This document shows positions 1 through 64,000 of a stretch of 64,000 nucleotides of DNA, in pieces (position 1 is the first letter of the stretch; every line of letters starts with the position of its first letter). Both the position numbers and the translations under genes were made by a program. The DNA comes from Bowdeniella nasicola (GTDB taxonomy: Bacteria > Actinomycetota > Actinomycetes > Actinomycetales > Actinomycetaceae), in NCBI RefSeq assembly GCF_001907295.1, contig NZ_MQVR01000003.1, forward strand, positions 1 to 64,000. Reading direction: 5' to 3'. The notes below the pieces were generated by a model. It made no database searches, was not told the origin of the DNA, and was given only the letters and a program-made list of their open reading frames with translations.

Positions 1-95
1 AGTGAGTTGTGGAAGATGAACTCGAGGATCACGCGGTGACCGCCCTGCTGTCCAGCACGACCACCCCGCTACACCACTATGAGGGACTCAACTCC

Positions 96-1112
96 ATGGC
101 AACCGATGCTCGCCCGACAATTCGCGATATTGCGCGCGAAGCTGGCGTGTCGACCGCTGCCGTCTCCTTCGCCTTGAACAACCGACCCGGCATCTCCGAT
201 GCGACGCGCGAAAAGATTTTGCGGCTCGCCCGCGAACTCGGCTGGACGCCCTCGATCGCCGCCCGCGCCCTGTCGAGTCAGCGCTCGCGTGCCGTCGGGC
301 TCGTCATCGGCCGCCCCTCGCGCAGCGTCGCCGCCGAGCGTTTCTTCTTCCACTTCATGACCGGCATCGAGCGCAAACTCTCCGAAGAGCGCTATTCCTT
401 CGTCTTCCACGCCTCCGCGACGATGGACGACGAACTCGACACGTACCGCAGTTGGTGGGCCGAACGCCGGGTCGACGCCGTCATCGTCGTCGACCTGCTG
501 CAGGACGATCCGCGCCCGGAGTTCTTGCGCAGCCTCGGCATTCCCGCCGTGTTCGCGGGCGACGACCCGGGCTACGGGGCCGCGCTGCTGAGCGACGAGG
601 AAGCGCTGATGGAGACCGTCGTCGCCTATGCGCGCGAGATCGGCGTCGACTCGATCGGCTACGTCGCGGGCCCGCGCACGATCGTCCACTCGCGGCGCCG
701 GCTCGCGGCATTCGAGACGCTCACGGCGAGCGCGGGCGTGCGCGGCATCGGCACCGCGGCGGCGGAATACTCGAGGGTGGCGGGCCACGAGGCCGTGCGG
801 GAACTCGCGACCGCAGGCATGCCGCGGCTCATCGTCTTCGATAACGAGGTGCTGTGCCTCGGCGGTTCGCGCGAGCTCGCCCGGCAGGGCGTGGCCATGC
901 CCGACGAGGTCGCGCTGCTGAGCCTGGAAGACTCGCAGCTGTGTGAGGTCATGGCTCCGGCCGTGACTGCGGTACGACGCGACCCGGCCGAGTTCGGAGA
1001 ACGATGCGCCGCCCTCATCACGGACTTGCTGCGCAAGCGGATCGAGGACGGCGCACGAACGATATTCGACCCCGCGCCCGAGATTATCGAGCGGGCGTCA
1101 ACCGCGCTGTAG
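96..1112 (+). CDS. LacI-family transcriptional regulator
   Basis: A 338-residue cytosolic DNA-binding repressor of the LacI/GalR family. The N-terminal helix-turn-helix reads TIRDIAREAGVSTAAVSFAL (about residues 8-27) and is followed by the hinge region (RALSSQRSRAVGLVIG) and a periplasmic-binding-protein-like effector domain to the C-terminus. The frame is open upstream to position 9, but I chose the ATG at 96 because GAGGGA lies 9 nt before it and because LacI proteins start just before the helix-turn-helix. The effector is unknown. The nearest sugar-transport operons are at 7-9.9 kb and 27.5-30.8 kb, neither adjacent, so assignment to either is only a guess; regulation of a gene left of the window is equally possible. 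Confidence 0.93.
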   Translation: MATDARPTIRDIAREAGVSTAAVSFALNNRPGISDATREKILRLARELGWTPSIAARALSSQRSRAVGLVIGRPSRSVAAERFFFHFMTGIERKLSEERYSFVFHASATMDDELDTYRSWWAERRVDAVIVVDLLQDDPRPEFLRSLGIPAVFAGDDPGYGAALLSDEEALMETVVAYAREIGVDSIGYVAGPRTIVHSRRRLAAFETLTASAGVRGIGTAAAEYSRVAGHEAVRELATAGMPRLIVFDNEVLCLGGSRELARQGVAMPDEVALLSLEDSQLCEVMAPAVTAVRRDPAEFGERCAALITDLLRKRIEDGARTIFDPAPEIIERASTAL

Positions 1113-1127
1113 AAAAAAGCGCGCGAA

Positions 1128-1991
1128 CTAGCGGAGCGTGACCTCGCGCGAGATCAGGCCCGAGCGGGCACGACGCTGTTCGGGCGTGAGCGAGGCGTCG
1201 TCGGCGAGGGCCTTAGCCAGGCGATCCTCGAACTTCTTCGCCACTCCCGCGAGCTCATCGGCCTCGGTGCCCGCGTTCAGCTCCCAGACCGGGACCATGA
1301 GGCCGCAGCTACGGAAGAAGCCGATGAGGCGCGTGCCGTCTTCCAGCGGGGTTTCGTCCGCGGCATGCAGCTTGGCGAGCGCGTCGAGCAGCTCATACTC
1401 ATCCTCGGTGCGCACCCAGCGCAGGTACTCCTTGCCCATCCGGCACCAGTAGGCGGCGCTGACACCCTCGACCGCCTTCGACGGCACGATGTGTTCGGCG
1501 GCCTGCTCCAGCGCCTGGTCCAGCTCGGCGGACTTCTCCGCGGCCGGATCGGCCCAGTAGTGGAAGTCGCCGTGCACGGTGAGCTCCCAGTCGGCCTTCG
1601 GGTCGACGAGATCCTGCAGGCGCGCGCCGACCTCGGGCAGTTCGAGGTGACGCAGCGGCGTGCCGGGCTCGAGCTTCGCGGCCGCTTCGATCGCATGCGC
1701 GACGTCGCGGGAGGCATCCCCGGAGCGGGTGGAGGCCTGCATCGCGACGACGACGGTGCCGTCCTCGCGGCGGATCGCGGGCCACATCTCCGGCAGCAGC
1801 GTGACGAGCAGGACGGGCACGTCGGCGAGCTCGCCGGTGAGCGTCAGGGGTGCGGAGGCCGACGGCAGCAGCTCGCGCATCGCGACGAGGTCGGCTTCAC
1901 CCTTCAGACCTTCAAAGGGCCGTTCGACGAAGGGCACTTCCTGCCGCTTCGGCTTGGCGGCGGCGTCCTTCTTGCGGTTCTTTTTTCCCAT
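1128..1991 (-). CDS. DUF5926 family protein
   Basis: A 287-residue soluble protein matching the actinobacterial DUF5926 family, which has no established function. It has a very basic N-terminus (MGKKNRKKDAAAKPKR) followed by a conserved VPFVERPFEGL stretch. There is no signal peptide or membrane segment, and length is normal for the family. It is convergent with the LacI gene (15-nt gap) and monocistronic. The ATG is preceded by TATCCT with 7 nt between, fitting a leaderless transcript. Family assignment is from recognition of the N-terminal and central conserved blocks. Confidence 0.85.
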   Translation of the reverse strand: MGKKNRKKDAAAKPKRQEVPFVERPFEGLKGEADLVAMRELLPSASAPLTLTGELADVPVLLVTLLPEMWPAIRREDGTVVVAMQASTRSGDASRDVAHAIEAAAKLEPGTPLRHLELPEVGARLQDLVDPKADWELTVHGDFHYWADPAAEKSAELDQALEQAAEHIVPSKAVEGVSAAYWCRMGKEYLRWVRTEDEYELLDALAKLHAADETPLEDGTRLIGFFRSCGLMVPVWELNAGTEADELAGVAKKFEDRLAKALADDASLTPEQRRARSGLISREVTLR

Positions 1992-1998
1992 GTCGACC

Positions 1999-2004
1999 AG
2001 GATA
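1999..2004 (-). promoter_or_regulatory. -10 box (TATCCT) of leaderless DUF5926 gene
   Basis: TATCCT followed by 7 nt and the ATG at 1991. No Shine-Dalgarno lies in between, so transcription probably starts at or next to the start codon. Confidence 0.5.
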
Positions 2005-2024
2005 CGCAGCTTCGCGGTGCGCCG

Positions 2025-3383
2025 TTAACTCGCGAGCAGTTCGGCGCCGGTGTAGACGTTCATGCGGCCATCGCGCGTGAAACCTGCGAGCAGGATTCCG
2101 GCGTCGGCGGCGAGGTCGATCGCGAGCGACGACGCGGCGGAGACGGCGACGACGGCGCGTAGGCGAGCCATCACGGATTTCTGCACGAGTTCGAACGACG
2201 CGCGGCCGGACAGCGCGAGGATCGCGGGCGCATCGGCGTCATCACCCTGCGCAGCTGGAGCCGGCGCGGGCAGGGCACCGCTCATGAGCAGGTGGCCGAT
2301 CGCCTTGTCCGCGGCGTTGTGGCGCCCGACGTCCTCGCGAATCGCGAGCGCGCGCCCGTCGGCGGTAAAAATCCCCACGGCGTGCATGCCACCCGTCGTG
2401 CGGAATGCCGCCTGCTCCTTCGTGAGCGCCGCCGGCAGCTCGAGCAGGACCCGCGGATCGAAGCGCGTCAGCTCGGGTGTGGCGCACGTCGGAGCAGCGG
2501 ATGCACCGACGTGGCCAGCAGTGTCTGCCCGGCGTGCAGAGTCGGCTGCGGTGGACAACGTCGCAGCTGCCGGCGAACGCCCCGGAATGCGCGCCATGAT
2601 CTGCTCGACCGACGTCGTCCCACACACCCCGCACGCGCTCGTCGTCGGCAGCAATCGGCGCGCCGCGGCATCCGGGGGCGCGATGCCGGGCGCGAGGTCG
2701 ACGTCGAGCACGTTGAATGTGTTCTCGTTTTGCCCGCACACTCCCCCGCAGTAGCGCACCTGCGAAATATCGGCACCGGAGGTGATGAACCCTTCGGCGA
2801 ACAGCAGCCCGTGCACGAGTTCGACGTCGGAGCCGGGCGTGCGCATCGTCGTCGTGAGTTGCTCGCCGGCGACCCGGATTTCGAGCGGTTCTTCGACGCC
2901 GACGACGTCCGCGCGGCCCCCAATCTCAATCCGGACCGGCACGTCTTCCGTCCTCGCGCGCGCGTGGGCGGCGATCTCGTCGAAGGCCTGCTCGTAGCTG
3001 ATCGGCCGGTAATGCGTATCGCACGGCCCGAGCCGCAGCGGCGTCGTGATACGCCCCGCCCGGCCGAGCTCATAGTCGGTCATGCCGCGCAGTTCGGCGA
3101 GCGAATGCGTCGCGAAAAACTCCGCGTCGGCGCTGCGCCCCGTCGTCTCTTCCGCGACGGCTTTCGCGCCGTTTTCGCAAAACTCGACGATGCCTTCCTC
3201 GCCGGGCTTCGGATCCGGCCACGCACAGCCAGGGCAGTCCACTCCCCCGGGCTTGTTCAGCGTGATAAGCGACAGCAGCGCCCGGTCGCGGATCGCGAAA
3301 TCCATCGCATGCTGGATCCCACCGAAACCCGCGGCCGCGCGCTTGCGGGGCCGGACCTTCGGGTCGTCGTACTGGTCGTCCAT
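2025..3383 (-). CDS. fdhD: Fusion: formate dehydrogenase (FdhF/YdeP-type) N-terminal stub joined to FdhD
   Basis: The 452-residue frame has two parts. Residues 1 to about 140 match the N-terminus of YdeP/FdhF-type molybdopterin oxidoreductases: AMDFAIRDRALLSLITLNKP, the cysteine block VDCPGCAWPDP, EFCENGAKAVAEE and THYRPISYEQAF. From about residue 145 it becomes FdhD, the sulfurtransferase that activates formate dehydrogenases: VEEPLEIRV, TMRTPGSDVELVHGLLFAEGFI and the functional CxxC in TTSACGVCG. The catalytic remainder of the oxidoreductase is absent, so a deletion probably fused two neighbouring genes. FdhD alone could start at the GTG at 2942, which has GAGGA 8 nt upstream. For the whole frame I chose the ATG at 3383 (TACAGT, 6 nt, ATG); a TTG at 3407 is possible. 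FdhD looks intact; the stub cannot be catalytic. Confidence 0.85.
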   Translation of the reverse strand: MDDQYDDPKVRPRKRAAAGFGGIQHAMDFAIRDRALLSLITLNKPGGVDCPGCAWPDPKPGEEGIVEFCENGAKAVAEETTGRSADAEFFATHSLAELRGMTDYELGRAGRITTPLRLGPCDTHYRPISYEQAFDEIAAHARARTEDVPVRIEIGGRADVVGVEEPLEIRVAGEQLTTTMRTPGSDVELVHGLLFAEGFITSGADISQVRYCGGVCGQNENTFNVLDVDLAPGIAPPDAAARRLLPTTSACGVCGTTSVEQIMARIPGRSPAAATLSTAADSARRADTAGHVGASAAPTCATPELTRFDPRVLLELPAALTKEQAAFRTTGGMHAVGIFTADGRALAIREDVGRHNAADKAIGHLLMSGALPAPAPAAQGDDADAPAILALSGRASFELVQKSVMARLRAVVAVSAASSLAIDLAADAGILLAGFTRDGRMNVYTGAELLAS

Positions 3384-3389
3384 TCCCTC

Positions 3390-3395
3390 ACTGTA
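3390..3395 (-). promoter_or_regulatory. -10 box (TACAGT) before the FDH-FdhD fusion
   Basis: TACAGT, then GAGGGA, then the ATG at 3383. The GAGGGA abuts the ATG and is too close to act as a ribosome-binding site, so the leaderless reading is preferred and decides this start. Confidence 0.45.
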
Positions 3396-3420
3396 GTGTG
3401 TCGGCAATCACGCCGCTCGC

Positions 3421-3771
3421 CTACAGGATCTCGGGGACCGAGCCGTCCTCGCTCGTCACGGGCAGGCCCGCGCGATGCCAGCCGGACATGCCGCCGTCGA
3501 CGTTGTAGGCGTTGAAACCGTTCTGGTTCAGCCATGCCGAAGCGCGCGCGGATCGACCGCCGCCGCGACACACGACGAGCAGGTCCTCCTCGGGCAGGTC
3601 ATCGAGCCGGTCGGGCAGCTCGCCGATCGGAATGTGCAGGGCGCCCGGCGCATGCCCGGCCTCCCACTCGTCGTCCTCGCGCACGTCGAGCACGACGTAG
3701 CCGTCGGGGACGGGATCGTTCGCATCGAGGTCGGCGATCGTAATGGTCTGGGGCGTATCTGGAATTGCCAT
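3421..3771 (-). CDS. Rhodanese-like domain protein
   Basis: A 116-residue single-domain rhodanese, a sulfurtransferase-type fold carrying sulfur as a persulfide. The domain runs from ITIADLDAN to WHRAGLPV. The active-site cysteine is in [14 protein letters not shown], and the upstream [19 protein letters not shown] block is typical. It has no signal peptide, so it should be cytosolic. The ATG at 3771 is chosen over upstream in-frame codons because homologues begin near there; CACGAT lies 6 nt before it. It lies directly upstream of the FdhD fusion on the same strand, which may mean a sulfur-handling link to FdhD, but rhodaneses are common and this is inference. Confidence 0.9.
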
Positions 3772-3829
3772 GCGCTCATCGTGCCACGATGCGAGGACGA
3801 AATGCGCGCGCGGGGGCAACAATAGAGGT

Positions 3830-5497
3830 ATGCATGAACGCGCAGGTACCCCAGCTCGCCCGGACGATCTCATCGACGTCGATGCTCTGCTCGCGGCCTA
3901 CTACGATCGCGAGCCCGACCCGGATAACCCCGACGAGGCCGTCTCGTTCGGCACCTCCGGCCACCGCGGCTCCTCGCTCGACACGGCCTTCAATGAGGCG
4001 CATATTGTCGCGACGACGGCCGCCATCGTCGAATACCGCCGCAGTCAGGGCACCGACGGCCCGCTGTTCATGGGCCGCGACACGCATGCGCTGTCCAAGC
4101 CGGCGTTCGACTCCGCGCTCGAGGTGCTCGCCGCGGCAGGCGTCGAGGTCCGGATCGATTCGGCCGATGGCTATACGCCGACGCCGGCCGTCTCGCGCGC
4201 GATCCTGCGGGCGAACGGTGCGGGCAGCGCCACCGGGGTGAAGCTCGATGGGCCGAGCCGCGCCGACGGCATCGTCATCACGCCGAGCCACAATCCGCCG
4301 CGCGACGGCGGCTTTAAGTACAACCCGCCGCATGGCGGGCCCGCCGATACCGACGCGACGAGCTGGATCGCCAACCGCGCGAATGAGATCCTGCGGGAGG
4401 GTTGGAAGAACGTGGAGCGTGTGTCCCTCGAGCAGGCGCGAGCCGCCGAGACGACGAAGGGGCATGATTTCCTTGGCGAGTACGTCGACGAGCTTTCGAC
4501 CGTCCTCAACCTCGACGTCATCCGCGACGCGGGGGTGCGCATCGGCGCGGACCCACTCGGCGGCGCCTCCGTCGACTACTGGGGTGCGATCGGCGAGCGC
4601 TACGGCCTGAACCTCACCGTCGTGAACCCCGAGGTCGACCCGCGCTGGTCGTTCATGACGCTGGACTGGGACGGCAAGATCCGGATGGACTGCTCCTCGC
4701 CGTACGCGATGGCGTCGCTGCGCCAGACGATGGAAGGCGACGCACCGTACGACATCGCGACGGGTAATGATGCCGACGCCGACCGTCACGGCATCGTCAC
4801 GCGCGACGGCCTGATGAACCCGAACCACTTCCTCGCGGTCGCGATCCACTACCTGTACTCGCACCGCCACGGCTGGGCGGCGGACGCGGGCGTCGGCAAG
4901 ACCCTCGTCTCCTCCTCGCTCATCGACCGCGTCGTCGCAGCCCTCGGCCGCCGCCTCGTCGAGGTGCCCGTCGGTTTCAAATACTTCGTCCCAGGTCTGC
5001 TCGACGGTTCGATCGGATTCGGTGGCGAAGAAAGCGCGGGCGCGTCGTTCCTGCGCAAGGACGGCACGGTGTGGACGACGGATAAGGACGGCATCATCCT
5101 GTCGCTGCTCGCCTCCGAAATCCTCGCGACGACGGGCAAATCGCCCTCGGAGATCCACCGCGACCTCGTCGCCGAATTCGGCGAGTCCGTCTACGCGCGC
5201 ATCGACGCCCCGGCGACACGCGAGCAGAAGGCTGCGCTCAAAGCACTGGCCCCCGAGGACGTCACCAGCACCGAGCTCGCGGGCGATCCGATCACGGCGA
5301 AGCTCGTGCGCGCGCCCGGTAACGACGCGGCCATCGGCGGCCTGAAGGTCAGGACCGACGACGCCTGGTTCGCGGCGCGCCCGTCGGGCACGGAGGACGT
5401 CTACAAGATCTACGCGGAGTCCTTCCGCGGCGCCGACCACCTCAAGCATGTGCAAACGGACGCCAAGCAGGTGGTCGACGACGCCCTCGGCAGCTAA
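3830..5497 (+). CDS. pgm: Phosphoglucomutase (alpha-D-glucose specific)
   Basis: A 555-residue cytosolic enzyme interconverting glucose 1-phosphate and glucose 6-phosphate, about the length of E. coli Pgm. Hallmarks are [12 protein letters not shown] near the N-terminus, the phosphoserine loop [13 protein letters not shown], the metal-binding loop [12 protein letters not shown], the sugar-binding loop [12 protein letters not shown] and the phosphate-binding [16 protein letters not shown] near the C-terminus. The ATG at 3830 follows AACAAT by 6 nt. It stands alone, divergent from the rhodanese gene. Confidence 0.96.
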
Positions 5498-5674
5498 CGC
5501 GTCCTCACCGCCGCGGGCCCGCCACCATACGCAGGTCCACGAGCGTTCACGCCGCCGCAGATCCGCTACTGCCCACGAAGCCGCAAATCCGCTGGACTCC
5601 GCGGTCGCTGACACCACAACGGCGAGTACCGCTTGCCAGCCAACGAGCGGCTCCCGGTGTGAGACGATCGGCGA

Positions 5675-6967
5675 GTGGGAAACCCCTACTCGCAGATCCT
5701 CTCTCACCCCGGGGCGCTAGCTTTTTCGACGACGGGGCTGCTTGCGCGTTTACCCCTCGCGATGACGGGCCTCGGGATCGTTCTCATGATCGAGCACGCC
5801 TACGGTTCCTACGCGCTCGCGGGGACGGTCTCGGCGATTTACGTCGTTGGAATGGCGGCGGCCGCTCCCGTCCTGGCAAACCTTGTCGATAAGTACGGGC
5901 AGGCGCGTATCATGCGCCCCGCGCTCGCGACGTTCAACCTCGGGCTGGGCGCACTCGTGCTGGCGACGGTGCTGCGCGCGCCGACGCCCGCGCTGTTCGC
6001 GGCGGCCGCAATCGCCGGTGTAGCGACGGGCTCCATCGGGGCGCTCGTGCGGGCGCGCTGGGCGATCACGGTCAAGGATGCTGGCGAGCTCCACACCGCC
6101 TACGCGCTCGAATCGGCGCTCGATGAGGTCGTCTTCGTCATCGGCCCGGTCGCAGCGACCATGCTCGCGACGATGATCGCCGGACCCGTCGCGATCCTCA
6201 CCGCGATGGCGTTCTCGCTCGTCGGCGGCTTCTGGTTCTTGAGCCTGCGCGACACCGAGCCGCCGGCGCAGCTGCGGACGTCGCGCCCGCACGAGCTGTG
6301 GGAAGAGGCCGTCGACCCCGACGCACTCCCCACCACCGACACCCACGCACTCGCGCCCACGCGCGCGCACGTGCCCGCGCGCGCGAGACCCATCCTCTAC
6401 ATCCCCGCGATGTGGTGTCTCATCGGCGTCATGCTCTGCGTCGGCGTGATCTTCGGCGCGACCGACGTCGCGACCGTCGCCTTCTCCAAGGACCTCGGCT
6501 ATGAGGCGATGGCCGGCGTCGTCCTCGCGATCTTCGCGTTCGGCTCGCTCATCTCCGGCCTCATCTACGGCGCGCGCGTCTGGGGCGCGACGCTGCCCGT
6601 CCGCCTCGCCGTCGGCGTCATCGGTCTCGCGGGCGGCGCCTCGCTGTTCCTCTTCATCGACTCCCTCACGCTCCTCGCGGCCGTCATGTTCGCGACGGGA
6701 TTCGCGATCGCGCCAACGTTCATCAACACGAACGCCGTCGTCCAGCAGGTCGTCCACCCGACCCGCCTGACCGAGGGCCTGACGTGGATGTCGACCGCGA
6801 CTGCGGCCGGCGCCTCCCTCGGCAGCGCGCTCGCGGGCGTCGTCATCGATGCGCGCGGCGGGCACGCCGGCTTCTGGGTCGTTGTCGCGGGAGCGGCCGG
6901 CGCCGCGGTTCTCGTCCTCGCGACGCTGCCGGCAATCCGCCGCGCGATCAGCACCGCCCAGCTCTAA
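5675..6967 (+). CDS. MFS transporter
   Basis: A 430-residue polytopic membrane protein with about twelve hydrophobic segments, split by a polar loop (residues about 205-240, with many Thr, His and Ala) between the two six-helix halves, as in the major facilitator superfamily. LVDKYGQARIMRP after the second helix matches the MFS loop motif. Substrate is unknown; the general layout resembles sugar or drug efflux members. It starts with GTG at 5675, with GACGAT 6 nt upstream. The 177-bp gap before it holds no recognisable feature. Confidence 0.87.
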   Translation: MGNPYSQILSHPGALAFSTTGLLARLPLAMTGLGIVLMIEHAYGSYALAGTVSAIYVVGMAAAAPVLANLVDKYGQARIMRPALATFNLGLGALVLATVLRAPTPALFAAAAIAGVATGSIGALVRARWAITVKDAGELHTAYALESALDEVVFVIGPVAATMLATMIAGPVAILTAMAFSLVGGFWFLSLRDTEPPAQLRTSRPHELWEEAVDPDALPTTDTHALAPTRAHVPARARPILYIPAMWCLIGVMLCVGVIFGATDVATVAFSKDLGYEAMAGVVLAIFAFGSLISGLIYGARVWGATLPVRLAVGVIGLAGGASLFLFIDSLTLLAAVMFATGFAIAPTFINTNAVVQQVVHPTRLTEGLTWMSTATAAGASLGSALAGVVIDARGGHAGFWVVVAGAAGAAVLVLATLPAIRRAISTAQL

Positions 6968-7014
6968 CGCGACAGCTCGGCAGCAACCGCCTCGCTCGTA
7001 CAGTCCGACGCAAG

Positions 7015-7785
7015 CTAGCTCGCGTCGGCCCCGAGTTCCTCGCTCAGCTTCTCCAGCTCCGCGCCGCCCGCCATGAGGTGGGTGAGCTCCTCCAGGCTGA
7101 TGTCCGCCTTCGTGTACGTGCCAAGCGACGCCCCTCGGTTGAGCACGAGGAATTGATCGCCGACGAGGTACGCGTGCTGCGGATTGTGCGTAATGAACAC
7201 GACGGCAATGCCGCGCTCGCGCGCCGCCTGAATGTTTTTCAGCACGACGCCCGACTGCTTCACGCCGAGCGCCGCGGTCGGCTCGTCGAGGATGAGCACG
7301 CGCGCCCCGCGGTGAATCGCCCGCGCGATCGCCACCGACTGCCGCTCGCCGCCGGACAGCGTGCCGACGGGCTGCTCGACGTCGCGCACGTCGATCCCCA
7401 TCGAACCCATTTCCTCGCGCGTCATCCGCTTCATCTCGCCAATTTTCAGCGACCCGAGCAGGCCGACCATCTCGTTGCCGAGGAAGAAATTGCGCCACAC
7501 GCTCATGAGCGGGACCATCGCGAGGTCCTGATAGACCGTTGCGATGCCCGCGTCGAGCGCATCGCGCGGCGAACTGAACTTGCGCGGCTTATCGTCGATC
7601 AAAAATTCGCCGCTGGAATGGGCATGCACGCCCGCAAGAATCTTGATGAGCGTCGACTTGCCGGCGCCGTTATCCCCGAGGATGCACGTGACCTCGCCCG
7701 GCCGCACCGCCAGGTCGATATCGCGCAGCGCGATGACGGTCGCAAACGTTTTTCCGACGCCGCGCGCCTCAATAATCGGCTTCAT
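7015..7785 (-). CDS. Sugar ABC transporter ATP-binding protein (FrcA/RbsA half-size type)
   Basis: A 256-residue ABC ATPase energising the sugar importer encoded with it. Walker A is GDNGAGKST (about residues 37-45), the Q-loop is in VYQDLAMVP, the signature is [14 protein letters not shown], Walker B is [12 protein letters not shown] and the H-loop is FITHNP. It has one nucleotide-binding domain rather than the two of RbsA/XylG, which is the FrcA arrangement. Its start overlaps the permease stop by 4 nt (ATGA), so translation is probably coupled. It is the last gene of the operon. Confidence 0.93.
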
Positions 7786-8855
7786 GACCGCACTCCTGCC
7801 CGCTTCGCGACCGACCAGTTCACAAGCACCGCCGCGAGCAGCATGATGCCCAGGAACGTGCGCAGCCAGTTGTTATCCCACCCGGCATAGACGATGCCCT
7901 GGTAGGTCATGCCGTAGATCAGCGCGCCGAACGCCGCCCCGATCGCCGAGCCGAACCCGCCGGTCAGCAGGCATCCGCCGACGACGGCGCAAATGATGTA
8001 GATGAATTCTTGCCCGACGCCGGTCGTCGCCTGCGCGGTGCCGACCTTGAACAGCGCGAGCATGCCGACGAGCCAGCCGGCCCCCGCGGTCGTCATGAAC
8101 AGCGCCATGATCGTCCGCACATCGCGCACGCCGACGGCCCGCGCCGCTGTGCGGTCCCCGCCGACAGCGAAAATATGGTTGCCGCCTCGCGTGCGCTGCA
8201 GCACCCACGTCGCCGCAATCGTCGCCACCACAAACCAGATGACGGGCGCCTTAATCGCGAACGGCCCGAGCATCAGCGTCGAGCCAAAGATCTGGCGCAC
8301 GGCGTAAAACCCGGGGATCTGGTCGATGCCCTGCAGCGCGACCGTGCCGGTGAGCATCTTCGTCACGGCGAGGTTCACGCCCTGCAGGATGAAGAACGTG
8401 CCGAGGGTGACGATGAAACTCGGCAGCCCCGTCCGCAGCACGATCGCGCCGTTGGCGGCACCGATCGCGAGCGCAAGCACGAGCGCAAGCACGACGGCAA
8501 CCCACAGGTTGACGCCGTACGTCCCGGCCAGCACGCCGACGAACAGCGCGCTCGTGCCGGTCATGACGCCCGCGGACAGGTCGAAATGCCCACCGATCAT
8601 GAGCAGCGCGACCGCGACGGCCATGATCCCGATGGTCGAGGACGATTCCAGCCACGTGGAGACGCCCGCGGGCGTGAGGAACGTCGTCGTGTTGACGGAA
8701 AAGAAGATGAGAACGACGAGCGCCGCGATGACGGCGCCGATCTCGGGTCGACGCATGAGCGTCGCGAATGCCGTATTGCCGACGGAGCGTTCGTCGCGCG
8801 CAACCGGCGCGGCGGGCCGCTCCTCAGCAGAACGTGCTGCGGAGGCCTCGGTCAT
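7782..8855 (-). CDS. Sugar ABC transporter permease (RbsC/FrcC family)
   Basis: A 357-residue inner-membrane permease with about ten hydrophobic segments after a polar N-terminal tail of about 35 residues. The blocks [39 protein letters not shown] and [20 protein letters not shown] are typical of the ribose/fructose/xylose permease family. It sits between the binding protein (8-nt gap) and the ATPase (4-nt overlap). The substrate cannot be read from the sequence, but the family imports monosaccharides. Confidence 0.93.
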
Positions 8856-8863
8856 CGCCGCCC

Positions 8864-9871
8864 CTAGTGCTTGCCACGGGAAATGGCGTCAGCGATCTGC
8901 TCGACGTTGTCCTTCGTCACGACGAGCGGGCCGGAGTAGACGGGCTGGCCGCCGCCGGTGTCCATCGCATCGGATACCTTCTGCGTCAAAAAGACGATGG
9001 GCAGCCAGCCCTGGGCGTACGGCTGCTGGTCGACGGCAAAGCTAACCTTGCCGTCCTTGATCGCGGTGACGACGTCGGCGTCGAGGTCGATCCCGCCGAG
9101 CATCGCTTCGCTGCCCGCGCCTTCGATGGCCTTGAGCGCGGCCGTCGTGACCGAGCCGTTCAGCGTGAAGACGGCGTCGATCGACGGATCCGCCTGCAGC
9201 TTCGCCGTCACCGTGTTCTGGACGGCGGCGAGGTCGGCAATGTCGACCTGTAGGTTTTCGGCGCTGCCGCCGAACGTCTTGGCGGCGCCCGCGCAGCGCT
9301 GCTCCTGGCCGATATTGCCGGCCTCGTGGATGACGCAGATCATCTTCGACTTGCCGGCCGCCTTGAACTGTTCGCCGGCCGTCTCACCGGCGAGCTCTTC
9401 GCTCTGCCCGACGTGCGTCATCGCGCCAAACTCCTTGTACCGTTCGATGCCGGAGTTGATCGTAATGACGGGAATCTTCGCCTCGACGGCCTTGCCGATG
9501 GCCTCCTTCAGCCCGTCGGGATTCGCCATCGACACGATGATCCCGTCGACGCCCTGCGCGATCGCATTCGTGATGAGGATGGACTGCTGGGCCGGGTCCG
9601 GATCGGCCTGATAGGTCATCGTCACGCCCATCTTCGCGGCGGCGTCTTCGCCACCGGACTTCACGATGTCCCAAAACGCATCGCCGGCCGAGGAGTGCGT
9701 GACCATCGCAAAGGTGTACTTGCCGTCCGCCTTGTCGTCCGAGCCCGCGGGCGCGGACGCGCTTTGGTCGGCGCCGCCGCTCGGGGTGGTTTTACCGGCC
9801 GGGACTTCGTTCGTACAGGCCGTCATGGTGAGCCCGACGACGCAGGCGGCTGCGGCAAGAATTTTGCGCAT
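8864..9871 (-). CDS. Sugar ABC transporter substrate-binding lipoprotein
   Basis: A 335-residue secreted, lipid-anchored binding protein. A signal peptide (MRKILAAAACVVGLTMTAC) ends in a lipobox-like MTAC, followed by a Ser/Gly/Asp-rich linker and a type I periplasmic-binding-protein fold (YTFAMVTHSSAGDAFWDIVKSGGEDAA and later ITINSGIERYKEFGAMTHVG). This fits the fructose/ribose/inositol binding family. The ATG at 9871 has GGGGAG about 5 nt upstream, better than the codon at 9892. First gene of the three-gene operon. Confidence 0.92.
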   Translation of the reverse strand: MRKILAAAACVVGLTMTACTNEVPAGKTTPSGGADQSASAPAGSDDKADGKYTFAMVTHSSAGDAFWDIVKSGGEDAAAKMGVTMTYQADPDPAQQSILITNAIAQGVDGIIVSMANPDGLKEAIGKAVEAKIPVITINSGIERYKEFGAMTHVGQSEELAGETAGEQFKAAGKSKMICVIHEAGNIGQEQRCAGAAKTFGGSAENLQVDIADLAAVQNTVTAKLQADPSIDAVFTLNGSVTTAALKAIEGAGSEAMLGGIDLDADVVTAIKDGKVSFAVDQQPYAQGWLPIVFLTQKVSDAMDTGGGQPVYSGPLVVTKDNVEQIADAISRGKH

Positions 9872-9983
9872 GGTCTCCCCTTCCAAAGGCATGTCCCGCG
9901 CGCTTGGGTGCGCGCGATACTGACCCGTAGCCTAGCCTGTGGGGCACATCACCTGCCAGGTCGTCCCGCGCCACGTTGTCCCG

Positions 9984-9989
9984 TAGGCT
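9984..9989 (+). promoter_or_regulatory. -10 box (TAGGCT) of leaderless App1-like gene
   Basis: TAGGCT, six bases, then the ATG at 9996. The context CCCGTAGGCTGGT recurs in front of the LURP-one gene at about 15842. Confidence 0.5.
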
Positions 9990-9995
9990 GGTTTT

Positions 9996-11063
9996 ATGGG
10001 TTTTTCTCGCACCGGATCGCTCCTTGAAGACGCCATTCATGCGCGGGTGGAGCCCGCCGTCCGCGCGCTCGGATTTCGGCCGCGCGTGATCGGATACCTC
10101 GGGTATGGCACGACGGATGCCGCGCGGGTGCTCGCCCGCGTGCTGCTCTCGCGCCCCTCGCGCTCGGCGCCCAACCTGCCGGCCCCGATCGATAAGGCCA
10201 GCCGCGGTTGGCGCAATTTCATGACCGTGCACGCCGCTGATCTGCCCGTGAAAATTCAGGTGGGCGACGCGCTCGTCACCGCGCATACGAACCGTAACGG
10301 CTACCTCGACGTCGAGTTCACCGGCCACGGCCTGCCGCCCGGCCGCCACTCGGCTTACCTGCAAACACCCGAGGGCAAGGTCTCGCGCGCCGACGTCGAG
10401 ATCATCGGCGACGACCAGCGCATCGGCCTCGTCTCCGATATCGACGACACCATCCTCATCACGATGCTGCCGCGCCCGCTGCTCGCGTTTTGGAATTCCT
10501 TCGTCCGCCACACCTCGACGCGCAAGCCCGTTCCCCACATGGCCGAGCTCTATACCGCGATGCGCGTGCGCCGGCCCGACCTGCCCGTCTTCTACCTCTC
10601 GACGGGTGCCTGGAACACGTTCAGCGTCCTGCGCCGGTTCCTCGCAAAGAACGGTTTCCCCGACGGGCCGCTACTGCTGACCGACTGGGGACCGACGCAA
10701 ACCGGCTGGTTCCGCTCCGGCCAGGAGCATAAACGCACGATGCTGCGCCGACTGCGCACCCGCTTCCCGCACGTGAAGTGGATCCTCATCGGCGACGACG
10801 GCCAGCACGACCCGCAAATCTACGGCGAATTCGCCGCGGAGTTCCCCGACGACGTCCTGCTCATCGGCATCCGTCAGCTCACGGCCGCACAGCAGGTCCT
10901 TGCCCACGGCACGCCCGACACCGGTCCGGGCGACCGCAGCCACCCCGAGGTATGCGAAGACGAGATGTCCGCTCCCGTCGACGTCGTGACGGGGCCCGAC
11001 GGCCGGGCGCTCGCGACGCAGATCCTGCCGGTGCTAGAAGAACACTCCCGCCCCGTCTCCTAG
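9996..11063 (+). CDS. App1-family (DUF2183) phosphatidate phosphatase-like protein
   Basis: A 355-residue protein with an N-terminal variable part and a C-terminal App1 catalytic domain of the HAD superfamily, known in yeast App1 as a phosphatidate phosphatase. The nucleophile motif is LVSDIDDTI (about residues 145-153), then FYLSTGAWNTF and the acidic motif ILIGDDGQHDPQIY. No signal peptide or transmembrane helix is obvious. It is divergent from the sugar operon and appears monocistronic. Actinobacterial homologues are uncharacterised, so the substrate is inference from the fold. Confidence 0.88.
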   Translation: MGFSRTGSLLEDAIHARVEPAVRALGFRPRVIGYLGYGTTDAARVLARVLLSRPSRSAPNLPAPIDKASRGWRNFMTVHAADLPVKIQVGDALVTAHTNRNGYLDVEFTGHGLPPGRHSAYLQTPEGKVSRADVEIIGDDQRIGLVSDIDDTILITMLPRPLLAFWNSFVRHTSTRKPVPHMAELYTAMRVRRPDLPVFYLSTGAWNTFSVLRRFLAKNGFPDGPLLLTDWGPTQTGWFRSGQEHKRTMLRRLRTRFPHVKWILIGDDGQHDPQIYGEFAAEFPDDVLLIGIRQLTAAQQVLAHGTPDTGPGDRSHPEVCEDEMSAPVDVVTGPDGRALATQILPVLEEHSRPVS

Positions 11064-11115
11064 CAGACGCGAGCCCGCTCCACGTCGGCGCGATCCCACT
11101 CCACGCCGACGCAGC

Positions 11116-11603
11116 CTAGGCGTCGGCCTCGTTCGTCGCGCCGTTCGGAACGAAGCCCGCACAGGCCTCGAAACCGAAATGGTGCAAGATGTCGATCATG
11201 ATGTCACGAGCGCGCGCGGCATCTCGCTCGCGAATCGCCGCCGCGAGAGCGTGATAGGGCTCCCCCACCGACTTATCTTGCAAGATCTTTTCCGGTGTAT
11301 CGCAATACGTCATGCGGATGGCATCCCCCCATGAGGCTCGCAACGCCCTCCCAGACGCGGTTGTCCGTCGCACGGGATGTCGCAATCGCACGGCGACCAA
11401 TGATCCATCGGTGCCACCTGTAGACCGACGCGCCGACGCGGCTGCAGCATCCCTTTATCTTCGAGCACCCGCATCGTTTTGCGAGCTACGGTGCGCGACG
11501 CGCCATACTCATCGCATACCTCTGCAATGGTGAACGTCGTGCCTGCTGGCAACTCATGGTTTGCGATCCGCATCCCAAGTTCAGTTACAAGTTCCCCCGC
11601 CAT
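11116..11603 (-). pseudogene. Broken GntR/FadR-family regulator, gluconate-repressor type
   Basis: The upstream part (ATG 11603 to about 11430) encodes a GntR winged-helix domain: ELVTELGMRIANHELPAG, then IAEVCDEYGASRTVARKTMR and MLQPRRRVGLQV, continuing to MDHW. The downstream part, in another frame and ending at 11116, resembles the end of an FCD effector domain (PYHALAAAIRERDAARARDIMIDILHHF). Intact relatives have about 230 residues; here only about 160 codons' worth of DNA is present, so a large internal piece is missing and the frame is shifted. It is divergent from the 6-phosphogluconate dehydrogenase gene, which such GntR repressors often control. The DNA-binding domain could still be made as a truncated protein of 97 residues. 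Confidence 0.75.
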
Positions 11604-11627
11604 ATCCGATTGAGTTTTTTCGGTAGA

Positions 11628-11664
11628 CCAAACTTCCAGCTGTCGAGACAGTTGCCCTGTTTGG
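11628..11664. promoter_or_regulatory. Nested inverted repeats between gntR remnant and gnd
   Basis: The inner dyad CAGCTGTCGAGACAGTTG (11637-11654) has one mismatch. It is flanked by outer arms CCAAAC (11628-11633) and GTTTGG (11659-11664). The position between divergent gntR and gnd fits an operator for the regulator, but no binding evidence exists in the sequence alone. Confidence 0.5.
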
Positions 11665-11702
11665 GCGTCACAATGGAGTCAGTGTCCAGCGCTAGGAGAA
11701 GC

Positions 11703-13361
11703 ATGACTGACATTTCATTTGCCGCACCCTCGCCCACCACCGCCGATATCGGCGTCATCGGGATGGGGGTGATGGGCTCTCGTCTCGCCCGGAATCTCGC
11801 GCGTCACGGCCATGCAGTCGGCATTTATAACGTCACGACCGCAAAAACTCAGGCGGTCCTCGACGAGCACGGCGACGAAGGCACGTTCGTCCCGGCCGCC
11901 GAGCTCGCCGATTTTGTTGCATCGCTCACACGTCCGCGAGTCGTTCTCATTATGGTGGTCGCTGGCCCCATTACCGACGAGGTCATCGGCAACGTCAAGG
12001 AATTCTTGGAGCCGGGCGACATCATCATCGACGGCGGCAACTCGCTGTACACCGATACGATCCGGCGCGAAAAAGAACTGCGCGAGGACGGCCTGCTGTT
12101 CGTCGGCGCGGGCGTCTCCGGCGGCGCCGAGGGCGCACTGCACGGCCCGTCGATCATGCCGGGCTGTTCCGATGAGGCCTACGGCCGCGTCGGGCCGATG
12201 CTCGAATCCATCGCCGCCAAGGCCGACGACGGCGAGGCTTGCTGCACGCATATTTCGACCGACGGCTCCGGCCACTACGTCAAGATGGTGCACAACGGCA
12301 TCGAATACGCCGATATGCAGTTGATCGCCGAAGCGTATTCGCTGCTGCGCGGGGCGCTCGAACTCGAGCCCGCGGCGCTCGCCGAGGTTTTCCGCGCGTG
12401 GAATACGACCGAACTCGAGTCCTACCTCATCGAGATCACGGCCGAAGTGCTCGACCAGGTGGATGCCGAAACCGGCAAGCCGCTCGTCGATGTCATCCTC
12501 GATCAGGCCGGCCAGAAGGGCACCGGCCGCTGGACGGTGCAGGACGCGCTCGACCTCGGCGTGCCGGTCACCGGGATTGCGGAGGCGACGTTCGCACGGG
12601 CACTGTCGAGCTCGGTGCCGCAGCGTGAGGCTGGCCAGGAACTCGCGGCTCTCGCCGAGGCGTGGCAGGTCGACGACGCCGACGCCGTGACCGAAGACGT
12701 CCGCAAGGCACTGTATGCGTCGAAGGTCGTCGCCTACTCGCAGGGCTTTGACCAGATTTACGCCGCCGCCGTCGAATACGACTGGCAGATCGACCTCGCC
12801 GCGGTTGCGAAGATTTGGCGCGAGGGCTGCATCATCCGCGCGGCGTTCCTCGACGAGATCGCCGCCGCCTATGCTGGAGCCGCGAAGCGGACCGGAAATC
12901 AGGCCGCCGATCTGCACGGCGCCGCAGAAGCGAACGACGCGAAAGTTTCGCGCGATGGCGCGGGCACGACCAACGAGGCCAGCGTCGATGATGAGAGCGC
13001 CGCAGGCGAACACTCGGGCACGTCCACCCCGGGCGCGCGCACCGAGGACGCCGAGGGCTCCTCGGGCGGCGAAAACCCCGTCCCGCTGCTGCTCGCCGCC
13101 CGGCACTTCCGCGAGGCCGTCGAAGAATGCATCCCGGCGCTGCGCCGCGTCGTGGCCCAGGCTGCGCTCGCCGGCGTTCCGGTGCCCGCATTCGCGGCGT
13201 CGCTCGCCTACTACGACGGGGTGCGCGCGAAGCGCCTACCGGCCGCGCTCATTCAGGGTCAGCGCGACTTCTTCGGCTCGCACACGTACGCGCGCATCGA
13301 CAAGCCCGGTATGTTCCATACGCAGTGGGCCGAAGACGGCACGGAGGTCCCGGCCAGCTAA
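11703..13361 (+). CDS. gnd: 6-phosphogluconate dehydrogenase, decarboxylating, with extra low-complexity segment
   Basis: A 552-residue cytosolic enzyme of the oxidative pentose phosphate pathway, converting 6-phosphogluconate to ribulose 5-phosphate with reduction of NADP. The N-terminal Rossmann motif is GVIGMGVMGSRLARNLARHG. The substrate and catalytic block is GHYVKMVHNGIEYADMQLI, and LASSLAYYD-like AASLAYYDGVRAKRLPAALI leads to the C-terminal tail. The usual length is about 470-485. The excess is a hydrophilic, Ala/Gly/Asp/Glu/Ser/Thr-rich stretch at about residues 397-459, inserted between YAGAAKR and PVPLLLAARHF. The ATG at 11703 has AGGAG 5 nt upstream. Its stop shares three bases with the convergent TRIC gene. 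Confidence 0.95.
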   Translation: MTDISFAAPSPTTADIGVIGMGVMGSRLARNLARHGHAVGIYNVTTAKTQAVLDEHGDEGTFVPAAELADFVASLTRPRVVLIMVVAGPITDEVIGNVKEFLEPGDIIIDGGNSLYTDTIRREKELREDGLLFVGAGVSGGAEGALHGPSIMPGCSDEAYGRVGPMLESIAAKADDGEACCTHISTDGSGHYVKMVHNGIEYADMQLIAEAYSLLRGALELEPAALAEVFRAWNTTELESYLIEITAEVLDQVDAETGKPLVDVILDQAGQKGTGRWTVQDALDLGVPVTGIAEATFARALSSSVPQREAGQELAALAEAWQVDDADAVTEDVRKALYASKVVAYSQGFDQIYAAAVEYDWQIDLAAVAKIWREGCIIRAAFLDEIAAAYAGAAKRTGNQAADLHGAAEANDAKVSRDGAGTTNEASVDDESAAGEHSGTSTPGARTEDAEGSSGGENPVPLLLAARHFREAVEECIPALRRVVAQAALAGVPVPAFAASLAYYDGVRAKRLPAALIQGQRDFFGSHTYARIDKPGMFHTQWAEDGTEVPAS

Positions 13362-14182
13362 CGTCGCCCGCGCTCGCTACTGGCCCCGTCGGCATCGTCG
13401 GCGGGGCCACGTACTACCCCGGACTTTCCACGTTTGCGCGACGGCTTCGCGCGCTTCGCCGTCGGCTTCAAAATCCGTCGCAGATCCGACGACGACAGCG
13501 TGATCGTCCAGTCGTTATGCTCCGGCAACTTCCACCGCCGCCACCGCGCGATCACGCACAGGCCGAACCCGACGATCGTCGCGCACAGCATCGCGAGGTT
13601 GACGGTGAAATACGGCGCAAGCGCCACCATGACGGCCGCCCCCGCCATCGCGGCCGTGGCATAGAGCGTCGTCCCGCCAAAAATCGCGGGAATCTGCCCG
13701 ACGGAAATGTCGCGAATCATGCCGCCGCCCACCGCGGTGATCGTCCCGAGCATGATCGCGGGCAGCCAGCCGAGCCCGACGCCGAGCGTCTTCGCGGCGC
13801 CCGTCGCCGCCCAGCAGCCGAGCACGAGCGCGTCGGCCAGAATGAACGCGCGGTTCCACCATTTGCGATCGAGCTTCGCGACAAACGCGACGGCCGCGCC
13901 CGCGAGCGCCGTCAGCGGGTAGGCCGTATCGGTGAGGAAGACGGGCGGCCCGGCCTGCAGCATGACGTCGCGGAGCATGCCCCCGCCGAGCGCGGAGATG
14001 ATCGCGAGGAACGCGAAGCCTACGGCGTCGAACTTCTTGCGTCGCGCGATCATGCCGCCAAGGATGCCATTGACGAACACGCCCGTGAGGTCAAGGGCGC
14101 GAAACAGGTCGGGTAGGCCGATGCCGATGGTGCCGGCGACGTCGAGGTCCACCGCTACCCCGCTAGCTGAGGTTCGCGCCAA
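13358..14182 (-). CDS. TRIC-type cation channel / UPF0126 membrane protein
   Basis: A 274-residue membrane protein with the duplicated glycine-rich repeats of the UPF0126/TRIC family: FLAIISALGGGMLRDVML and LGTITAVGGGMIRDISVG, with a TALAGA helix between. Seven hydrophobic segments are followed by a basic, Lys/Arg/Ser-rich cytosolic tail of about 60 residues. Characterised prokaryotic TRIC proteins are monovalent cation channels. The ATG at 14182 overlaps the end of the ferritin-VIT gene on the same strand by about 20 nt; a GTG a few codons later is an alternative. The two genes probably form an operon. Confidence 0.9.
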   Translation of the reverse strand: MARTSASGVAVDLDVAGTIGIGLPDLFRALDLTGVFVNGILGGMIARRKKFDAVGFAFLAIISALGGGMLRDVMLQAGPPVFLTDTAYPLTALAGAAVAFVAKLDRKWWNRAFILADALVLGCWAATGAAKTLGVGLGWLPAIMLGTITAVGGGMIRDISVGQIPAIFGGTTLYATAAMAGAAVMVALAPYFTVNLAMLCATIVGFGLCVIARWRRWKLPEHNDWTITLSSSDLRRILKPTAKRAKPSRKRGKSGVVRGPADDADGASSERGRR

Positions 14183-15257
14183 ACAGGCGCCCGAGGATGA
14201 TCGTCGCCAGCGCCGCGCCGTAGCCGATCGCGAGCTGCCGCAGCGCCCGCGCGAGCGGCGAGGACCCGGACAGCACGCCGACGACGCCGCCGGTCATGAG
14301 CAGCGCCAGCCCGACGATCAGGGCCGCGGCGATCATCGCGGGCAGGCCCGACAGGCCAAAAATCCACGGCAGGATCGGCAGCAGCGCACCGGAGGCGAAG
14401 AAGATGAACGACGAGGCCGCGGCCATGATGGGCGAGCCCACCCCGTCATATCCGCCGGGTTCGGCGGGATCGAGCGACGCGGCATGGTCCGACAGCACCC
14501 GTTCGGCTTTCGCATTGGCCTCGGCGGTGTCCATCCCGCGCGCGCGATAGACGAGCGCAAGCTCGTTCGCGTTGACGTCAAGGGCGCCGACGGCGTCCGC
14601 GGCGCGCGGGTCCGGGCGCGAGGCGGCCAGCAGCTCGACCTGCGACTTCACCGAGACGTATTCGCCCGCGGCCATGGACAGGGCGCCCGCGAACAGCCCC
14701 GCGATGCCGGTGAAAAGGACGGTGCCATCGGCGACGCTCGCCGCGCCAATGCCGAGCACCAGCGCGAGGTTGGAGACGAGCCCGTCGTTCGCGCCAAAGA
14801 CGGCCGCCCGAAACGAGCCGCTCATGGCCGCGCGGCCGCGTTCGGCGAGCCCGCGAATCACCTCGGAGTGGATGCGTTCGTCGGCGGCCATCTGATCGGT
14901 CGCATCAGCGTCGACGCCATAAGTCGAGCGCTCCTCACTGCGCTGCACGAGCGCGAGGACGAACACGAACCCGAAGATGCGCGCGAGAAAACCGAGGACC
15001 GCGACGCGAACGGGCATCCGCGTCGGCCCCGCATGCTCCCCCAGCAGCCGCTCCCAGTGCGCCTCGTGGCGCCGCTCCGCGTCGGCCAATTCCGTCAGGA
15101 CCGCCCGCTCGGTGCCCGACGCCCGCCGCGCGAGGTCGCGATAGATGCGGGCTTCGGCGCGTTCTTCCGCGAGCGCCTTGCGCCACCGGCGGATCTGCTG
15201 CGGCGTCGGCTCGGGGGCGCGCGACGCGTCGTGCGGAGTTGAGGGGGATGCGGTCAC
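14163..15257 (-). CDS. VIT1/CCC1-family metal transporter with N-terminal ferritin-like domain
   Basis: A 364-residue protein. An N-terminal rubrerythrin/ferritin-like helical domain (RRWRKALAEERAEARIYRDLA, ELADAERRHEAHWERLL, DQMAADERIHSEVIRGLAERG) carries the repeated Glu and ExxH residues expected for a di-iron site. It is followed by a VIT1/CCC1 membrane domain beginning FRAAVFGANDGLVSNLALVLG and containing AGALSMAAGEYVSVKSQVELL. Similar bacterial proteins (MbfA type) export iron or manganese. I set the start at the GTG at 15257, 6 nt after CACGCT; the open frame runs further upstream to 15410 but that part does not look like protein. Confidence 0.9.
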   Translation of the reverse strand: MTASPSTPHDASRAPEPTPQQIRRWRKALAEERAEARIYRDLARRASGTERAVLTELADAERRHEAHWERLLGEHAGPTRMPVRVAVLGFLARIFGFVFVLALVQRSEERSTYGVDADATDQMAADERIHSEVIRGLAERGRAAMSGSFRAAVFGANDGLVSNLALVLGIGAASVADGTVLFTGIAGLFAGALSMAAGEYVSVKSQVELLAASRPDPRAADAVGALDVNANELALVYRARGMDTAEANAKAERVLSDHAASLDPAEPGGYDGVGSPIMAAASSFIFFASGALLPILPWIFGLSGLPAMIAAALIVGLALLMTGGVVGVLSGSSPLARALRQLAIGYGAALATIILGRLFGANLS

Positions 15258-15317
15258 CACCCAAGCGTGGCACAGGTGGGCGCCGAACAGAAAGTGGAAG
15301 CGGACGTGATTAATCGC

Positions 15318-15361
15318 AGAAAAATGCCCGACCGAGCGGGTGCGGGATGCTCGGTCGGGCA
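15318..15361 (-). terminator. Rho-independent terminator after the YtxH gene
   Basis: A perfect 13-bp stem (15325-15337 with 15349-15361, arm TGCCCGACCGAGC) and 11-nt loop. On the minus strand it is followed by TTTTTCTG. It lies 65 nt beyond the YtxH stop. Confidence 0.8.
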
Positions 15362-15426
15362 GGAAGCCACGCCGGGGGTAGTGCGGGTGGCTGCGCCGCG
15401 AACGGCGCAAAAGAGTTTAATCGGCG

Positions 15427-15747
15427 CTAGGCCTTCGGGCCGGGCTCGGCCGGCGCCATCGGCTTATCGCCACCGGAGACGTAGGAATCCAAGTGCGCGT
15501 CCTTGTCGGACTTGCCCGAGTGGATCTTGTCCTTCACGAGGTCGGCGACCTTGTCGGTGAGGTTCGACGCCTGGTTGCGCGCGGCCGCGCCGACCGTGTC
15601 CTCGACCTTCGCGACGCCATGCTGCACGGCGTCGGACTGCCACAGATCCTGGCTCATCGCCTTGAGCTTTTCGTACTGGTCACGGCCAGCACGGCTACCG
15701 AGGACGAACCCGATGATGCCGCCGAGGATGAACGATTTCTTACCCAT
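15427..15747 (-). CDS. YtxH domain-containing protein
   Basis: A 106-residue protein. A short N-terminal glycine-rich membrane helix (FILGGIIGFVLGSRAG) is followed by RDQYEKLK and a long polar, probably helical segment (DKVADLVKDKIHSGKSDKDAH). This is the YtxH layout, a family of small membrane-anchored proteins often linked to stress but without a defined biochemical role. The ATG at 15747 has AAGGAG about 8 nt upstream, so this gene, unlike many here, uses a leader with a ribosome-binding site. Confidence 0.85.
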   Translation of the reverse strand: MGKKSFILGGIIGFVLGSRAGRDQYEKLKAMSQDLWQSDAVQHGVAKVEDTVGAAARNQASNLTDKVADLVKDKIHSGKSDKDAHLDSYVSGGDKPMAPAEPGPKA

Positions 15748-15844
15748 GTCTGACTCCTTTGGTCGACCGACTACCTGACCAAAAGCCTAAAGCGTTCCGC
15801 GCGCGGGTGCACGTTAAGCCGGAAACACGGAAGGCATCGTCCCG

Positions 15845-15850
15845 TAGGCT
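15845..15850 (+). promoter_or_regulatory. -10 box (TAGGCT) before LURP-one gene
   Basis: TAGGCT, six bases GGTGCC, then ATA GGC TTG. If the 6-nt spacing seen at other leaderless genes here holds, the initiator would be ATA at 15857. Confidence 0.4.
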
Positions 15851-15856
15851 GGTGCC

Positions 15857-16192
15857 ATAGGCTTGCTCGCTGAAGACACCATTGTCATGCGCCAGGTGCG
15901 CACCTTCGTCGACGACGAGTACACGATCCACTCCGCCGACGGGCGCCAGCTGACGCTGAAGGGCAGCGCGCTCGAGTTCAGTCTCGACGTGACCGACGCG
16001 GAAAGCGGGACGGTCTATGCGCAGGTGACGCGCAGCCTCGGCGATCTGCCGACGTTCCTGCTGAGCAAGGAGACGTTCCTCGTGTCGTTCGCGCCGGGCG
16101 CCGATGAGACGGTGCGGTCGGTGACGATTGGGGCGCTGCTCGCGATCGACATGATCCGTAAGAAGGAACGCCGCGCCGACGCGGTGTCCTAA
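15857..16192 (+). CDS. Shortened LURP-one-related/scramblase-like protein
   Basis: About 111 residues. It begins (I/M)GLLAEDTIVMRQVRTF, like actinobacterial LURP-one/scramblase-related proteins that start MGLL, and ends SVTIGALLAIDMIRKK, like the C-terminal helix of that family. Relatives are about 170-180 residues, so roughly 60 central residues seem absent, and the stretch ADGRQLTLKGSALEFS may mark the joint. The start is uncertain: ATA at 15857 (6 nt after TAGGCT), TTG at 15863 or ATG at 15887. Function of bacterial members is unknown; the protein fold suggests membrane or lipid contact. Whether this shortened form folds is open. Confidence 0.6.
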   Translation: MGLLAEDTIVMRQVRTFVDDEYTIHSADGRQLTLKGSALEFSLDVTDAESGTVYAQVTRSLGDLPTFLLSKETFLVSFAPGADETVRSVTIGALLAIDMIRKKERRADAVS

Positions 16193-16196
16193 CGGC

Positions 16197-16252
16197 GGCC
16201 CGCACCCGCCGAAACCTCGGCAGTTTCAGTCGCCGAAACCTCGGCAGTTTTA
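16197..16252. repeat. 24-bp tandem repeat at the end of the HAD gene
   Basis: The unit GCCGAAACCTCGGCAGTTT plus five bases (C/T AGTC) occurs twice in direct succession at about 16208-16255. It runs into the stop region of the HAD gene, which itself reads TTTTAGTCGCCGAACC, giving a partial third copy. Each unit contains a small stem GCCGA/TCGGC, so the pair may help terminate the convergent transcripts. Confidence 0.6.
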
Positions 16253-17059
16253 GTCGCCGAACCAGGACAGGATGGTGCGCCCGACGGCGTCCTCGGCATT
16301 CGTGCCGATCCGCGTCGCGTCGAGCTGGGAAAGCAGCGGGTGCGCATCTCCCATGACGTGCGGCCGCCCGGCCCACTCGAGCATCGCATAGTCGTTTGGC
16401 ATATCCCCGAACGCGGCGACATCCGCCGCATCGATCCCGAGCGAGGCGGCCAGCTGCGAGAGCATATGCGCCTTCGTGATGCCGGGCGCCGACAGCTCGA
16501 GCAGTCCGTAGTCCTTGCTCATCGAGAACGTCACCGTGAGGCGCTGGCCGATCACGGCATTCGCCCTCTCGGCGAGCTCGACGGCCCCCATCCGCGTGTG
16601 CCGCACGAGCAGCTTGATGACGCGATCAACATGCAGGAGGTCCGGAAGTTCGCCGACGTGGATGTCGCCGCGCATCTGCGGCGGAATCTCGGTCATGAAG
16701 CCGTCCTCGTGACCGAACGACTCGGAGTACTGCGCCGCGAACGCCACGCCGTCGATCGCCGCCCGCAGTTCGTCGGCCACCTCTGCGGCGACGGCCGGAC
16801 GAATCGGGTGGTCCTCGAGCACGGTGCGCGTCGCGACGTCGATCAGGACGGCGCCATTGGCGGCGACGACGCGCGAGTCGGCGAGAGTGACGTCGTCGAT
16901 GACATGGAGCCACGTCGGCGGCCGGCCGGTGGCGAACATGACGGGGATGCCCGCATCCTGGGCACGTTCGATAGCGGCGAGATTCGTCGCGCTGATCGTC
17001 GAATCGGGCGACAGGAACGTCCCATCGAGGTCGGTAGCGATCAATCGTGGCAGGCTCAT
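16250..17059 (-). CDS. HAD-superfamily hydrolase, Cof type
   Basis: A 269-residue cytosolic phosphatase of the Cof/IIB branch. Motif I is IATDLDGTFLSPD, motif II is VMFATGRPP, motif III Lys is in ITKAHMLSQLAASLGI and motif IV is VAAFGDMPNDYAMLEWAG. Typical substrates of the family are sugar phosphates or flavin phosphates, but the one used here cannot be told. I chose the ATG at 17059 rather than the GTG at 17062 because TAGGCT lies exactly 7 nt upstream of it. Confidence 0.92.
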   Translation of the reverse strand: MSLPRLIATDLDGTFLSPDSTISATNLAAIERAQDAGIPVMFATGRPPTWLHVIDDVTLADSRVVAANGAVLIDVATRTVLEDHPIRPAVAAEVADELRAAIDGVAFAAQYSESFGHEDGFMTEIPPQMRGDIHVGELPDLLHVDRVIKLLVRHTRMGAVELAERANAVIGQRLTVTFSMSKDYGLLELSAPGITKAHMLSQLAASLGIDAADVAAFGDMPNDYAMLEWAGRPHVMGDAHPLLSQLDATRIGTNAEDAVGRTILSWFGD

Positions 17060-17066
17060 CACGGCC

Positions 17067-17072
17067 AGCCTA
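17067..17072 (-). promoter_or_regulatory. -10 box (TAGGCT) of leaderless HAD gene
   Basis: TAGGCT with 7 nt to the ATG at 17059. Same hexamer as at 9984, 15845 and 32250. Confidence 0.5.
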
Positions 17073-17120
17073 GCCGAGTAATAGCCCCGGCGAACTCACC
17101 TCACGAGCGTCCCTGACCAA

Positions 17121-18320
17121 CTAGCGGCTGAGCGTGACGACGAGGCCGCGGTGGGCCGAGCGCGGGATCTCGAACGACGCAATCGCCGCGGGCTGCCACA
17201 CGGTGTCGCTGCTGAGCAGCACGTGCGCGCGCGGGACGCCGAGCCACGCCGGCACCGACGCGGGCCACGTCCCGGCCGCCCCGTGCCCGAGCTCCGTCGC
17301 CGCATCACGGCACTGCGAGTGCTTGAGCGGACCCGAGGCCATGGAGGTGGACAGGTCCCCGACGACGATGAGTCCCGAGTTGTCGCACATACTGCCCACG
17401 GCCGCGATATCGCGCTGGAACGGCGCCATGTCCTTGCGATCGCGTTCGGCGACGGCGACGGCGTACAGCGAGGTACCAGCCCCGTCGGTCAGGACGAGCG
17501 CGCCGCCTTGCGTCACGGCGCCGAGGTTCTGGTCGCTGGAGATGCTGCCCGTCGAGGCAACCCGGAAGTTCGTCGTCGCCGTGTTGCTGATGACGAACAG
17601 ATTCCCTGTGTTGGGCTGAATATCGAAGGGGCCGAGTTTGCGTTCGACCATCTTGTCGACAAGCGCCTGGGCGTAGCCCTCTCCGGCGTTCGCGATGACG
17701 ACGACGTCGGGGGCGGCGCGCACGAGGTCCCGGACGATGGCATCGTGAACGGCGGTATCGCCCTCGACGTTGAGCTGGGCGAGGACGAGCCGCGTCGGCA
17801 CCGCAGGGGCCGCACCCTCGCCCTCGGCCGCGCCTTCGCCGTCGGGCTTCTCCCCCTCTGCCCGGCTCTCGCCGTCGGGCTTCTCCCCCTCGGCGTTCGC
17901 TCCGTCGGTGGCGCCCTCGCCGTCGGCAACTTCGCCCTGGGTCGGCGCCGCAGTCGCCTCCGCAGCAACGACTCGCGGTGGGCTCGTCAGGCCCGCGTCG
18001 ACCGCCCGATAGATGTGCACCCCACCAGCGAGCCCCGCGGCGAGCCCGAACACCAGCAGCGCCGCCGTGCCCCCGGCCCGCACGCGCCAGACGCCGACGC
18101 CAAGAAAAATAATCCCGAGCAGCGCCAGCGTCACGCCGGTCATGATCGGAAAGTCAATGAGCTGGGAGTACGGGAAGGCCGTCGACGAGCCGAACTTCGC
18201 GAGGTTCGGCGTGAGCGTGTCGGGCGCGGTCGTGCTGAGGGCACCGAACGACAGCGCACCGGCGAGGCACCATGCGGCGACCCGGAGCAGCCTGAGGGGA
18301 GAGCGGCGTGGCTCGGACAT
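17121..18320 (-). CDS. Membrane protein with degenerate endonuclease/exonuclease/phosphatase (EEP) fold
   Basis: A 399-residue protein: two to three N-terminal transmembrane helices (residues about 10-110), a repetitive acidic linker (about 115-170) with two near-identical GEKPDGE units, then an EEP-like domain starting RLVLAQLNVEGD. The layout is that of VanJ-type membrane EEP proteins. The expected catalytic motifs are altered: VVIAN replaces the usual LQE, VVGDLST replaces GDFN, and PRSAHRG replaces SDH. It is therefore probably not a working hydrolase. The ATG at 18320 follows TACGCT by 6 nt. Fold assignment rests on motif order, so moderate confidence. Confidence 0.7.
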   Translation of the reverse strand: MSEPRRSPLRLLRVAAWCLAGALSFGALSTTAPDTLTPNLAKFGSSTAFPYSQLIDFPIMTGVTLALLGIIFLGVGVWRVRAGGTAALLVFGLAAGLAGGVHIYRAVDAGLTSPPRVVAAEATAAPTQGEVADGEGATDGANAEGEKPDGESRAEGEKPDGEGAAEGEGAAPAVPTRLVLAQLNVEGDTAVHDAIVRDLVRAAPDVVVIANAGEGYAQALVDKMVERKLGPFDIQPNTGNLFVISNTATTNFRVASTGSISSDQNLGAVTQGGALVLTDGAGTSLYAVAVAERDRKDMAPFQRDIAAVGSMCDNSGLIVVGDLSTSMASGPLKHSQCRDAATELGHGAAGTWPASVPAWLGVPRAHVLLSSDTVWQPAAIASFEIPRSAHRGLVVTLSR

Positions 18321-18326
18321 GTGACC

Positions 18327-18332
18327 AGCGTA
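18327..18332 (-). promoter_or_regulatory. -10 box (TACGCT) of leaderless EEP-like gene
   Basis: TACGCT, six bases, then the ATG at 18320; no ribosome-binding site. Confidence 0.45.
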
Positions 18333-18413
18333 ACCAAGAGGGACGACATGCAGGCGACGATGGTGCGCGCACGCAGCCGCGAGTGGTGAACGAGCCTGCC
18401 TGCACGTGTGTAT

Positions 18414-19775
18414 TCAGGCGCGTGCGAGAGACGATGAGTCTCGCGTCGAGTGCCAACTGCCGTCGCGGTAGTACGTCGACCAGGACCCCTCGGCCCCGAG
18501 CACCTCGAAGCCGAGCTGCTCGTTGATCGCCCACATGTGGGAGTTCACCTCGGCATTCCACGTCACGAGGCGTTCCACCGGCAACCCGCGCTGCTGGGCC
18601 TCCTCGGCGCTCACCGCGAGGAACCGCTCCAGGTTGGCGAGCTTGATCGTCATCCCCAACCGATGACCGCGATGCTCGCGATGCACCCAGGTATCCTCCT
18701 GGGTTGCCCCGACGGACGTTGTGCGCCGCACAATCGTCGTGTATGCGACGAGCCGCCCACTCGGCACGTGCCGCACCGCCGTCGTGTACGACGTTAGGTT
18801 GCGGGTCAACATCCGCTGGTCGATCTCGCGCACTTTCTCGGCCGTAAACGTCGTCGGTTCCTCGTCATCGCCCTTCGGGATATCGGCCGAGAACTCGGTG
18901 TACATGGCGGCGACATCGTCGACGAGTTCGTCCGGCGTCGCCCCCGAATAGTGCACGAGCTCGTATTCGTCGCGGTAATGGTCGGCAAGACCGTCGGCGA
19001 GTTCACGCATGTGTTCGGTCAGGGCGGCTCGACGGTCGGGGTCGTCCAATTTGGTAAGGCCCGAGAACCGCTCGACCATGACGAGGCCGAAGCCGCGCCG
19101 CAGCAGGAAACCGGTCGCGCCTGCCTCGCAATCCAGTGCGCCGGGGCCCTGCAGCGGCCGGGCCGCGTTCGGCGCGTCGACCTCGATGGTTTTCCCGACG
19201 GTCCAGGCGCCGATGCGGGTGCGCTCGGCGGCAAGAATCATGTCCCGGCCGACGTCGATCAGCCGGCTGCCAAGGCCGCGGCGACGCCTAACCGGGTCGA
19301 CCCAGACGTCGAGCCAGCCCTGGTCGAGGTTGCTCGCCAGCGGCAAGACAACCTCCATGAGGCCGACGATGTGGGCGGGATCCAAAGCGTCGAACTCGGC
19401 TGCTACGGACGACGTGTCGGCGTCGTTCCCTGCTTCCTCGGCAACCTCGGGCGCTTCGACGACGAAGGCCGGTGATTCGGCCGGAAGGTCGTCGGCACCT
19501 AGCTCGCCGGCCGCACGCTCGCCGGCCCCACCTGCGCCAACGTCATCAGCGAGGACGACGACGTAGCTCAGGTCCTGCTGCATCGACGAGACCGGCTGGG
19601 CGCTGTTCTTGCGGTACGTCTCGGCGTCCGCCGAAATGAAGTCGGCGTGGCCGAGGGCCTCAATCATGCGCGCGCGCTGCGCGTCGTAGTAGCGCTGCCA
19701 GGCGCCCGACAGCGGGACGTCGAGGTTGATCTGGTCGCCCGCGGGCACGCGCACAAGGCGCACAGTTGTCGTCAT
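18414..19775 (-). CDS. Tandem GNAT-domain acetyltransferase
   Basis: A 453-residue cytosolic protein with two GNAT folds. The first has the acetyl-CoA loop VDPVRRRRGLGSRLIDVGRDM at about residue 160; the second has VHREHRGHRLGMTIKLANLERF at about residue 370, followed by WNAEVNSHMWAINEQLGFEV. A strongly acidic Ala/Glu/Asp insert separates the strands of the first domain (about residues 80-125). Actinobacteria carry many tandem GNATs of unknown substrate; MshD is one relative with this layout but the motifs do not identify this as MshD. A decayed second copy lies at 20911-21551. The ATG at 19775 follows TAACCT by 7 nt. Confidence 0.9.
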   Translation of the reverse strand: MTTTVRLVRVPAGDQINLDVPLSGAWQRYYDAQRARMIEALGHADFISADAETYRKNSAQPVSSMQQDLSYVVVLADDVGAGGAGERAAGELGADDLPAESPAFVVEAPEVAEEAGNDADTSSVAAEFDALDPAHIVGLMEVVLPLASNLDQGWLDVWVDPVRRRRGLGSRLIDVGRDMILAAERTRIGAWTVGKTIEVDAPNAARPLQGPGALDCEAGATGFLLRRGFGLVMVERFSGLTKLDDPDRRAALTEHMRELADGLADHYRDEYELVHYSGATPDELVDDVAAMYTEFSADIPKGDDEEPTTFTAEKVREIDQRMLTRNLTSYTTAVRHVPSGRLVAYTTIVRRTTSVGATQEDTWVHREHRGHRLGMTIKLANLERFLAVSAEEAQQRGLPVERLVTWNAEVNSHMWAINEQLGFEVLGAEGSWSTYYRDGSWHSTRDSSSLARA

Positions 19776-19857
19776 ACTGGCCAGGTTAGAGCGCGGCAAA
19801 GCATGCTCTCAAGCGATTATCGCCCCCGGGCCGGGCCATCGCTTGACCGCCCGCGCG

Positions 19858-20847
19858 TTACTTCTCGTCGGTGATGGGACGTGCGCGAAGGATCGCGGCC
19901 AGCAGCGCCCCCGACAGGTTGTGCCAGACGGAGAAGATCGCGGCCGGCAGCGCGGCGAGCGGCGAGATGAACGTCGCCGCGAGCGTCGCCGCCAGACCCG
20001 AGTTCTGCATGCCGACCTCGACGGCTGTCGCGCGGCAGGCCGCCTCGCGCTGGCAGGTGACCTTCGCGAGCCCGTAGCCAAGCCCGTAGCCGAGCGCGTT
20101 ATGCAGGACGACGGCGAGCATGATGATGCCCGCGGCGGCGGCAATCTTGTCGGCCGAACCTGCGACGACGGCCATGACGACGCCCGTGATACCCGCGACC
20201 GACAGCCACGGCAGCGCCGGCAGCACGGCCGCAACGACGCGCGGGATGAGCAGCCGCAGCACGAGGCCCGCGATCACCGGGATGAGGACGACCTTGACGA
20301 TCGACAGCGCCATCGCCGACCCGCTCACGTCCATCCGCTGGCCGGCGAGCCACAGTGCAAGCAGCGGCGTAAAGATCGGGGCGAGCAGCGTCGAGATCGA
20401 CGTCATCGTCACCGACAGGGCGACGTCGCCTTTCGCGAGGTAGGTGACGACGTTCGACGATGTGCCGCCGGGCGCGCAGCCGACGAGGATGACGCCGACG
20501 GCGAGCTCTGGCGGGAGCGCAAGGACGGTCGCGATCGCCCAGCCCGCGAGCGGCATGATGACGTACTGCGCGACGACGCCCAGCAGCACAGGCACGGGGC
20601 GCTTGGCGACAAGCACGAAGTCCGGCGGCGTGAGTGTCAGGCCCATCGCGAACATGATGACGCCGAGCATCGTCGTCACCCATGGGCCGAGCGCGGGGGC
20701 GATCGAGCCGGGGGCAAGATAGGCGACGACGGCGCCGAGGATCACGAGGACCGGGAAGACGCTGACGGCGAGTTTGGCGTTGTGCTCGGTCGCGGCGTCG
20801 GAGCCGGCCGGAGCGGTCGAGGAGGAGTGCGACGTGCTGGTGCTCAT
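19858..20847 (-). CDS. Bile acid:sodium symporter (BASS) family transporter
   Basis: A 329-residue membrane protein with about ten helices after a 25-residue polar Ser/Thr-rich N-terminus. Family hallmarks are the crossing-helix motifs VGCAPGGTSSNVVTYLAKGDVALSV and AVEVGMQNSGLAATLA. Bacterial members (YocS, PanS type) take up organic anions such as pantoate or keto acids with sodium; the substrate here is unknown. It is monocistronic, between the intact tandem GNAT and the remnant of its paralogue. Confidence 0.93.
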   Translation of the reverse strand: MSTSTSHSSSTAPAGSDAATEHNAKLAVSVFPVLVILGAVVAYLAPGSIAPALGPWVTTMLGVIMFAMGLTLTPPDFVLVAKRPVPVLLGVVAQYVIMPLAGWAIATVLALPPELAVGVILVGCAPGGTSSNVVTYLAKGDVALSVTMTSISTLLAPIFTPLLALWLAGQRMDVSGSAMALSIVKVVLIPVIAGLVLRLLIPRVVAAVLPALPWLSVAGITGVVMAVVAGSADKIAAAAGIIMLAVVLHNALGYGLGYGLAKVTCQREAACRATAVEVGMQNSGLAATLAATFISPLAALPAAIFSVWHNLSGALLAAILRARPITDEK

Positions 20848-20910
20848 GGCGGCAGTGTGGTCCGCACAAAGGTTTTTCCGCTTAATCGCCCGCCACGTGA
20901 GACTGCGTGG

Positions 20911-21551
20911 TCAGTTAGTCACCGTCGGCTGGCGGCTCGCATGCCAGGCGTCGTCGTAGAAAAAGGACCGCCACTCCCCTTCCGCTTCTCCGCGACGGCG
21001 GCGAGGAGGTCGTCCGGGGCCGGGCTTTGCCAGTGGCACAGCTCGTAGTCGTCGCGATGCGCATCGGCGATGGCGGCGGCCAGCGCGCTGCTGGACTCGG
21101 TCAGCTCGGCGAGGCGCGCGGCGTCGGGGTCGGCGGGATCGCAGGGCGCGGTGCACGTCTACGCGGTGAGGCGCGTTCGTCCGTCGTCGACGAGTGACGC
21201 GCTGGCGGTGGCGATGATGGCCGAGCCGAGGCCGCGGCCGCGGCAGGCGGGGTCGATCCAGACGTGCAGGTCAGCGCTCGTGGTGTTGGCGACCAGCGGC
21301 AGATTGATTCCGGACGTGCCGACGAGGCGTGCGGGGTCGAGAGCCTCGAAATCCTCGGCGGTCGCAGCGTCGGCGAATCTGACGTCGGGCGGAGCATCGT
21401 CGGGCAGCAGGTCCGCATTGCCGAATTCCTCGACGAACTGGGCCTGCTTGAGCTCGAAGAATCGTTGCCACGCGTCCCCGCGCGTGGCGCAGGTACGGGC
21501 GAGAAAAAGAGTTCCGCGCCTGCCCGGCGTACGTGGCAGACTGGAGCGCAT
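20911..21551 (-). pseudogene. Decayed paralogue of the tandem GNAT protein
   Basis: Three pieces in different frames line up with the intact tandem GNAT at 18414-19775. The first (from about 21551) has DAWQRFFELKQAQFVEEFGN and FEALDPARLVGTSGINLPL, then the acetyl-CoA loop RGRGLGSAIIATASASL, ending at 21159. The second (about 21120-20990) reads DPDAARLAELTESSSALAAA then HRDDYELCHWQSPAPDDLL, matching DPDRRAALTEHMRELADGLA and RDEYELVHYSGATPDELV. The third (ending 20911) is EGEWRSFFYDDAWHASRQ against EGSWSTYYRDGSWHSTRD. About 45 residues are missing between the first two pieces and most of the second GNAT domain is gone. Confidence 0.8.
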
Positions 21552-24500
21552 GCCCGACAATCCGCCGTCCCCCGAGCGTGCCCGCGAACCGCAGCGCGGT
21601 CGTGGGCGCGGGCGCGGATCGCGTCGGCGCCGCTCTGCCCCCACCGGGCCGCGAGCATTCACCCCCGAGGAACTCGGCGTTCGGGCCGCGGCGATCCCCG
21701 AGATCACCTACCCCGCCGAGCTGCCGGTATCCGCCCGCCGCGACGATATCGCCGCGGCGATCCGCGATCACCAGGTCGTCATCGTCGCCGGCGAGACCGG
21801 CTCCGGTAAGACGACGCAGCTGCCGAAAATCTGCCTCGAGCTGGGGCGCGGCATCACCGGCCTGATCGGCCACACGCAGCCGCGGCGCATCGCCGCGCGC
21901 TCCGTCGCCGAACGCATCGCGCATGAGCTCGGCACGCAGCTCGGCGGCGTCATCGGCTACCAGGTGCGCTTCACCGAGCAGGTCTCGGAGGCGACGCTGC
22001 TCAAGCTCATGACCGACGGCATCCTGCTCGCCGAAATCCAGTCTGATCCAGACCTGCGGCGCTACGACACGATCATCATCGACGAGGCCCATGAGCGCAG
22101 CCTCAACATCGACTTCCTGCTCGGCTACCTCACGCGCCTGCTGCCGCGTCGGCCCGACCTGAAGGTCATCATCACCTCCGCGACGATCGACTCGGAGCGT
22201 TTCGCGGAACATTTCGCCGATGCCGCCGGGCGACCCGCGCCGATCATCGAGGTCTCGGGGCGGACGTATCCCGTCGAGATCCGCTATCGGCCGCTGGTGC
22301 GCGAGGAAGAGGACGTCGACCAGGTCACCGGGATCTGCGACGCCGTCACCGAACTCATGGCCGAGGGCCCGGGCGATATTCTCGTCTTCCTCGCCGGCGA
22401 GGCCGACATCCGCGACGCCGACGCGGCCCTGCGCGACATGCTGAAAGACCGCTATCTTCCGGCGGGCCAGGGCGGCCAGCGCGGCCGGCGTCCCGACGCC
22501 GTCGAGGTTCTGCCCCTGTATGCGCGCCTGTCGAGCGCCGAGCAGCATCGGATCTTCCAGCCGCACGAATCGCGACGCATCGTCCTCGCGACGAACGTCG
22601 CGGAAACGTCGCTCACCGTCCCCGGCATCCGCTACGTCATCGATCCCGGAAACGCCCGCATCTCGCGGTTTTCCAGCCGCACGAAGGTCCAGCGTCTGCC
22701 GATCGAGCCGGTCAGCCAGGCCAGCGCCAACCAGCGCTCGGGGCGCTGCGGCCGCGTCGCCGACGGTATCGCCATCCGGCTGTATTCGCGCGCGGATTTC
22801 GACTCCCGCCCGGAGTTCACCGAGCCGGAAATCCTGCGGACCTCGCTCGCATCCGTCATCTTGCAGATGGCCTCGCTCGGGCTCGGGCGCGTCGCCGATT
22901 TCCCGTTCGTCGATCCGCCCGACGCGAAGGCCGTGCGCGACGGCGTCCAGCTGCTGACGGAAATCGGCGCGCTCGCTGACGGCGCCCCCGGCTCGCCCGC
23001 GCGCCTCACGCCCGTTGGCAAGCAGCTCGCCCGGCTGCCGATCGACCCGCGCCTCGGGCGCATGGTGCTCGCGGCCAAGGAGGCCGGCTGCGTCAGCGAA
23101 ATCGTCGTCATCGTAGCCGCCCTGTCGTGTCAGGACGTGCGCGAACGCCCCACCGAAAAGCGCGACGTCGCCGACCCGCTGCACGCCCGCTTTACCGACC
23201 CCACGTCGGATTTCCTCGCCTACCTGAACCTGTGGCGCTACCTGCGCACACAGCAGCAGTTGCTGTCCAGCTCGGCGTTTCGGCGCCTGTGCCGCGCCGA
23301 GTTCCTCAACTATTTGCGCTTCCGCGAATGGCAGGATGTCGTGCGCCAGCTGCAGCAGCTCGCCCGCCCGCTCGGCCTGCGGCTGCACCAGCTGTCGCTG
23401 CCGAGCTCGCGCGACATCATCGAGGCCGGCGGCGACGTCGCCATGGCCTGCATCGCCACCACCGCGGCAGAACACACAGCCAGCGCCGATGCGATCCACC
23501 GCTCGCTGCTGGTCGGCCTGCTGTCGAACGTCGGCAGCTGGGATGAGAAAAAACGCGATTATCTCGGTGCGCGCGGCACTCATTTCATCGTCTGGCCGGG
23601 CTCTGGCCTCGCGAAGAAGCGCTACTCGTGGGTGATGGTGGCCGAGCTCGTGGAAACGAGCCGGCTGTTCGCCCGCACCGTCGCTCGCATCGACGAATCC
23701 TGGATCGAGGAGTGCGGCGAGCACCTCATCAAACGCCAGTACTCGGAGCCGTTCTGGTCGGCCAAGCGCGGCGCGGCGATGGTGCACGAAAAAGTGATGC
23801 TCTACGGCCTGACCATCATCGCGGACCGCGTCGTGCCCCTCACGCGCGTCGGGACGGATGCCGCGCGGGAGATCGCGCGCGAGATGTTCATCCGCGAGGC
23901 CCTCGTCGACGGGAAATGGCGCACCTTCCACCCGTTCGTCAAGCACAACGAGGAGGTCCTCGCCGACGCCCGGAAACTCGCCGAACGCACGCGGCGCCTA
24001 GATCTGCTCGCCGACGAGGAGACCCGCGAAAAGTTTTTCGCCGAGCGGATCCCCGACGATATCGTCTCTACGCGGCATTTCGACGCGTGGTTCAAGCGCG
24101 CGCGGCGCGAGGACACGGAGCTGCTGAACTATCCGACGTCGCTCCTGCTGCCCAATGCCGATGAGATCGACGAGGCGGACTTCCCCACCGAGGTGACGCA
24201 GGGCGACATTACGTTGCCGCTGTCGTATGAGTTCCGGCCGGGGGCGCATGCCGATGGGATCACGGTGACGATTCCTGCGGCGGTGCTCGGGCAGGTACGG
24301 CCGAACCCGTTCACCTGGGTCGTGCCGGGCTACTGGGAGGAACTCACGGTCGCGGCGATTCGCGCGCTGCCGAAGCCCATTCGCAAGCACCTCGTGCCCG
24401 CGCCCGAGACGGCGCGCACGCTGCGCTCGCTGCTGCCGGACTACGACGAGGTGTCGGGAGGGATTGACGCCGACGGTAATGAGACACCGAGCTTCTTCGA

Positions 24501-25707
24501 GGTGGTGGCGCGGCTCGCCCAGCAGGTGAGCGGGATTGAGGTGCCAGTCGACTCATTCGACGTCGAGCGGCTGCCGAGCCACCTGAGGGTCGTGTTCCGC
24601 GTCATCTCCGAGCGCGGTGCGGTGCTCGAAGAAGGGACGGATCTTGCCGATCTGCAACGGCGGCTCGCTCCGGCCTCGCGCGACGCTGTTGCCTCGGCGG
24701 TGCGGGCGGCCTTCGCCGAGCAGCCTGCCGCGCAGGCCCCTGCGGCATCGAACGCGAGCGCCGCACCGGCCACCCCCGACCAGTCCGCCATCGACGAGAT
24801 CGTTGGCCTCACGCAGTGGCCGGCGGATTACCCCACGCTGCCCGTACACGTGGAGACGACCACGGCCCACGGGATGCGAGTGCGCGGCTATCCCGCCCTC
24901 GTCGCGGCCGGGCCAATCAAGGGCGAAGCACCCTACAGCGCGAACCTGCGCATCCTCGCCGACGCGGGTGAGCAGGCGGCCCGCCACGCCGCCGGCATCG
25001 CGCGCCTCGTCGCCCTGAACTCGGCGCTCCCGCTCGGGCGCGTCACCTCCCGCTGGACAGGCGCCGAGGCCCTCGCCCTGGCCGCCTCCCCCTACGCCAG
25101 CACGGAGGCGCTCGTCGCCGACGCCCAGCTCGCCGCCGCCAGCCACCTCATCGAAACAGCCCCGGACGGCGTGCCCCGCTCCCCCATGACGCGCTCGGAC
25201 TTCGAGTCCCTCCTCGCCCACGTCAAGGCGCGTATCGAGGATGAGCTCTACCGCGTGCTCGGCGGCGTCGTCGAGGTGCTCAACGCTCAGCGCGAGGTGC
25301 TGGCAGCCGTCAAAGCCGCGAACTCCCTCGCCCTGCTGCACACCGTCCAGGACGTGCGCGAGCAGGTTGCCGACCTCGTCTACCCCGGCTTCATTTCCGC
25401 CACGGGCGCCGATCGCATCCGTGATATCGCCCGCTACCTCAACGGCGCCGCCGCACGCCTTAAGCGAGCCGAGTCCAACGTCCACGGCGATCAGACCGCT
25501 GCCTGGCAAGTCACCCAAATCGTCGACGAGTACGACGAAGCTGTGCGCACCGCCGAAGGCCTGCCAATCGATCTGCAGCGCGAACGCACCCTGAGCGAAG
25601 TCCGATGGATGATCGAAGAGCTGCGGATTTCACTGTTCGCCCAACAACTCGGCACCCGCGGCAAGGTCAGCGCCCAGCGCATCAGGAAAAAGCTCGCAGC
25701 GCTCTAA
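21550..25707 (+). CDS. hrpA: ATP-dependent RNA helicase HrpA (DEAH box)
   Basis: A 1385-residue cytosolic DEAH-box RNA helicase, similar in length to E. coli HrpA (about 1300). A basic N-terminal tail rich in Arg/Gly is followed by motif I VAGETGSGKTTQLPK (about residue 78), motif Ia HTQPRRIAARS, motif II IIDEAHERSLNIDF (about 177), motif III ITSATID, motif V ATNVAETSLTVPGIRYVID and motif VI QRSGRCGRVADG. HA2/OB-fold regions and the long HrpA-specific C-terminal domain (DUF3418-like) follow. Such enzymes act on mRNA and stalled ribosomes. I set the start at the ATG at 21550 (GGAG 3 nt upstream, CAGACT 7 nt upstream); the frame extends to 21070 but that part overlaps the GNAT remnant. Confidence 0.95.
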   Translation: MPDNPPSPERAREPQRGRGRGRGSRRRRSAPTGPRAFTPEELGVRAAAIPEITYPAELPVSARRDDIAAAIRDHQVVIVAGETGSGKTTQLPKICLELGRGITGLIGHTQPRRIAARSVAERIAHELGTQLGGVIGYQVRFTEQVSEATLLKLMTDGILLAEIQSDPDLRRYDTIIIDEAHERSLNIDFLLGYLTRLLPRRPDLKVIITSATIDSERFAEHFADAAGRPAPIIEVSGRTYPVEIRYRPLVREEEDVDQVTGICDAVTELMAEGPGDILVFLAGEADIRDADAALRDMLKDRYLPAGQGGQRGRRPDAVEVLPLYARLSSAEQHRIFQPHESRRIVLATNVAETSLTVPGIRYVIDPGNARISRFSSRTKVQRLPIEPVSQASANQRSGRCGRVADGIAIRLYSRADFDSRPEFTEPEILRTSLASVILQMASLGLGRVADFPFVDPPDAKAVRDGVQLLTEIGALADGAPGSPARLTPVGKQLARLPIDPRLGRMVLAAKEAGCVSEIVVIVAALSCQDVRERPTEKRDVADPLHARFTDPTSDFLAYLNLWRYLRTQQQLLSSSAFRRLCRAEFLNYLRFREWQDVVRQLQQLARPLGLRLHQLSLPSSRDIIEAGGDVAMACIATTAAEHTASADAIHRSLLVGLLSNVGSWDEKKRDYLGARGTHFIVWPGSGLAKKRYSWVMVAELVETSRLFARTVARIDESWIEECGEHLIKRQYSEPFWSAKRGAAMVHEKVMLYGLTIIADRVVPLTRVGTDAAREIAREMFIREALVDGKWRTFHPFVKHNEEVLADARKLAERTRRLDLLADEETREKFFAERIPDDIVSTRHFDAWFKRARREDTELLNYPTSLLLPNADEIDEADFPTEVTQGDITLPLSYEFRPGAHADGITVTIPAAVLGQVRPNPFTWVVPGYWEELTVAAIRALPKPIRKHLVPAPETARTLRSLLPDYDEVSGGIDADGNETPSFFEVVARLAQQVSGIEVPVDSFDVERLPSHLRVVFRVISERGAVLEEGTDLADLQRRLAPASRDAVASAVRAAFAEQPAAQAPAASNASAAPATPDQSAIDEIVGLTQWPADYPTLPVHVETTTAHGMRVRGYPALVAAGPIKGEAPYSANLRILADAGEQAARHAAGIARLVALNSALPLGRVTSRWTGAEALALAASPYASTEALVADAQLAAASHLIETAPDGVPRSPMTRSDFESLLAHVKARIEDELYRVLGGVVEVLNAQREVLAAVKAANSLALLHTVQDVREQVADLVYPGFISATGADRIRDIARYLNGAAARLKRAESNVHGDQTAAWQVTQIVDEYDEAVRTAEGLPIDLQRERTLSEVRWMIEELRISLFAQQLGTRGKVSAQRIRKKLAAL

Positions 25708-25715
25708 GCGCCTTC

Positions 25716-25744
25716 GGCCGGAGCAGCCTTCATTGCTGCCGGCC
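25716..25744 (+). terminator. Possible hairpin terminator after hrpA
   Basis: GGCCGG and GCAGC pair with GCTGCCGGCC with a one-base bulge and a short loop, starting 9 nt after the hrpA stop. No T tract follows, so it is only a candidate. Confidence 0.35.
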
Positions 25745-25995
25745 TCGTTGCCGCGGGACGAACCGCATCGAGAATAGGCACGCTATACGAGTCTCGAATC
25801 TCTGCAGCGGCTAGACAACCAGCATAGGGACACCCCGGTGGATCGAGGATGTCTACAACCGACACCGACACCGCGGACGGCTACGAGTGACCCGTAAACC
25901 ATGGCCACCGCATAATCGAATCACTGACCTTAGAGAGCGACACAAAAGCCACTTATACACAATTTGCGGAAAAGCCCATCGGCTGTCTCCCCGGC
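25745..25995. other. Gene-poor stretch after hrpA
   Basis: About 250 bp without a convincing reading frame and visibly poorer in GC than the flanking genes. I see nothing recognisable in it. Confidence 0.5.
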
Positions 25996-26148
25996 CTACC
26001 GAGGCCGTTCAACATGAATCAAGCATTCCAAGTGTTGCTTACCGACACCCAGCTCGCGACCGACCTGCGTCCCCGGATGTTGACTCTCGATTACCAGCCG
26101 AGCCACCTCCCGTCGATGCTCCGCCGTCTAAGCACGACGTTTCTTGCT
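25996..26148 (-). pseudogene. IS3-family transposase (OrfA) remnant
   Basis: Minus-strand translation gives SKKRRA, a TAG stop, then TAEHRREVARLVIESQ, PGTQVGRELGVGKQHLE and CLIHVERPR before another stop. This matches the helix-turn-helix N-terminus of IS3-family OrfA proteins (usual pattern YTAEYRREVARLVIE followed by VARELGVGEQLLGRWV and VERER). The internal TAG replaces the usual aromatic codon. No OrfB, inverted repeats or target duplication are visible nearby, so only this short piece survives. Confidence 0.7.
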
Positions 26149-26408
26149 CTGACTCTGGTCTGCTCTTAGCCACCTTTCCGCGAACGCTGGCCTACTAACG
26201 CAAGTGTCCACGAAGTCCGAATTAGCCCAGAAGTATCGTGCTCGATTCTGTCGGGCTACCTTTATCCAAGCACAGACAAACGCCCCGTTCAGGCCAGCCA
26301 ACATCGACAAACACCAGGATTACATCTCCTGCAACCTGCCGCAGTACTCCCTTACTGGACCCAGAATGCGCGCACGCAGAACTACGAATCTCGCTGATCA
26401 CTCGACGG
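26149..26408. other. Gene-poor stretch with no recognisable feature
   Basis: About 260 bp with lower GC than the flanks. Short frames on both strands have atypical composition and no family resemblance. It may be further debris of the inserted element. Confidence 0.4.
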
Positions 26409-26669
26409 TCACGAACTGGGTTTCAGCGCCCTAATGACGAGAGACGCGGCGACCAGAACGACACCATTAACGGTGTTGAGAACGGGGCCAAGGATCGAAT
26501 AGATCGACGACAAAGCCGAGGCCCCCATGGGATTGTTCCCCTGAGCGTAGCCTGCGAGCATGCTGTCGACGTTGGCACCAAAAACACTGAGCAACCATCC
26601 CAACACAATGATGGCAATCCCAGTGATACGTAAAGCGGCTTCGATGCGATCAGCACGTGCAGTATCCAT
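26409..26669 (-). CDS. Small two-helix membrane protein
   Basis: An 86-residue hypothetical protein with two hydrophobic helices: ITGIAIIVLGWLLSVFGANV (about residues 15-34) and a second around VLNTVNGVVLVAASLVIRAL near the C-terminus. I do not recognise the family. The ATG at 26669 is preferred over the earlier in-frame codon at 26705; CAAGAT lies 6 nt upstream. It is downstream of the DUF6131-like gene, but a strong hairpin lies between them, so it probably has its own promoter. Confidence 0.65.
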   Translation of the reverse strand: MDTARADRIEAALRITGIAIIVLGWLLSVFGANVDSMLAGYAQGNNPMGASALSSIYSILGPVLNTVNGVVLVAASLVIRALKPSS

Positions 26670-26701
26670 GCAGCCATCTTGCCAGGGGGCGGAGCGATTT
26701 A

Positions 26702-26742
26702 CCACTGGAGGCCCGGACGATGATCGTCGGGGCCTCCAGTGG
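26702..26742 (-). terminator. 41-nt near-perfect hairpin downstream of the DUF6131-like gene
   Basis: Left arm CCACTGGAGGCCC (26702-26714) pairs fully with 26730-26742, and GACGAT/ATCGTC continues the stem to a single central base, with one mismatch in 20 pairs. It starts 30 nt after the stop at 26772 on the minus strand. No U tract follows. Confidence 0.6.
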
Positions 26743-26771
26743 ACAGGGGTTTGAGAGTGCTGCGGGGGCAG

Positions 26772-26918
26772 CTACCAAACTCTGCGGGTGGAGCCGCCAA
26801 TCGGCACCAGGTTCAGGATCAGTCCCACCACCAGGAGGATGAGGCCGATCGTGACGAGGATAGACATGCCCTTCAGGAGCAGGCCGAGGATGAGAAGGAT
26901 AAGACCAAGGGTGACCAT
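26772..26918 (-). CDS. DUF6131-like small hydrophobic protein
   Basis: A 48-residue protein made of two short hydrophobic helices: VTLGLILLILGLLLKGMS and LVTIGLILLVVGLILNLV, ending in a polar PIGGSTRRVW tail. The repeated TLGLILLILG / TIGLILLVVG pattern is typical of DUF6131, common in actinobacteria and without a known role. The ATG at 26918 has AAAGGA 6 nt upstream. A long hairpin follows the stop. The family call is by pattern recognition. Confidence 0.75.
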   Translation of the reverse strand: MVTLGLILLILGLLLKGMSILVTIGLILLVVGLILNLVPIGGSTRRVW

Positions 26919-27038
26919 ATCGATTCCTTTCTTGAGTACTTCCAATTAATCAGACACCAAGTGTGGGGGCGCACGTCGAAAGATGACATGTGTACGACAC
27001 CGCTGTGGATAACCTGCAGGGCCTGGGCTCCAAGGGGT

Positions 27039-27044
27039 TAGCGT
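27039..27044 (+). promoter_or_regulatory. -10 box (TAGCGT) of leaderless sprT-like gene
   Basis: TAGCGT, six bases, then the GTG at 27051; supports that start. Confidence 0.5.
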
Positions 27045-27050
27045 AGCGGC

Positions 27051-27497
27051 GTGGACCTGAACGAACTTCGCGACTTCGCCCTCACCCTCATGCGCGAGCA
27101 TGACTTGCAGGGCTGGACGTTCGGCTACGACCGCGCCACCCGGCGAGCCGGGCTGTGCAATTACACGCACCACAAGATCACGGTCTCGCGCCATCTCATG
27201 CGCCTGTATTTGGAGGCCGAAGCGAAGGACACGGTTATTCACGAGGTCGCGCACGCGATCGCGGGACCCTTGGCCGGGCACGGCCCGATCTGGAAACACG
27301 TGGCGCGCTCGCTCGGCGGCACCGCCTCGGTCAGCGTCGGCCGGGACGCGCCGCGCGTCCCGCCGAAGTACCGCGGCGTGTGCGCATGCGGGCGCGAATT
27401 CCACCGGATGCGGCTGCCGCGCGAGGGGCTGTTGTGCAAGGCCTGCGCGCTGGCAGGAATGCCTGGTGAGATCATGTGGTTTAAGCGCGCCGGCTAG
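27051..27497 (+). CDS. SprT-like zinc metalloprotein
   Basis: A 148-residue SprT-domain protein. The zinc-metallopeptidase motif is VIHEVAHAIAG (HExxH, about residues 64-74), with the third ligand probably in GHGPIWKHVA. The C-terminus carries a small zinc ribbon, CACGREFHRMRLPREGLLCKAC. Eukaryotic Spartan uses this fold for DNA-protein crosslink repair; bacterial members are poorly characterised. The GTG start is supported by TAGCGT 6 nt upstream. Confidence 0.9.
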   Translation: MDLNELRDFALTLMREHDLQGWTFGYDRATRRAGLCNYTHHKITVSRHLMRLYLEAEAKDTVIHEVAHAIAGPLAGHGPIWKHVARSLGGTASVSVGRDAPRVPPKYRGVCACGREFHRMRLPREGLLCKACALAGMPGEIMWFKRAG

Positions 27498-27558
27498 CGC
27501 CGTGCCGTGTGCAGCGTCTCACTATCGGCGGTATTGTGTGGACAGCTAAGGAGTGTCC

Positions 27559-28479
27559 ATGAGTTCAGCCGCTATCGAAGCGAAAGACCGCCCCGGCTAT
27601 CGCCGCGCGCGACGCAGACAAACGGCGTCGGCCTATGCACTGCTCATCCCCTCGTTCATTGGGGTGGGCTTTTTTCTCGTCGTTCCGGTCATTCTCGTCG
27701 TCATTTTGTCGCTGTTTAACTGGAACCTCATCTCGCCGCCGACGTTCGTCGGGCTCGATCATTACGTCTCCCTTTTTTCGGACACCAAGCTCATCAACTC
27801 CATTTGGGTGACGCTGACGTTCGTCCTCATGTCGATTCCGACGTCGATCATTTTGGGGCTGCTGCTCGCGGTGGCGATTAATCGCAAGCTGCCGGGCACC
27901 GGCTGGATGCGTGTGATCTTCGTGCTGCCGTGGGTGTGTGTGCCGCTCGCGCTCGGCGTCGTGTGGCGGTGGGTGTTTGACCCGTCGCAAGGTGCGCTGA
28001 ACACGATCCTCGGGCGGCGTATCGAGTGGATGAGTAATCCGGGCCTCGCGCTGCCAGCCGTCGCGTTCGTGTCCGTCTGGTCGACCGTCGGGTATATCTC
28101 GCTGTTCTTCCTCGCGGGGCTGCAGCAGATCCCGTCGAGCGTGTACGAGGCGGCGAAGCTCGATGGCGCCGGGCCGGTGCGGACGCTGTGGTCGATCACG
28201 CTGCCGCTGCTCATGCCGACGACGTTCTTCGTCACGGTGACGTCGGTGATCTCCTCGTTCCAGGTGTTCGACCTCGTCTACGGTCTGACCGGGTCGGCGA
28301 CCGGGTATCCGGCCGGGTCCACCGATGTCATCGCGGCGCGGATCTACCAGGATGCGTTCGTCTCCAACAACATCGGCCACGCGTCGGCGATGGCATTTTG
28401 CCTGTTCGTCGTGCTCGTCGTCGTCACCCTTATTCAACAGCGCTGGTTCTCCGGCCGAATCACCTACGACATGACGTGA
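27559..28479 (+). CDS. Carbohydrate ABC transporter permease (MalF/UgpA type)
   Basis: A 306-residue inner-membrane permease with six hydrophobic segments and the ABC-importer EAA loop VYEAAKLDGAGPVRTLWSIT (about residues 195-214). A basic N-terminal tail of about 25 residues precedes the first helix. It pairs with the next gene (1-nt spacing) and a binding protein 95 nt further down. No ATPase gene is present, which is common for actinobacterial sugar importers that share MsiK. The ATG at 27559 has AAGGAG 6 nt upstream. Confidence 0.93.
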   Translation: MSSAAIEAKDRPGYRRARRRQTASAYALLIPSFIGVGFFLVVPVILVVILSLFNWNLISPPTFVGLDHYVSLFSDTKLINSIWVTLTFVLMSIPTSIILGLLLAVAINRKLPGTGWMRVIFVLPWVCVPLALGVVWRWVFDPSQGALNTILGRRIEWMSNPGLALPAVAFVSVWSTVGYISLFFLAGLQQIPSSVYEAAKLDGAGPVRTLWSITLPLLMPTTFFVTVTSVISSFQVFDLVYGLTGSATGYPAGSTDVIAARIYQDAFVSNNIGHASAMAFCLFVVLVVVTLIQQRWFSGRITYDMT

Positions 28480-28480
28480 T

Positions 28481-29329
28481 ATGGCTAAGAATCATTCGAA
28501 ATCGCGCGCGACGTGGGCCGCGAATGCGCTCACGTACCTCATGCTGATCGCGTCGGTCCTCATGGTGATCGGCCCGTTCCTGCTGTCGGTCATGACGGCG
28601 GTGAAGACGCCTCGCCAGTTCGCGACCGAGCCGCCGCTCACGCCCCCGAACCCGATGACGTTCGATAACTTCACGCAGCTGTTTTCGGGCTCGCACAATT
28701 TCGTCGTGCCGATCGCGGTGACGGCGCAGGTCGTTGCCGTCATGGTGATCGGGCAGATGTTCTCCTCGATTCTGGCGGCCTATGCGTTTGCGACGCTCGA
28801 GTTCCCGGGGCGCGATGCGCTGTTTTGGGTGTATCTCGCCACGCTCATGGTGCCGGCCGTCGTCACGATCATTCCGCTGTACGTCATGGTGACGCAGGCG
28901 GGGATGAAGAACACGTTCTGGGGCATCGTCGTGCCCTTCATGTTTGGGTCGCCGTATGCGATCTTTTTGCTGCGGGAAAACTTCCGCTCGATGCCGACGG
29001 AGATCATGGACGCGGCGCGGATCGATGGCGCGGGAATCTTGCGTCGGCTCTGGTGCATTATGCTGCCGATGAACAAGCCGATCCTCGCCACGCTGCTCCT
29101 CATCACCGTCGTCAGCCACTGGAACAACTTCATGTGGCCGAAAGTGATCGCCCCGAAGCGCGAATGGAACGTGCTCACGGTCGCGACGGCGAGCCTGCAA
29201 ACACAGTACTCGTCGAACTGGACCCTCGTCATGGCCGCAACGACGATCGCGCTACTGCCGCTCATCATCCTGTTCCTCATCTTCCAGCGACAGATCACGC
29301 GCTCGATTGGCTTGTCGGGACTGCGTTAG
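28481..29329 (+). CDS. Carbohydrate ABC transporter permease (MalG/UgpE type)
   Basis: A 282-residue second permease subunit. The EAA loop is MDAARIDGAGILRRLWCIML (about residues 178-197); TPPNPMTFDNFTQLF and the C-terminal IFLIFQRQITRSIGLSGLR ending are typical of MalG-like proteins that finish in GxxK/R. It starts one base after the stop of the MalF-like gene, so the two are cotranscribed. Substrate class is mono- or oligosaccharide, not resolved further. Confidence 0.93.
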   Translation: MAKNHSKSRATWAANALTYLMLIASVLMVIGPFLLSVMTAVKTPRQFATEPPLTPPNPMTFDNFTQLFSGSHNFVVPIAVTAQVVAVMVIGQMFSSILAAYAFATLEFPGRDALFWVYLATLMVPAVVTIIPLYVMVTQAGMKNTFWGIVVPFMFGSPYAIFLLRENFRSMPTEIMDAARIDGAGILRRLWCIMLPMNKPILATLLLITVVSHWNNFMWPKVIAPKREWNVLTVATASLQTQYSSNWTLVMAATTIALLPLIILFLIFQRQITRSIGLSGLR

Positions 29330-29330
29330 C

Positions 29331-29351
29331 ACAATTGTTGCGCAAACGTTG
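29331..29351. promoter_or_regulatory. Cluster of palindromes upstream of the sugar-binding protein gene
   Basis: ACAATTGT (29331-29338), TTGCGCAA (29338-29345) and AACGTT (29345-29350) overlap within 20 bases, giving the TTGCGCAAACGTT pattern seen in LacI-type operators. It lies between the permease stop and the binding-protein gene, where a LacI-family regulator could act. Confidence 0.4.
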
Positions 29352-29424
29352 CCTACTTTGGGTACACCGATGACGTGAAGTGGGAGAAGATCGAAAGAGC
29401 ACAAGACGAGTGGAAGGTTGACAC

Positions 29425-30762
29425 ATGCGTACATCTAAAGTGATCGCGGCGAGTTTCGCCGCACTAGCCCTGGGGCTCGCGGCGTGCTCACCCGGATCGT
29501 CCTCGTCGAAGGAGACGACGGGTAGGGAAAAGGAAGGTTCAACCGGCGCGACGACGGTGACGTTTAGGTTGTGGGACGAGAATGCCGCAAAGGCATATAA
29601 GGAGTCGTTCGACGCGTTTACCTCGCATAACCCGGACATTAAGGTCAACGTCGAGGTCATCCCGTGGGGTCAGTACTGGGAGCAGCTCCCGCTCGACATC
29701 CAGTCCGGCGACATGGCCGATATCTTCTGGACGAACTCGTCGAACTTCGGTCTGCTCGCGGATAACGGCAACCTGCTCAATATCGGGGAGGCCGTCGGCA
29801 ACGATCACGACGCGTGGGTGGAATCGACCGCGAAGCTTTATGAGCGCGACGGCAAGCTGTGGGGTGTGCCCCAGATTTGGGACTCGATCGCGCTGTTCTA
29901 CAACAAGAAGCTCGTCGAGGAAGCGGGCGTTGACCCCGCGAACCTCACGTGGGCGCCGGGTGGCGGCGAGGGCGATACGCTCATCGCGGCTGCGAAGAAG
30001 CTCACGAAGGACGATGCCGGTAAGCATCCCGGCGAGGATGGCTTCAACCCGGACAAGCGTGCCCAGTTCGGCTTCAACTCGCAGGCCGACCTGCAGGCGA
30101 TCTACATCGACTGGCTCGGCCAGGCCGGCGCCAAGTTCCAGGACGGCGATAACTTCGCGTTCAATACGCCGCAGGGTGTGGGCGCGTTCCAGTACCTCGT
30201 CGATCTCGTGAACAAGGAGCACGTCGCACCGTCCGCGGCGGATACCAACCAGAACGGTGATCTCGCGCGCGACCTGTTCGTCCAGGGCAAGCTTGCGCTC
30301 TTCCAGTCCGGCCCATATTCGCTGCCGCAGATCAGCGAGAACGCCGACTTCGAGTGGGGCATCGCCCCGATGGTGGCGGGGCCGGAGGGCCGCGTGTCCG
30401 TCGTGCACTCCGTCGCCGCGCTCGGTAATGCCGAGACGAAGAACAAGGAAGCGACGATTAAGGTCCTGAAGTGGCTCGCGTCGAAGGACGGCCAGCTCGC
30501 GCTCGCCGATTCTGGTGCCGCATTCCCGGCCGTCGTCGACGCGCAGGCCGAGTACGAGGCGTTCTGGAAGGAAAAGGGCGTCGACGTCTCCGAGTTCCAG
30601 AAGGCTACGGAGGGCAAGACGATTCCGGCTCCCGTCGGCGCGAAGGTCAACGCCGGCATGATGGCGTTCAACGACACGCTGAAGGAAATGTTCCTCGGGT
30701 CGGTGCCCGTCGAGGAAGCCTTGAAGAAGGCTCAGGACGACGGCAACAACGCGATGAAGTAG
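29425..30762 (+). CDS. Carbohydrate ABC transporter substrate-binding lipoprotein
   Basis: A 445-residue extracellular solute-binding protein (family 1, MalE/UgpB-like). The signal peptide ends in a good lipobox (LGLAACS), followed by a Ser/Gly/Glu linker. The body contains VTFRLWDENAAKAYKESFDA, IPWGQYWEQLPLDIQSGDMA, WGVPQIWDSIALFYNKKL and LFVQGKLALFQSGPY, all typical of sugar-binding proteins. It is downstream of its two permeases rather than upstream, separated by a palindrome-rich intergenic stretch, so its expression may be set separately. Confidence 0.94.
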   Translation: MRTSKVIAASFAALALGLAACSPGSSSSKETTGREKEGSTGATTVTFRLWDENAAKAYKESFDAFTSHNPDIKVNVEVIPWGQYWEQLPLDIQSGDMADIFWTNSSNFGLLADNGNLLNIGEAVGNDHDAWVESTAKLYERDGKLWGVPQIWDSIALFYNKKLVEEAGVDPANLTWAPGGGEGDTLIAAAKKLTKDDAGKHPGEDGFNPDKRAQFGFNSQADLQAIYIDWLGQAGAKFQDGDNFAFNTPQGVGAFQYLVDLVNKEHVAPSAADTNQNGDLARDLFVQGKLALFQSGPYSLPQISENADFEWGIAPMVAGPEGRVSVVHSVAALGNAETKNKEATIKVLKWLASKDGQLALADSGAAFPAVVDAQAEYEAFWKEKGVDVSEFQKATEGKTIPAPVGAKVNAGMMAFNDTLKEMFLGSVPVEEALKKAQDDGNNAMK

Positions 30763-30779
30763 GAGGCGCGCGGCGTACG

Positions 30780-30785
30780 TAAAAT
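30780..30785 (+). promoter_or_regulatory. -10 box (TAAAAT) of leaderless GRP transporter gene
   Basis: TAAAAT, six bases, then the GTG at 30792. Confidence 0.5.
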
Positions 30786-30791
30786 GGGCTG

Positions 30792-31787
30792 GTGACGTTT
30801 GTCCTCGCGCTCCTTCCCTCGCTCATGTGGGGGCTGACGAACCTTCTGACGCCGTGGATCGGCGGCAATTTGCGCCAACAGCTCATCGGGATGTCGACCG
30901 GTGCGCTCGCGCTGTCCGTCGTCGTGGTGGCGCTCGTGCGGCCCGAGATGACGCCCGCGGGGGCAGCGGTCGCGTACGTGTCGGGGCTGCTTATGTCCGG
31001 TGGGCTCTACTTCCTGCTGTGGGCGTTTAAGGCCGTGGGGATTTCGCGGGCGCTGCCGCTCACGACCGGTATGCAGCTCGTCGGGCTCGCCCTGTTCGGG
31101 GTCATCGGGTACGGGGAATGGGCGACGACGTCGGCGCGCCTCGTGGGCGGGCTCGCGCTCGCCATCATCACCGCGGGGACGGCGGCGATCAGCTGGGAGG
31201 ATCGCGGCGCGCGGCGCGAGGGCGACGTGGTGGATTATCCCGTGATCGCCCTGCGCTACGGACTGCCCGCGATCCTGCTCGCGACCGCGTGTTTCATCGG
31301 GTACCCGGCGATGATGCGGGTCGCGAACGTGTCCGGGTTCGGCACGATTGCCCCGCAGGCGCTCGGGCTGCTGACCGGGTCGCTGTTCTTTACCGCGGCG
31401 CGCGTCGGTGATCGGCCGCTTGTCGCTTTGCTGCCGGGCGGCCGGTTTGATGAGGCGCTCGCGCGCGGTGGCGGTCACCTGCACGCGCTCGGCGTGCCCG
31501 TGCGTTCGTGGCGGACTGATCTGTCGAGTCGGCAATACTTTGGGTTCGTCGGGCTCGGTGCGTTGTGGCTTGCCGCCGTCGCGCAGCTCGTCTGGAACAA
31601 CGAGCACATTGGGGTGGCAACGGCATTCCCGCTCTCGCAGCTTGGCGTCGTGATCTCGACGATCGGAGCGCTGTATTGGCTGAAGGAGCCAAAGACGGAG
31701 CGCGAGCGCCGGGCGATTTTTGCCGGAGCGCTCGCGCTCGGGATCGGGGCCGTGCTCATTGGGGTGGCCAAGGGCCTCGACGTTTAG
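30792..31787 (+). CDS. GRP-family sugar transporter
   Basis: A 331-residue membrane protein with about ten helices in the glucose/rhamnose transporter (GRP, DMT superfamily) pattern: LPSLMWGLTNLL at the N-terminus, ALPLTTGMQLVG and a matching second-half helix pair VATAFPLSQLGVVISTIGALYWLKEPKTERE. It presumably imports a monosaccharide by proton symport. Its position directly behind the sugar ABC importer suggests a shared substrate class. Its stop overlaps the stop of a tiny convergent frame. Confidence 0.88.
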   Translation: MTFVLALLPSLMWGLTNLLTPWIGGNLRQQLIGMSTGALALSVVVVALVRPEMTPAGAAVAYVSGLLMSGGLYFLLWAFKAVGISRALPLTTGMQLVGLALFGVIGYGEWATTSARLVGGLALAIITAGTAAISWEDRGARREGDVVDYPVIALRYGLPAILLATACFIGYPAMMRVANVSGFGTIAPQALGLLTGSLFFTAARVGDRPLVALLPGGRFDEALARGGGHLHALGVPVRSWRTDLSSRQYFGFVGLGALWLAAVAQLVWNNEHIGVATAFPLSQLGVVISTIGALYWLKEPKTERERRAIFAGALALGIGAVLIGVAKGLDV

Positions 31788-31876
31788 GTGACCTCGAGGT
31801 AGGTCGTGATGTCGTCGTGCAGCGTGAGGTTCACGAGTGAGTTCGCGGTCGTGGCGTCGGGCCCCCGGTCGGGCAT
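31784..31876 (-). CDS. Possible 30-residue peptide downstream of the DUF6457 gene
   Basis: An ATG 4 nt after the DUF6457 stop opens a 30-codon frame (MPDRGPDATTANSLVNLTLH, then DDITTYLEVT). It ends on TAA sharing bases with the TAG of the convergent GRP gene. The polar, non-repetitive composition looks like protein, but I do not recognise a family. It may equally be the tail of a lost gene. Confidence 0.35.
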   Translation of the reverse strand: MPDRGPDATTANSLVNLTLHDDITTYLEVT

Positions 31877-31880
31877 CGCG

Positions 31881-32216
31881 TCAGGCGTCATTCTCCTTGG
31901 CGCGGACCAGCGCGGTCACGGCGTCGATGTTCTCGTGCACGAGCGTCGCCAGTGCCTCGGTCGGGTCGGCGGCGCCGCCTTCGCCCGTTGCGCCAGCTTC
32001 GGCACGGCCGAATCGCTGACCCGCGCCGAGGCCTACGAGGAATGCGGTCATGGGGGCGCCCGGGCGGGAGGGCCCGTGGGCAACGATGCGGATGAGGTCG
32101 AGCATCTCGGGGGTCATCCGGTCGAGGATGGTCCGGTCGAGGTCAAGGGTGGTGCACACGTCGTCGAGCCACGTGTGCATGATGGCCATTTTTTCTTCTT
32201 CGCTGAGTTTCTCCAT
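31881..32216 (-). CDS. DUF6457 domain protein, molybdenum-cofactor associated
   Basis: A 111-residue soluble helical protein. The block MHTWLDDVCTTLDLD, MTPEMLDLIRIVAHGPSRPG and APMTAFLVGLGAGQRFG matches DUF6457, a small family usually encoded beside molybdenum-cofactor genes and sometimes fused to MobA. Its role is unknown. It is divergent from mogA with 45 bp between the starts. TAACGT lies 6 nt before the ATG. Confidence 0.8.
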   Translation of the reverse strand: MEKLSEEEKMAIMHTWLDDVCTTLDLDRTILDRMTPEMLDLIRIVAHGPSRPGAPMTAFLVGLGAGQRFGRAEAGATGEGGAADPTEALATLVHENIDAVTALVRAKENDA

Positions 32217-32222
32217 GGCCCT

Positions 32223-32228
32223 ACGTTA
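32223..32228 (-). promoter_or_regulatory. -10 box (TAACGT) of leaderless DUF6457 gene
   Basis: TAACGT, six bases, then the ATG at 32216. Only 21 bp separate it from the oppositely directed mogA -10 box, so the two promoters must interfere or be co-regulated. Confidence 0.45.
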
Positions 32229-32249
32229 TCGCCCTTCTGCTTCGCAGCG

Positions 32250-32255
32250 TAGGCT
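32250..32255 (+). promoter_or_regulatory. -10 box (TAGGCT) of leaderless mogA
   Basis: TAGGCT, six bases, then the ATG at 32262. Confidence 0.5.
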
Positions 32256-32261
32256 CGAGGT

Positions 32262-32846
32262 ATGACGAATGAACACCACGAGGACGATGTGACGACGACG
32301 ATTCCCGGGGCGGTTATTACGGTGTCGGACCGCTGTTCGCGCGGCGATGCAGAGGACCGTTCGGGTCCGCTCGCGGTAACCGAGCTCGAAAAGTTTTCCG
32401 TCGAGGTGGACCGTGTCGTCGTCGTTCCCGATGACGTCGAACTGATCCGGGCGGCGCTGCAGGAGGCGATCGATGCGGGCTCGCGGGTCATCGTCACCAC
32501 CGGGGGGACGGGGATTACGCCGCGCGACGTCACGCCCGAGGCAAGCGAGCCATTCATTTCGCTTCCGCTCGACGGGCTTGCGCAGCAGGTGCGACTCGCG
32601 GGCCTTGCGGCGACGCCGCTTGCGACGCTCTCGCGGGGGCTCATTGGCGCGACCGCGCGCGGGGAGGGTGCGACGCTCATTGTTAATGCCCCCGGGTCGC
32701 CCGGTGGGGTGAAGGACACGATTGGCGTCGTCGGGCCGCTCGTCGGTCATATTTTGGGGCAGCTTGCTGGGCGGGCGCATGAAAAGGCTGCGAACGAGGA
32801 GGCCGGTGCCGGGGGCGCTGGTGCCAAGGAGGTCGGCACCGATTAG
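32262..32846 (+). CDS. mog: Molybdopterin adenylyltransferase / MoaB-Mog family
   Basis: A 194-residue cytosolic protein of the MoaB/Mog family, which adenylates molybdopterin before molybdenum insertion. Motifs are AVITVSDRCSRGDAEDRSG (about residues 18-36), VIVTTGGTGITPRDVTPEA (about 79-97) and NAPGSPGGVKD near the C-terminus. The C-terminal 25 residues are Ala/Gly/Glu-rich extra. It begins a plus-strand run mog - torD' - Fe-S protein; the end of mog overlaps the probable torD translation start region. Confidence 0.92.
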   Translation: MTNEHHEDDVTTTIPGAVITVSDRCSRGDAEDRSGPLAVTELEKFSVEVDRVVVVPDDVELIRAALQEAIDAGSRVIVTTGGTGITPRDVTPEASEPFISLPLDGLAQQVRLAGLAATPLATLSRGLIGATARGEGATLIVNAPGSPGGVKDTIGVVGPLVGHILGQLAGRAHEKAANEEAGAGGAGAKEVGTD

Positions 32847-33511
32847 TGAGACCGCGACAACCGGAGACGCTGCGCGGGACTGGTCGGCGGTAGATCCGGC
32901 CGATATTGCTGACCGCGCGATCGCGTGGACGGTCATTTCTGCGGCGTTTGCCGATTCGTTGAAGGTGCAGACGCTCGCGGCGCTGCGCGATGCGCATCAG
33001 CTCGCCGAGTGGCCGCTGCAGGGAGCGGATTTTGCGGCGGCGTGCCAGGAGTTCGGGATGAGCGCGGCGCTTTCCGAGACGGCAGAAGCTGAGGCGGCGC
33101 TGCGGCTCGCGCATCAGCGGATGATGACCTGGCCGGGGCGTGTCGATCCGTCGCCGTGGGAGTCGGTGCATCGCTCGCGTGACGGGCTCGTCTTCGATGA
33201 ACAGACGCGGCAGGTGCGGGCGGCGTATCGGGAGGTTTGGGCTGCAGTCCAAGCTGCTCATGAAGGTGCCGGAGGATCACGTCGCGATTGAGGCGGAGTT
33301 TCTCGCATTCTTGCTGTCCGAGGCGCTAGAGCGGATCGATCGCGGGGAGCCGGCGGAACGGTTCTTGGCGGGCTACGAAAAGTTTTTGGCGGAGCATGCC
33401 GGGCAGTGGCTGCCGCGGTATTTTGCGCGGTTCGGTGAGGCTGCGGCGACGCACTACCATCGCGGGATTGCCTACCTCGGTCGGCTCACGATCGCCGCGG
33501 CGCCGCTGTGA
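32821..33511 (+). pseudogene. TorD/DmsD-type molybdoenzyme chaperone, frameshifted
   Basis: The first frame runs to 33291 (DIADRAIAWTVISAAFADSL, VHRSRDGLVFDEQTRQVRAA then YRE). From about 33235 the homology moves to another frame: FGLQSKLLMKVPEDHVAIEA then EFLAFLLSEALERIDRG, ending at 33511. The expected join YREFGLQ is restored by removing one G from the GG at 33234-33235. The family inserts cofactor into and delivers molybdoenzymes. The start is also odd: AAGGAGG (32826-32832) lies 9 nt before an ATT at 32842, while the only normal in-frame codon nearby is the GTG at 32821. A sequencing error cannot be excluded. Confidence 0.8.
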
Positions 33512-34332
33512 GCGAGCAGGGCGACGTCGAGGAGGCACGTCACGCCGAAGAGGCGGGGCGCGCTGAGTTTGGCTCGCTCACTCGGTGGGCGGCGGAGCTC
33601 GTCGAGGATACCGACGTGTGGCTCGTCGGCGACGAAGCTATCGCGCGCGCGCCCGCGCGCAGGGAGCTGCCGAGCGCCGAGGCGGTCGTCGTCGCGGTGC
33701 CCGGCGGGCCGGAGACGATCGGTGAGCGCACGTGGCTTGAGATGCTAACCGCTCGCCACGTTCGCTGGTACGTCGCAGGCGAGGCGGCGCTGCCCGAGCG
33801 GGTCGCGACCGTCGTCGCCGCCTGGGAGCCTGCCGCGGGGCCAAAAAGTTTTTCGCCGGGTGAGGTCGGGCTGCCGCTGCGCGCGCGGCTGCGGTCACGC
33901 CGCGAGGTCGAGGTGCTCGATGCGACGGCGATGCCGCGCTCGCGTCGGTCGCTGCTGCGGGTCGCTGCGGGCGGCGAGTCCGCGGGGCCACGCTCCGATA
34001 CCGAGTTGCTCGAAGAGGCGTGGCGGGCGCGTCGGGCCGAAGGTGACGTCGCCTCCCCCGCGCTCGATCTGCAGTCGTGCGGGTGCGTCGCGTGCGGCAC
34101 GTGTGTGAAGGCGTGTCCGACGCAGGTGCTGTCGCTCTCGCCTACGCGCGCGCACGCGCCCTCGCGCAAGATCGAGCCCGAGTTCGCAGGCGAGGCTGCG
34201 AGGCTCGTGGAATGGTGCGAGAGCGACAGCTCAGTGTCCGACGACGATGTTCAACGGGCGTTGGCGTCGAATGGGATCGTCGCCAACGTGGCGAACCGGT
34301 TCGAAGCGACGATTGGCTTGTGGCGAAAGTAG
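33508..34332 (+). CDS. 4Fe-4S ferredoxin-type protein with a single cluster motif
   Basis: A 274-residue soluble protein. Near residue 190 it has CGCVACGTCVKACPTQVL, a CxxCxxCxxxCP [4Fe-4S] motif with an extra leading Cys. Proteins of this kind beside TorD normally carry a second cluster; here the expected region (after LSLSP) has only one isolated Cys (VEWCESD), so electron transfer between two clusters is unlikely. The N-terminal 180 residues have no recognised domain. The GTG start overlaps the torD stop (GTGA), which implies translational coupling with the frameshifted chaperone. Confidence 0.7.
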   Translation: MSEQGDVEEARHAEEAGRAEFGSLTRWAAELVEDTDVWLVGDEAIARAPARRELPSAEAVVVAVPGGPETIGERTWLEMLTARHVRWYVAGEAALPERVATVVAAWEPAAGPKSFSPGEVGLPLRARLRSRREVEVLDATAMPRSRRSLLRVAAGGESAGPRSDTELLEEAWRARRAEGDVASPALDLQSCGCVACGTCVKACPTQVLSLSPTRAHAPSRKIEPEFAGEAARLVEWCESDSSVSDDDVQRALASNGIVANVANRFEATIGLWRK

Positions 34333-34343
34333 CTGGGCCGCGG

Positions 34344-34913
34344 CTAGTGCGCCGTGAGGTCGTCGGGGGTGTCAATGTCGTGCGTGAGTTCGGCGGGCAT
34401 GTCGACGACGATCGCGCGCAGGGCCGAGATGAACTTCCACACCGGGGCGCCCGCGAGGTCGTCCCTCCCCCACTGCTCGATGCGGGCGGTGAGCGCAGCG
34501 ACGCGGTAGACGCCGAGCAGGTACTGCTCGCGGCCGTTCGCGTCGCGTCCAATCGCGCAGTCGGCGTCGGTCAGGGCCGCGAGGAGTGTCGGGACCGCTT
34601 CGCCCGCTCGGGGTGCGTCGCACGTGAGGATCGCGACGAGGTCGTCGTCCTTGGGTGCAAGTGCGGCAAGCCCCGCGGCGATGCCGGCAACCGGCCCGCC
34701 GAAGGGCGGGTCTTCGAGCGTGCGCAGCACGTCGCCCGGCACCGCGACGGTCTCCGGCGCGACGACGACGCGTCGGCCAGTAACCGCGTCGGGCAGCGAG
34801 GCGAGCGCGTGGTCGAGCAAGCGTCGGCCCTGATACGTCACGTCGGGCTTGGAAACCCCGCCCAACCGGCGCGCGGTGCCGCCGCCGAGGATGAGCACGT
34901 GCAAGCTACTCAC
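34344..34913 (-). CDS. mobA: Molybdenum cofactor guanylyltransferase-like protein
   Basis: A 189-residue cytosolic nucleotidyltransferase that attaches GMP to Mo-molybdopterin. It starts VLILGGGTARRLGGVSKPDV, the nucleotide-binding loop with the conserved GGxxxRxGxxK-like pattern, followed by VAGIAAGLAAL and the metal-binding ILTCDAPRAGEAV, ending HDIDTPDDL. The GTG at 34913 overlaps the moaC stop by 8 nt; the longer upstream frame is the moaC shadow. Last gene of the minus-strand run moeB-like, moeA, moaC, mobA. Confidence 0.9.
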   Translation of the reverse strand: MSSLHVLILGGGTARRLGGVSKPDVTYQGRRLLDHALASLPDAVTGRRVVVAPETVAVPGDVLRTLEDPPFGGPVAGIAAGLAALAPKDDDLVAILTCDAPRAGEAVPTLLAALTDADCAIGRDANGREQYLLGVYRVAALTARIEQWGRDDLAGAPVWKFISALRAIVVDMPAELTHDIDTPDDLTAH

Positions 34914-35379
34914 CGGGACGCACCCAGTCGCCGGAGCGTCCCCCGGATTTGCGGGTGATGCGGCAGTTGGTGATGGCGGCTGAGCGGTCGACGCCCTTGA
35001 CCATGTCGACGACCGCGAGCGCCGCGACAGTGACGCACGTGAGCGCTTCCATTTCGACGCCGGTGCGGTCGGCAGTGCGGACGGTCGCGGTGATGCGGAC
35101 GCGGTCGGCGAGGAGTTCGACGCCGACCTCGCAGCCGTGCACCCCGATCGTGTGCGCGAGCGGGAGGAGGTCGGGGACGCGTTTGGCGGCGGCAATGCCG
35201 GCGATGCGGGCGACGGCGAGCACATCGCCCTTGGGCACGCGGCCCTCGCGCAGCGCGTCGAGCACCTCGCTCGAGGCGGTGACCTCGCCGACGGCGGTCG
35301 CTTCGCGCACGGTCGGTTGTTTTGCGGTCACGTCGACCATGTAGGCGGCGCCGGCCTCGTTCAGATGCGTGAATTTCAC
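34906..35379 (-). CDS. moaC: Cyclic pyranopterin monophosphate synthase
   Basis: A 157-residue enzyme converting the MoaA product to cyclic pyranopterin monophosphate. Conserved blocks are FTHLNEAGAAYMVDVTAKQPT, GIAAAKRVPDLLPLAHTI and the catalytic GVEMEALTCVTVAALAVVDMVK. Length matches the family. The GTG at 35379 overlaps the moeA stop (GTGA), so the pair is translationally coupled. Confidence 0.96.
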   Translation of the reverse strand: MKFTHLNEAGAAYMVDVTAKQPTVREATAVGEVTASSEVLDALREGRVPKGDVLAVARIAGIAAAKRVPDLLPLAHTIGVHGCEVGVELLADRVRITATVRTADRTGVEMEALTCVTVAALAVVDMVKGVDRSAAITNCRITRKSGGRSGDWVRPGE

Positions 35380-36644
35380 AGCTCGATGACCTCCAGGACA
35401 TCCCAGGGGGCGACTTCGTCGGTCTCTTCGGGCACGACGGCGAGTGCGTTGGCCTTGTGGAGCGAGGCGACGAGGTGGGAGCCGGAGCCGAGGCGATGCG
35501 TCGGGATGATCGTCGGCAGGTCGCCGGGGCGTTCGGCCTCGGTCAGCCGGACGGGCGCGAGCTGGCGGCGGCCCGCAGGCGCCTTCCAGCCGACGGTCGT
35601 CGTCGCCATCCGTCGGGCGTGAATATGCGTCGCCGCCGCAAGGCCCTGGCCCGCGAGCAGCGCGAGGATCGGGCGCGCGAACATCTGGAAGGAGACGAAG
35701 ACGGAGACGGGGTTACCGGGCAGGCAGAGCATGGGGACGCGGCGGCCGTTGGCGGCTTCGATGAGGCCGTGGCCCTGCGGTTTGCCGGGCTGCATCGCGA
35801 CCTTGGAGAAGGTGATGCCCGCGCCGGCCGTCGCTTCTTTCACGACGTCGTAGGCGCCGGCGGACACGCCGCCGGTCGTGATGACGAGGTCGGCGCTGGC
35901 GGCGGCGTCCTGCAGTGCGGCGAAGAGGTCGGCGGGGGTGTCGCCGGTGCGCGCGACGCGCGCGACCTCACAGTCGGCTTCGCGCAGCAGCCCTGCGACG
36001 AGCGTCGTGTTGGAGTCGGGGATATGGCCGGGGGCGGGTGTCTCGCCGGGTTCGGCGAGTTCTTCGCCGGTCGCGAGGACGGCGACGCGGGGGCGGCGGT
36101 AGACCTCGAGTTCGCCGTAGCCGACCGAGACGAGCGAGGACAGCGCCGCCGCGGATAGGCGCGTGCCAGCGGTGACGATCTCGGCGCCGACAGCCACGTC
36201 GTCGCCGATGGAGCGCACGTGCCGCCCGGGCGTGACGGGCTCGTACACCTCGATCGTCTCGGGTAGCTCGTGCGGGCCGGCCGGGATGTTCGTGAGTTCG
36301 ACGGGGACGACGGCGTTCGCGCCCGCGGGCAGCATCGCGCCGGTCATGATGCGCTGCGCCGTGCCGGCGACCACCTCGCTGTCGGGGGCGGCGCCCGCGG
36401 GGATGTCGGCGGTCACGCGCAGCTGCACGGGGGTGTCCTTGCTCGCGGCGGCGACATCGTCGGCGATCACAGCGAAGCCGTCCATCGCGGAGTTCGTGAA
36501 CGGCGGGACCGCGAGGCGGGCGGCGCAGTCGGTCGCGAGGACGAACCCGTGGCAGTCGGCGATCGGCCGGGTCTCGGTCGGCAGCGCCTGCGCGCCGGTC
36601 AGCACCTGGCTGAGGTGGTCTTCGACGGTAATCATGGAGCTCAT
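35376..36644 (-). CDS. moeA: Molybdopterin molybdenumtransferase
   Basis: A 422-residue protein that inserts molybdenum into adenylated molybdopterin. N-terminal SMITVEDHLSQVL, the FTNSAMDGFAV block, RIMTGAMLPAGANAVVPVE, the VVTTGGVSAGAYDVVKEA Mog-like loop and VSVFVSFQMFARPIL are all present, giving the four MoeA domains in order. The start lies close to the end of the moeB-like gene with a short overlap, and the stop overlaps moaC. Confidence 0.96.
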   Translation of the reverse strand: MSSMITVEDHLSQVLTGAQALPTETRPIADCHGFVLATDCAARLAVPPFTNSAMDGFAVIADDVAAASKDTPVQLRVTADIPAGAAPDSEVVAGTAQRIMTGAMLPAGANAVVPVELTNIPAGPHELPETIEVYEPVTPGRHVRSIGDDVAVGAEIVTAGTRLSAAALSSLVSVGYGELEVYRRPRVAVLATGEELAEPGETPAPGHIPDSNTTLVAGLLREADCEVARVARTGDTPADLFAALQDAAASADLVITTGGVSAGAYDVVKEATAGAGITFSKVAMQPGKPQGHGLIEAANGRRVPMLCLPGNPVSVFVSFQMFARPILALLAGQGLAAATHIHARRMATTTVGWKAPAGRRQLAPVRLTEAERPGDLPTIIPTHRLGSGSHLVASLHKANALAVVPEETDEVAPWDVLEVIEL

Positions 36645-37507
36645 GGCAGCCTTTCGGTCAGGTCGTCATCGGGCATGGCGGGCTTGTCGGTGCGCATGAT
36701 CGCTTCGGCGTGAGCGATTTCGGCTTCCTGGCCGCGGGTGGCGGCCACGTATTCCACCGTATTCCACCGGGCAGCGGCGACGTCGGCGATGAGGATGCGG
36801 CCGATCAGCGGCTCGCCGAGGCCGGTGATGAGTTTGACGGCTTCGGTCGCCATCGCGCTGCCGGCCTGGCCGCAGGCGGCGCCGAGGACGCCGACTTCCG
36901 CGGACGACGGCGTCGATCCCGTGGGCGGTGCGGCCGGGTAGAGGTCGCGCAGGCTGGTCGCGGGCAGCCCTGTGGGAGGTCGGGTCCAAAACGCGCCGAC
37001 CTGGTACGTCGTCGAGATGATCGTGCCCCACACGAGCGGGACCCCGGCGGAAGCGCACGCGTCGGCGACTAAAAACTTCGTGTCGAAGGTGTCGGAGCAT
37101 TCGATGACGAGGTCGTGGCTCGCGACCGCCTCGTCGATATCCTCGCTCGTCAAGAACCCGCGCTCGGTAACGGCGATATCGGGGTTGAGGCCGCAGATCC
37201 GGCCGGCGGCGGAGGCAGTTTTTCGCCTTCCGACGCTCTCGCGGGAGTGGACGATCTGGCGCTGGAGGTTTGTCACGTCGACGACGTCGGTATCGGCGAC
37301 GGTGATCTGACCGACGCCCGCGGCCGCGAGATAGAGCAGGACGGGCGAGCCGAGCCCGCCCGCGCCGACGACGAGAATATTCGCGGCGAGGAGGCGTTGT
37401 TGGCCGGCCACCCCGATGCCGGGGACGAGCAGCGTGCGCAGGTAGCGGTCGTGCTGCTCGGCGCGCAAGGGGACTGTTGCGCGTTTGAGCGGTACGGTGA
37501 TGGTCAT
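36641..37507 (-). CDS. moeB: ThiF/MoeB-family adenylyltransferase
   Basis: A 288-residue E1-like enzyme that activates the C-terminal Gly-Gly of MoaD by adenylation. It has the nucleotide-binding VVGAGGLGSPVLLYLAAAG (about residue 47), the Arg finger region DVTNLQRQIVHSRESVG and the active region VIECSDTFDTKFLV. The usual CxxC zinc pairs are reduced: one AACGQAG Cys remains and the second pair is not evident. There is no C-terminal rhodanese domain. The ATG at 37507 has AAGGAA just upstream. First gene of the minus-strand run; only 35 bp separate it from divergent moaE. Confidence 0.88.
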   Translation of the reverse strand: MTITVPLKRATVPLRAEQHDRYLRTLLVPGIGVAGQQRLLAANILVVGAGGLGSPVLLYLAAAGVGQITVADTDVVDVTNLQRQIVHSRESVGRRKTASAAGRICGLNPDIAVTERGFLTSEDIDEAVASHDLVIECSDTFDTKFLVADACASAGVPLVWGTIISTTYQVGAFWTRPPTGLPATSLRDLYPAAPPTGSTPSSAEVGVLGAACGQAGSAMATEAVKLITGLGEPLIGRILIADVAAARWNTVEYVAATRGQEAEIAHAEAIMRTDKPAMPDDDLTERLP

Positions 37508-37542
37508 CCGTTCCTTTCACGTCTGCCTGGGAGTTCCATCGT

Positions 37543-37968
37543 ATGTCCGCCCGCGTTGTTACCGCTGAGGTCACCTCCGACCCCATTGATGTCGCCGCCT
37601 TGCAGCACGCGGTTACCCGCAAGGAGGCTGGCGCGATCCTGACGTTTTGCGGCGCCGTCCGCAATCACGACGGCGGGCGCGCGGTCGACGCGATCGAATA
37701 CTCGGGTCATCCGAGCGCCGATCAGATCATACGGGATGTCGCGTGCGATATGGCCGACGCGTTCGACGTACATGCGCTCGGCGTCATCCATCGCATCGGG
37801 AAACTCGGGATCGGCGATGACGCCCTGGTTGCGGTCGTCGCCGCCTCGCATCGCGCCGAAGCATTCGCGTGCCTCATTCAGCTCGTCGACGAGGTGAAGG
37901 CGCGGCTGCCGATCTGGAAGCTGCAAAAGTTTTCGGACGGCACCGACGAGTGGTCGAACTGCCCGTAG
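37543..37968 (+). CDS. moaE: Molybdopterin synthase catalytic subunit
   Basis: A 141-residue protein that, with MoaD, converts cyclic pyranopterin monophosphate to molybdopterin. Blocks are GAILTFCGAVRNHDGGRAV, IEYSGHPSADQIIRDVA, HRIGKLGIGDDALVAVVAAS and VKARLPIWKLQKFSDG, the last with the conserved catalytic Lys residues. It is the only plus-strand gene inside the moa/moe block, convergent with moaD (2-nt gap). Confidence 0.96.
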   Translation: MSARVVTAEVTSDPIDVAALQHAVTRKEAGAILTFCGAVRNHDGGRAVDAIEYSGHPSADQIIRDVACDMADAFDVHALGVIHRIGKLGIGDDALVAVVAASHRAEAFACLIQLVDEVKARLPIWKLQKFSDGTDEWSNCP

Positions 37969-37970
37969 CG

Positions 37971-38222
37971 TTATCCCCCGGCGAATGGGGGCAGGATGTC
38001 GAGCGTGGCGGCCTTGGAGACTAGGGCATTTCGGTCCTTCGTGACGACGCCGTCGATCACGAATGAGGAGACGGCCAAAACTTTTTCGAGTCGTTCGTTT
38101 CCGGCGGCCAGGGTGTCGCACAGGCTCGCGAGGGTCTGTCCGTCGGCGACCGCGACGGTCGTCTCGTGGGTGCCCGCGGCCTGGGCCGCGCCGGCGAAGT
38201 AGCGGATACGCAGGTCGGTCAT
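37971..38222 (-). CDS. moaD: Molybdopterin synthase sulfur carrier subunit
   Basis: An 83-residue ubiquitin-fold sulfur carrier ending in the required Gly-Gly (ILPPFAGG), which is thiocarboxylated after activation by the MoeB-like enzyme. The block VRYFAGAAQAAGTHETTVAV-like N-terminus and NERLEKVLAVSSFVIDGVVT are typical of MoaD. Transcribed with moaA upstream, 11-nt gap. Confidence 0.93.
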   Translation of the reverse strand: MTDLRIRYFAGAAQAAGTHETTVAVADGQTLASLCDTLAAGNERLEKVLAVSSFVIDGVVTKDRNALVSKAATLDILPPFAGG

Positions 38223-38233
38223 GGGTGCTCCTT

Positions 38234-39310
38234 TTAGCCGCCGATGGCGGACATCGTTCGGCCCGGCTGGATGAAGGTGGGATCGTCAATATCATGGCCC
38301 GGCTTTTTCTTGGCCATGGCGCCCGCCCAGAGTTCGGCGATTTCGAGGTCGCTTGCGCCGTCGCGCAGCGGGGTGCGCAGGTCGGTCTCGGTGCGGGAGA
38401 ACAGGCAGGTGCGCATCTGGCCGTCGGCGGTCAGTCGGGTGCGGTCGCAGGCGCCGCAAAATGGCCGCGATACCGAGGCGATGATGCCGACGTTTCCGGC
38501 GGGATGGTCCGCGCCTGGCACGACCTGCCAGACGGCGGCGGGCGCGCTGCCCTGGGGTGCGGGCTCTTGGGAGAGCTCGAAGCGTTCGGATAGCCGACGC
38601 AGGATCTCGTCGGCGCCGACCATATCGGCACGTTGCCACGTGTGCGGCGGGCCGAGCGGCATCTGTTCGATGAAGCGCAGTTCGTAACCGTGTTGCAGGC
38701 AGAACAGCAGCAGCGGCGCGGCGTCGTCCTCATTCACGCCGCGCATGAGGACGGTGTTGACTTTGATCGGGCCGAGGCCCGCGGCCTTCGCGCCCTCGAG
38801 CCCCTTGATGACGTCGTGGAAGCGGTCGCGGCGCGCGAGCGTCGCGTAGCGTTCGGGGTCGAGCGTGTCGAGCGAGACGTTGGCGCGCGAGAGTCCCGCG
38901 GCCTTCAAGGCGGCGGCGCGCTTGTCGAGGCCGAGGCCGTTCGTCGTGATCGATAGGGCGGGCGCGCCCCCGCGGTGGGTGGTGAGTGCGGCCGCGTCGG
39001 CGATGATCTTTTCCAGTCCGCGCCGCAGCAGGGGTTCGCCGCCCGTGAAACGAATCTCCTCGATTCCGAGGATCTCGACCGCGATTCGGATGAGGCGGGA
39101 GACCTCGTCGTCGGCGAGCGTCACGTCGGTCGGGAGCCAGTCGAGCCCTTCTGCGGGCATGCAGTAGGTGCAGCGCAGATTGCAGCGGTCGGTGAGCGAA
39201 ACCCGCAGGTCGCGGGCGATCCGGCCGTAGGCGTCACGCAGGACGGGGCGACCGTCGGCATCCCGGGGGACGTCGGCGGTGTCCGATTTTTTCCGCGTGA
39301 TACTGGACAC
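38234..39310 (-). CDS. moaA: GTP 3',8-cyclase (radical SAM)
   Basis: A 358-residue radical SAM enzyme for the first step of molybdenum cofactor synthesis. The N-terminal SAM cluster motif is DRCNLRCTYCMPAEG; FTGGEPLLRRGLEKII binds SAM; the C-terminal cluster motif is RPFCGACDRTRLTADGQ with CLFS following; the protein ends MSAIGG with the conserved double Gly. The GTG at 39310 is supported by TAGGGT 7 nt upstream; the open frame reaches 39388 but lacks support. Divergent from ccdA. Confidence 0.96.
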   Translation of the reverse strand: MSSITRKKSDTADVPRDADGRPVLRDAYGRIARDLRVSLTDRCNLRCTYCMPAEGLDWLPTDVTLADDEVSRLIRIAVEILGIEEIRFTGGEPLLRRGLEKIIADAAALTTHRGGAPALSITTNGLGLDKRAAALKAAGLSRANVSLDTLDPERYATLARRDRFHDVIKGLEGAKAAGLGPIKVNTVLMRGVNEDDAAPLLLFCLQHGYELRFIEQMPLGPPHTWQRADMVGADEILRRLSERFELSQEPAPQGSAPAAVWQVVPGADHPAGNVGIIASVSRPFCGACDRTRLTADGQMRTCLFSRTETDLRTPLRDGASDLEIAELWAGAMAKKKPGHDIDDPTFIQPGRTMSAIGG

Positions 39311-39317
39311 ATCGCCT

Positions 39318-39323
39318 ACCCTA
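39318..39323 (-). promoter_or_regulatory. -10 box (TAGGGT) of leaderless moaA
   Basis: TAGGGT, seven bases, then the GTG at 39310; decides this start over upstream codons. Confidence 0.45.
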
Positions 39324-39410
39324 TGTCGGACGCCAGCACATTGCGAGACGCCTTCGCTGTCGGCTATCGCACGTCGACCGCACCCCACTCGTCAGGTATG
39401 GTGACGGGCG

Positions 39411-40271
39411 ATGACTGATATTGGACTCGCCGGCGCGGCTCTCGGGGGCATTGCGACTCTCCTCAGCCCGTGCGCCGCCATGCTACTGCCCGGATTCTTC
39501 GCGTACGCCTTCGCGTCTCGCACGAACCTCCTCGCCAAAACCGGCGTCTTCTACCTCGGTCTGCTGACGACTCTCGTGCCGCTCGGCGCGATTGCGGGTG
39601 GCCTCGGACGCCTGCTGCTCACGTATCGTCACTGGCTCATTACTGGAAGCGCGGTCCTCGTAATCGTGCTCGGTATCCTCATGGCGCTCGGGGTGACCTT
39701 CCGCCTGCCCGGCGCGACGATGGCCGATCGGGCAAGTACCGCGGAGTCGACGCGCAGCGACCGCAACCCGGCCGGGTGGATCGCCGTGTACGTCATGGGC
39801 GCGACCTACGGCGTGGCCGGCGGCTGCTCGGGTCCGATCCTCGGCTCTGTGCTGGCGCTCGCGGGTCTGGGCGGCTCGGCCGCTTACGGCGCGCTCGTGC
39901 TCGCGGTCTACGCCCTCGGCATGCTGGTGCCGCTCGTGATCCTTGCGGCCCTGTGGGATCGCTTCAAGATCGGTGAGCGCGGCTGGCTGCGTCCCCGCCC
40001 GCTTTCGATCGGCCCGATCAAGACGACGCTCGCCTCCTTCATCGGCGGCATCTTGTTCATCGGGATCGGTATCCTGCTGCTCACGACGAACGGCACGCAG
40101 AACCTCGGCGGCCTGCTCTCGCCCGATCAGCAGATCGGGGTCGAATCGTCGGTCACGAACGTGACGAGCGGAATTCCGGACCTCTTGGTCCTACTCGTCA
40201 TCGCTCTGCTCCTCGTGATCGTCGCCCTCGTGTGGGCGATCCGTCGGGAAAAAACCCGCACCCGCTCCTAG
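39411..40271 (+). CDS. ccdA: CcdA/DsbD-like thiol redox membrane protein
   Basis: A 286-residue membrane protein with six or more helices that passes reducing power from cytosolic thioredoxin to the outside. The two redox cysteines are visible as ATLLSPCAAMLLPGF in helix 1 and YGVAGGCSGPILGS in helix 4, in the CcdA pattern. A C-terminal extra helix and basic tail follow (about residues 245-286). In actinobacteria such proteins support cytochrome c maturation or extracytoplasmic disulfide reduction. No cytochrome c genes are in the window. TATGGT lies 8 nt before the ATG. Confidence 0.88.
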   Translation: MTDIGLAGAALGGIATLLSPCAAMLLPGFFAYAFASRTNLLAKTGVFYLGLLTTLVPLGAIAGGLGRLLLTYRHWLITGSAVLVIVLGILMALGVTFRLPGATMADRASTAESTRSDRNPAGWIAVYVMGATYGVAGGCSGPILGSVLALAGLGGSAAYGALVLAVYALGMLVPLVILAALWDRFKIGERGWLRPRPLSIGPIKTTLASFIGGILFIGIGILLLTTNGTQNLGGLLSPDQQIGVESSVTNVTSGIPDLLVLLVIALLLVIVALVWAIRREKTRTRS

Positions 40272-40354
40272 GCAGGGATGAGAAAGACCCGCACCGCGGT
40301 GTGGATGAGGTAGATCGTCGAGACGACGGCGACGATGACGGCGAGGGCTTCCAT
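40268..40354 (-). CDS. 28-residue single-helix membrane peptide
   Basis: The ATG directly abuts the stop of the upstream small membrane protein gene (TAAATG). The peptide (MEALAVIVAVVSTIYLIHTA, then VRVFLIPA) is one hydrophobic helix with a basic residue near the end. The stop shares CTAG with convergent ccdA. The tight junctions favour a real coupled gene. I do not know its family. Confidence 0.5.
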   Translation of the reverse strand: MEALAVIVAVVSTIYLIHTAVRVFLIPA

Positions 40355-40627
40355 TTAACGGCCCTCGGTGTCGGTTTCGGCCGCCTTTTCTTCGTCGCGC
40401 CGCGCGCGCGAGGCCTCGAGGCGCTCCTTAAACGGCGTGACGCCGACCTTGCGTTCGCGCGTCTTGATGACGAAGAACGACGCGAACCAGAGCACGCCGA
40501 GGATCAGCACCGGATAGAACACGCTCCGATTCCAAAATGAGTAGATCGCGAGGCTCAAGAACGCGACAGCGAGAACAAGCTGTGCGATCGAGAGCGTCAT
40601 GAGGGTGCGGTCGTTACCTGGATTCAT
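40355..40627 (-). CDS. Small two-helix membrane protein
   Basis: A 90-residue protein: two adjacent hydrophobic helices (LSIAQLVLAVAFLSLAIYSF and VFYPVLILGVLWFASFFVI, about residues 12-52), then a basic and acidic cytosolic tail (KTRERKVGVTPFKERLEASR). No recognised family. The ATG at 40627 has GGAG 9 nt upstream and overlaps the end of the CYTH gene by 14 nt, so it is cotranscribed with it. Confidence 0.7.
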   Translation of the reverse strand: MNPGNDRTLMTLSIAQLVLAVAFLSLAIYSFWNRSVFYPVLILGVLWFASFFVIKTRERKVGVTPFKERLEASRARRDEEKAAETDTEGR

Positions 40628-41249
40628 GCCGATTGTCTCCAAAGCTCCTGGCAAACGTTCCCCCGCTGCGGGCGAGTTCCTCGTGGAAGCGGTACACCCA
40701 GGCGCGGTAGGGGTTGACCGAGAGCCGGTCGTTGGAAAAGCGGGGATCCTCGGTCAACTCGTGCGTACAAAACGACGGAATGGTCAGGTCGACGACGGGC
40801 CCGCCGCGTTCGACCTCCGCGATGATGAGCGGGGCGTTCGCGCCGGTGAACTGGTCGATCACCCAGCCGTCCTCGCCGAGCCACACGCTGTAGCGCAGCT
40901 TCGCGACCTTCGCGGACCCGCGGCGCACCATCTCCAGGCCGACGCTCACGTCGAGCTCGCGTTCGGCCTCATACCGGGTGCCGCCGACGTAGGGACCCTT
41001 GGCCGTCAGGCCGCAAAAGTCGACGTCGTCGGCAATCATCTCCAGGACCTCGTCGGCGCCATCGGCCGGGGTGGGAAGGCGCGACGGGTTGGTCGCCTGC
41101 GCGCGCACGCGCACGGCATAACCGTCGGAGGCGAGAAGGTAGGACTGGACCATGACCGACGGGCGCTGCGCACCCGTGAGGTCCGTCGGTAATTCGGACA
41201 CGAAGAATCGCCGCTCAAACTCGAAGTCGCCGAAATTCTCGTGTTCCAT
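40614..41249 (-). CDS. CYTH-domain protein
   Basis: A 211-residue protein with the CYTH (adenylate cyclase/thiamine triphosphatase) fold. The signature FEFERRFFV (ExExK-like, here ExExR) is at residues 9-17, followed by alternating charged strands such as YAVRVRAQATN, LRYSVWLGEDGWVIDQFTG and IIAEVERGGP. Members hydrolyse inorganic or organic triphosphates using metal held in the beta tunnel. The ATG at 41249 follows TACGCT by 6 nt and suits the usual N-terminal position of the signature. Confidence 0.87.
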   Translation of the reverse strand: MEHENFGDFEFERRFFVSELPTDLTGAQRPSVMVQSYLLASDGYAVRVRAQATNPSRLPTPADGADEVLEMIADDVDFCGLTAKGPYVGGTRYEAERELDVSVGLEMVRRGSAKVAKLRYSVWLGEDGWVIDQFTGANAPLIIAEVERGGPVVDLTIPSFCTHELTEDPRFSNDRLSVNPYRAWVYRFHEELARSGGTFARSFGDNRHESR

Positions 41250-41255
41250 GCCACT

Positions 41256-41261
41256 AGCGTA
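41256..41261 (-). promoter_or_regulatory. -10 box (TACGCT) of leaderless CYTH gene
   Basis: TACGCT, six bases, then the ATG at 41249. Confidence 0.45.
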
Positions 41262-41320
41262 ACCGTCCCCATGGCGAAACAGCCCCGCCGCAGCGCCGAG
41301 CGGGTGCCACAATAGCGCTC

Positions 41321-42586
41321 ATGCACGCTGATCTGGATCCCCTGACCATCCCGGACGCGGCGAAGCGACTTTCCGAGACGATTCGTCGCACGCCGCTCGA
41401 GATGTCGCTGCGGCTGTCCGGGCAGCTGCACACGCCCGTCTATCTCAAGCGCGAGGACCTGCAGATGGGGCGGTCCTACAAGGTGCGCGGCGCCTACACG
41501 CTGATCTCGTCGCTGAGCGATGAAGAGCGCGCACACGGGATCGTGTGCGCGTCGGCCGGAAATCACGCCCAGGGGGTCGCGTTCGCGTGTCGCCAGCTGC
41601 GGATTAAGGGCCGGGTGTTTTTGCCGACGACGACGCCGCGCCAAAAGCGGGATCGGATCCAGGACATTGGCGGCCCGTGGGTCGAGCAGGTCATTACGGG
41701 CGTGACCTTCGATGAGTCCTCCGAGGCCGCGCAGCGGTTCGCGGCCGAATCGGGCGCGATCTATGTTCCGCCGTTCGATGACCCGCGCACGATCATCGGC
41801 CAGGGCACCGTCGCCGCCGAGATCCTCGAGCAGGCGGGCGAGAAGATCGGTACGATCATCGTGCCGGTCGGCGGGGGCGGGCTGATATCCGGCGTCGCGC
41901 TGTGGGCCAAGCACGTCGACCCGTCGATCCGGATCGTCGGCGTCGAACCCGCCGGGGCCGCCTCGATGCAGGCGGCGCTGCGCAAGGGATCGCCGGTCAA
42001 GCTCGAGCAGGTCGACCCGTTCGTCGACGGCGCCGCCGTCGGCAAGGCAGGGCAGTACACGTTCGAGGTCGTGCGAGATCTCGTAGACGACGTCGTCTCC
42101 GTGCCCGCCGGGGCCGTGTGCACCGAAATGCTCGACCTGTACCAGACCGAGGGCATCATCGCCGAACCCGCAGGGGCACTCGCCTCGGCAGCCGCGCGCC
42201 GCTATATCGCCGGCCTTGGCCGCACGTCGAAGGCGAGCGAGGCGATCTGCTGCATCGTCTCCGGTGGCAATAACGACGTGTCGCGCTATGCGGATGTGCT
42301 CGAACGCTCGCTCGTGCACGAGGGGGTCCGCCACTATTTCCTCGTGACGTTCCCGCAGCAGCCCGGCGCGCTGCGACATTTCCTCGACGACACCCTCGGC
42401 CCGGACGATGACATCGTCCTGTTTGAGTACACGAAGAAGACCAATCGCGAGACCGGTCCGGCGCTCGTCGGCATCGATATTGCGGGGCCCGGCGCGCTGC
42501 CGGCGCTGCTCGATCGGATGGCGGCCTCCCCGCTTGCGATCGAGAAGCTCAGCCCGGACTCGCCGGTATTCGGCTTCGTCCTGTAG
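41321..42586 (+). CDS. ilvA: Threonine ammonia-lyase (threonine deaminase)
   Basis: A 421-residue PLP enzyme converting threonine to 2-oxobutanoate for isoleucine synthesis. The PLP lysine is in GRSYKVRGAY (about residue 54), CASAGNHAQGVAFA binds substrate, IIVPVGGGGLISG binds the cofactor phosphate and CIVSGGNND is near the end of the catalytic domain. A single C-terminal ACT-like regulatory domain follows (HYFLVTFPQQPGALRHFLDD), so it is the short form. CACAAT precedes the ATG by 7 nt. Confidence 0.95.
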   Translation: MHADLDPLTIPDAAKRLSETIRRTPLEMSLRLSGQLHTPVYLKREDLQMGRSYKVRGAYTLISSLSDEERAHGIVCASAGNHAQGVAFACRQLRIKGRVFLPTTTPRQKRDRIQDIGGPWVEQVITGVTFDESSEAAQRFAAESGAIYVPPFDDPRTIIGQGTVAAEILEQAGEKIGTIIVPVGGGGLISGVALWAKHVDPSIRIVGVEPAGAASMQAALRKGSPVKLEQVDPFVDGAAVGKAGQYTFEVVRDLVDDVVSVPAGAVCTEMLDLYQTEGIIAEPAGALASAAARRYIAGLGRTSKASEAICCIVSGGNNDVSRYADVLERSLVHEGVRHYFLVTFPQQPGALRHFLDDTLGPDDDIVLFEYTKKTNRETGPALVGIDIAGPGALPALLDRMAASPLAIEKLSPDSPVFGFVL

Positions 42587-42598
42587 TAGCGTGCCTCT
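42587..42598 (+). promoter_or_regulatory. -10 box (TAGCGT) and spacer of leaderless GNAT gene
   Basis: TAGCGT at 42587-42592, six bases, then the GTG at 42599, only 12 nt after the ilvA stop; the gene could be transcribed apart from ilvA. Confidence 0.45.
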
Positions 42599-43117
42599 GT
42601 GAGATCCGAGTTACAGGTACGGCCCATGACCGTTGCGGACGCCGCGGCGGTCGCCAAAATCCATGTGGCGGCATGGCAACACGCCTACCGGGGGTTGGTC
42701 TCGCAGCGCTTTCTCGATTCGCTGTCGATCAGCGAGCGGACCGCGAAGCTCACGCGCTCGCTGCGCCAGGTCGGTCCCGTGCGCACGATCGTCGCCGAAA
42801 GTGACGGCCAGGTCGTCGGGTTCGCGACCGTCGGCCCCGCCCGCGATGAGGATTCTTCCACCGACGACGCCGAACTGTTCGCGATCTATGTCGATCCGGC
42901 CCGGGTCCGCCTGGGCGCCGGGCGCGCGCTGCTGTCGCGCGCGAAGGAGGTCGCCCGCGAGATGGGCTGTCGGCGCATGATCCTGTGGGTTTTGAAGGAC
43001 AATGCGAGCGCCCGGGCGTTTTATAAGCGGTGCGGGATGCGCCAGGAGGCCACTCGCGGGACCTCCACCATTGCGGGCGATGATTTCGTCAAGATGAAGT
43101 ACTCCGCGCGGCTCTAG
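42599..43117 (+). CDS. GNAT N-acetyltransferase
   Basis: A 172-residue single-domain acetyltransferase. Motif A is LFAIYVDPARVRLGAGRALLSRAKEVA (shown by IYVDPARVRLGAGRALL, about residues 98-114), and the C-terminal block WVLKDNASARAFYKRCGM is typical. Substrate unknown. The start codon is GTG. Its TAG stop shares CTAG with the convergent helicase gene. Confidence 0.92.
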   Translation: MRSELQVRPMTVADAAAVAKIHVAAWQHAYRGLVSQRFLDSLSISERTAKLTRSLRQVGPVRTIVAESDGQVVGFATVGPARDEDSSTDDAELFAIYVDPARVRLGAGRALLSRAKEVAREMGCRRMILWVLKDNASARAFYKRCGMRQEATRGTSTIAGDDFVKMKYSARL

Positions 43118-46100
43118 TCGGCGAGCAGGCCGCGCACGTCCTCGGCGGTGAGGGCGCCGCTGCCGAACTCGGAGCCGTCGCCGATGACATCGTCGAAGAG
43201 CTGGCGTTTACGCTCCTGCAGGGCGAGGACTTTTTCCTCGATCGTGTCGGCCGCGACGAAGCGGTAGACGTTGACGGACCGGGTCTGGCCGATGCGGTGG
43301 GTTCGGTCGACGGCCTGTTCTTCGACGGCGGGGTTCCACCACGGGTCCATGAGGAAGACGTAGTCGGCCTCGGTGAGATTGAGGCCGAAACCGCCCGCTT
43401 TCAGCGAGATGAGGAAGACCGGGACGTCGCCGGCGCGGAAGCGTTCGATGACCTCGGCGCGGCGGCGGGTCGCGCCGTCGAGGTAGCAGTAGTCGATGCC
43501 GGCCGCCTCGAGTTCCTGGCGCACGAGTGCGAGGTAGCTCGTGAACTGGGAGAAGACGAGCGCGCGGTGGCCCTCAGCGGAGATTTCCAGCAGGTTGCGC
43601 AGTAGTGTGCGGGTCTTAGCCGACGCGGCCGAGGGTTGGGAGGCGGTCGCGGGCGCGGTGTCGTCGCCCGGGGACAGGCGCACGTCGAGCGCGAGGCGGC
43701 GCAGGATGGTGAGCGAGCGCAGGATAGCGACGCGGTTTTTCTCGGCGTCGTCCAGCAGCCCGAGGACGCGCTGGCGTTCGAGCTGGAGTTGTTCGTCGTA
43801 GCGGCGGCGGTGGGCGGTATCGAGCTCGATCATCGCGACCTGGTCCTGTTTTTCGGGCAGCTCGGCAGCGACCTGGTCCTTGGTGCGGCGAAGGAGGAAC
43901 GGGCCGACGAGGCGGCGCAGCTGGGCACGGCGTTCGTCGGCGACCTCCGCACCCGCCTCGATGGGTTTTTTGAAGCGGCGCTGGAACTGCTTGAGCGTGC
44001 CGAGCAGGCCGGGGGCAGTGAGCGCGAACATCGCCCACAGGTCGGTCAGCGAGTTTTCGAGTGGCGTGCCGGTGACAGCGATGACGAGGTCGGTCGGAAT
44101 ATCACGCAGCGCCCGGAATGTTTTGGAGCCCGGGTTTTTCACGAACTGGGCTTCGTCGATGATGATCGCCGAGAATTTCCGGGCCGCGAGCTCGTCGGCG
44201 TCGATACGGGCGAGCGCGTAGCTCGTGACGATGACGTCACTGGCCTTGGCAACGGCGGGCAGGTCGAGGCCGGAGGCGGACGCGGATTTCGTTATCGGGG
44301 CGATCGATAGGTCGGGCGTGAAGCGGGCGGCCTGTTCGACCCAGCCGCCGACGACGGAGGTGGGCGCGACGACGAGGACGGGCGCGTCGAGCAGGCCGTC
44401 GGCCTTCGCGATGGCGATAGCGGCGAGCAGCTGGAGGGTTTTGCCGAGGCCCATGTCGTCGGCGAGGACGCCGCCGAGGCCCAAACGCCACAGGTGCGTC
44501 GCCCAGGCGACGCCGCGTTCCTGGTAGTCGCGCAGTTCGGCGTGCACGGTCGAAGGCAGCTCGATCGTGGCGTCGGCCTCCCCGAGGCTGAGGCCCGCGA
44601 GCGTCTGCATGCGCTCCACCCAGGTCACGGTGCGTTCGTCGTCGATGCCTCCAATCTCGTCGAGCGCTTGGGCGGCTGCGATGTCGAATGTCGAGACGGA
44701 CAGCTGGCCGCGGCCCGAGGACGTGCGGGTTTGCAGGTCGCGGGCGGATTCGATGAGCGTGCGCAGCGGGTAGAGGCTCGGGTGGTCGAGCGCGATCCAC
44801 TTGCCCGATGCGAGGTGGAGCGTGGCGGCGCCGGAGGCGAGCGCGGCGAAGAGCGCCTCGAACGGGACGCGTTCGCCCGAGACGGTGACGTCGATGTCGA
44901 GGTCGAGCCAGCCCTTGGCCTGCGTCGGCACCTTCGCCTCGGTGCTCGCGCGCCCGCCGATGGCGACGGTGGGGACGGAGGCGTCGGCGTCGGGGGTCGC
45001 GACATCTACGTCGCCGACCTCGACGTCGTCGTGGCCGGAAAGGAAATCGAGCAGTTCGGTCGCGACCGTGCGGACTTCGCTCGCACCGACGATGCGGCGG
45101 CGCCAGTGGCCGTCCATGCCCTCGCCGGGTTCGGGCAGCAGGCGCGCGAGGCGGCGCGGGGCCGCGGCGCGCAGTCCGGTGAGCAGGTCGCCGCCGAGCT
45201 CGGCCGCGATCTCGTCGTCGAGGCTGGGATCGGACAGGCGCCAGGACAGCTCGACGGTCGGGTGCGCCGCGGCGATGGAGGTGGCAGTGACGGCCAGGCG
45301 CGGGCGGACGAGGTCAGGCAGGTCGACGGTGTCGTCGCGCGAGGTGACGCCGACGTGCAGGGCGAGGCGCGGCAGTTCGCGGCTGAAAAACCGGGCGATG
45401 CCGGTGCGTGGGACGTGGCGGCGGCCGGCGGCGGCGAGGTCGCGGACCTCATCGATCGCGGCGCGCGCCAGCGGCAGCAAGATCGCGCCCGCCTTGTCGA
45501 GGACGAGCACGCCGTGCATCGGGTCGCCGAGCGGGATGAGGCGGCTGCCCGCGGCAGGGTGGTCGCCGATCGCCAGGCGCACGTCGAGGCCGTCGTCGTC
45601 TTGGTGGAGGTCGACGACGGGCGCGGACGGCTCGGCGGCCAGGGTGAGTTCGGCGTCGGCGAGGCCGGAGCCGGGAACGAAGACGACGCCCGCCTCGTGC
45701 GCGGCGATCAGCGGCGGCCAGACGCGCGCGCTTAAACCATCGAGTTGGACGCGCCGCGAGCCGTAGGCGTAGACCTCGCGGCGGGCGAGGAGGAAGACCT
45801 GGTAGAGGTCGAAGATCGCGTCGGACTGCTCCGTCGTCGCCCACCGCGCGCCCGCGGGGTCGGTGAACGCTTCCCAGCTGTTGCCGGAGGTGAGCCATTT
45901 GCTGCCGACGCGGCGCACGGGCCGGACCTCGACGTGGTCATCGGGCGTGAGCGAGAATTCCAGGCCGACGCGGGCCCGGCTCGCGCGCGCGGGCGCGAGC
46001 GCGCGCGAGGGCTTGGCGTCCAGCAGCGTCGGGGCATCGGGTTGCGGGGCTGGGGCCGATCCCCCGGTTTCGCAGGCCTCCGCGGTCGCGATGAGCGCCG

Positions 46101-46389
46101 CGAGCGCGTGGATGCAGGGCTCGTCGTGCCGGTCACTGCCATCGCAGCTGCAGTGGCTGACGAGCGTGTTTCCGTCGTAGGTGAGGCGCACGTTTTCGAC
46201 GCTGCGGTGCAACAGCGGGCGGATCGTCGCCATGATCGTCGCGCCGTCATCGGAGACGACGAGCATGCGGACGCGCTCGTCGGTCGCGGTGGCGCGGGCG
46301 CGCTGGACATCGTCCTCATCGGCAAGGGTGGAGTAGGAATCGGTAGCGAACTGTCGCGTCCAGGTGGCGCGGTTGGCTCCGATTCTCAT
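43114..46389 (-). CDS. SNF2/RapA-type helicase with SWIM zinc finger
   Basis: A 1091-residue ATP-dependent DNA/RNA translocase. The N-terminal SWIM zinc finger is SHCSCDGSDRHDEPCIHALAA (CxCx(n)CxH, about residues 80-99). The helicase core starts near residue 630 with ADDMGLGKTLQLL (motif I), IIIDEAQFVKNPGSKTFRAL (motif II), AVTGTPLENSLTDLW (motif III), and in the second RecA lobe VFSQFTSYL, LISLKAGGFGLNLTEADYVF and AVDRTHRIGQTRSVNVYR. The order SWIM then SNF2 is typical of actinobacteria; a role in transcription or repair is assumed. TATCCT lies 6 nt before the ATG. Confidence 0.94.
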   Translation of the reverse strand: MRIGANRATWTRQFATDSYSTLADEDDVQRARATATDERVRMLVVSDDGATIMATIRPLLHRSVENVRLTYDGNTLVSHCSCDGSDRHDEPCIHALAALIATAEACETGGSAPAPQPDAPTLLDAKPSRALAPARASRARVGLEFSLTPDDHVEVRPVRRVGSKWLTSGNSWEAFTDPAGARWATTEQSDAIFDLYQVFLLARREVYAYGSRRVQLDGLSARVWPPLIAAHEAGVVFVPGSGLADAELTLAAEPSAPVVDLHQDDDGLDVRLAIGDHPAAGSRLIPLGDPMHGVLVLDKAGAILLPLARAAIDEVRDLAAAGRRHVPRTGIARFFSRELPRLALHVGVTSRDDTVDLPDLVRPRLAVTATSIAAAHPTVELSWRLSDPSLDDEIAAELGGDLLTGLRAAAPRRLARLLPEPGEGMDGHWRRRIVGASEVRTVATELLDFLSGHDDVEVGDVDVATPDADASVPTVAIGGRASTEAKVPTQAKGWLDLDIDVTVSGERVPFEALFAALASGAATLHLASGKWIALDHPSLYPLRTLIESARDLQTRTSSGRGQLSVSTFDIAAAQALDEIGGIDDERTVTWVERMQTLAGLSLGEADATIELPSTVHAELRDYQERGVAWATHLWRLGLGGVLADDMGLGKTLQLLAAIAIAKADGLLDAPVLVVAPTSVVGGWVEQAARFTPDLSIAPITKSASASGLDLPAVAKASDVIVTSYALARIDADELAARKFSAIIIDEAQFVKNPGSKTFRALRDIPTDLVIAVTGTPLENSLTDLWAMFALTAPGLLGTLKQFQRRFKKPIEAGAEVADERRAQLRRLVGPFLLRRTKDQVAAELPEKQDQVAMIELDTAHRRRYDEQLQLERQRVLGLLDDAEKNRVAILRSLTILRRLALDVRLSPGDDTAPATASQPSAASAKTRTLLRNLLEISAEGHRALVFSQFTSYLALVRQELEAAGIDYCYLDGATRRRAEVIERFRAGDVPVFLISLKAGGFGLNLTEADYVFLMDPWWNPAVEEQAVDRTHRIGQTRSVNVYRFVAADTIEEKVLALQERKRQLFDDVIGDGSEFGSGALTAEDVRGLLAD

Positions 46390-46435
46390 CCCTCAAGGAT
46401 AAGGCAGCAGCGGCGCGGGCTTCGACTCGGGGTGG

Positions 46436-46927
46436 CTACTGGCCGATGCTCGTGAAGGCGGCGATGCAGACGCCCGCGAAGACGATCGGGCTCAGCGCGA
46501 AGATAATCAGCCAGCCGATCGCGAAGCGTCGCCACTTGGCGATGAACAGCAAAATGATGGGCGGCACCAGCACGACCGCCATGACCTCAAAGAGCATGAG
46601 CGATTCGAACCGGTCGATGGCAAACGCGATGAGGGTGACGATCACGGTCCACAGCAGGCCCGCGAGCATGCCCCAGCCGGGGCTGCGGCCGATCTTTTCC
46701 ATCCGCGTGAGGTTCGTCGGCTCGACATAGCGTTGCAGCGGGTCGGTGGCCCCGGTGTACTCATACGGGTTGCCGGAGGTCGGGTGTTGGGCCGGCTGGT
46801 CCGGCGGTGGCTGCTCGGTTGGTTGCTGGCCGGCCGGTGGGGTCGTCGGGGCAGGGTCCGGCGGGGCGAACGGATCGAAATCCGGTTCGCCCGAGCTCTC
46901 CGGCGGTCGCCAGTTCTGATCGCTCAT
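46436..46927 (-). CDS. Membrane protein with proline-rich N-terminus
   Basis: A 163-residue protein. The first 75 residues are rich in Pro, Gln, Asp and Glu (FDPFAPPDPAPTTPPAGQQP), then RYVEPTNLTRMEKIGRSPGW and three hydrophobic helices (GMLAGLLWTVIVTLIAFAI, a second at VMAVVLVPPIILLFIAKW, a third at WLIIFALSPIVFAGVCIAAF). No defined family. The ATG has GGGAGGT about 6 nt upstream. It starts 3 nt after the preceding stop, so it is the last gene of the Lgt-like / radical SAM operon. Confidence 0.78.
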   Translation of the reverse strand: MSDQNWRPPESSGEPDFDPFAPPDPAPTTPPAGQQPTEQPPPDQPAQHPTSGNPYEYTGATDPLQRYVEPTNLTRMEKIGRSPGWGMLAGLLWTVIVTLIAFAIDRFESLMLFEVMAVVLVPPIILLFIAKWRRFAIGWLIIFALSPIVFAGVCIAAFTSIGQ

Positions 46928-46930
46928 GAG

Positions 46931-47254
46931 CTACCTCCCAAAAAGTTCTCCGACACTCGTTCCGGTGATCGACATGATGATGCCGACGAGGGCGACGATG
47001 CCGAGAAGGCCAAGATACGCGAGCACGAGGCGCGTGTCCCGCAAATAGCATTTCGACCGCGTCAGTCCCGCGCGGCGAGCGCGAGCGTAGGCGGCGAACC
47101 CGAGGGCGGCGAAGACGAGCAGCGCCCACGGGCCAAACAGCCAGCCGAGCGCCGCGACCGTCGTGTAGATACACAGCCGCAAGGGGTCGAAGGGCTCATC
47201 CTTACGCATGGCCGCGATCTCTTCGTGCCACGGCGGCGTCGTGTTTTGGGTCAT
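46931..47254 (-). CDS. Small membrane protein coupled to the radical SAM gene
   Basis: A 107-residue protein. A polar N-terminus with PWHEEIAAMRKDEPFDPLRL precedes three hydrophobic stretches (IYTTVAALGWLFGPWALLVF, the following GFAAYARARRAG turn, and LVLAYLGLLGIVALVGIIMS). No recognised family. The ATG at 47254 overlaps the radical SAM stop (ATGA) and has GGAGGAG at good distance, so translation is coupled. It may anchor or assist the enzyme at the membrane, but that is inference from position. Confidence 0.75.
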   Translation of the reverse strand: MTQNTTPPWHEEIAAMRKDEPFDPLRLCIYTTVAALGWLFGPWALLVFAALGFAAYARARRAGLTRSKCYLRDTRLVLAYLGLLGIVALVGIIMSITGTSVGELFGR

Positions 47255-48837
47255 GATCTCCTCCCGGTAGCCGTCGACAGGCGTGAGTTCGACAGCGGCC
47301 CCCACGCCTGGACCGCGCAAAACGGCGCGCACTGGTGCGCGTCTTCGGCCGATTTCGTCCCGACATGCACGCAGCACTGCGTGAGGCGTTCTTCGAGCAT
47401 CGTCGAGATATCCATAAACGGTTTGACCGTGATACGCACGACGCGATCGGCGAGCAGCGCCCGCATCCGAGCGCGGCCGCCCGGCAGTTTTCCGGCGGCG
47501 AGCGTCGCCATCGTGGAAATCCCGAGGTCGCAGGCGGTGCACACGTCGCGCCACGCGCTTGTGAGCGAGGGATGCGTGAGTGAGTTCTGTTCCGAGAGCA
47601 GATCCAGCAGCGAGGACTTCACGGTCTCTTTCAGCTGTTTCGGAATCTCGGCGTCGGCGATGCGGTTAGCGAGCAGGTCGGGTTCGAGGTCGAGCCAGGC
47701 CTTCAGCTGGTCGTGGCCCATGATCGTGGTCAGCGAGCGCCACACGCCCGCGTCGTCCTTCAACAGGTACCCGACTGACGCGCAGTGCGGGTGGGAGCAC
47801 GGCAGGGCGGTCAGGTCGCGCCAGGTAACACGGCCGCCGGTTTGCGCATCGAGCCGTTTCAGGACGCCGGTGTGGGTGAGACGGTTCATGGGGTCGATAC
47901 CCGTCGAGCGGCCCGAGCCGAAGACGGGCTGGATCGCCACGCCCCCGATATAGGGGGTGTCGAGTGCGCGGGTCACGACGTGACCGATTTCCTCGTCGTT
48001 CACGCCGAGTGCGGCCGTCATCGTGAGGGTGACGAAGACGCCGGCGCCGGTGAGGCGTTCAATCGCGCGGTCCTTCATCGCGCGCAGGTCACCGCCGCGG
48101 TGGTGGCGCGAAGCGTGTTCGGAATTCCCGTCGTATTGCAGATAGATCTCGACGCGCTCGCGGTGTTGTTCTAACAGGGCAAGGAGACCGTCGTCCTGGG
48201 AAAGACGCAGCCCGTTGGTGTTGACCATGATCCGCGTGATCGGGCGGGCGGTGACCGCCTCGAGCAGTTCGGCGAGCTCCGGGTAGAGCGTCGGGTCGCC
48301 GCCGGAGAGCATCAGGACGTCGAGGTGGTTGTTCTCGCGCGACAGCCGCGTGTCGATATTTCTGAGGATCTCAGCAAGCGGCGCGACCGCGGCGAGCTGC
48401 GGGGAGGAGGAGACGAAACACGTCGGGCAGCGCAGGTTGCAGTGGTCGGTGATGTCTTCGAGCAGGATGCACGTGTGCTGAGTGTGGACTTCGGGCAGGC
48501 CGTAGGCGAAGGCCTCAGGCATCGGCAAGAAATTGCCGGAAATATCGGGCATATGAACCTTCGTCGGCGCGGTCCACTGTTCGAGGTAGGCGAGGATCTC
48601 GGGGTCCTCGTCGTACAGGGTGCGCACCCAGCCGTGGGTGCGGCAGGCTCGCTCGAGCCAGACCTTCCCGTCGCGCACCGACAGCCAGCCCGACAGGCGC
48701 TCGACGTCGGCCAGGGGACGGTTCGGGTCCTCGTCGTGGCAGTGGGGGCAAAAGGCGTTGACATAGCGGTGGATGCGGTCGCCCCGCAGCGGCATCCCGG
48801 CGCTGTGACGCCGAACCCCTGCTGTACGGATCGCCAT
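47251..48837 (-). CDS. Radical SAM protein resembling tetraether lipid synthases (Tes/MJ0619-like)
   Basis: A 528-residue enzyme. The N-terminus has CPHCHDEDP (Cys30, Cys33) and VWLERACRTHGW (Cys65), a rubredoxin-like set. The radical SAM motif is DHCNLRCPTCF (Cys133, 137, 140), followed by LMLSGGDPTLYPEL (SAM binding) and IMVNTNGLRL. Further cysteines lie in ALPCSHPHCASVGYLL, VCTACDLG, QCCVHVGT and HQCAPFCAVQAWG, enough for extra Fe-S clusters. This cysteine layout resembles the archaeal tetraether lipid synthase family, which couples lipid chains by radical chemistry. It sits 9 nt behind an Lgt-like gene. A lipid substrate is plausible but unproven. The start may be at Met1 or Met15. Confidence 0.7.
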   Translation of the reverse strand: MAIRTAGVRRHSAGMPLRGDRIHRYVNAFCPHCHDEDPNRPLADVERLSGWLSVRDGKVWLERACRTHGWVRTLYDEDPEILAYLEQWTAPTKVHMPDISGNFLPMPEAFAYGLPEVHTQHTCILLEDITDHCNLRCPTCFVSSSPQLAAVAPLAEILRNIDTRLSRENNHLDVLMLSGGDPTLYPELAELLEAVTARPITRIMVNTNGLRLSQDDGLLALLEQHRERVEIYLQYDGNSEHASRHHRGGDLRAMKDRAIERLTGAGVFVTLTMTAALGVNDEEIGHVVTRALDTPYIGGVAIQPVFGSGRSTGIDPMNRLTHTGVLKRLDAQTGGRVTWRDLTALPCSHPHCASVGYLLKDDAGVWRSLTTIMGHDQLKAWLDLEPDLLANRIADAEIPKQLKETVKSSLLDLLSEQNSLTHPSLTSAWRDVCTACDLGISTMATLAAGKLPGGRARMRALLADRVVRITVKPFMDISTMLEERLTQCCVHVGTKSAEDAHQCAPFCAVQAWGPLSNSRLSTATGRRS

Positions 48838-48846
48838 AGCCGAAGC

Positions 48847-49599
48847 CTACTGGAGGGCCGGTGCGGGCCGCAGCAGCGAGTCGTAGGTGCCGCGGCGCGC
48901 CTGGTAGGTGATTCTGGCGAGGATGATGGGGATCGTCACCGCGAGGACGAGCTGCGGGCGGGTCAGGCCCGCGAACGCAATCTCGTTGCCGCGCACGAAT
49001 TCGACGAAGAATCGGAAGATCGCATACCCGGCGATATACAGGACGAAGGATTCCCCGGGTGCGGTCAGTCTCTTCCGCACGAACCACCACAGCAGCGCGA
49101 AGGCGAGCGCGTGGAAGACGATCTCGTAGACGAAGCTCGCGTGCAGCGCGGCCCCGTCGGGTGCGTCGAACCGGGCCGCTGCGGCGGGATCGAGCGTGAG
49201 GCCGATGCCGCACACCCCGTTGCTCGCGGCGCAGTTCGCCCCGAGCGCGCACATGGGGCAGGGGGTGCCTGGCGTTTCGGTCAAGAGGCAAGCGACGCGG
49301 CCGACGGCCATCCCGGCGGCGACCGCGGGGGCGAACAGGTCGCCGGTGCGGTGCCGGTAGCCGGTGAGCCGTTTTGTCACGTGTACGCCGAGCCAGGCGC
49401 CGAACAGACCGCCGATGATCGAGCGGTTGCCGTAGGCCCACTGCTCGGCGAGGGTCGCGTTATCGCGCAAGTCGGCGTGCTGCAGCCACGTCCCCAGGCG
49501 CATGAAGATCGCGGCGACGGTAACGCCGACGCCGACAAAGAAGGCGTGGGTGTCAATCGGCAGGTTGATGGCGAGGAGGTCACCGAGCGTGGGGAACAT
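48847..49599 (-). CDS. Lgt-like (prolipoprotein diacylglyceryl transferase family) membrane protein
   Basis: A 250-residue protein with seven hydrophobic segments in the Lgt pattern: GNRSIIGGLFGAWLGVHVTK, then FAPAVAAGMAVGRVACLLTE and, near the end, FVLYIAGYAIFRFFVEFVRG. In true Lgt the GR is followed by xGNFxNxE; here it reads GRVACLLTE, so the conserved Asn residues are replaced, and the catalytic His of the first motif is not evident. It also has a Cys-rich loop (TPCPMCALGANCAASNGVCG). It is probably not the housekeeping Lgt. The ATG at 49599 has GGAGG 5 nt upstream. It is the first gene of the operon with the Tes-like radical SAM enzyme. Confidence 0.82.
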   Translation of the reverse strand: MFPTLGDLLAINLPIDTHAFFVGVGVTVAAIFMRLGTWLQHADLRDNATLAEQWAYGNRSIIGGLFGAWLGVHVTKRLTGYRHRTGDLFAPAVAAGMAVGRVACLLTETPGTPCPMCALGANCAASNGVCGIGLTLDPAAAARFDAPDGAALHASFVYEIVFHALAFALLWWFVRKRLTAPGESFVLYIAGYAIFRFFVEFVRGNEIAFAGLTRPQLVLAVTIPIILARITYQARRGTYDSLLRPAPALQ

Positions 49600-49716
49600 G
49601 GCGGCCTCCAAACGTCGCGTGGACTGGGCCCAGCGGGCCGTGAGCCCAGCCTAGTGTCTAGCCGAAAAGCCCGCAATCGTGGCAAATGGGCGACGCGGTC
49701 GCGCAGCCGGCCGGAG

Positions 49717-51822
<2,106 letters not shown>

Positions 51823-51829
51823 GCGCCCC

Positions 51830-51835
51830 ATCGTA
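51830..51835 (-). promoter_or_regulatory. -10 box (TACGAT) of leaderless peptidase gene
   Basis: TACGAT, seven bases, then the ATG at 51822. Confidence 0.4.
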
Positions 51836-51844
51836 AGGGTCGAG

Positions 51845-53215
51845 CTAGGACTCCCGCATCGCTTTTTGCGGAGCGCTAACACCGACGTCCCACCTCGGGT
51901 CAGAGGAGACGCCCTTCGCTACGAGCGCTGAATCGGCCGCGAGCGGGGTCCGCGGCTTCGGGTAGCGTCGGTCCTGCTTCCACCAGGGCATATGCCCGAC
52001 GTAGCCATCGACGGGCGGCTGGGGACTTGCCGGTTCGAAGCCGAGCTCCTGCGGGGTCTCCTTGATCATGTCGGTGAGCCAGTACTTGTCGGCGTCATCG
52101 GCGTGCTGCTTCACGACCGTCTTAAACTCGCTCATTTCGAAGTACAGGCAGTTCGTGAGCGGGTTCCGCTTCGTGGCCTTGATCTTGTAGACCCAGTAGA
52201 TGAACAGCGCGACGTTTGCGATGAGTGCCGCCCAGGCGCACACGATGTTTGCGGTCGGGTTCATCGTCGCGTAGTTCGTCATGCCGCTCGGGATCACGAG
52301 GAATTCGGGCAGCAGGTTATTCGCGGAGATCCAAAAGACGAGGGTGAAGCACCTGAACCAGATCCACTGGCCCTTGGCCCACGTGAACGCCGGAATCGTG
52401 CAGGCGAGCAGCAGCGCGAGCGTGCAGTACCAGGTGTAGTCGGCGAGCGAGTTGTAGAGGAACGCGTGGTTCCACAGGTCGTAGGCGATGACCCAGGGCC
52501 AGACCATGTCGACCCAGATCAGGCCGCGCACCTTCTGCTTGCCGGGCGAGCTGACAAAAATCTTTCCGAGGCCCGTGATCGTGATGATGTTGAGCAGGCC
52601 CGCGAGCGCCGACAGCAGGTTCCAGTAGCCGCCGATCGTGCGGAAGCCGGTCGCGGGATCGATGCCGACGCCGGCCGCATGGAAGTTCGCGGCGACGGCC
52701 GCGTACCAGGCGTCGGAGTGCAGCGGTGCGCTCACACCGCGCGTCTCGGGAAGGCCGTTGAGGACGTCGACCGAGCGGCCCGCGTTGATGCCCTTCAGGC
52801 ACTCCGGATCGGCCGCGCACGCGTAGTAGTTATCGGCCTCGAAGAAGATCGCGAGGTCGCGGATATTCGCTTCCATGATGTTCACGGCGAGCCCGATCCA
52901 GAGGGCAACGCCGAGCCAGATCGCATAGCGGTGCGCCTTGTTGGGATGGCGCTTGCCGTAGACGAGGAGGTAGCCCGTCATCGTGGCGGTCGCCAGCATG
53001 ATGACGAACTTGCCGAAGGGGAACCACCCGACCATGGGAGTGCCGTGGATAGCCGCATACGGCAGGGCGATGATGCCGCCAACCGTCCAAATGGCGAAGA
53101 TCGTCCAGTTCCAGCGCCGATTGATCTCGGCGATCGCGACCTGAGCAACAAAAACGAGGATCCAGGCAAAGTAAACCAGCGGGGTGCCTGTCTCCCACAA
53201 GAAAAGCGACGACAT
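51845..53215 (-). CDS. DUF5692-family membrane protein (copy 1)
   Basis: A 456-residue polytopic membrane protein with about ten hydrophobic segments. It shares with the protein at 54515-55585 the order of helices and the conserved blocks VNIMEANIRDLAIFFE / NIIEAVIRDFQC, a GGYWNLLSALAGLLNIITI block, WVIAYDLWNHAFLYNSLADY, LLLACTIPAFTWAKGQWIWF and a cytosolic TKRNPLTNCLYFEMSEF tail. Compared with copy 2 it has an extra loop with cysteines (YYACAADPECLKGINAGRSV) and a longer C-terminal tail. The family has no known function. It is divergent from a START-like gene and has a palindrome at 53272-53287 upstream. Confidence 0.75.
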   Translation of the reverse strand: MSSLFLWETGTPLVYFAWILVFVAQVAIAEINRRWNWTIFAIWTVGGIIALPYAAIHGTPMVGWFPFGKFVIMLATATMTGYLLVYGKRHPNKAHRYAIWLGVALWIGLAVNIMEANIRDLAIFFEADNYYACAADPECLKGINAGRSVDVLNGLPETRGVSAPLHSDAWYAAVAANFHAAGVGIDPATGFRTIGGYWNLLSALAGLLNIITITGLGKIFVSSPGKQKVRGLIWVDMVWPWVIAYDLWNHAFLYNSLADYTWYCTLALLLACTIPAFTWAKGQWIWFRCFTLVFWISANNLLPEFLVIPSGMTNYATMNPTANIVCAWAALIANVALFIYWVYKIKATKRNPLTNCLYFEMSEFKTVVKQHADDADKYWLTDMIKETPQELGFEPASPQPPVDGYVGHMPWWKQDRRYPKPRTPLAADSALVAKGVSSDPRWDVGVSAPQKAMRES

Positions 53216-53271
53216 TGTCTAACCGTCCGGTGTGGAAGTGAGTAACAGTACAGCCAAGATAGACCCGACTG

Positions 53272-53287
53272 TCCGACATCTGTAGGA
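53272..53287. promoter_or_regulatory. Palindrome TCCGACATCTGTAGGA upstream of DUF5692 copy 1
   Basis: A 7-2-7 inverted repeat with one mismatch between arms. It matches the site at 55636-55651 at 13 of 16 positions (consensus TCCGAYATYTGTMGGA). It lies between two divergent genes and is probably an operator. Confidence 0.6.
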
Positions 53288-53381
53288 CTGAGGTCCCCTG
53301 GAGATTCACGTCTCAGACGTAGAGTCGAGCTATCGCCGGGCACATTGGGGTGCCCACGGAAGGATCAAGGACGATTCAGCA

Positions 53382-54425
53382 ATGACACACAACAACGCAA
53401 ACGGCTTCCCCTGGCTCAAACTGGGAGGTCTCGCGGCGCTCGCCGGACTCGGTGGAATGTTCGCCTTCAGCCAGCTCTCGGGCAAAGCAACCCCGGAGGA
53501 ACAGGCGTGGCGCTACCCCGCAGATGACCTCGTCGACGCCAACTACAAGAACGCGTACTCCTCGACGTACGCCATCAATATTGACGCGCCTGCCTACGCG
53601 GTCTGGCGGATCTTCAAGCAGATCGGCTGCGATAAGTCGGGCTCGTTCTCCTCGGAGTTCCTCGAGCGCACGTTCGCGCGCCTGCCGTTTTACAACAGCT
53701 TCGAAATCCAAGAAGAATTCCAGCAGCCCGACTCGATGGTCCCTGGCGATATCGCCGCCTTCGACTTCCACGGCATGTCAATGGAGTGGGCTGACGTCGT
53801 TCCGGGCAAGTACCTCGTCCAGTGGGTCGACACCAAGAACCCGCCGGCCGCTCCCGGCAGCTACGCCTTCCGCTTCCCCTTCATGAAGCACTTCGGCGTC
53901 GCCTGGTGCTTCTACGTCGTGCCGCTCAAGGGCGAGCGCACGCGGTTGATCAACCACTGGCGGATCGGCTTCGAGCCGGACTCGGCCCTACCGAAGGCGA
54001 TCAACTGGCTCAACATTGAGCTCGTTGGCGGCGTCATGACGCACATGCAGAACATCTACGTGAAGCGCGTCGCCGAATTCCGCAAAAAGCAGCAGCACTC
54101 CGGCAAGTTTATGCGCGGCGTGCTCGGCGGCCGGTGGTTCAATTCCGAGACTCCCGCGGGTCGCTGGGATGGCACCCCGCTATTCGAAGACACCTACACG
54201 CAGTGGATGCGCTTCGGTCGGCGCCAGCCCGCCGTCGCGGAGATCCGTCCCCCGCGCACTAAGGACCCGTCGTGGCCGCCGACCGGCCCGGGCACGCCCT
54301 GGCACGGCCAGATCGACGAAGACTACTTCACGGATTGGGAAGAACCCGAGTTCTCCTGGGATGAGCAGATCCGCCAGAAGATGGAGCGGACCTACCTGAA
54401 GGACTGGGGCAAGAAGAAGTCCTGA
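53382..54425 (+). CDS. Membrane-anchored START/SRPBCC-like protein
   Basis: A 347-residue protein. One N-terminal transmembrane segment (LKLGGLAALAGLGGMFAF, about residues 12-29) is followed by a domain that looks like SRPBCC/START hydrophobic-ligand proteins: YAINIDAPAYAVWRIFKQIG, then WADVVPGKYLVQWVDT, FGVAWCFYVVPLKGERTRLI and NHWRIGFEP. The last 100 residues are Pro/Trp-rich and charged (RRQPAVAEIRPPRTKDPSW, EDYFTDWEEPEFSWDEQIRQ). The SRPBCC call is from strand pattern and is tentative. It is flanked by two DUF5692 genes, divergent from one and convergent with the other, suggesting a shared function. Confidence 0.6.
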   Translation: MTHNNANGFPWLKLGGLAALAGLGGMFAFSQLSGKATPEEQAWRYPADDLVDANYKNAYSSTYAINIDAPAYAVWRIFKQIGCDKSGSFSSEFLERTFARLPFYNSFEIQEEFQQPDSMVPGDIAAFDFHGMSMEWADVVPGKYLVQWVDTKNPPAAPGSYAFRFPFMKHFGVAWCFYVVPLKGERTRLINHWRIGFEPDSALPKAINWLNIELVGGVMTHMQNIYVKRVAEFRKKQQHSGKFMRGVLGGRWFNSETPAGRWDGTPLFEDTYTQWMRFGRRQPAVAEIRPPRTKDPSWPPTGPGTPWHGQIDEDYFTDWEEPEFSWDEQIRQKMERTYLKDWGKKKS

Positions 54426-54437
54426 CCGAGACAGCAA

Positions 54438-54477
54438 AGGGTGGGGTGGTCGCGAACCCGCGACCACCCCACCCTTG
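54438..54477. terminator. Bidirectional terminator-like hairpin, 18-bp perfect stem
   Basis: AAGGGTGGGGTGGTCGCG (54438-54455) pairs perfectly with 54460-54477 around a 4-nt loop. It lies between the convergent START-like gene (stop 54425) and DUF5692 copy 2 (stop 54515). Only short T runs flank it. Confidence 0.7.
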
Positions 54478-54502
54478 ATGTCAGCTCTCGCGGAGGGCAA
54501 CG

Positions 54503-54563
54503 GGAAGATAACTCTTATCTTCCGACCGACGCGCTTGCTGCCGGACGATAAGTCTTATCGTCC
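54503..54563. repeat. Two near-identical short palindromes at the 3' end of DUF5692 copy 2
   Basis: Palindrome A (54503-54523) has arms GGAAGATAA and TTATCTTCC; it contains the gene's stop codon. Palindrome B (54543-54563) has arms GGACGATAAG and CTTATCGTCC around one base and lies within the last codons. They share the pattern GGAnGATAAnnnTTATCnTCC and are 40 bp apart, start to start. Confidence 0.65.
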
Positions 54564-55585
54564 ACGTACCCGAGCTCAAGTGGGGTCTTACCCAGGCGCG
54601 AGGCGATCCGGATCTTGTCGGTATCGCTCGCGAAGTCGCGCACCATCTCGACGTACTGGGGCGTATCGGAGTAGACCTCCTGCGTCAGCGGGTTCCGGCG
54701 GTACTTCACGATCCGGTAGACGTGGTACCCAAAGACCGCGATGTTGACGATGAGCGACAGCGCCGAAATCAGCATGAGCGCCGTCGGATTGTGCGCTGAG
54801 CGGTGGGCGAACACCGAGTCGTGCATGAAGTGCGGGAACGTCAGCACCACTGCCGACCACAGCGTGAGCGTGTAGGCGCGGTACTGAATCCAGGCGCCCC
54901 TACCCCACTTGAACAGCGCCGGGATCGTGCACGACGCGAGCAGCGCGACGCCGGAGTACCAGGCGCGGTCGGCCAGGCAGTTGTACACGTACGCGAAGTT
55001 CCACAGGTCGTAGGCGATAATCCACCAGATCGTGAGGTCACCCCAGACGATGGCCTTCGACTTGTTCTTTGCAACGAAAATCCCGATCCAGCCCGAGATG
55101 GCGAGGAGGTTCAAGATGCCGGCGATGCCGTTCATGTAGTTCCACGGGCCGCCCCACGTGACCATGCCCTGGCTCGGGTCGACGCCGTCGATGCCCGCGC
55201 ACTGGAAGTCACGGATCACGGCCTCGATGATGTTGATCGCAAGGATGGCCGGCGGGATGACGAGATACCAGTACTGGTAGCGCAGCTTCTTGAAGTACTG
55301 CAGCGCGACGAGGCACAGCGATCCGGCAAGCGCCGAATACTGTTTGACGATTGGGAACCAGCCCGCCGATGCCGTGCCCTCGGTGGAATGCGGCCACCAA
55401 AAGATCGTGAGCAGCACGGGCGCGATGACGAATACGAGCATCACCGCGACCTTGCTACGCTGCGCCCACCACGCCGTCAGAGCGAGCGCACCCGTGACGA
55501 GGATGAGCATGACATAGTCCCACCACTCACCCTGCTCGAAGAGAAAAAATACCGGATAGTCCGGCGGCGTAATTGTTGCCAGCAA
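54515..55585 (-). CDS. DUF5692-family membrane protein (copy 2)
   Basis: A 356-residue polytopic membrane protein with about ten helices, paralogous to copy 1 at 51845-53215 (shared VIRDFQC, GGPWNYMNGIAGILNLLAIS, IIAYDLWNFAYVYNCLADRA, CTIPALFKWGRGAWIQYRAY and the KYRRNPLTQEVY tail). In copy 2 a helix contains TFPHFMHDSVFAHRSAHNP, a His cluster that copy 1 lacks. The start is TTG at 55585, supported by GGAG 9 nt upstream; no ATG or GTG is in frame nearby. Function unknown; the fold suggests a transporter or an integral-membrane enzyme. Confidence 0.75.
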   Translation of the reverse strand: MLATITPPDYPVFFLFEQGEWWDYVMLILVTGALALTAWWAQRSKVAVMLVFVIAPVLLTIFWWPHSTEGTASAGWFPIVKQYSALAGSLCLVALQYFKKLRYQYWYLVIPPAILAINIIEAVIRDFQCAGIDGVDPSQGMVTWGGPWNYMNGIAGILNLLAISGWIGIFVAKNKSKAIVWGDLTIWWIIAYDLWNFAYVYNCLADRAWYSGVALLASCTIPALFKWGRGAWIQYRAYTLTLWSAVVLTFPHFMHDSVFAHRSAHNPTALMLISALSLIVNIAVFGYHVYRIVKYRRNPLTQEVYSDTPQYVEMVRDFASDTDKIRIASRLGKTPLELGYVDDKTYRPAASASVGR

Positions 55586-55635
55586 TGCAATCGACTCCGT
55601 TATCGATGTTCTGAACTAGACAGCAATGACGCTAC

Positions 55636-55651
55636 TCCGATATTTGTCGGA
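55636..55651. promoter_or_regulatory. Palindrome TCCGATATTTGTCGGA upstream of DUF5692 copy 2
   Basis: A 7-2-7 inverted repeat with one mismatch, matching the site at 53272-53287 at 13 of 16 positions. It lies 51 nt upstream of the DUF5692 start and 49 nt upstream of the divergent deacetylase gene, so it may control both. Confidence 0.6.
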
Positions 55652-55687
55652 AAACTTGGGACTAAAGGGACATGCCGGGACCCGTCG

Positions 55688-55693
55688 TACAAT
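55688..55693 (+). promoter_or_regulatory. -10 box (TACAAT) of leaderless deacetylase gene
   Basis: TACAAT, six bases, then the GTG at 55700. Confidence 0.5.
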
Positions 55694-55699
55694 CGCGGG

Positions 55700-56580
55700 G
55701 TGGACGTGCATCACAACTCTCGTCGCACCTTCCTCGCGCTGTGCGGTGTCGGTGTCCTTTCGGCCTGCACTCCCTCCACTCCCCCGACGGCGTCTCCGAC
55801 GACAACCACCACCTCTCCCACGCCGTCGCCGACGATGACGCCGACGCCGACCGCGACTCCCAGCGCCTCCCCGAGCGGAACTGCGGCAACCGTGGCCGAT
55901 ATCGAGCGCGAGTTTGCGGGTAAGCGACCGATCGAGTGGGGCACGGCGATGGCGGGGATCGTTTCGCGGACGTCTGCCAACAGCGCGGTCCTCACGCTCG
56001 ACGCGTGCGGCGGCAAGGGCGGCTCCGGCGTCGACGCCGATCTCCTCGGCCATCTGCGAAAACACAACATCCCAGCAACCCTGTTCCTCAACCAGCGCTG
56101 GGTGAAGGCGAACATGTCTCTCGCCAAGGAGCTCGCGGCCGATGACCTGTTCGAGATCGCGAACCACGGCACCGCGCACGTCCCCCTGTCGGTCACGCGC
56201 CGGCGCGCGTACGGGATCGCGGGGACGGACTCCCCCGTGTCTGCATGGCACGAAGTTGCGGACAAAAAAAATTTTTGGAAGACGAACTCGGTGTCTCGCC
56301 GCGGTTCTTCCGCTCCGGCACCGCCCACTATGACGACGTGGCCGTCGCGATCGCGAAGCGCGCGGAGCAGGTCATCGCGGGCTTCTCGATCAACGGCGAT
56401 GCGGGCGCGACCGCACCCAAGGGGCAGGTGGTCGCGAGCCTGGCGAAGGTCGGCGCGGGCGATATCGTCCTTGCGCACATGAACCAGCCCCACGGTCAGA
56501 CCGCCGAAGGGTTCGCGATGGCGCTGCCGCGCGCGCTCGACCGTGGCGTGCGGTTTTCGACGCTCGCCGACGCGCTCTAG
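55700..56580 (+). pseudogene. Tat-lipoprotein polysaccharide deacetylase, frame broken at an A8T5 tract
   Basis: The first frame encodes a twin-arginine signal (SRRTFLALCGVG) with lipobox VLSAC, a Pro/Thr/Ser linker of about 45 residues, and a deacetylase core: VLTLDACGGKGG (catalytic Asp), PATLFLNQRWV, and the metal His motif NHGTAHVPLS. At A8T5 (56264-56276) the homology shifts frame; the second frame reads FLEDELGVSPRFFRSGTAHY, VIAGFSINGDAGAT and IVLAHMNQPHGQTAEG to the stop at 56580. Nine A residues would restore one frame. This may be slippage-controlled expression, a mutation or a sequencing error. If made, it would deacetylate cell-wall or capsular polymer outside the membrane. Confidence 0.8.
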
Positions 56581-57245
56581 AGCTGGCCGTCCGCCTGCGC
56601 GGTGAGGTAGGTCAGTACCGCGCGCACGCGGCGGTTATCCTCCCCGACCGGCAACCCGAGTTTCACAAACACGGCCGCGACGTACTTGGAGACCGCGCCG
56701 CCGGAAACGTAGAGTTTTTCGGCGATCTGCGCATTCGACAGCCCCTCGGCCATGAGCGCGAGCACCTCCCGCTCCCGGTCGGTCAGCGAGTCGAGAGGAC
56801 CGGAGCGTGCCGCCGCGAGCTGGACCGCGACCTCGGGATCGATGACGACGCCGCCCGCCGCAACGACGTCGAGGGACCGCAGGAAGTCTGCGACGCGCGC
56901 GACCCGGTCCTTCAGCAGGTAGCCAAACCCCGCGCCGCCGTGGCCGAGGAGCTTCGAGGCGTAGGCGGGCGCGACGTATTGCGAGACGATCATGATCGCG
57001 AGATTTGGATGGCGCTCGCGCAGCGTGATCGCTGCGTCGAGCCCGTCGGTCGCCATCCCGGGCGGCATCCGCACATCGGTTACGACGACGTCGATCGTCG
57101 TGCCAGCCTCCATGAGGCGATCGACCTCGGCGATGAGGCTCGGCGCATCGTCGACGGCGGCTAGCACCTCGTGGCCGCGCCGCTGGACGAGGCCGAGCAG
57201 CCCTTCACGCAAGAGCGCGGAATCATCCGCGATCACGATATTCAC
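56577..57245 (-). CDS. NarL/LuxR-family response regulator
   Basis: A 222-residue regulator. The receiver domain starts MNIVIADDSALLREGL (acidic pocket Asp), with the phosphoacceptor Asp in DVVVTDVRMPPG and the Lys in GYLLKDRVA. The C-terminal LuxR helix-turn-helix is LTDREREVLALMAEGLSNAQ. Its start overlaps the histidine kinase stop by 4 nt, so the pair is coupled. It is likely to act on the palindrome at 58152-58169 and the exporter behind it. Confidence 0.95.
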   Translation of the reverse strand: MNIVIADDSALLREGLLGLVQRRGHEVLAAVDDAPSLIAEVDRLMEAGTTIDVVVTDVRMPPGMATDGLDAAITLRERHPNLAIMIVSQYVAPAYASKLLGHGGAGFGYLLKDRVARVADFLRSLDVVAAGGVVIDPEVAVQLAAARSGPLDSLTDREREVLALMAEGLSNAQIAEKLYVSGGAVSKYVAAVFVKLGLPVGEDNRRVRAVLTYLTAQADGQL

Positions 57246-58102
57246 GGTCTCTCCTTGTCAACACCGATGCCGCTCTCCCCGCGCTGCAGCAGGACGGGCA
57301 TATGGGCGCTCATTTGGGTGGGCCCGCCGGGCGGTGAGGAGACGATGAGGTCTCCGCCGAACGCCGCGAGGCGTTCGCGCATGCCGGACAGGCCGTGTTC
57401 GGACTTGATGTGCGCGCCGCCCGGACCGTTATCCGTCACGGTGATGCGCAAGACGTTATCGCAGGCGATCAGCACGGTGACATCGGAGCCGGGCGCGTAC
57501 TTCGCGGCATTCGTGAGGGCCTCGGAGACGAAGAAATACCCGGCGGCGACGACGCCCTGCGGCAGGGTAGGCAGCGGGTGCGGGCAGCGCACGGTCACGC
57601 CGGGAAACCGCCCCGCAAGGTCGCGCACCGAGGCTTCGAGCCCGAGATCGGTCAGCACCTTCGGATGGATGCCGTGCACGGTGTGCCGCAGGGCCTTCAG
57701 CGCCTGGTCGATATCGTCCTGCGCCTGGCTCAGCATCTGGGCCGCCGCCGAGTCTGGCTCCACATCGAGCGACGCCTCGCCGAGTTTCATGCTCGCAGCG
57801 ACGACGTACTGTTGGGCGCCGTCGTGCAGGTCGCGCTCGATGCGCCGCCGCTCGATCTCGAAGGCCGACACGATCTCGCGTCGCGAGCGCGTGAGCTCGT
57901 CGAGCAGTTCGGGATACGGCGTCGGATCGATGGCCGTCGCGGCCTTTTCGTACCGCGGCCACAGCGCCGCCGAGATGATGAGGGCGGCAAGCCCGACCGC
58001 GATGAACCCGGTGAAGTTCCGCGACAGCAGCAGACCGAGCATCATCATGCCCACGAAGATGTAGGCGCCGATGATGACGCGGCGAGGCACGGTGCGGGTC
58101 AT
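57242..58102 (-). CDS. Two-component sensor histidine kinase (HisKA_3 type)
   Basis: A 286-residue membrane kinase. A short N-terminal membrane region (VIIGAYIFVGMMMLGLLLSR and FIAVGLAALIISAAL) is followed by the HisKA_3 phosphoacceptor region IERDLHDGAQQYVVAASMKL (His about 117) and an HATPase_c domain with YFFVSEALTNAAKY and ITVTDNGPGG. It lacks a large extracellular sensor, so it may sense the membrane or the neighbouring exporter, as in Bce-like systems. The ATG at 58102 follows TACCAT by 6 nt. Confidence 0.93.
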   Translation of the reverse strand: MTRTVPRRVIIGAYIFVGMMMLGLLLSRNFTGFIAVGLAALIISAALWPRYEKAATAIDPTPYPELLDELTRSRREIVSAFEIERRRIERDLHDGAQQYVVAASMKLGEASLDVEPDSAAAQMLSQAQDDIDQALKALRHTVHGIHPKVLTDLGLEASVRDLAGRFPGVTVRCPHPLPTLPQGVVAAGYFFVSEALTNAAKYAPGSDVTVLIACDNVLRITVTDNGPGGAHIKSEHGLSGMRERLAAFGGDLIVSSPPGGPTQMSAHMPVLLQRGESGIGVDKERP

Positions 58103-58108
58103 GTCCCC

Positions 58109-58114
58109 ATGGTA
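58109..58114 (-). promoter_or_regulatory. -10 box (TACCAT) of leaderless histidine kinase gene
   Basis: TACCAT, six bases, then the ATG at 58102; supports this start over the longer open frame to 58237. Confidence 0.4.
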
Positions 58115-58151
58115 GGGCCGGCCCGCGCGAAAAAGCCTTCCCCCAGTCAAA

Positions 58152-58169
58152 GGTAGACCTAGGTCCACC
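58152..58169. promoter_or_regulatory. 18-bp palindrome between kinase and exporter genes
   Basis: GGTAGACCTAGGTCCACC is an inverted repeat with one mismatched pair, centred on CCTAGG. It lies between the divergent kinase (start 58102) and the ABC ATPase (start 58225). A binding site for the NarL-type regulator is the simplest reading. Confidence 0.55.
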
Positions 58170-58224
58170 CAACAGTAGCGCCAGGAGGATTCAGGCCCGC
58201 GGCGCTTCCGGCTGGAATGGAGAC

Positions 58225-58914
58225 ATGAACGAAGCACTCATCGCTAATCAGCTAGTCAAAACCTATGATCAGGTCCACGCCCTGGCCGGCGTCTCCCTGC
58301 GGGTCGACCAGGGTGAGACCGTCGCGATCATGGGCCCGTCGGGCTCGGGCAAGTCGACGCTGTTGCACTGCCTGTCTGGCATTTTGAAGCCCGACGGCGG
58401 CCAGGTCACCCTCGGCAACGACGACATCACCGCGATGCCCGACGCCGCCCGCTCGCGCCTGCGCCGGTCGCGCTTCGGCTTCGTCTTCCAAGACGGCCAG
58501 CTCGTCGCCGAACTCACCGCCGCCGAGAACGTCGCCTTCCCGCTGCTGCTTACGGGCTGGCCGCGCGGAAAGGCGCTCGCCGAGGCCAACCAGTGGCTCG
58601 AGCGGTTGGGCCTTGCCGACATGGGCAAGCGCAAGCCGGGCGAGATGTCGGGCGGTCAGGCGCAGCGCGTCGCGATCGCGCGGGCGCTCGTGCACCAGCC
58701 TGCCGTGGTCTTCGCCGACGAGCCGACGGGCGCGCTCGACCAGGCCACCGGCCACGAGGTCATGCAGATCCTCACGACGGTCGCGAAGATGTCGAACACG
58801 TCGCTCATCGTCGTCACGCACGACACGAAGGTCGCCTCGTGGTGCGGCCGCCTCGTCGAGATCCGCGACGCGCTCATCCACGCGGATAGCGCCATGAGCC
58901 AGGCGGGTGCGTAA
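58225..58914 (+). CDS. ABC transporter ATP-binding protein (LolD/MacB/BceA type)
   Basis: A 229-residue ATPase of a MacB/FtsE-like exporter. Walker A is IMGPSGSGKSTLLHCLSG (about residues 36-53), the Q-loop is FVFQDGQLV, the signature is MSGGQAQRVAIARAL, Walker B is VVFADEPTGALD and the H-loop is IVVTHDTKVA. Its stop overlaps the start of the permease (TAATG). Together with the divergent two-component system this looks like an exporter or sensor module for antimicrobial peptides or envelope stress. Confidence 0.94.
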   Translation: MNEALIANQLVKTYDQVHALAGVSLRVDQGETVAIMGPSGSGKSTLLHCLSGILKPDGGQVTLGNDDITAMPDAARSRLRRSRFGFVFQDGQLVAELTAAENVAFPLLLTGWPRGKALAEANQWLERLGLADMGKRKPGEMSGGQAQRVAIARALVHQPAVVFADEPTGALDQATGHEVMQILTTVAKMSNTSLIVVTHDTKVASWCGRLVEIRDALIHADSAMSQAGA

Positions 58915-60305
58915 TGCTCAGCCTGTCTTCGCGCCTCGCCATTTCCCGCTTGACCGATAACCGCTCGGGCCTCGATGCGCTCGCGGTCCTCGCGTTCGTG
59001 GTCACGAGCTGGCTCGCCCTGACCGTCGCCGGCGGCACGACGATGTTTATCGAGCGCGCCGCGAACCCGCCGCAGCCGTTCCTCGACGCTGCCGAAGGCT
59101 CCGAACTCCCGATGTCGGTCGCCCAGCAGGCGTCGATGTACCCGGCGCTCGCGACGATCGCCTGCGCCCTGCTCGTCATCCCCATCTTCACGCTCGGGGG
59201 CGGCGCTGCCCGCCTCGGCGCTTCCGGCCGCGCCCGCCGACTCGCGTCGCTGCGGCTCATCGGCATGACCGGCGGCGAAGTCGTCCTCATGAGCGTCATC
59301 GAGTCCGTCGTCCTTTCGACCCTCGGCGCCCTCATCGGCGTCGGCCTCTGGCTCATCTCGCTGCCCGCCTGGAGCGCCGTGAACTTCCTCGGCGAGCCGC
59401 TGCACGCCGGCGAGATGCTCATGCCGGTCTGGCTCGCCATCGCCGTCATCGCCGCCATCGTGCTCCTGGCAGCGCTCTCGACGCTCATCGGGCTGCAGCG
59501 CGTGCGCATCTCACCGCTCGGGGTCGCCAAGCGCGAAAGCGCCCGCGGCGTCACCATCTGGCGCGTCGTCGCCTTCCTCGCCACGGTCGCCGGTTTCTTC
59601 GTCATCGCGCAGGGCTTCCAGATCCGCACCGCGAGCCTCGTCGGCTTCATGATCATCGGCGGCTTCATCGCAGCCGTCGTTTTCGGTATGAACCTCATCG
59701 GCCCGTTCATCATCCAGCTCGTCGCACGGCCGCTCACCCGCACCAGCAACCCCAGCTTCCTGCTCGCGATGCGTCGCCTCATTGCCGACCCGAAGGCCGC
59801 CTGGCGCAACGTCTCCGCCGTCGCACTGCTCGGCATCATCGCGGCATTCACCGTCGCGGTCCCCGCAGACCTCGGCGTTAACGATGAGCTGATCGCGATC
59901 CAGTTCCGTGACATGCGCACCGGCGCGATCATCACGCTCGCGATCGGCATGCTGCTCGCCGCGACGTCGACGCTGATCAACCAGGCGTCCGCCACCGTGG
60001 ACCGCGCCGAGCAGACCATCGCCCTGACCCGCATGGGTTCGCCGTTCAAGGTATTCACCAGCGCGCGCGTCAGTCAGGTCCTGCTACCGATGATCACGAC
60101 GCTCGCGATCTCGATCCCCGTGGGACTGCTGCTCGCCTCGCCGTTCATCACGCAGGTGTCGTCCCTCGCGTCCTCGATGACGACGACCGCCCTCACCGTG
60201 GCGGGATTCGTCGGAGCGGGCATCGCGCTCAGCCTCATCGCGGCGCTCGCCTGCTCGCCGATCGAGCGGCGCATCCTCGCCGCCGACTACCGCCCGAACG
60301 ACTAG
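58914..60305 (+). CDS. FtsX-like ABC permease
   Basis: A 463-residue membrane protein with about eight to ten helices and FtsX-type segments: RARRLASLRLIGMTGGEVVL (about residues 105-124) and VDRAEQTIALTRMGSPFKVF near the C-terminal half, which is the paired FtsX-repeat pattern. There is no large extracellular domain as in BceB. Translation is coupled to the ATPase gene (ATG overlapping its TAA). Confidence 0.9.
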   Translation: MLSLSSRLAISRLTDNRSGLDALAVLAFVVTSWLALTVAGGTTMFIERAANPPQPFLDAAEGSELPMSVAQQASMYPALATIACALLVIPIFTLGGGAARLGASGRARRLASLRLIGMTGGEVVLMSVIESVVLSTLGALIGVGLWLISLPAWSAVNFLGEPLHAGEMLMPVWLAIAVIAAIVLLAALSTLIGLQRVRISPLGVAKRESARGVTIWRVVAFLATVAGFFVIAQGFQIRTASLVGFMIIGGFIAAVVFGMNLIGPFIIQLVARPLTRTSNPSFLLAMRRLIADPKAAWRNVSAVALLGIIAAFTVAVPADLGVNDELIAIQFRDMRTGAIITLAIGMLLAATSTLINQASATVDRAEQTIALTRMGSPFKVFTSARVSQVLLPMITTLAISIPVGLLLASPFITQVSSLASSMTTTALTVAGFVGAGIALSLIAALACSPIERRILAADYRPND

Positions 60306-60319
60306 CGTCCACTGGCTCA

Positions 60320-60354
60320 CTCGCGGTCCGGGAAGGAGGGTCCCGGGCCGCGAG
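60320..60354. terminator. Hairpin between convergent FtsX and glycosyltransferase genes
   Basis: CTCGCGGTCCGGGA (60320-60333) pairs with TCCCGGGCCGCGAG (60341-60354) with one mismatch and a 7-nt loop, 14 nt after the FtsX stop. No T tract. Confidence 0.6.
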
Positions 60355-60362
60355 TTGCTGCG

Positions 60363-61214
60363 TTAGGAGTTGGCCTTTCGCTCTTGATAAGCACGGATCT
60401 GTCGGATGAGCGGCTTACCGTATTTCTTCGCTTGTCCGATCATCGCGAGCCGTAACGCACGAGCACGGTACTCAGTGGCGGTCATCGGCGAGCGGACGCT
60501 CACCCCATATTCGTCGAGCAGGTGCTCGGGAACCAGCTCGTGCCCGATGCCGAACCTGTCGGCAAAGCGCGCGATGCCCAATGGTTTATCGCGATGTCCG
60601 CAAAAGTGCATGACAAACGCGTTGCTCAAGGAGTCGTCGTAGTAGTGGCCGCGCGAGTTTAAGAGGTGATGATCGACGATGATCGTGTCGTCGATCAGGC
60701 CGTGGGTGTTCAGGGCCCACCACATTTGGTCCTGGTCACCATTCGTAAAGAGCCCGTCGCGTTCCTCGTTCCACCAAGCCCTCACGGCGTCGAGTCTGCT
60801 TTCACTCATGAGATCGACGAGCTGGTGTCCGCGGGCGTCATTGCGGAGGAGGAAAACACCGGTGTTGATATTGGACCACCAGCCGTTCGGCTCAACGGCC
60901 CCCTCAGCGATGACGAGGAACTTATCTTCCCGCTCGGCCCGCTGGAGCAAGTCACGTAGGTTCGTCGCGTCAAAATCGGTAAAGAACGCATCGTCGTCGA
61001 TCCAGACCAACCAGTCGCAGGTCGGCAATAGACGGCGGATGATCGAGAGCTTGTAATCGAACTTATTTCGGATGCCTTGGCTGACCCCGCACTCGAGCCG
61101 ATAGTCGAATCCGTGGACGTGAGCGTAGATCCGATGGTTGATATAGGACCGCAAGCGGATCTCGTCCCCACCTGAGGCAATCAGCCATCGTGGGGTGTCA
61201 GGATGCTCAGTCAT
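60363..61214 (-). CDS. GT34-like glycosyltransferase (GMA12/MNN10 type)
   Basis: A 283-residue protein similar to the galactosyl/mannosyl transferase GMA12/MNN10 family. Conserved blocks are FDYRLECG, IRRLLPTCDWLVWIDDDAFF (DxD metal site, about residue 73), WWSNINTGVFLLRNDAR, FTNGDQDQMWWAL and FVMHFCGHRDKP. No signal peptide or transmembrane helix, so it acts in the cytosol, perhaps on a cell-surface glycan precursor. The family is best known in fungi and plants; bacterial members are scattered. The ATG at 61214 follows TAGATT by 6 nt. Confidence 0.85.
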   Translation of the reverse strand: MTEHPDTPRWLIASGGDEIRLRSYINHRIYAHVHGFDYRLECGVSQGIRNKFDYKLSIIRRLLPTCDWLVWIDDDAFFTDFDATNLRDLLQRAEREDKFLVIAEGAVEPNGWWSNINTGVFLLRNDARGHQLVDLMSESRLDAVRAWWNEERDGLFTNGDQDQMWWALNTHGLIDDTIIVDHHLLNSRGHYYDDSLSNAFVMHFCGHRDKPLGIARFADRFGIGHELVPEHLLDEYGVSVRSPMTATEYRARALRLAMIGQAKKYGKPLIRQIRAYQERKANS

Positions 61215-61220
61215 AGCACT

Positions 61221-61226
61221 AATCTA
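61221..61226 (-). promoter_or_regulatory. -10 box (TAGATT) of leaderless glycosyltransferase gene
   Basis: TAGATT, six bases, then the ATG at 61214. Confidence 0.45.
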
Positions 61227-61280
61227 GCCCGCGAGGTTTGAAAATACGGCTGCCCGGACCAGCATTCTGTATCGATCGGA

Positions 61281-63521
<2,241 letters not shown>

Positions 63522-63581
63522 TCACTCGGGTACGCCCCTAGGGTATCGAAAAGCGGGAGGACCACCCGCTCAGTTGGCCGT

Positions 63582-64000
63582 CTACTGGTCCGGGTCAGCC
63601 TCGTCTTCATCGTCCAACAGCGGGAAGTACTCCACGTGGACATAGGTTTGATGGATTCCCTCGCGGCTCTCCTGCGCTCGGTTCTCCAGTGATTGCTCAT
63701 GGGCCTTGGCGAACAGCTCGCCAATGGCGCCATAGAACTCGGCTTCCTGCTCCGCGGTAGGAACATCTTCGTCGTCATGAACTGCACGATTGCCGGACTG
63801 TCGGCGGCCTGTTCGAGGGCCCGCTGACGGTATCGCGAGATCGTCGGACTCTCGAGCCCGAGGATCTGGTTGAGCAGCGCCATGGTGGGGGCTGAGCGGG
63901 CGGTCTCCGAATCCATCTCGAACGACAGCCCGTCAGAGCCCCTGGCGTACCAGGTCTCTCGCGAGTCCTGCCCAAGCGGTTTGACCTTCTTCGCGAGCCC
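63582..64000 (-). pseudogene. 3' end of an unrecognised gene with an apparent frameshift (runs off the window)
   Basis: From the window edge inward the minus-strand frame reads GLAKKVKPLGQDSRETWYAR, DSETARSAPTMALLNQILGL and QAADSPAIVQF. At about 63780 the protein-like frame moves: HDDEDVPTAEQEAEFYGAIG, ELFAKAHEQSLENRAQES and EYFPLLDDEDEADPDQ to a TAG at 63582. Adding one C after CAGTTC would join the two. The tail is acidic and helical. I do not recognise the family, and a sequencing error is possible. Confidence 0.5.

Follow-up and report, generated by a model that had tools for sequence, protein, structure and literature searches.

An accessory gene cassette of Actinomycetota pairing an Lgt-like membrane protein with a Tes-like radical SAM enzyme and a putative lipid acceptor

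What is made by a bacterium that encodes a diverged relative of prolipoprotein diacylglyceryl transferase (Lgt) next to a radical SAM enzyme resembling an archaeal lipid-coupling enzyme, and which molecule do the two act on? This question is raised by a block of four packed minus-strand genes (46436-49599) in the window, the whole stretch of 64,000 nucleotides that was analysed here. From the letters alone, an earlier reading (the sequence-only reading) had suggested a pathway for an unusual lipid or a lipid-modified product, and we likewise infer a product of this kind.

Gene layout and conservation of the cassette

The genes are transcribed in the order lgtL, rSAM, tm3 and tm4 (Table 1), and a GGAGG sequence is located immediately 5' of the lgtL start ATG (49599). 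A 9-nt gap separates lgtL and rSAM, a 4-nt overlap (ATGA) joins rSAM and tm3, and a 3-nt gap lies between tm3 and tm4; these spacings agree with the tight packing described before. No profile match over any cut-off was obtained for tm3 and tm4. A description of the cassette was not found in the open-access papers that were searched. A defence or phage origin was rejected, as matches were found only to generic radical SAM proteins and viperin.

Table 1. Features of the four-gene block (positions of the 64,000-nt window)
Feature	Position	Strand	Remarks
lgtL, Lgt-like membrane protein	48847..49599	-	Pfam LGT 2.1e-22 (over the cut-off)
rSAM, Tes-like radical SAM enzyme, 528 aa	47251..48837	-	Radical_SAM 3.4e-20, N-terminal zinc-ribbon domain
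tm3, small membrane protein	46931..47254	-	two invariant Cys: DPLRLC (residue 28), SKCYLRDTRLV (residue 69)
tm4, second small membrane protein, C-terminal FAGVC motif, putative lipid acceptor	46436..46927	-	family conserved across loci
codon of tm4 Cys154, invariant Cys of G-x-C, 9 residues from the C-terminus	46466..46468	-	

A search of species-representative genomes with the rSAM protein returned 80 loci (63-88% identity; closest named relative Bowdeniella nasicola, 88%). They are located in many actinobacterial genera, among others Arthrobacter, Sinomonas, Microbacterium, Leucobacter, Ornithinimicrobium, Micropruina, Nocardia, Mycobacterium/Mycolicibacterium, Dactylosporangium and Nonomuraea, and on one Gemmatimonadaceae MAG contig. 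Both lgtL and rSAM were recovered in 77 loci, which were used for the locus survey. The cassette genes are co-oriented in all of them (77/77), in at least four gene orders (e.g. lgtL-tm4-rSAM-tm3, rSAM-tm3-lgtL-tm4, tm4-lgtL-rSAM-tm3 and lgtL-rSAM-tm3-tm4), and the flanking genes outside the cassette vary by lineage. Pairwise distances of the rSAM and Lgt-like proteins are correlated (0.96), which in part reflects mere shared ancestry. The tm3 gene is present in 70/77 loci and the tm4 family in 75/77, with one to three copies that are often arranged in tandem. Only the lgtL/rSAM pair is universal, since tm3 and tm4 are each missing somewhere: tm3 is absent from several mycobacterial cassettes that keep rSAM, and some cassettes (L103 and f61 genomes) yielded no tm4. 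Inspection of L175, L176 and L103 revealed no tm4 equivalent, and cassettes from outside the class are missed by the tm4 profile.

Genome surveys gave a consistent picture of the pair. Among 396 genomes of the phylum, the rSAM clade (membership at least 55% identity, all other hits at most 38%) is present in ten, and the Lgt-like clade, which stands apart from ordinary Lgt hits through a gap in score (E 2e-53 to 2e-39), occurs in exactly those ten; tm3 was detected in seven of them and nowhere else. Of 163 mycobacterial genomes, 42 contain rSAM (split in one case), and the Lgt-like gene is present in 42/42 of these. Three mycobacterial genomes have an Lgt-like gene and no rSAM; in the first the gene is reduced to a partial fragment containing a stop, in the second it sits at a contig edge, and the third genome is 70% complete. 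Because of this co-occurrence in phylum and mycobacterial genomes, it is shown at the level of gene content that the lgtL/rSAM pair is gained and lost together and inherited as one unit. The same surveys show a coherent accessory cassette of Actinomycetota with a scattered distribution. That the Lgt-like and Tes-like proteins are functionally paired, as put forward in the sequence-only reading, is strongly supported by the conserved clustering and the near-perfect co-occurrence.

Two enzymes diverged from Tes and Lgt

The likeness of rSAM to Tes (GDGT-MAS, MJ0619) holds for the overall fold and the domain order. The best sequence match in the PDB is Tes (7tol, E 6.5e-34, residues 10-508), and the best fold match of the AlphaFold model is 7tom/7tol over the whole chain (E 1.2e-19), the next hits covering mainly the radical SAM core; with a mean pLDDT of 64 this model was used at the domain level only, its cysteine regions being too weak for metal-site geometry. 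The order rubredoxin-like domain, radical SAM domain and C-terminal cysteine domain is common to both enzymes, as are the rubredoxin and CX3CX2C ligands and the C-terminal CC..FC set. Residues C30, C33, C65 and H68 (CX2C..CX2H, rubredoxin-like), C133, C137 and C140 (CX3CX2C, radical SAM cluster) and the PCSHPHC, CxxC and CC..CAPFC sites in the C-terminal part are invariant in 54 homologues, and the cysteine sets pointed out earlier are present.

Several features that define Tes are missing, however. The N-auxiliary [Fe4S4] cluster of Tes is bound by C73, C77, C80 and a histidine (PMC9433317), whereas in rSAM the cluster motif CPYDCGLC is replaced by AYGLPEVHTQHTC and the auxiliary-cluster cysteines are missing. 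Equivalents of Met439 and Tyr459, which have been reported as invariant in 1000 archaeal homologues of Tes, are absent as well: rSAM has RLTQCC and PFCAVQ where Tes-type proteins have VMRCC and PFCTYN (the Met439 match is our own reading of the alignment, and the Tyr position, which the 7tol row stops just short of, was taken from relatives with motifs such as PFCVYN). PCSHPHC and CxxC are extra sites compared with Tes, and in contrast to the archaeal enzyme rSAM is bacterial and is encoded next to an Lgt-like gene and genes for small membrane proteins. For comparison, the bacterial membrane-spanning lipid synthase Mss is reported to have retained a Tes catalytic architecture (PMC13274423).

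Among curated families, the radical SAM (seleno)protein TrsS gave the highest score (NCBIfam NF045646, 197.7 bits, cut-off 490), followed by Tes (NF045702, 154.4 bits, cut-off 450), both far under the cut-off. With the aligned TrsS/Tes-like relatives rSAM shares a site of the PC-x-x-P-x-C type and the CC..FC set at the C-terminus, but these relatives retain the CPxDCGxC auxiliary motif, which the rSAM clade has lost. In the tree the clade has a support of 100/100 and a long stem; deep joins are uncertain given the long branches. Membership in Tes or TrsS was rejected on cut-offs, motifs and tree, and judged by these comparisons rSAM is an enzyme of Tes-like architecture in a separate clade and no Tes.

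The Lgt-like protein was scored against the lgt equivalog TIGR00544 using the window copy with its deletion, which gave 58.8 bits (cut-off 118.9). Compared with its nearest relatives (L024, and L005 from a different genome of the genus), this copy lacks 29 codons (87 nt; TM1-loop-TM2), fusing TM1 to TM2, which the sequence-only reading did not note; it may be defective, or the deletion may be an assembly fault. The complete Bowdeniella orthologue (AlphaFold pLDDT 82) has the Lgt fold, with 5azb as its sole significant Foldseek match (E 8.1e-5). According to PMC13251419, Y26, H103, R143, N146, G154 and R239 are absolutely required in E. coli Lgt, where the phosphatidylglycerol (PG) phosphate is positioned by R143 and R239. 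From this essential set, only R143, G154 and R239 are retained in the Lgt-like protein. Tabulating residues against an E. coli Lgt sequence consistent with the 5azb alignment showed that E151, Y235, E243 and R246 are also kept, whereas Y26 is changed to H, H103 to I, L or V (I in the window copy) and N146 to C in every cassette member examined. Across 41 sequences, no variation occurs at the His, Arg pair, Cys and Glu positions. The altered signature GRVACLLTE was confirmed; the Cys-rich loop described along with it is real but confined to the Bowdeniella-type clade among the sequences aligned. N146C alone is seen in other Lgt proteins too, and H103 also varies in some, so that these changes are no proof of lost activity. 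Loss of H103 as sole proof of inactivity was dropped, since this position is occupied by different residues elsewhere among Lgt proteins.

A separate housekeeping lgt with a full score (280 bits) does exist in the genome of the window, on another contig (C57), and a housekeeping role for lgtL was rejected because of this gene. The Lgt-like protein might still act as a second, ordinary lipoprotein Lgt of altered specificity, with rSAM supplying a cofactor or a metabolite that has nothing to do with lipids, as may hold for further enzymes of the wider Tes/TrsS group. TrsS rather than Tes as best curated match of rSAM and the occurrence of N146C in other Lgt proteins are in line with this, and so is MSMEG_5408, an additional Lgt homologue in M. 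smegmatis, which reportedly carries Y26H and N146C as in the Lgt-like family (compared by published description) and to which a presumed low Lgt activity is ascribed (PMC13251419); mycobacterial genomes carry the cassette. We nevertheless consider a second Lgt of this type improbable: a full-scoring lgt is already at hand, and independent functions would not predict the joint gain and loss of the pair.

The small membrane proteins

A membrane protein with a C-terminal G-x-C, a feature absent from the sequence-only reading, is the most informative part of the cassette. The tm4 protein belongs to an apparently undescribed family whose small, membrane-embedded members have a variable N-terminus rich in Pro and some three hydrophobic segments. 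When the last 75 residues of 21 sequences were aligned, identity went down to about 16-50% and only two Gly and one Cys were invariant. The C-terminal Cys is found in 104/106 copies with Gly at -2 in 100, it is followed by a tail of 9 residues (median; 5-16 in nearly all), and 76 copies contain a single Cys in the core; since the family profile was partly built from the same sequences, these counts describe the family and are no independent test. An independent comparison detected GxC in 3/79 nearby non-cassette proteins with a C-terminal helix, one of them a likely missed tm4. The genome of the window contains no other convincing unlinked tm4-type protein. The hydrophobic stretch ahead of the Cys is preceded by a segment of net positive charge (+2.5), and the tail is mostly uncharged. 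Based on the positive-inside rule and this charge pattern, the Cys is probably placed at the outer end of the last helix, facing out where the Lgt active site opens. In genome G217, which belongs to another family and has no tm4 match, a single-helix protein ending LLFGACLALLSG is encoded directly before lgtL; we take this protein to be DUF2510-like.

The Cys pair of tm3 (DPLxLC and SxCxLxDTRLV) is invariant in 73 sequences and flanks a hydrophobic segment. From the mean net charge of +6 in these sequences, the SxCxLRDTRLV loop is probably cytosolic.

A candidate lipidation pathway

Of the readings considered, we favour a mechanism that assigns a role to each of the four proteins. The Lgt-like enzyme would use PG, or PG remodelled by the cassette, as lipid donor and would transfer the diacylglyceryl group onto the C-terminal G-x-C Cys of tm4 at the outer face of the last helix. 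The cytosolic rSAM, with tm3 as membrane partner, would introduce a radical change (e.g. a C-C bond) into the acyl chains of the donor lipid, and the product would be a membrane protein with a special lipid near its C-terminal end. Consistent with this are the co-occurrence of lgtL and rSAM (10/10 and 42/42) with their shared strand (77/77) and distance correlation (0.96), the sequence and fold match of rSAM to the lipid-coupling enzyme Tes over nearly the whole length, the Lgt fold with retained R143 and R239, which are reported to position PG, and the invariant C-terminal Cys of tm4 together with the substitute protein in G217. Several observations do not fit easily. Cassettes without tm4 show that a protein acceptor is not universal, and several mycobacteria lack tm3. 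In the classical lipobox the small residue directly precedes the Cys (-1), but in tm4 it is found at -2. Being cytosolic, rSAM would be separated by the membrane from the outward-opening site of the Lgt-like enzyme. Three residues that E. coli Lgt requires (Y26, H103 and N146) are lost, one Tes cluster and the Met439/Tyr459 equivalents are missing, so that the Tes reaction cannot be assumed, and the lgtL of the window itself carries a deletion. Weighing both sides, we put the mechanism as a whole forward tentatively, as one that may well prove wrong. Its sharper form, a dedicated lipidation of C-terminal cysteines in which a diverged Lgt puts an rSAM-remodelled, possibly cross-linked or membrane-spanning lipid on the G-x-C tail, is less likely still.

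The absence of tm4 from some cassettes would be expected for a pure lipid pathway. The Lgt-like protein would then bind PG and move or present its diacylglyceryl group, rSAM would couple or alter the acyl chains to yield a cross-linked or membrane-spanning bacterial lipid, and tm3 and tm4 would be structural or redox helpers with Cys as ligands or disulfides. The Tes-like fold, the retained PG-binding residues and the two invariant Cys of tm3 agree with such a pathway, yet it leaves unexplained why the variable and often duplicated tm4 has a lone invariant Cys at the outer helix end, and Met439 and Tyr459 of Tes are lost here as well; we regard it as unlikely.

Alternatively, rSAM could act on the small, variable proteins themselves, whose genes lie in cis and are often tandem copies. 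In such a system tm3 or tm4 would be modified by peptide or Cys chemistry (RiPP-like) and the product then lipidated by the Lgt-like enzyme; the conserved, probably cytosolic SxCxLRDTRLV loop of tm3 would fit this, and RiPP-lipoprotein hybrids are known elsewhere (PMC12636315). These DAG-RiPPs likewise combine a ribosomal product with diacylglyceryl lipidation, but they use an N-terminal lipobox Cys, the ordinary lipoprotein pathway and MNIO tailoring, in contrast to the candidate C-terminal Cys and dedicated Lgt-like enzyme of the cassette. The closest solved relative of rSAM is a lipid enzyme and no peptide maturase, several mycobacterial cassettes keep rSAM without tm3, and the variable N-termini show no recognisable leader-like core region. 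We infer that rSAM modifies a lipid rather than a protein, the latter being less likely, and hold this protein-modifying system to be rather unlikely.

Also for the proposed lipidation of tm4, the chemistry may differ from that of Tes and Lgt, because both enzymes have lost residues that are essential in their best-studied relatives. If the proposal is true, the classical lipoprotein pathway with its N-terminal lipidation would have a counterpart in which bacteria attach diacylglyceryl to a C-terminal Cys, and a first protein-lipid context would become available for the many bacterial Tes-like enzymes that have no assignment. Candidate genes are available in culturable actinobacteria (Arthrobacter, Microbacterium, Nocardia, Nonomuraea and mycobacteria), and the cassette suggests an idea on MSMEG_5408 of M. 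smegmatis that can be put to the test.

The Lgt-like gene and its surroundings

Relative to the homologues L024 and L005, the latter from another genome of the genus, the Lgt-like gene lacks 87 nt in-frame near its 5' end, and this deletion joins TM1 and TM2 of the protein. No consistent linkage of the helicase with the cassette was found elsewhere. The DUF5692 gene lies upstream of the peptidase-like gene.

Lgt-like gene and genes flanking the cassette
Feature	Window position	Strand	Remark
SWIM/SNF2 helicase	43114-46389	minus	immediately downstream of cassette
Lgt-like gene	48847-49599	minus	
Peptidase-like gene	49717-51882		
DUF5692 membrane protein	51845-53215	minus	DUF5692 match 1.6e-60

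Related and possibly related loci in other bacteria

A Gemmatimonadaceae MAG contig (L103) carries the order lgtL-rSAM-tm3 (63% identity) without tm4, reflecting either horizontal transfer or mis-binning. In M. smegmatis, MSMEG_5406, two loci away from the second Lgt homologue MSMEG_5408, drops 9-fold upon zinc depletion (PMC7174638).

Other actinobacterial Tes/TrsS-like proteins

For six other actinobacterial proteins (L113-L116, L118, L119), the Tes and TrsS models of NCBIfam give nearly the same score, about 300-355 bits, which is under the cut-offs of both (450 and 490 bits, respectively). These are additional subfamilies, as yet unassigned.
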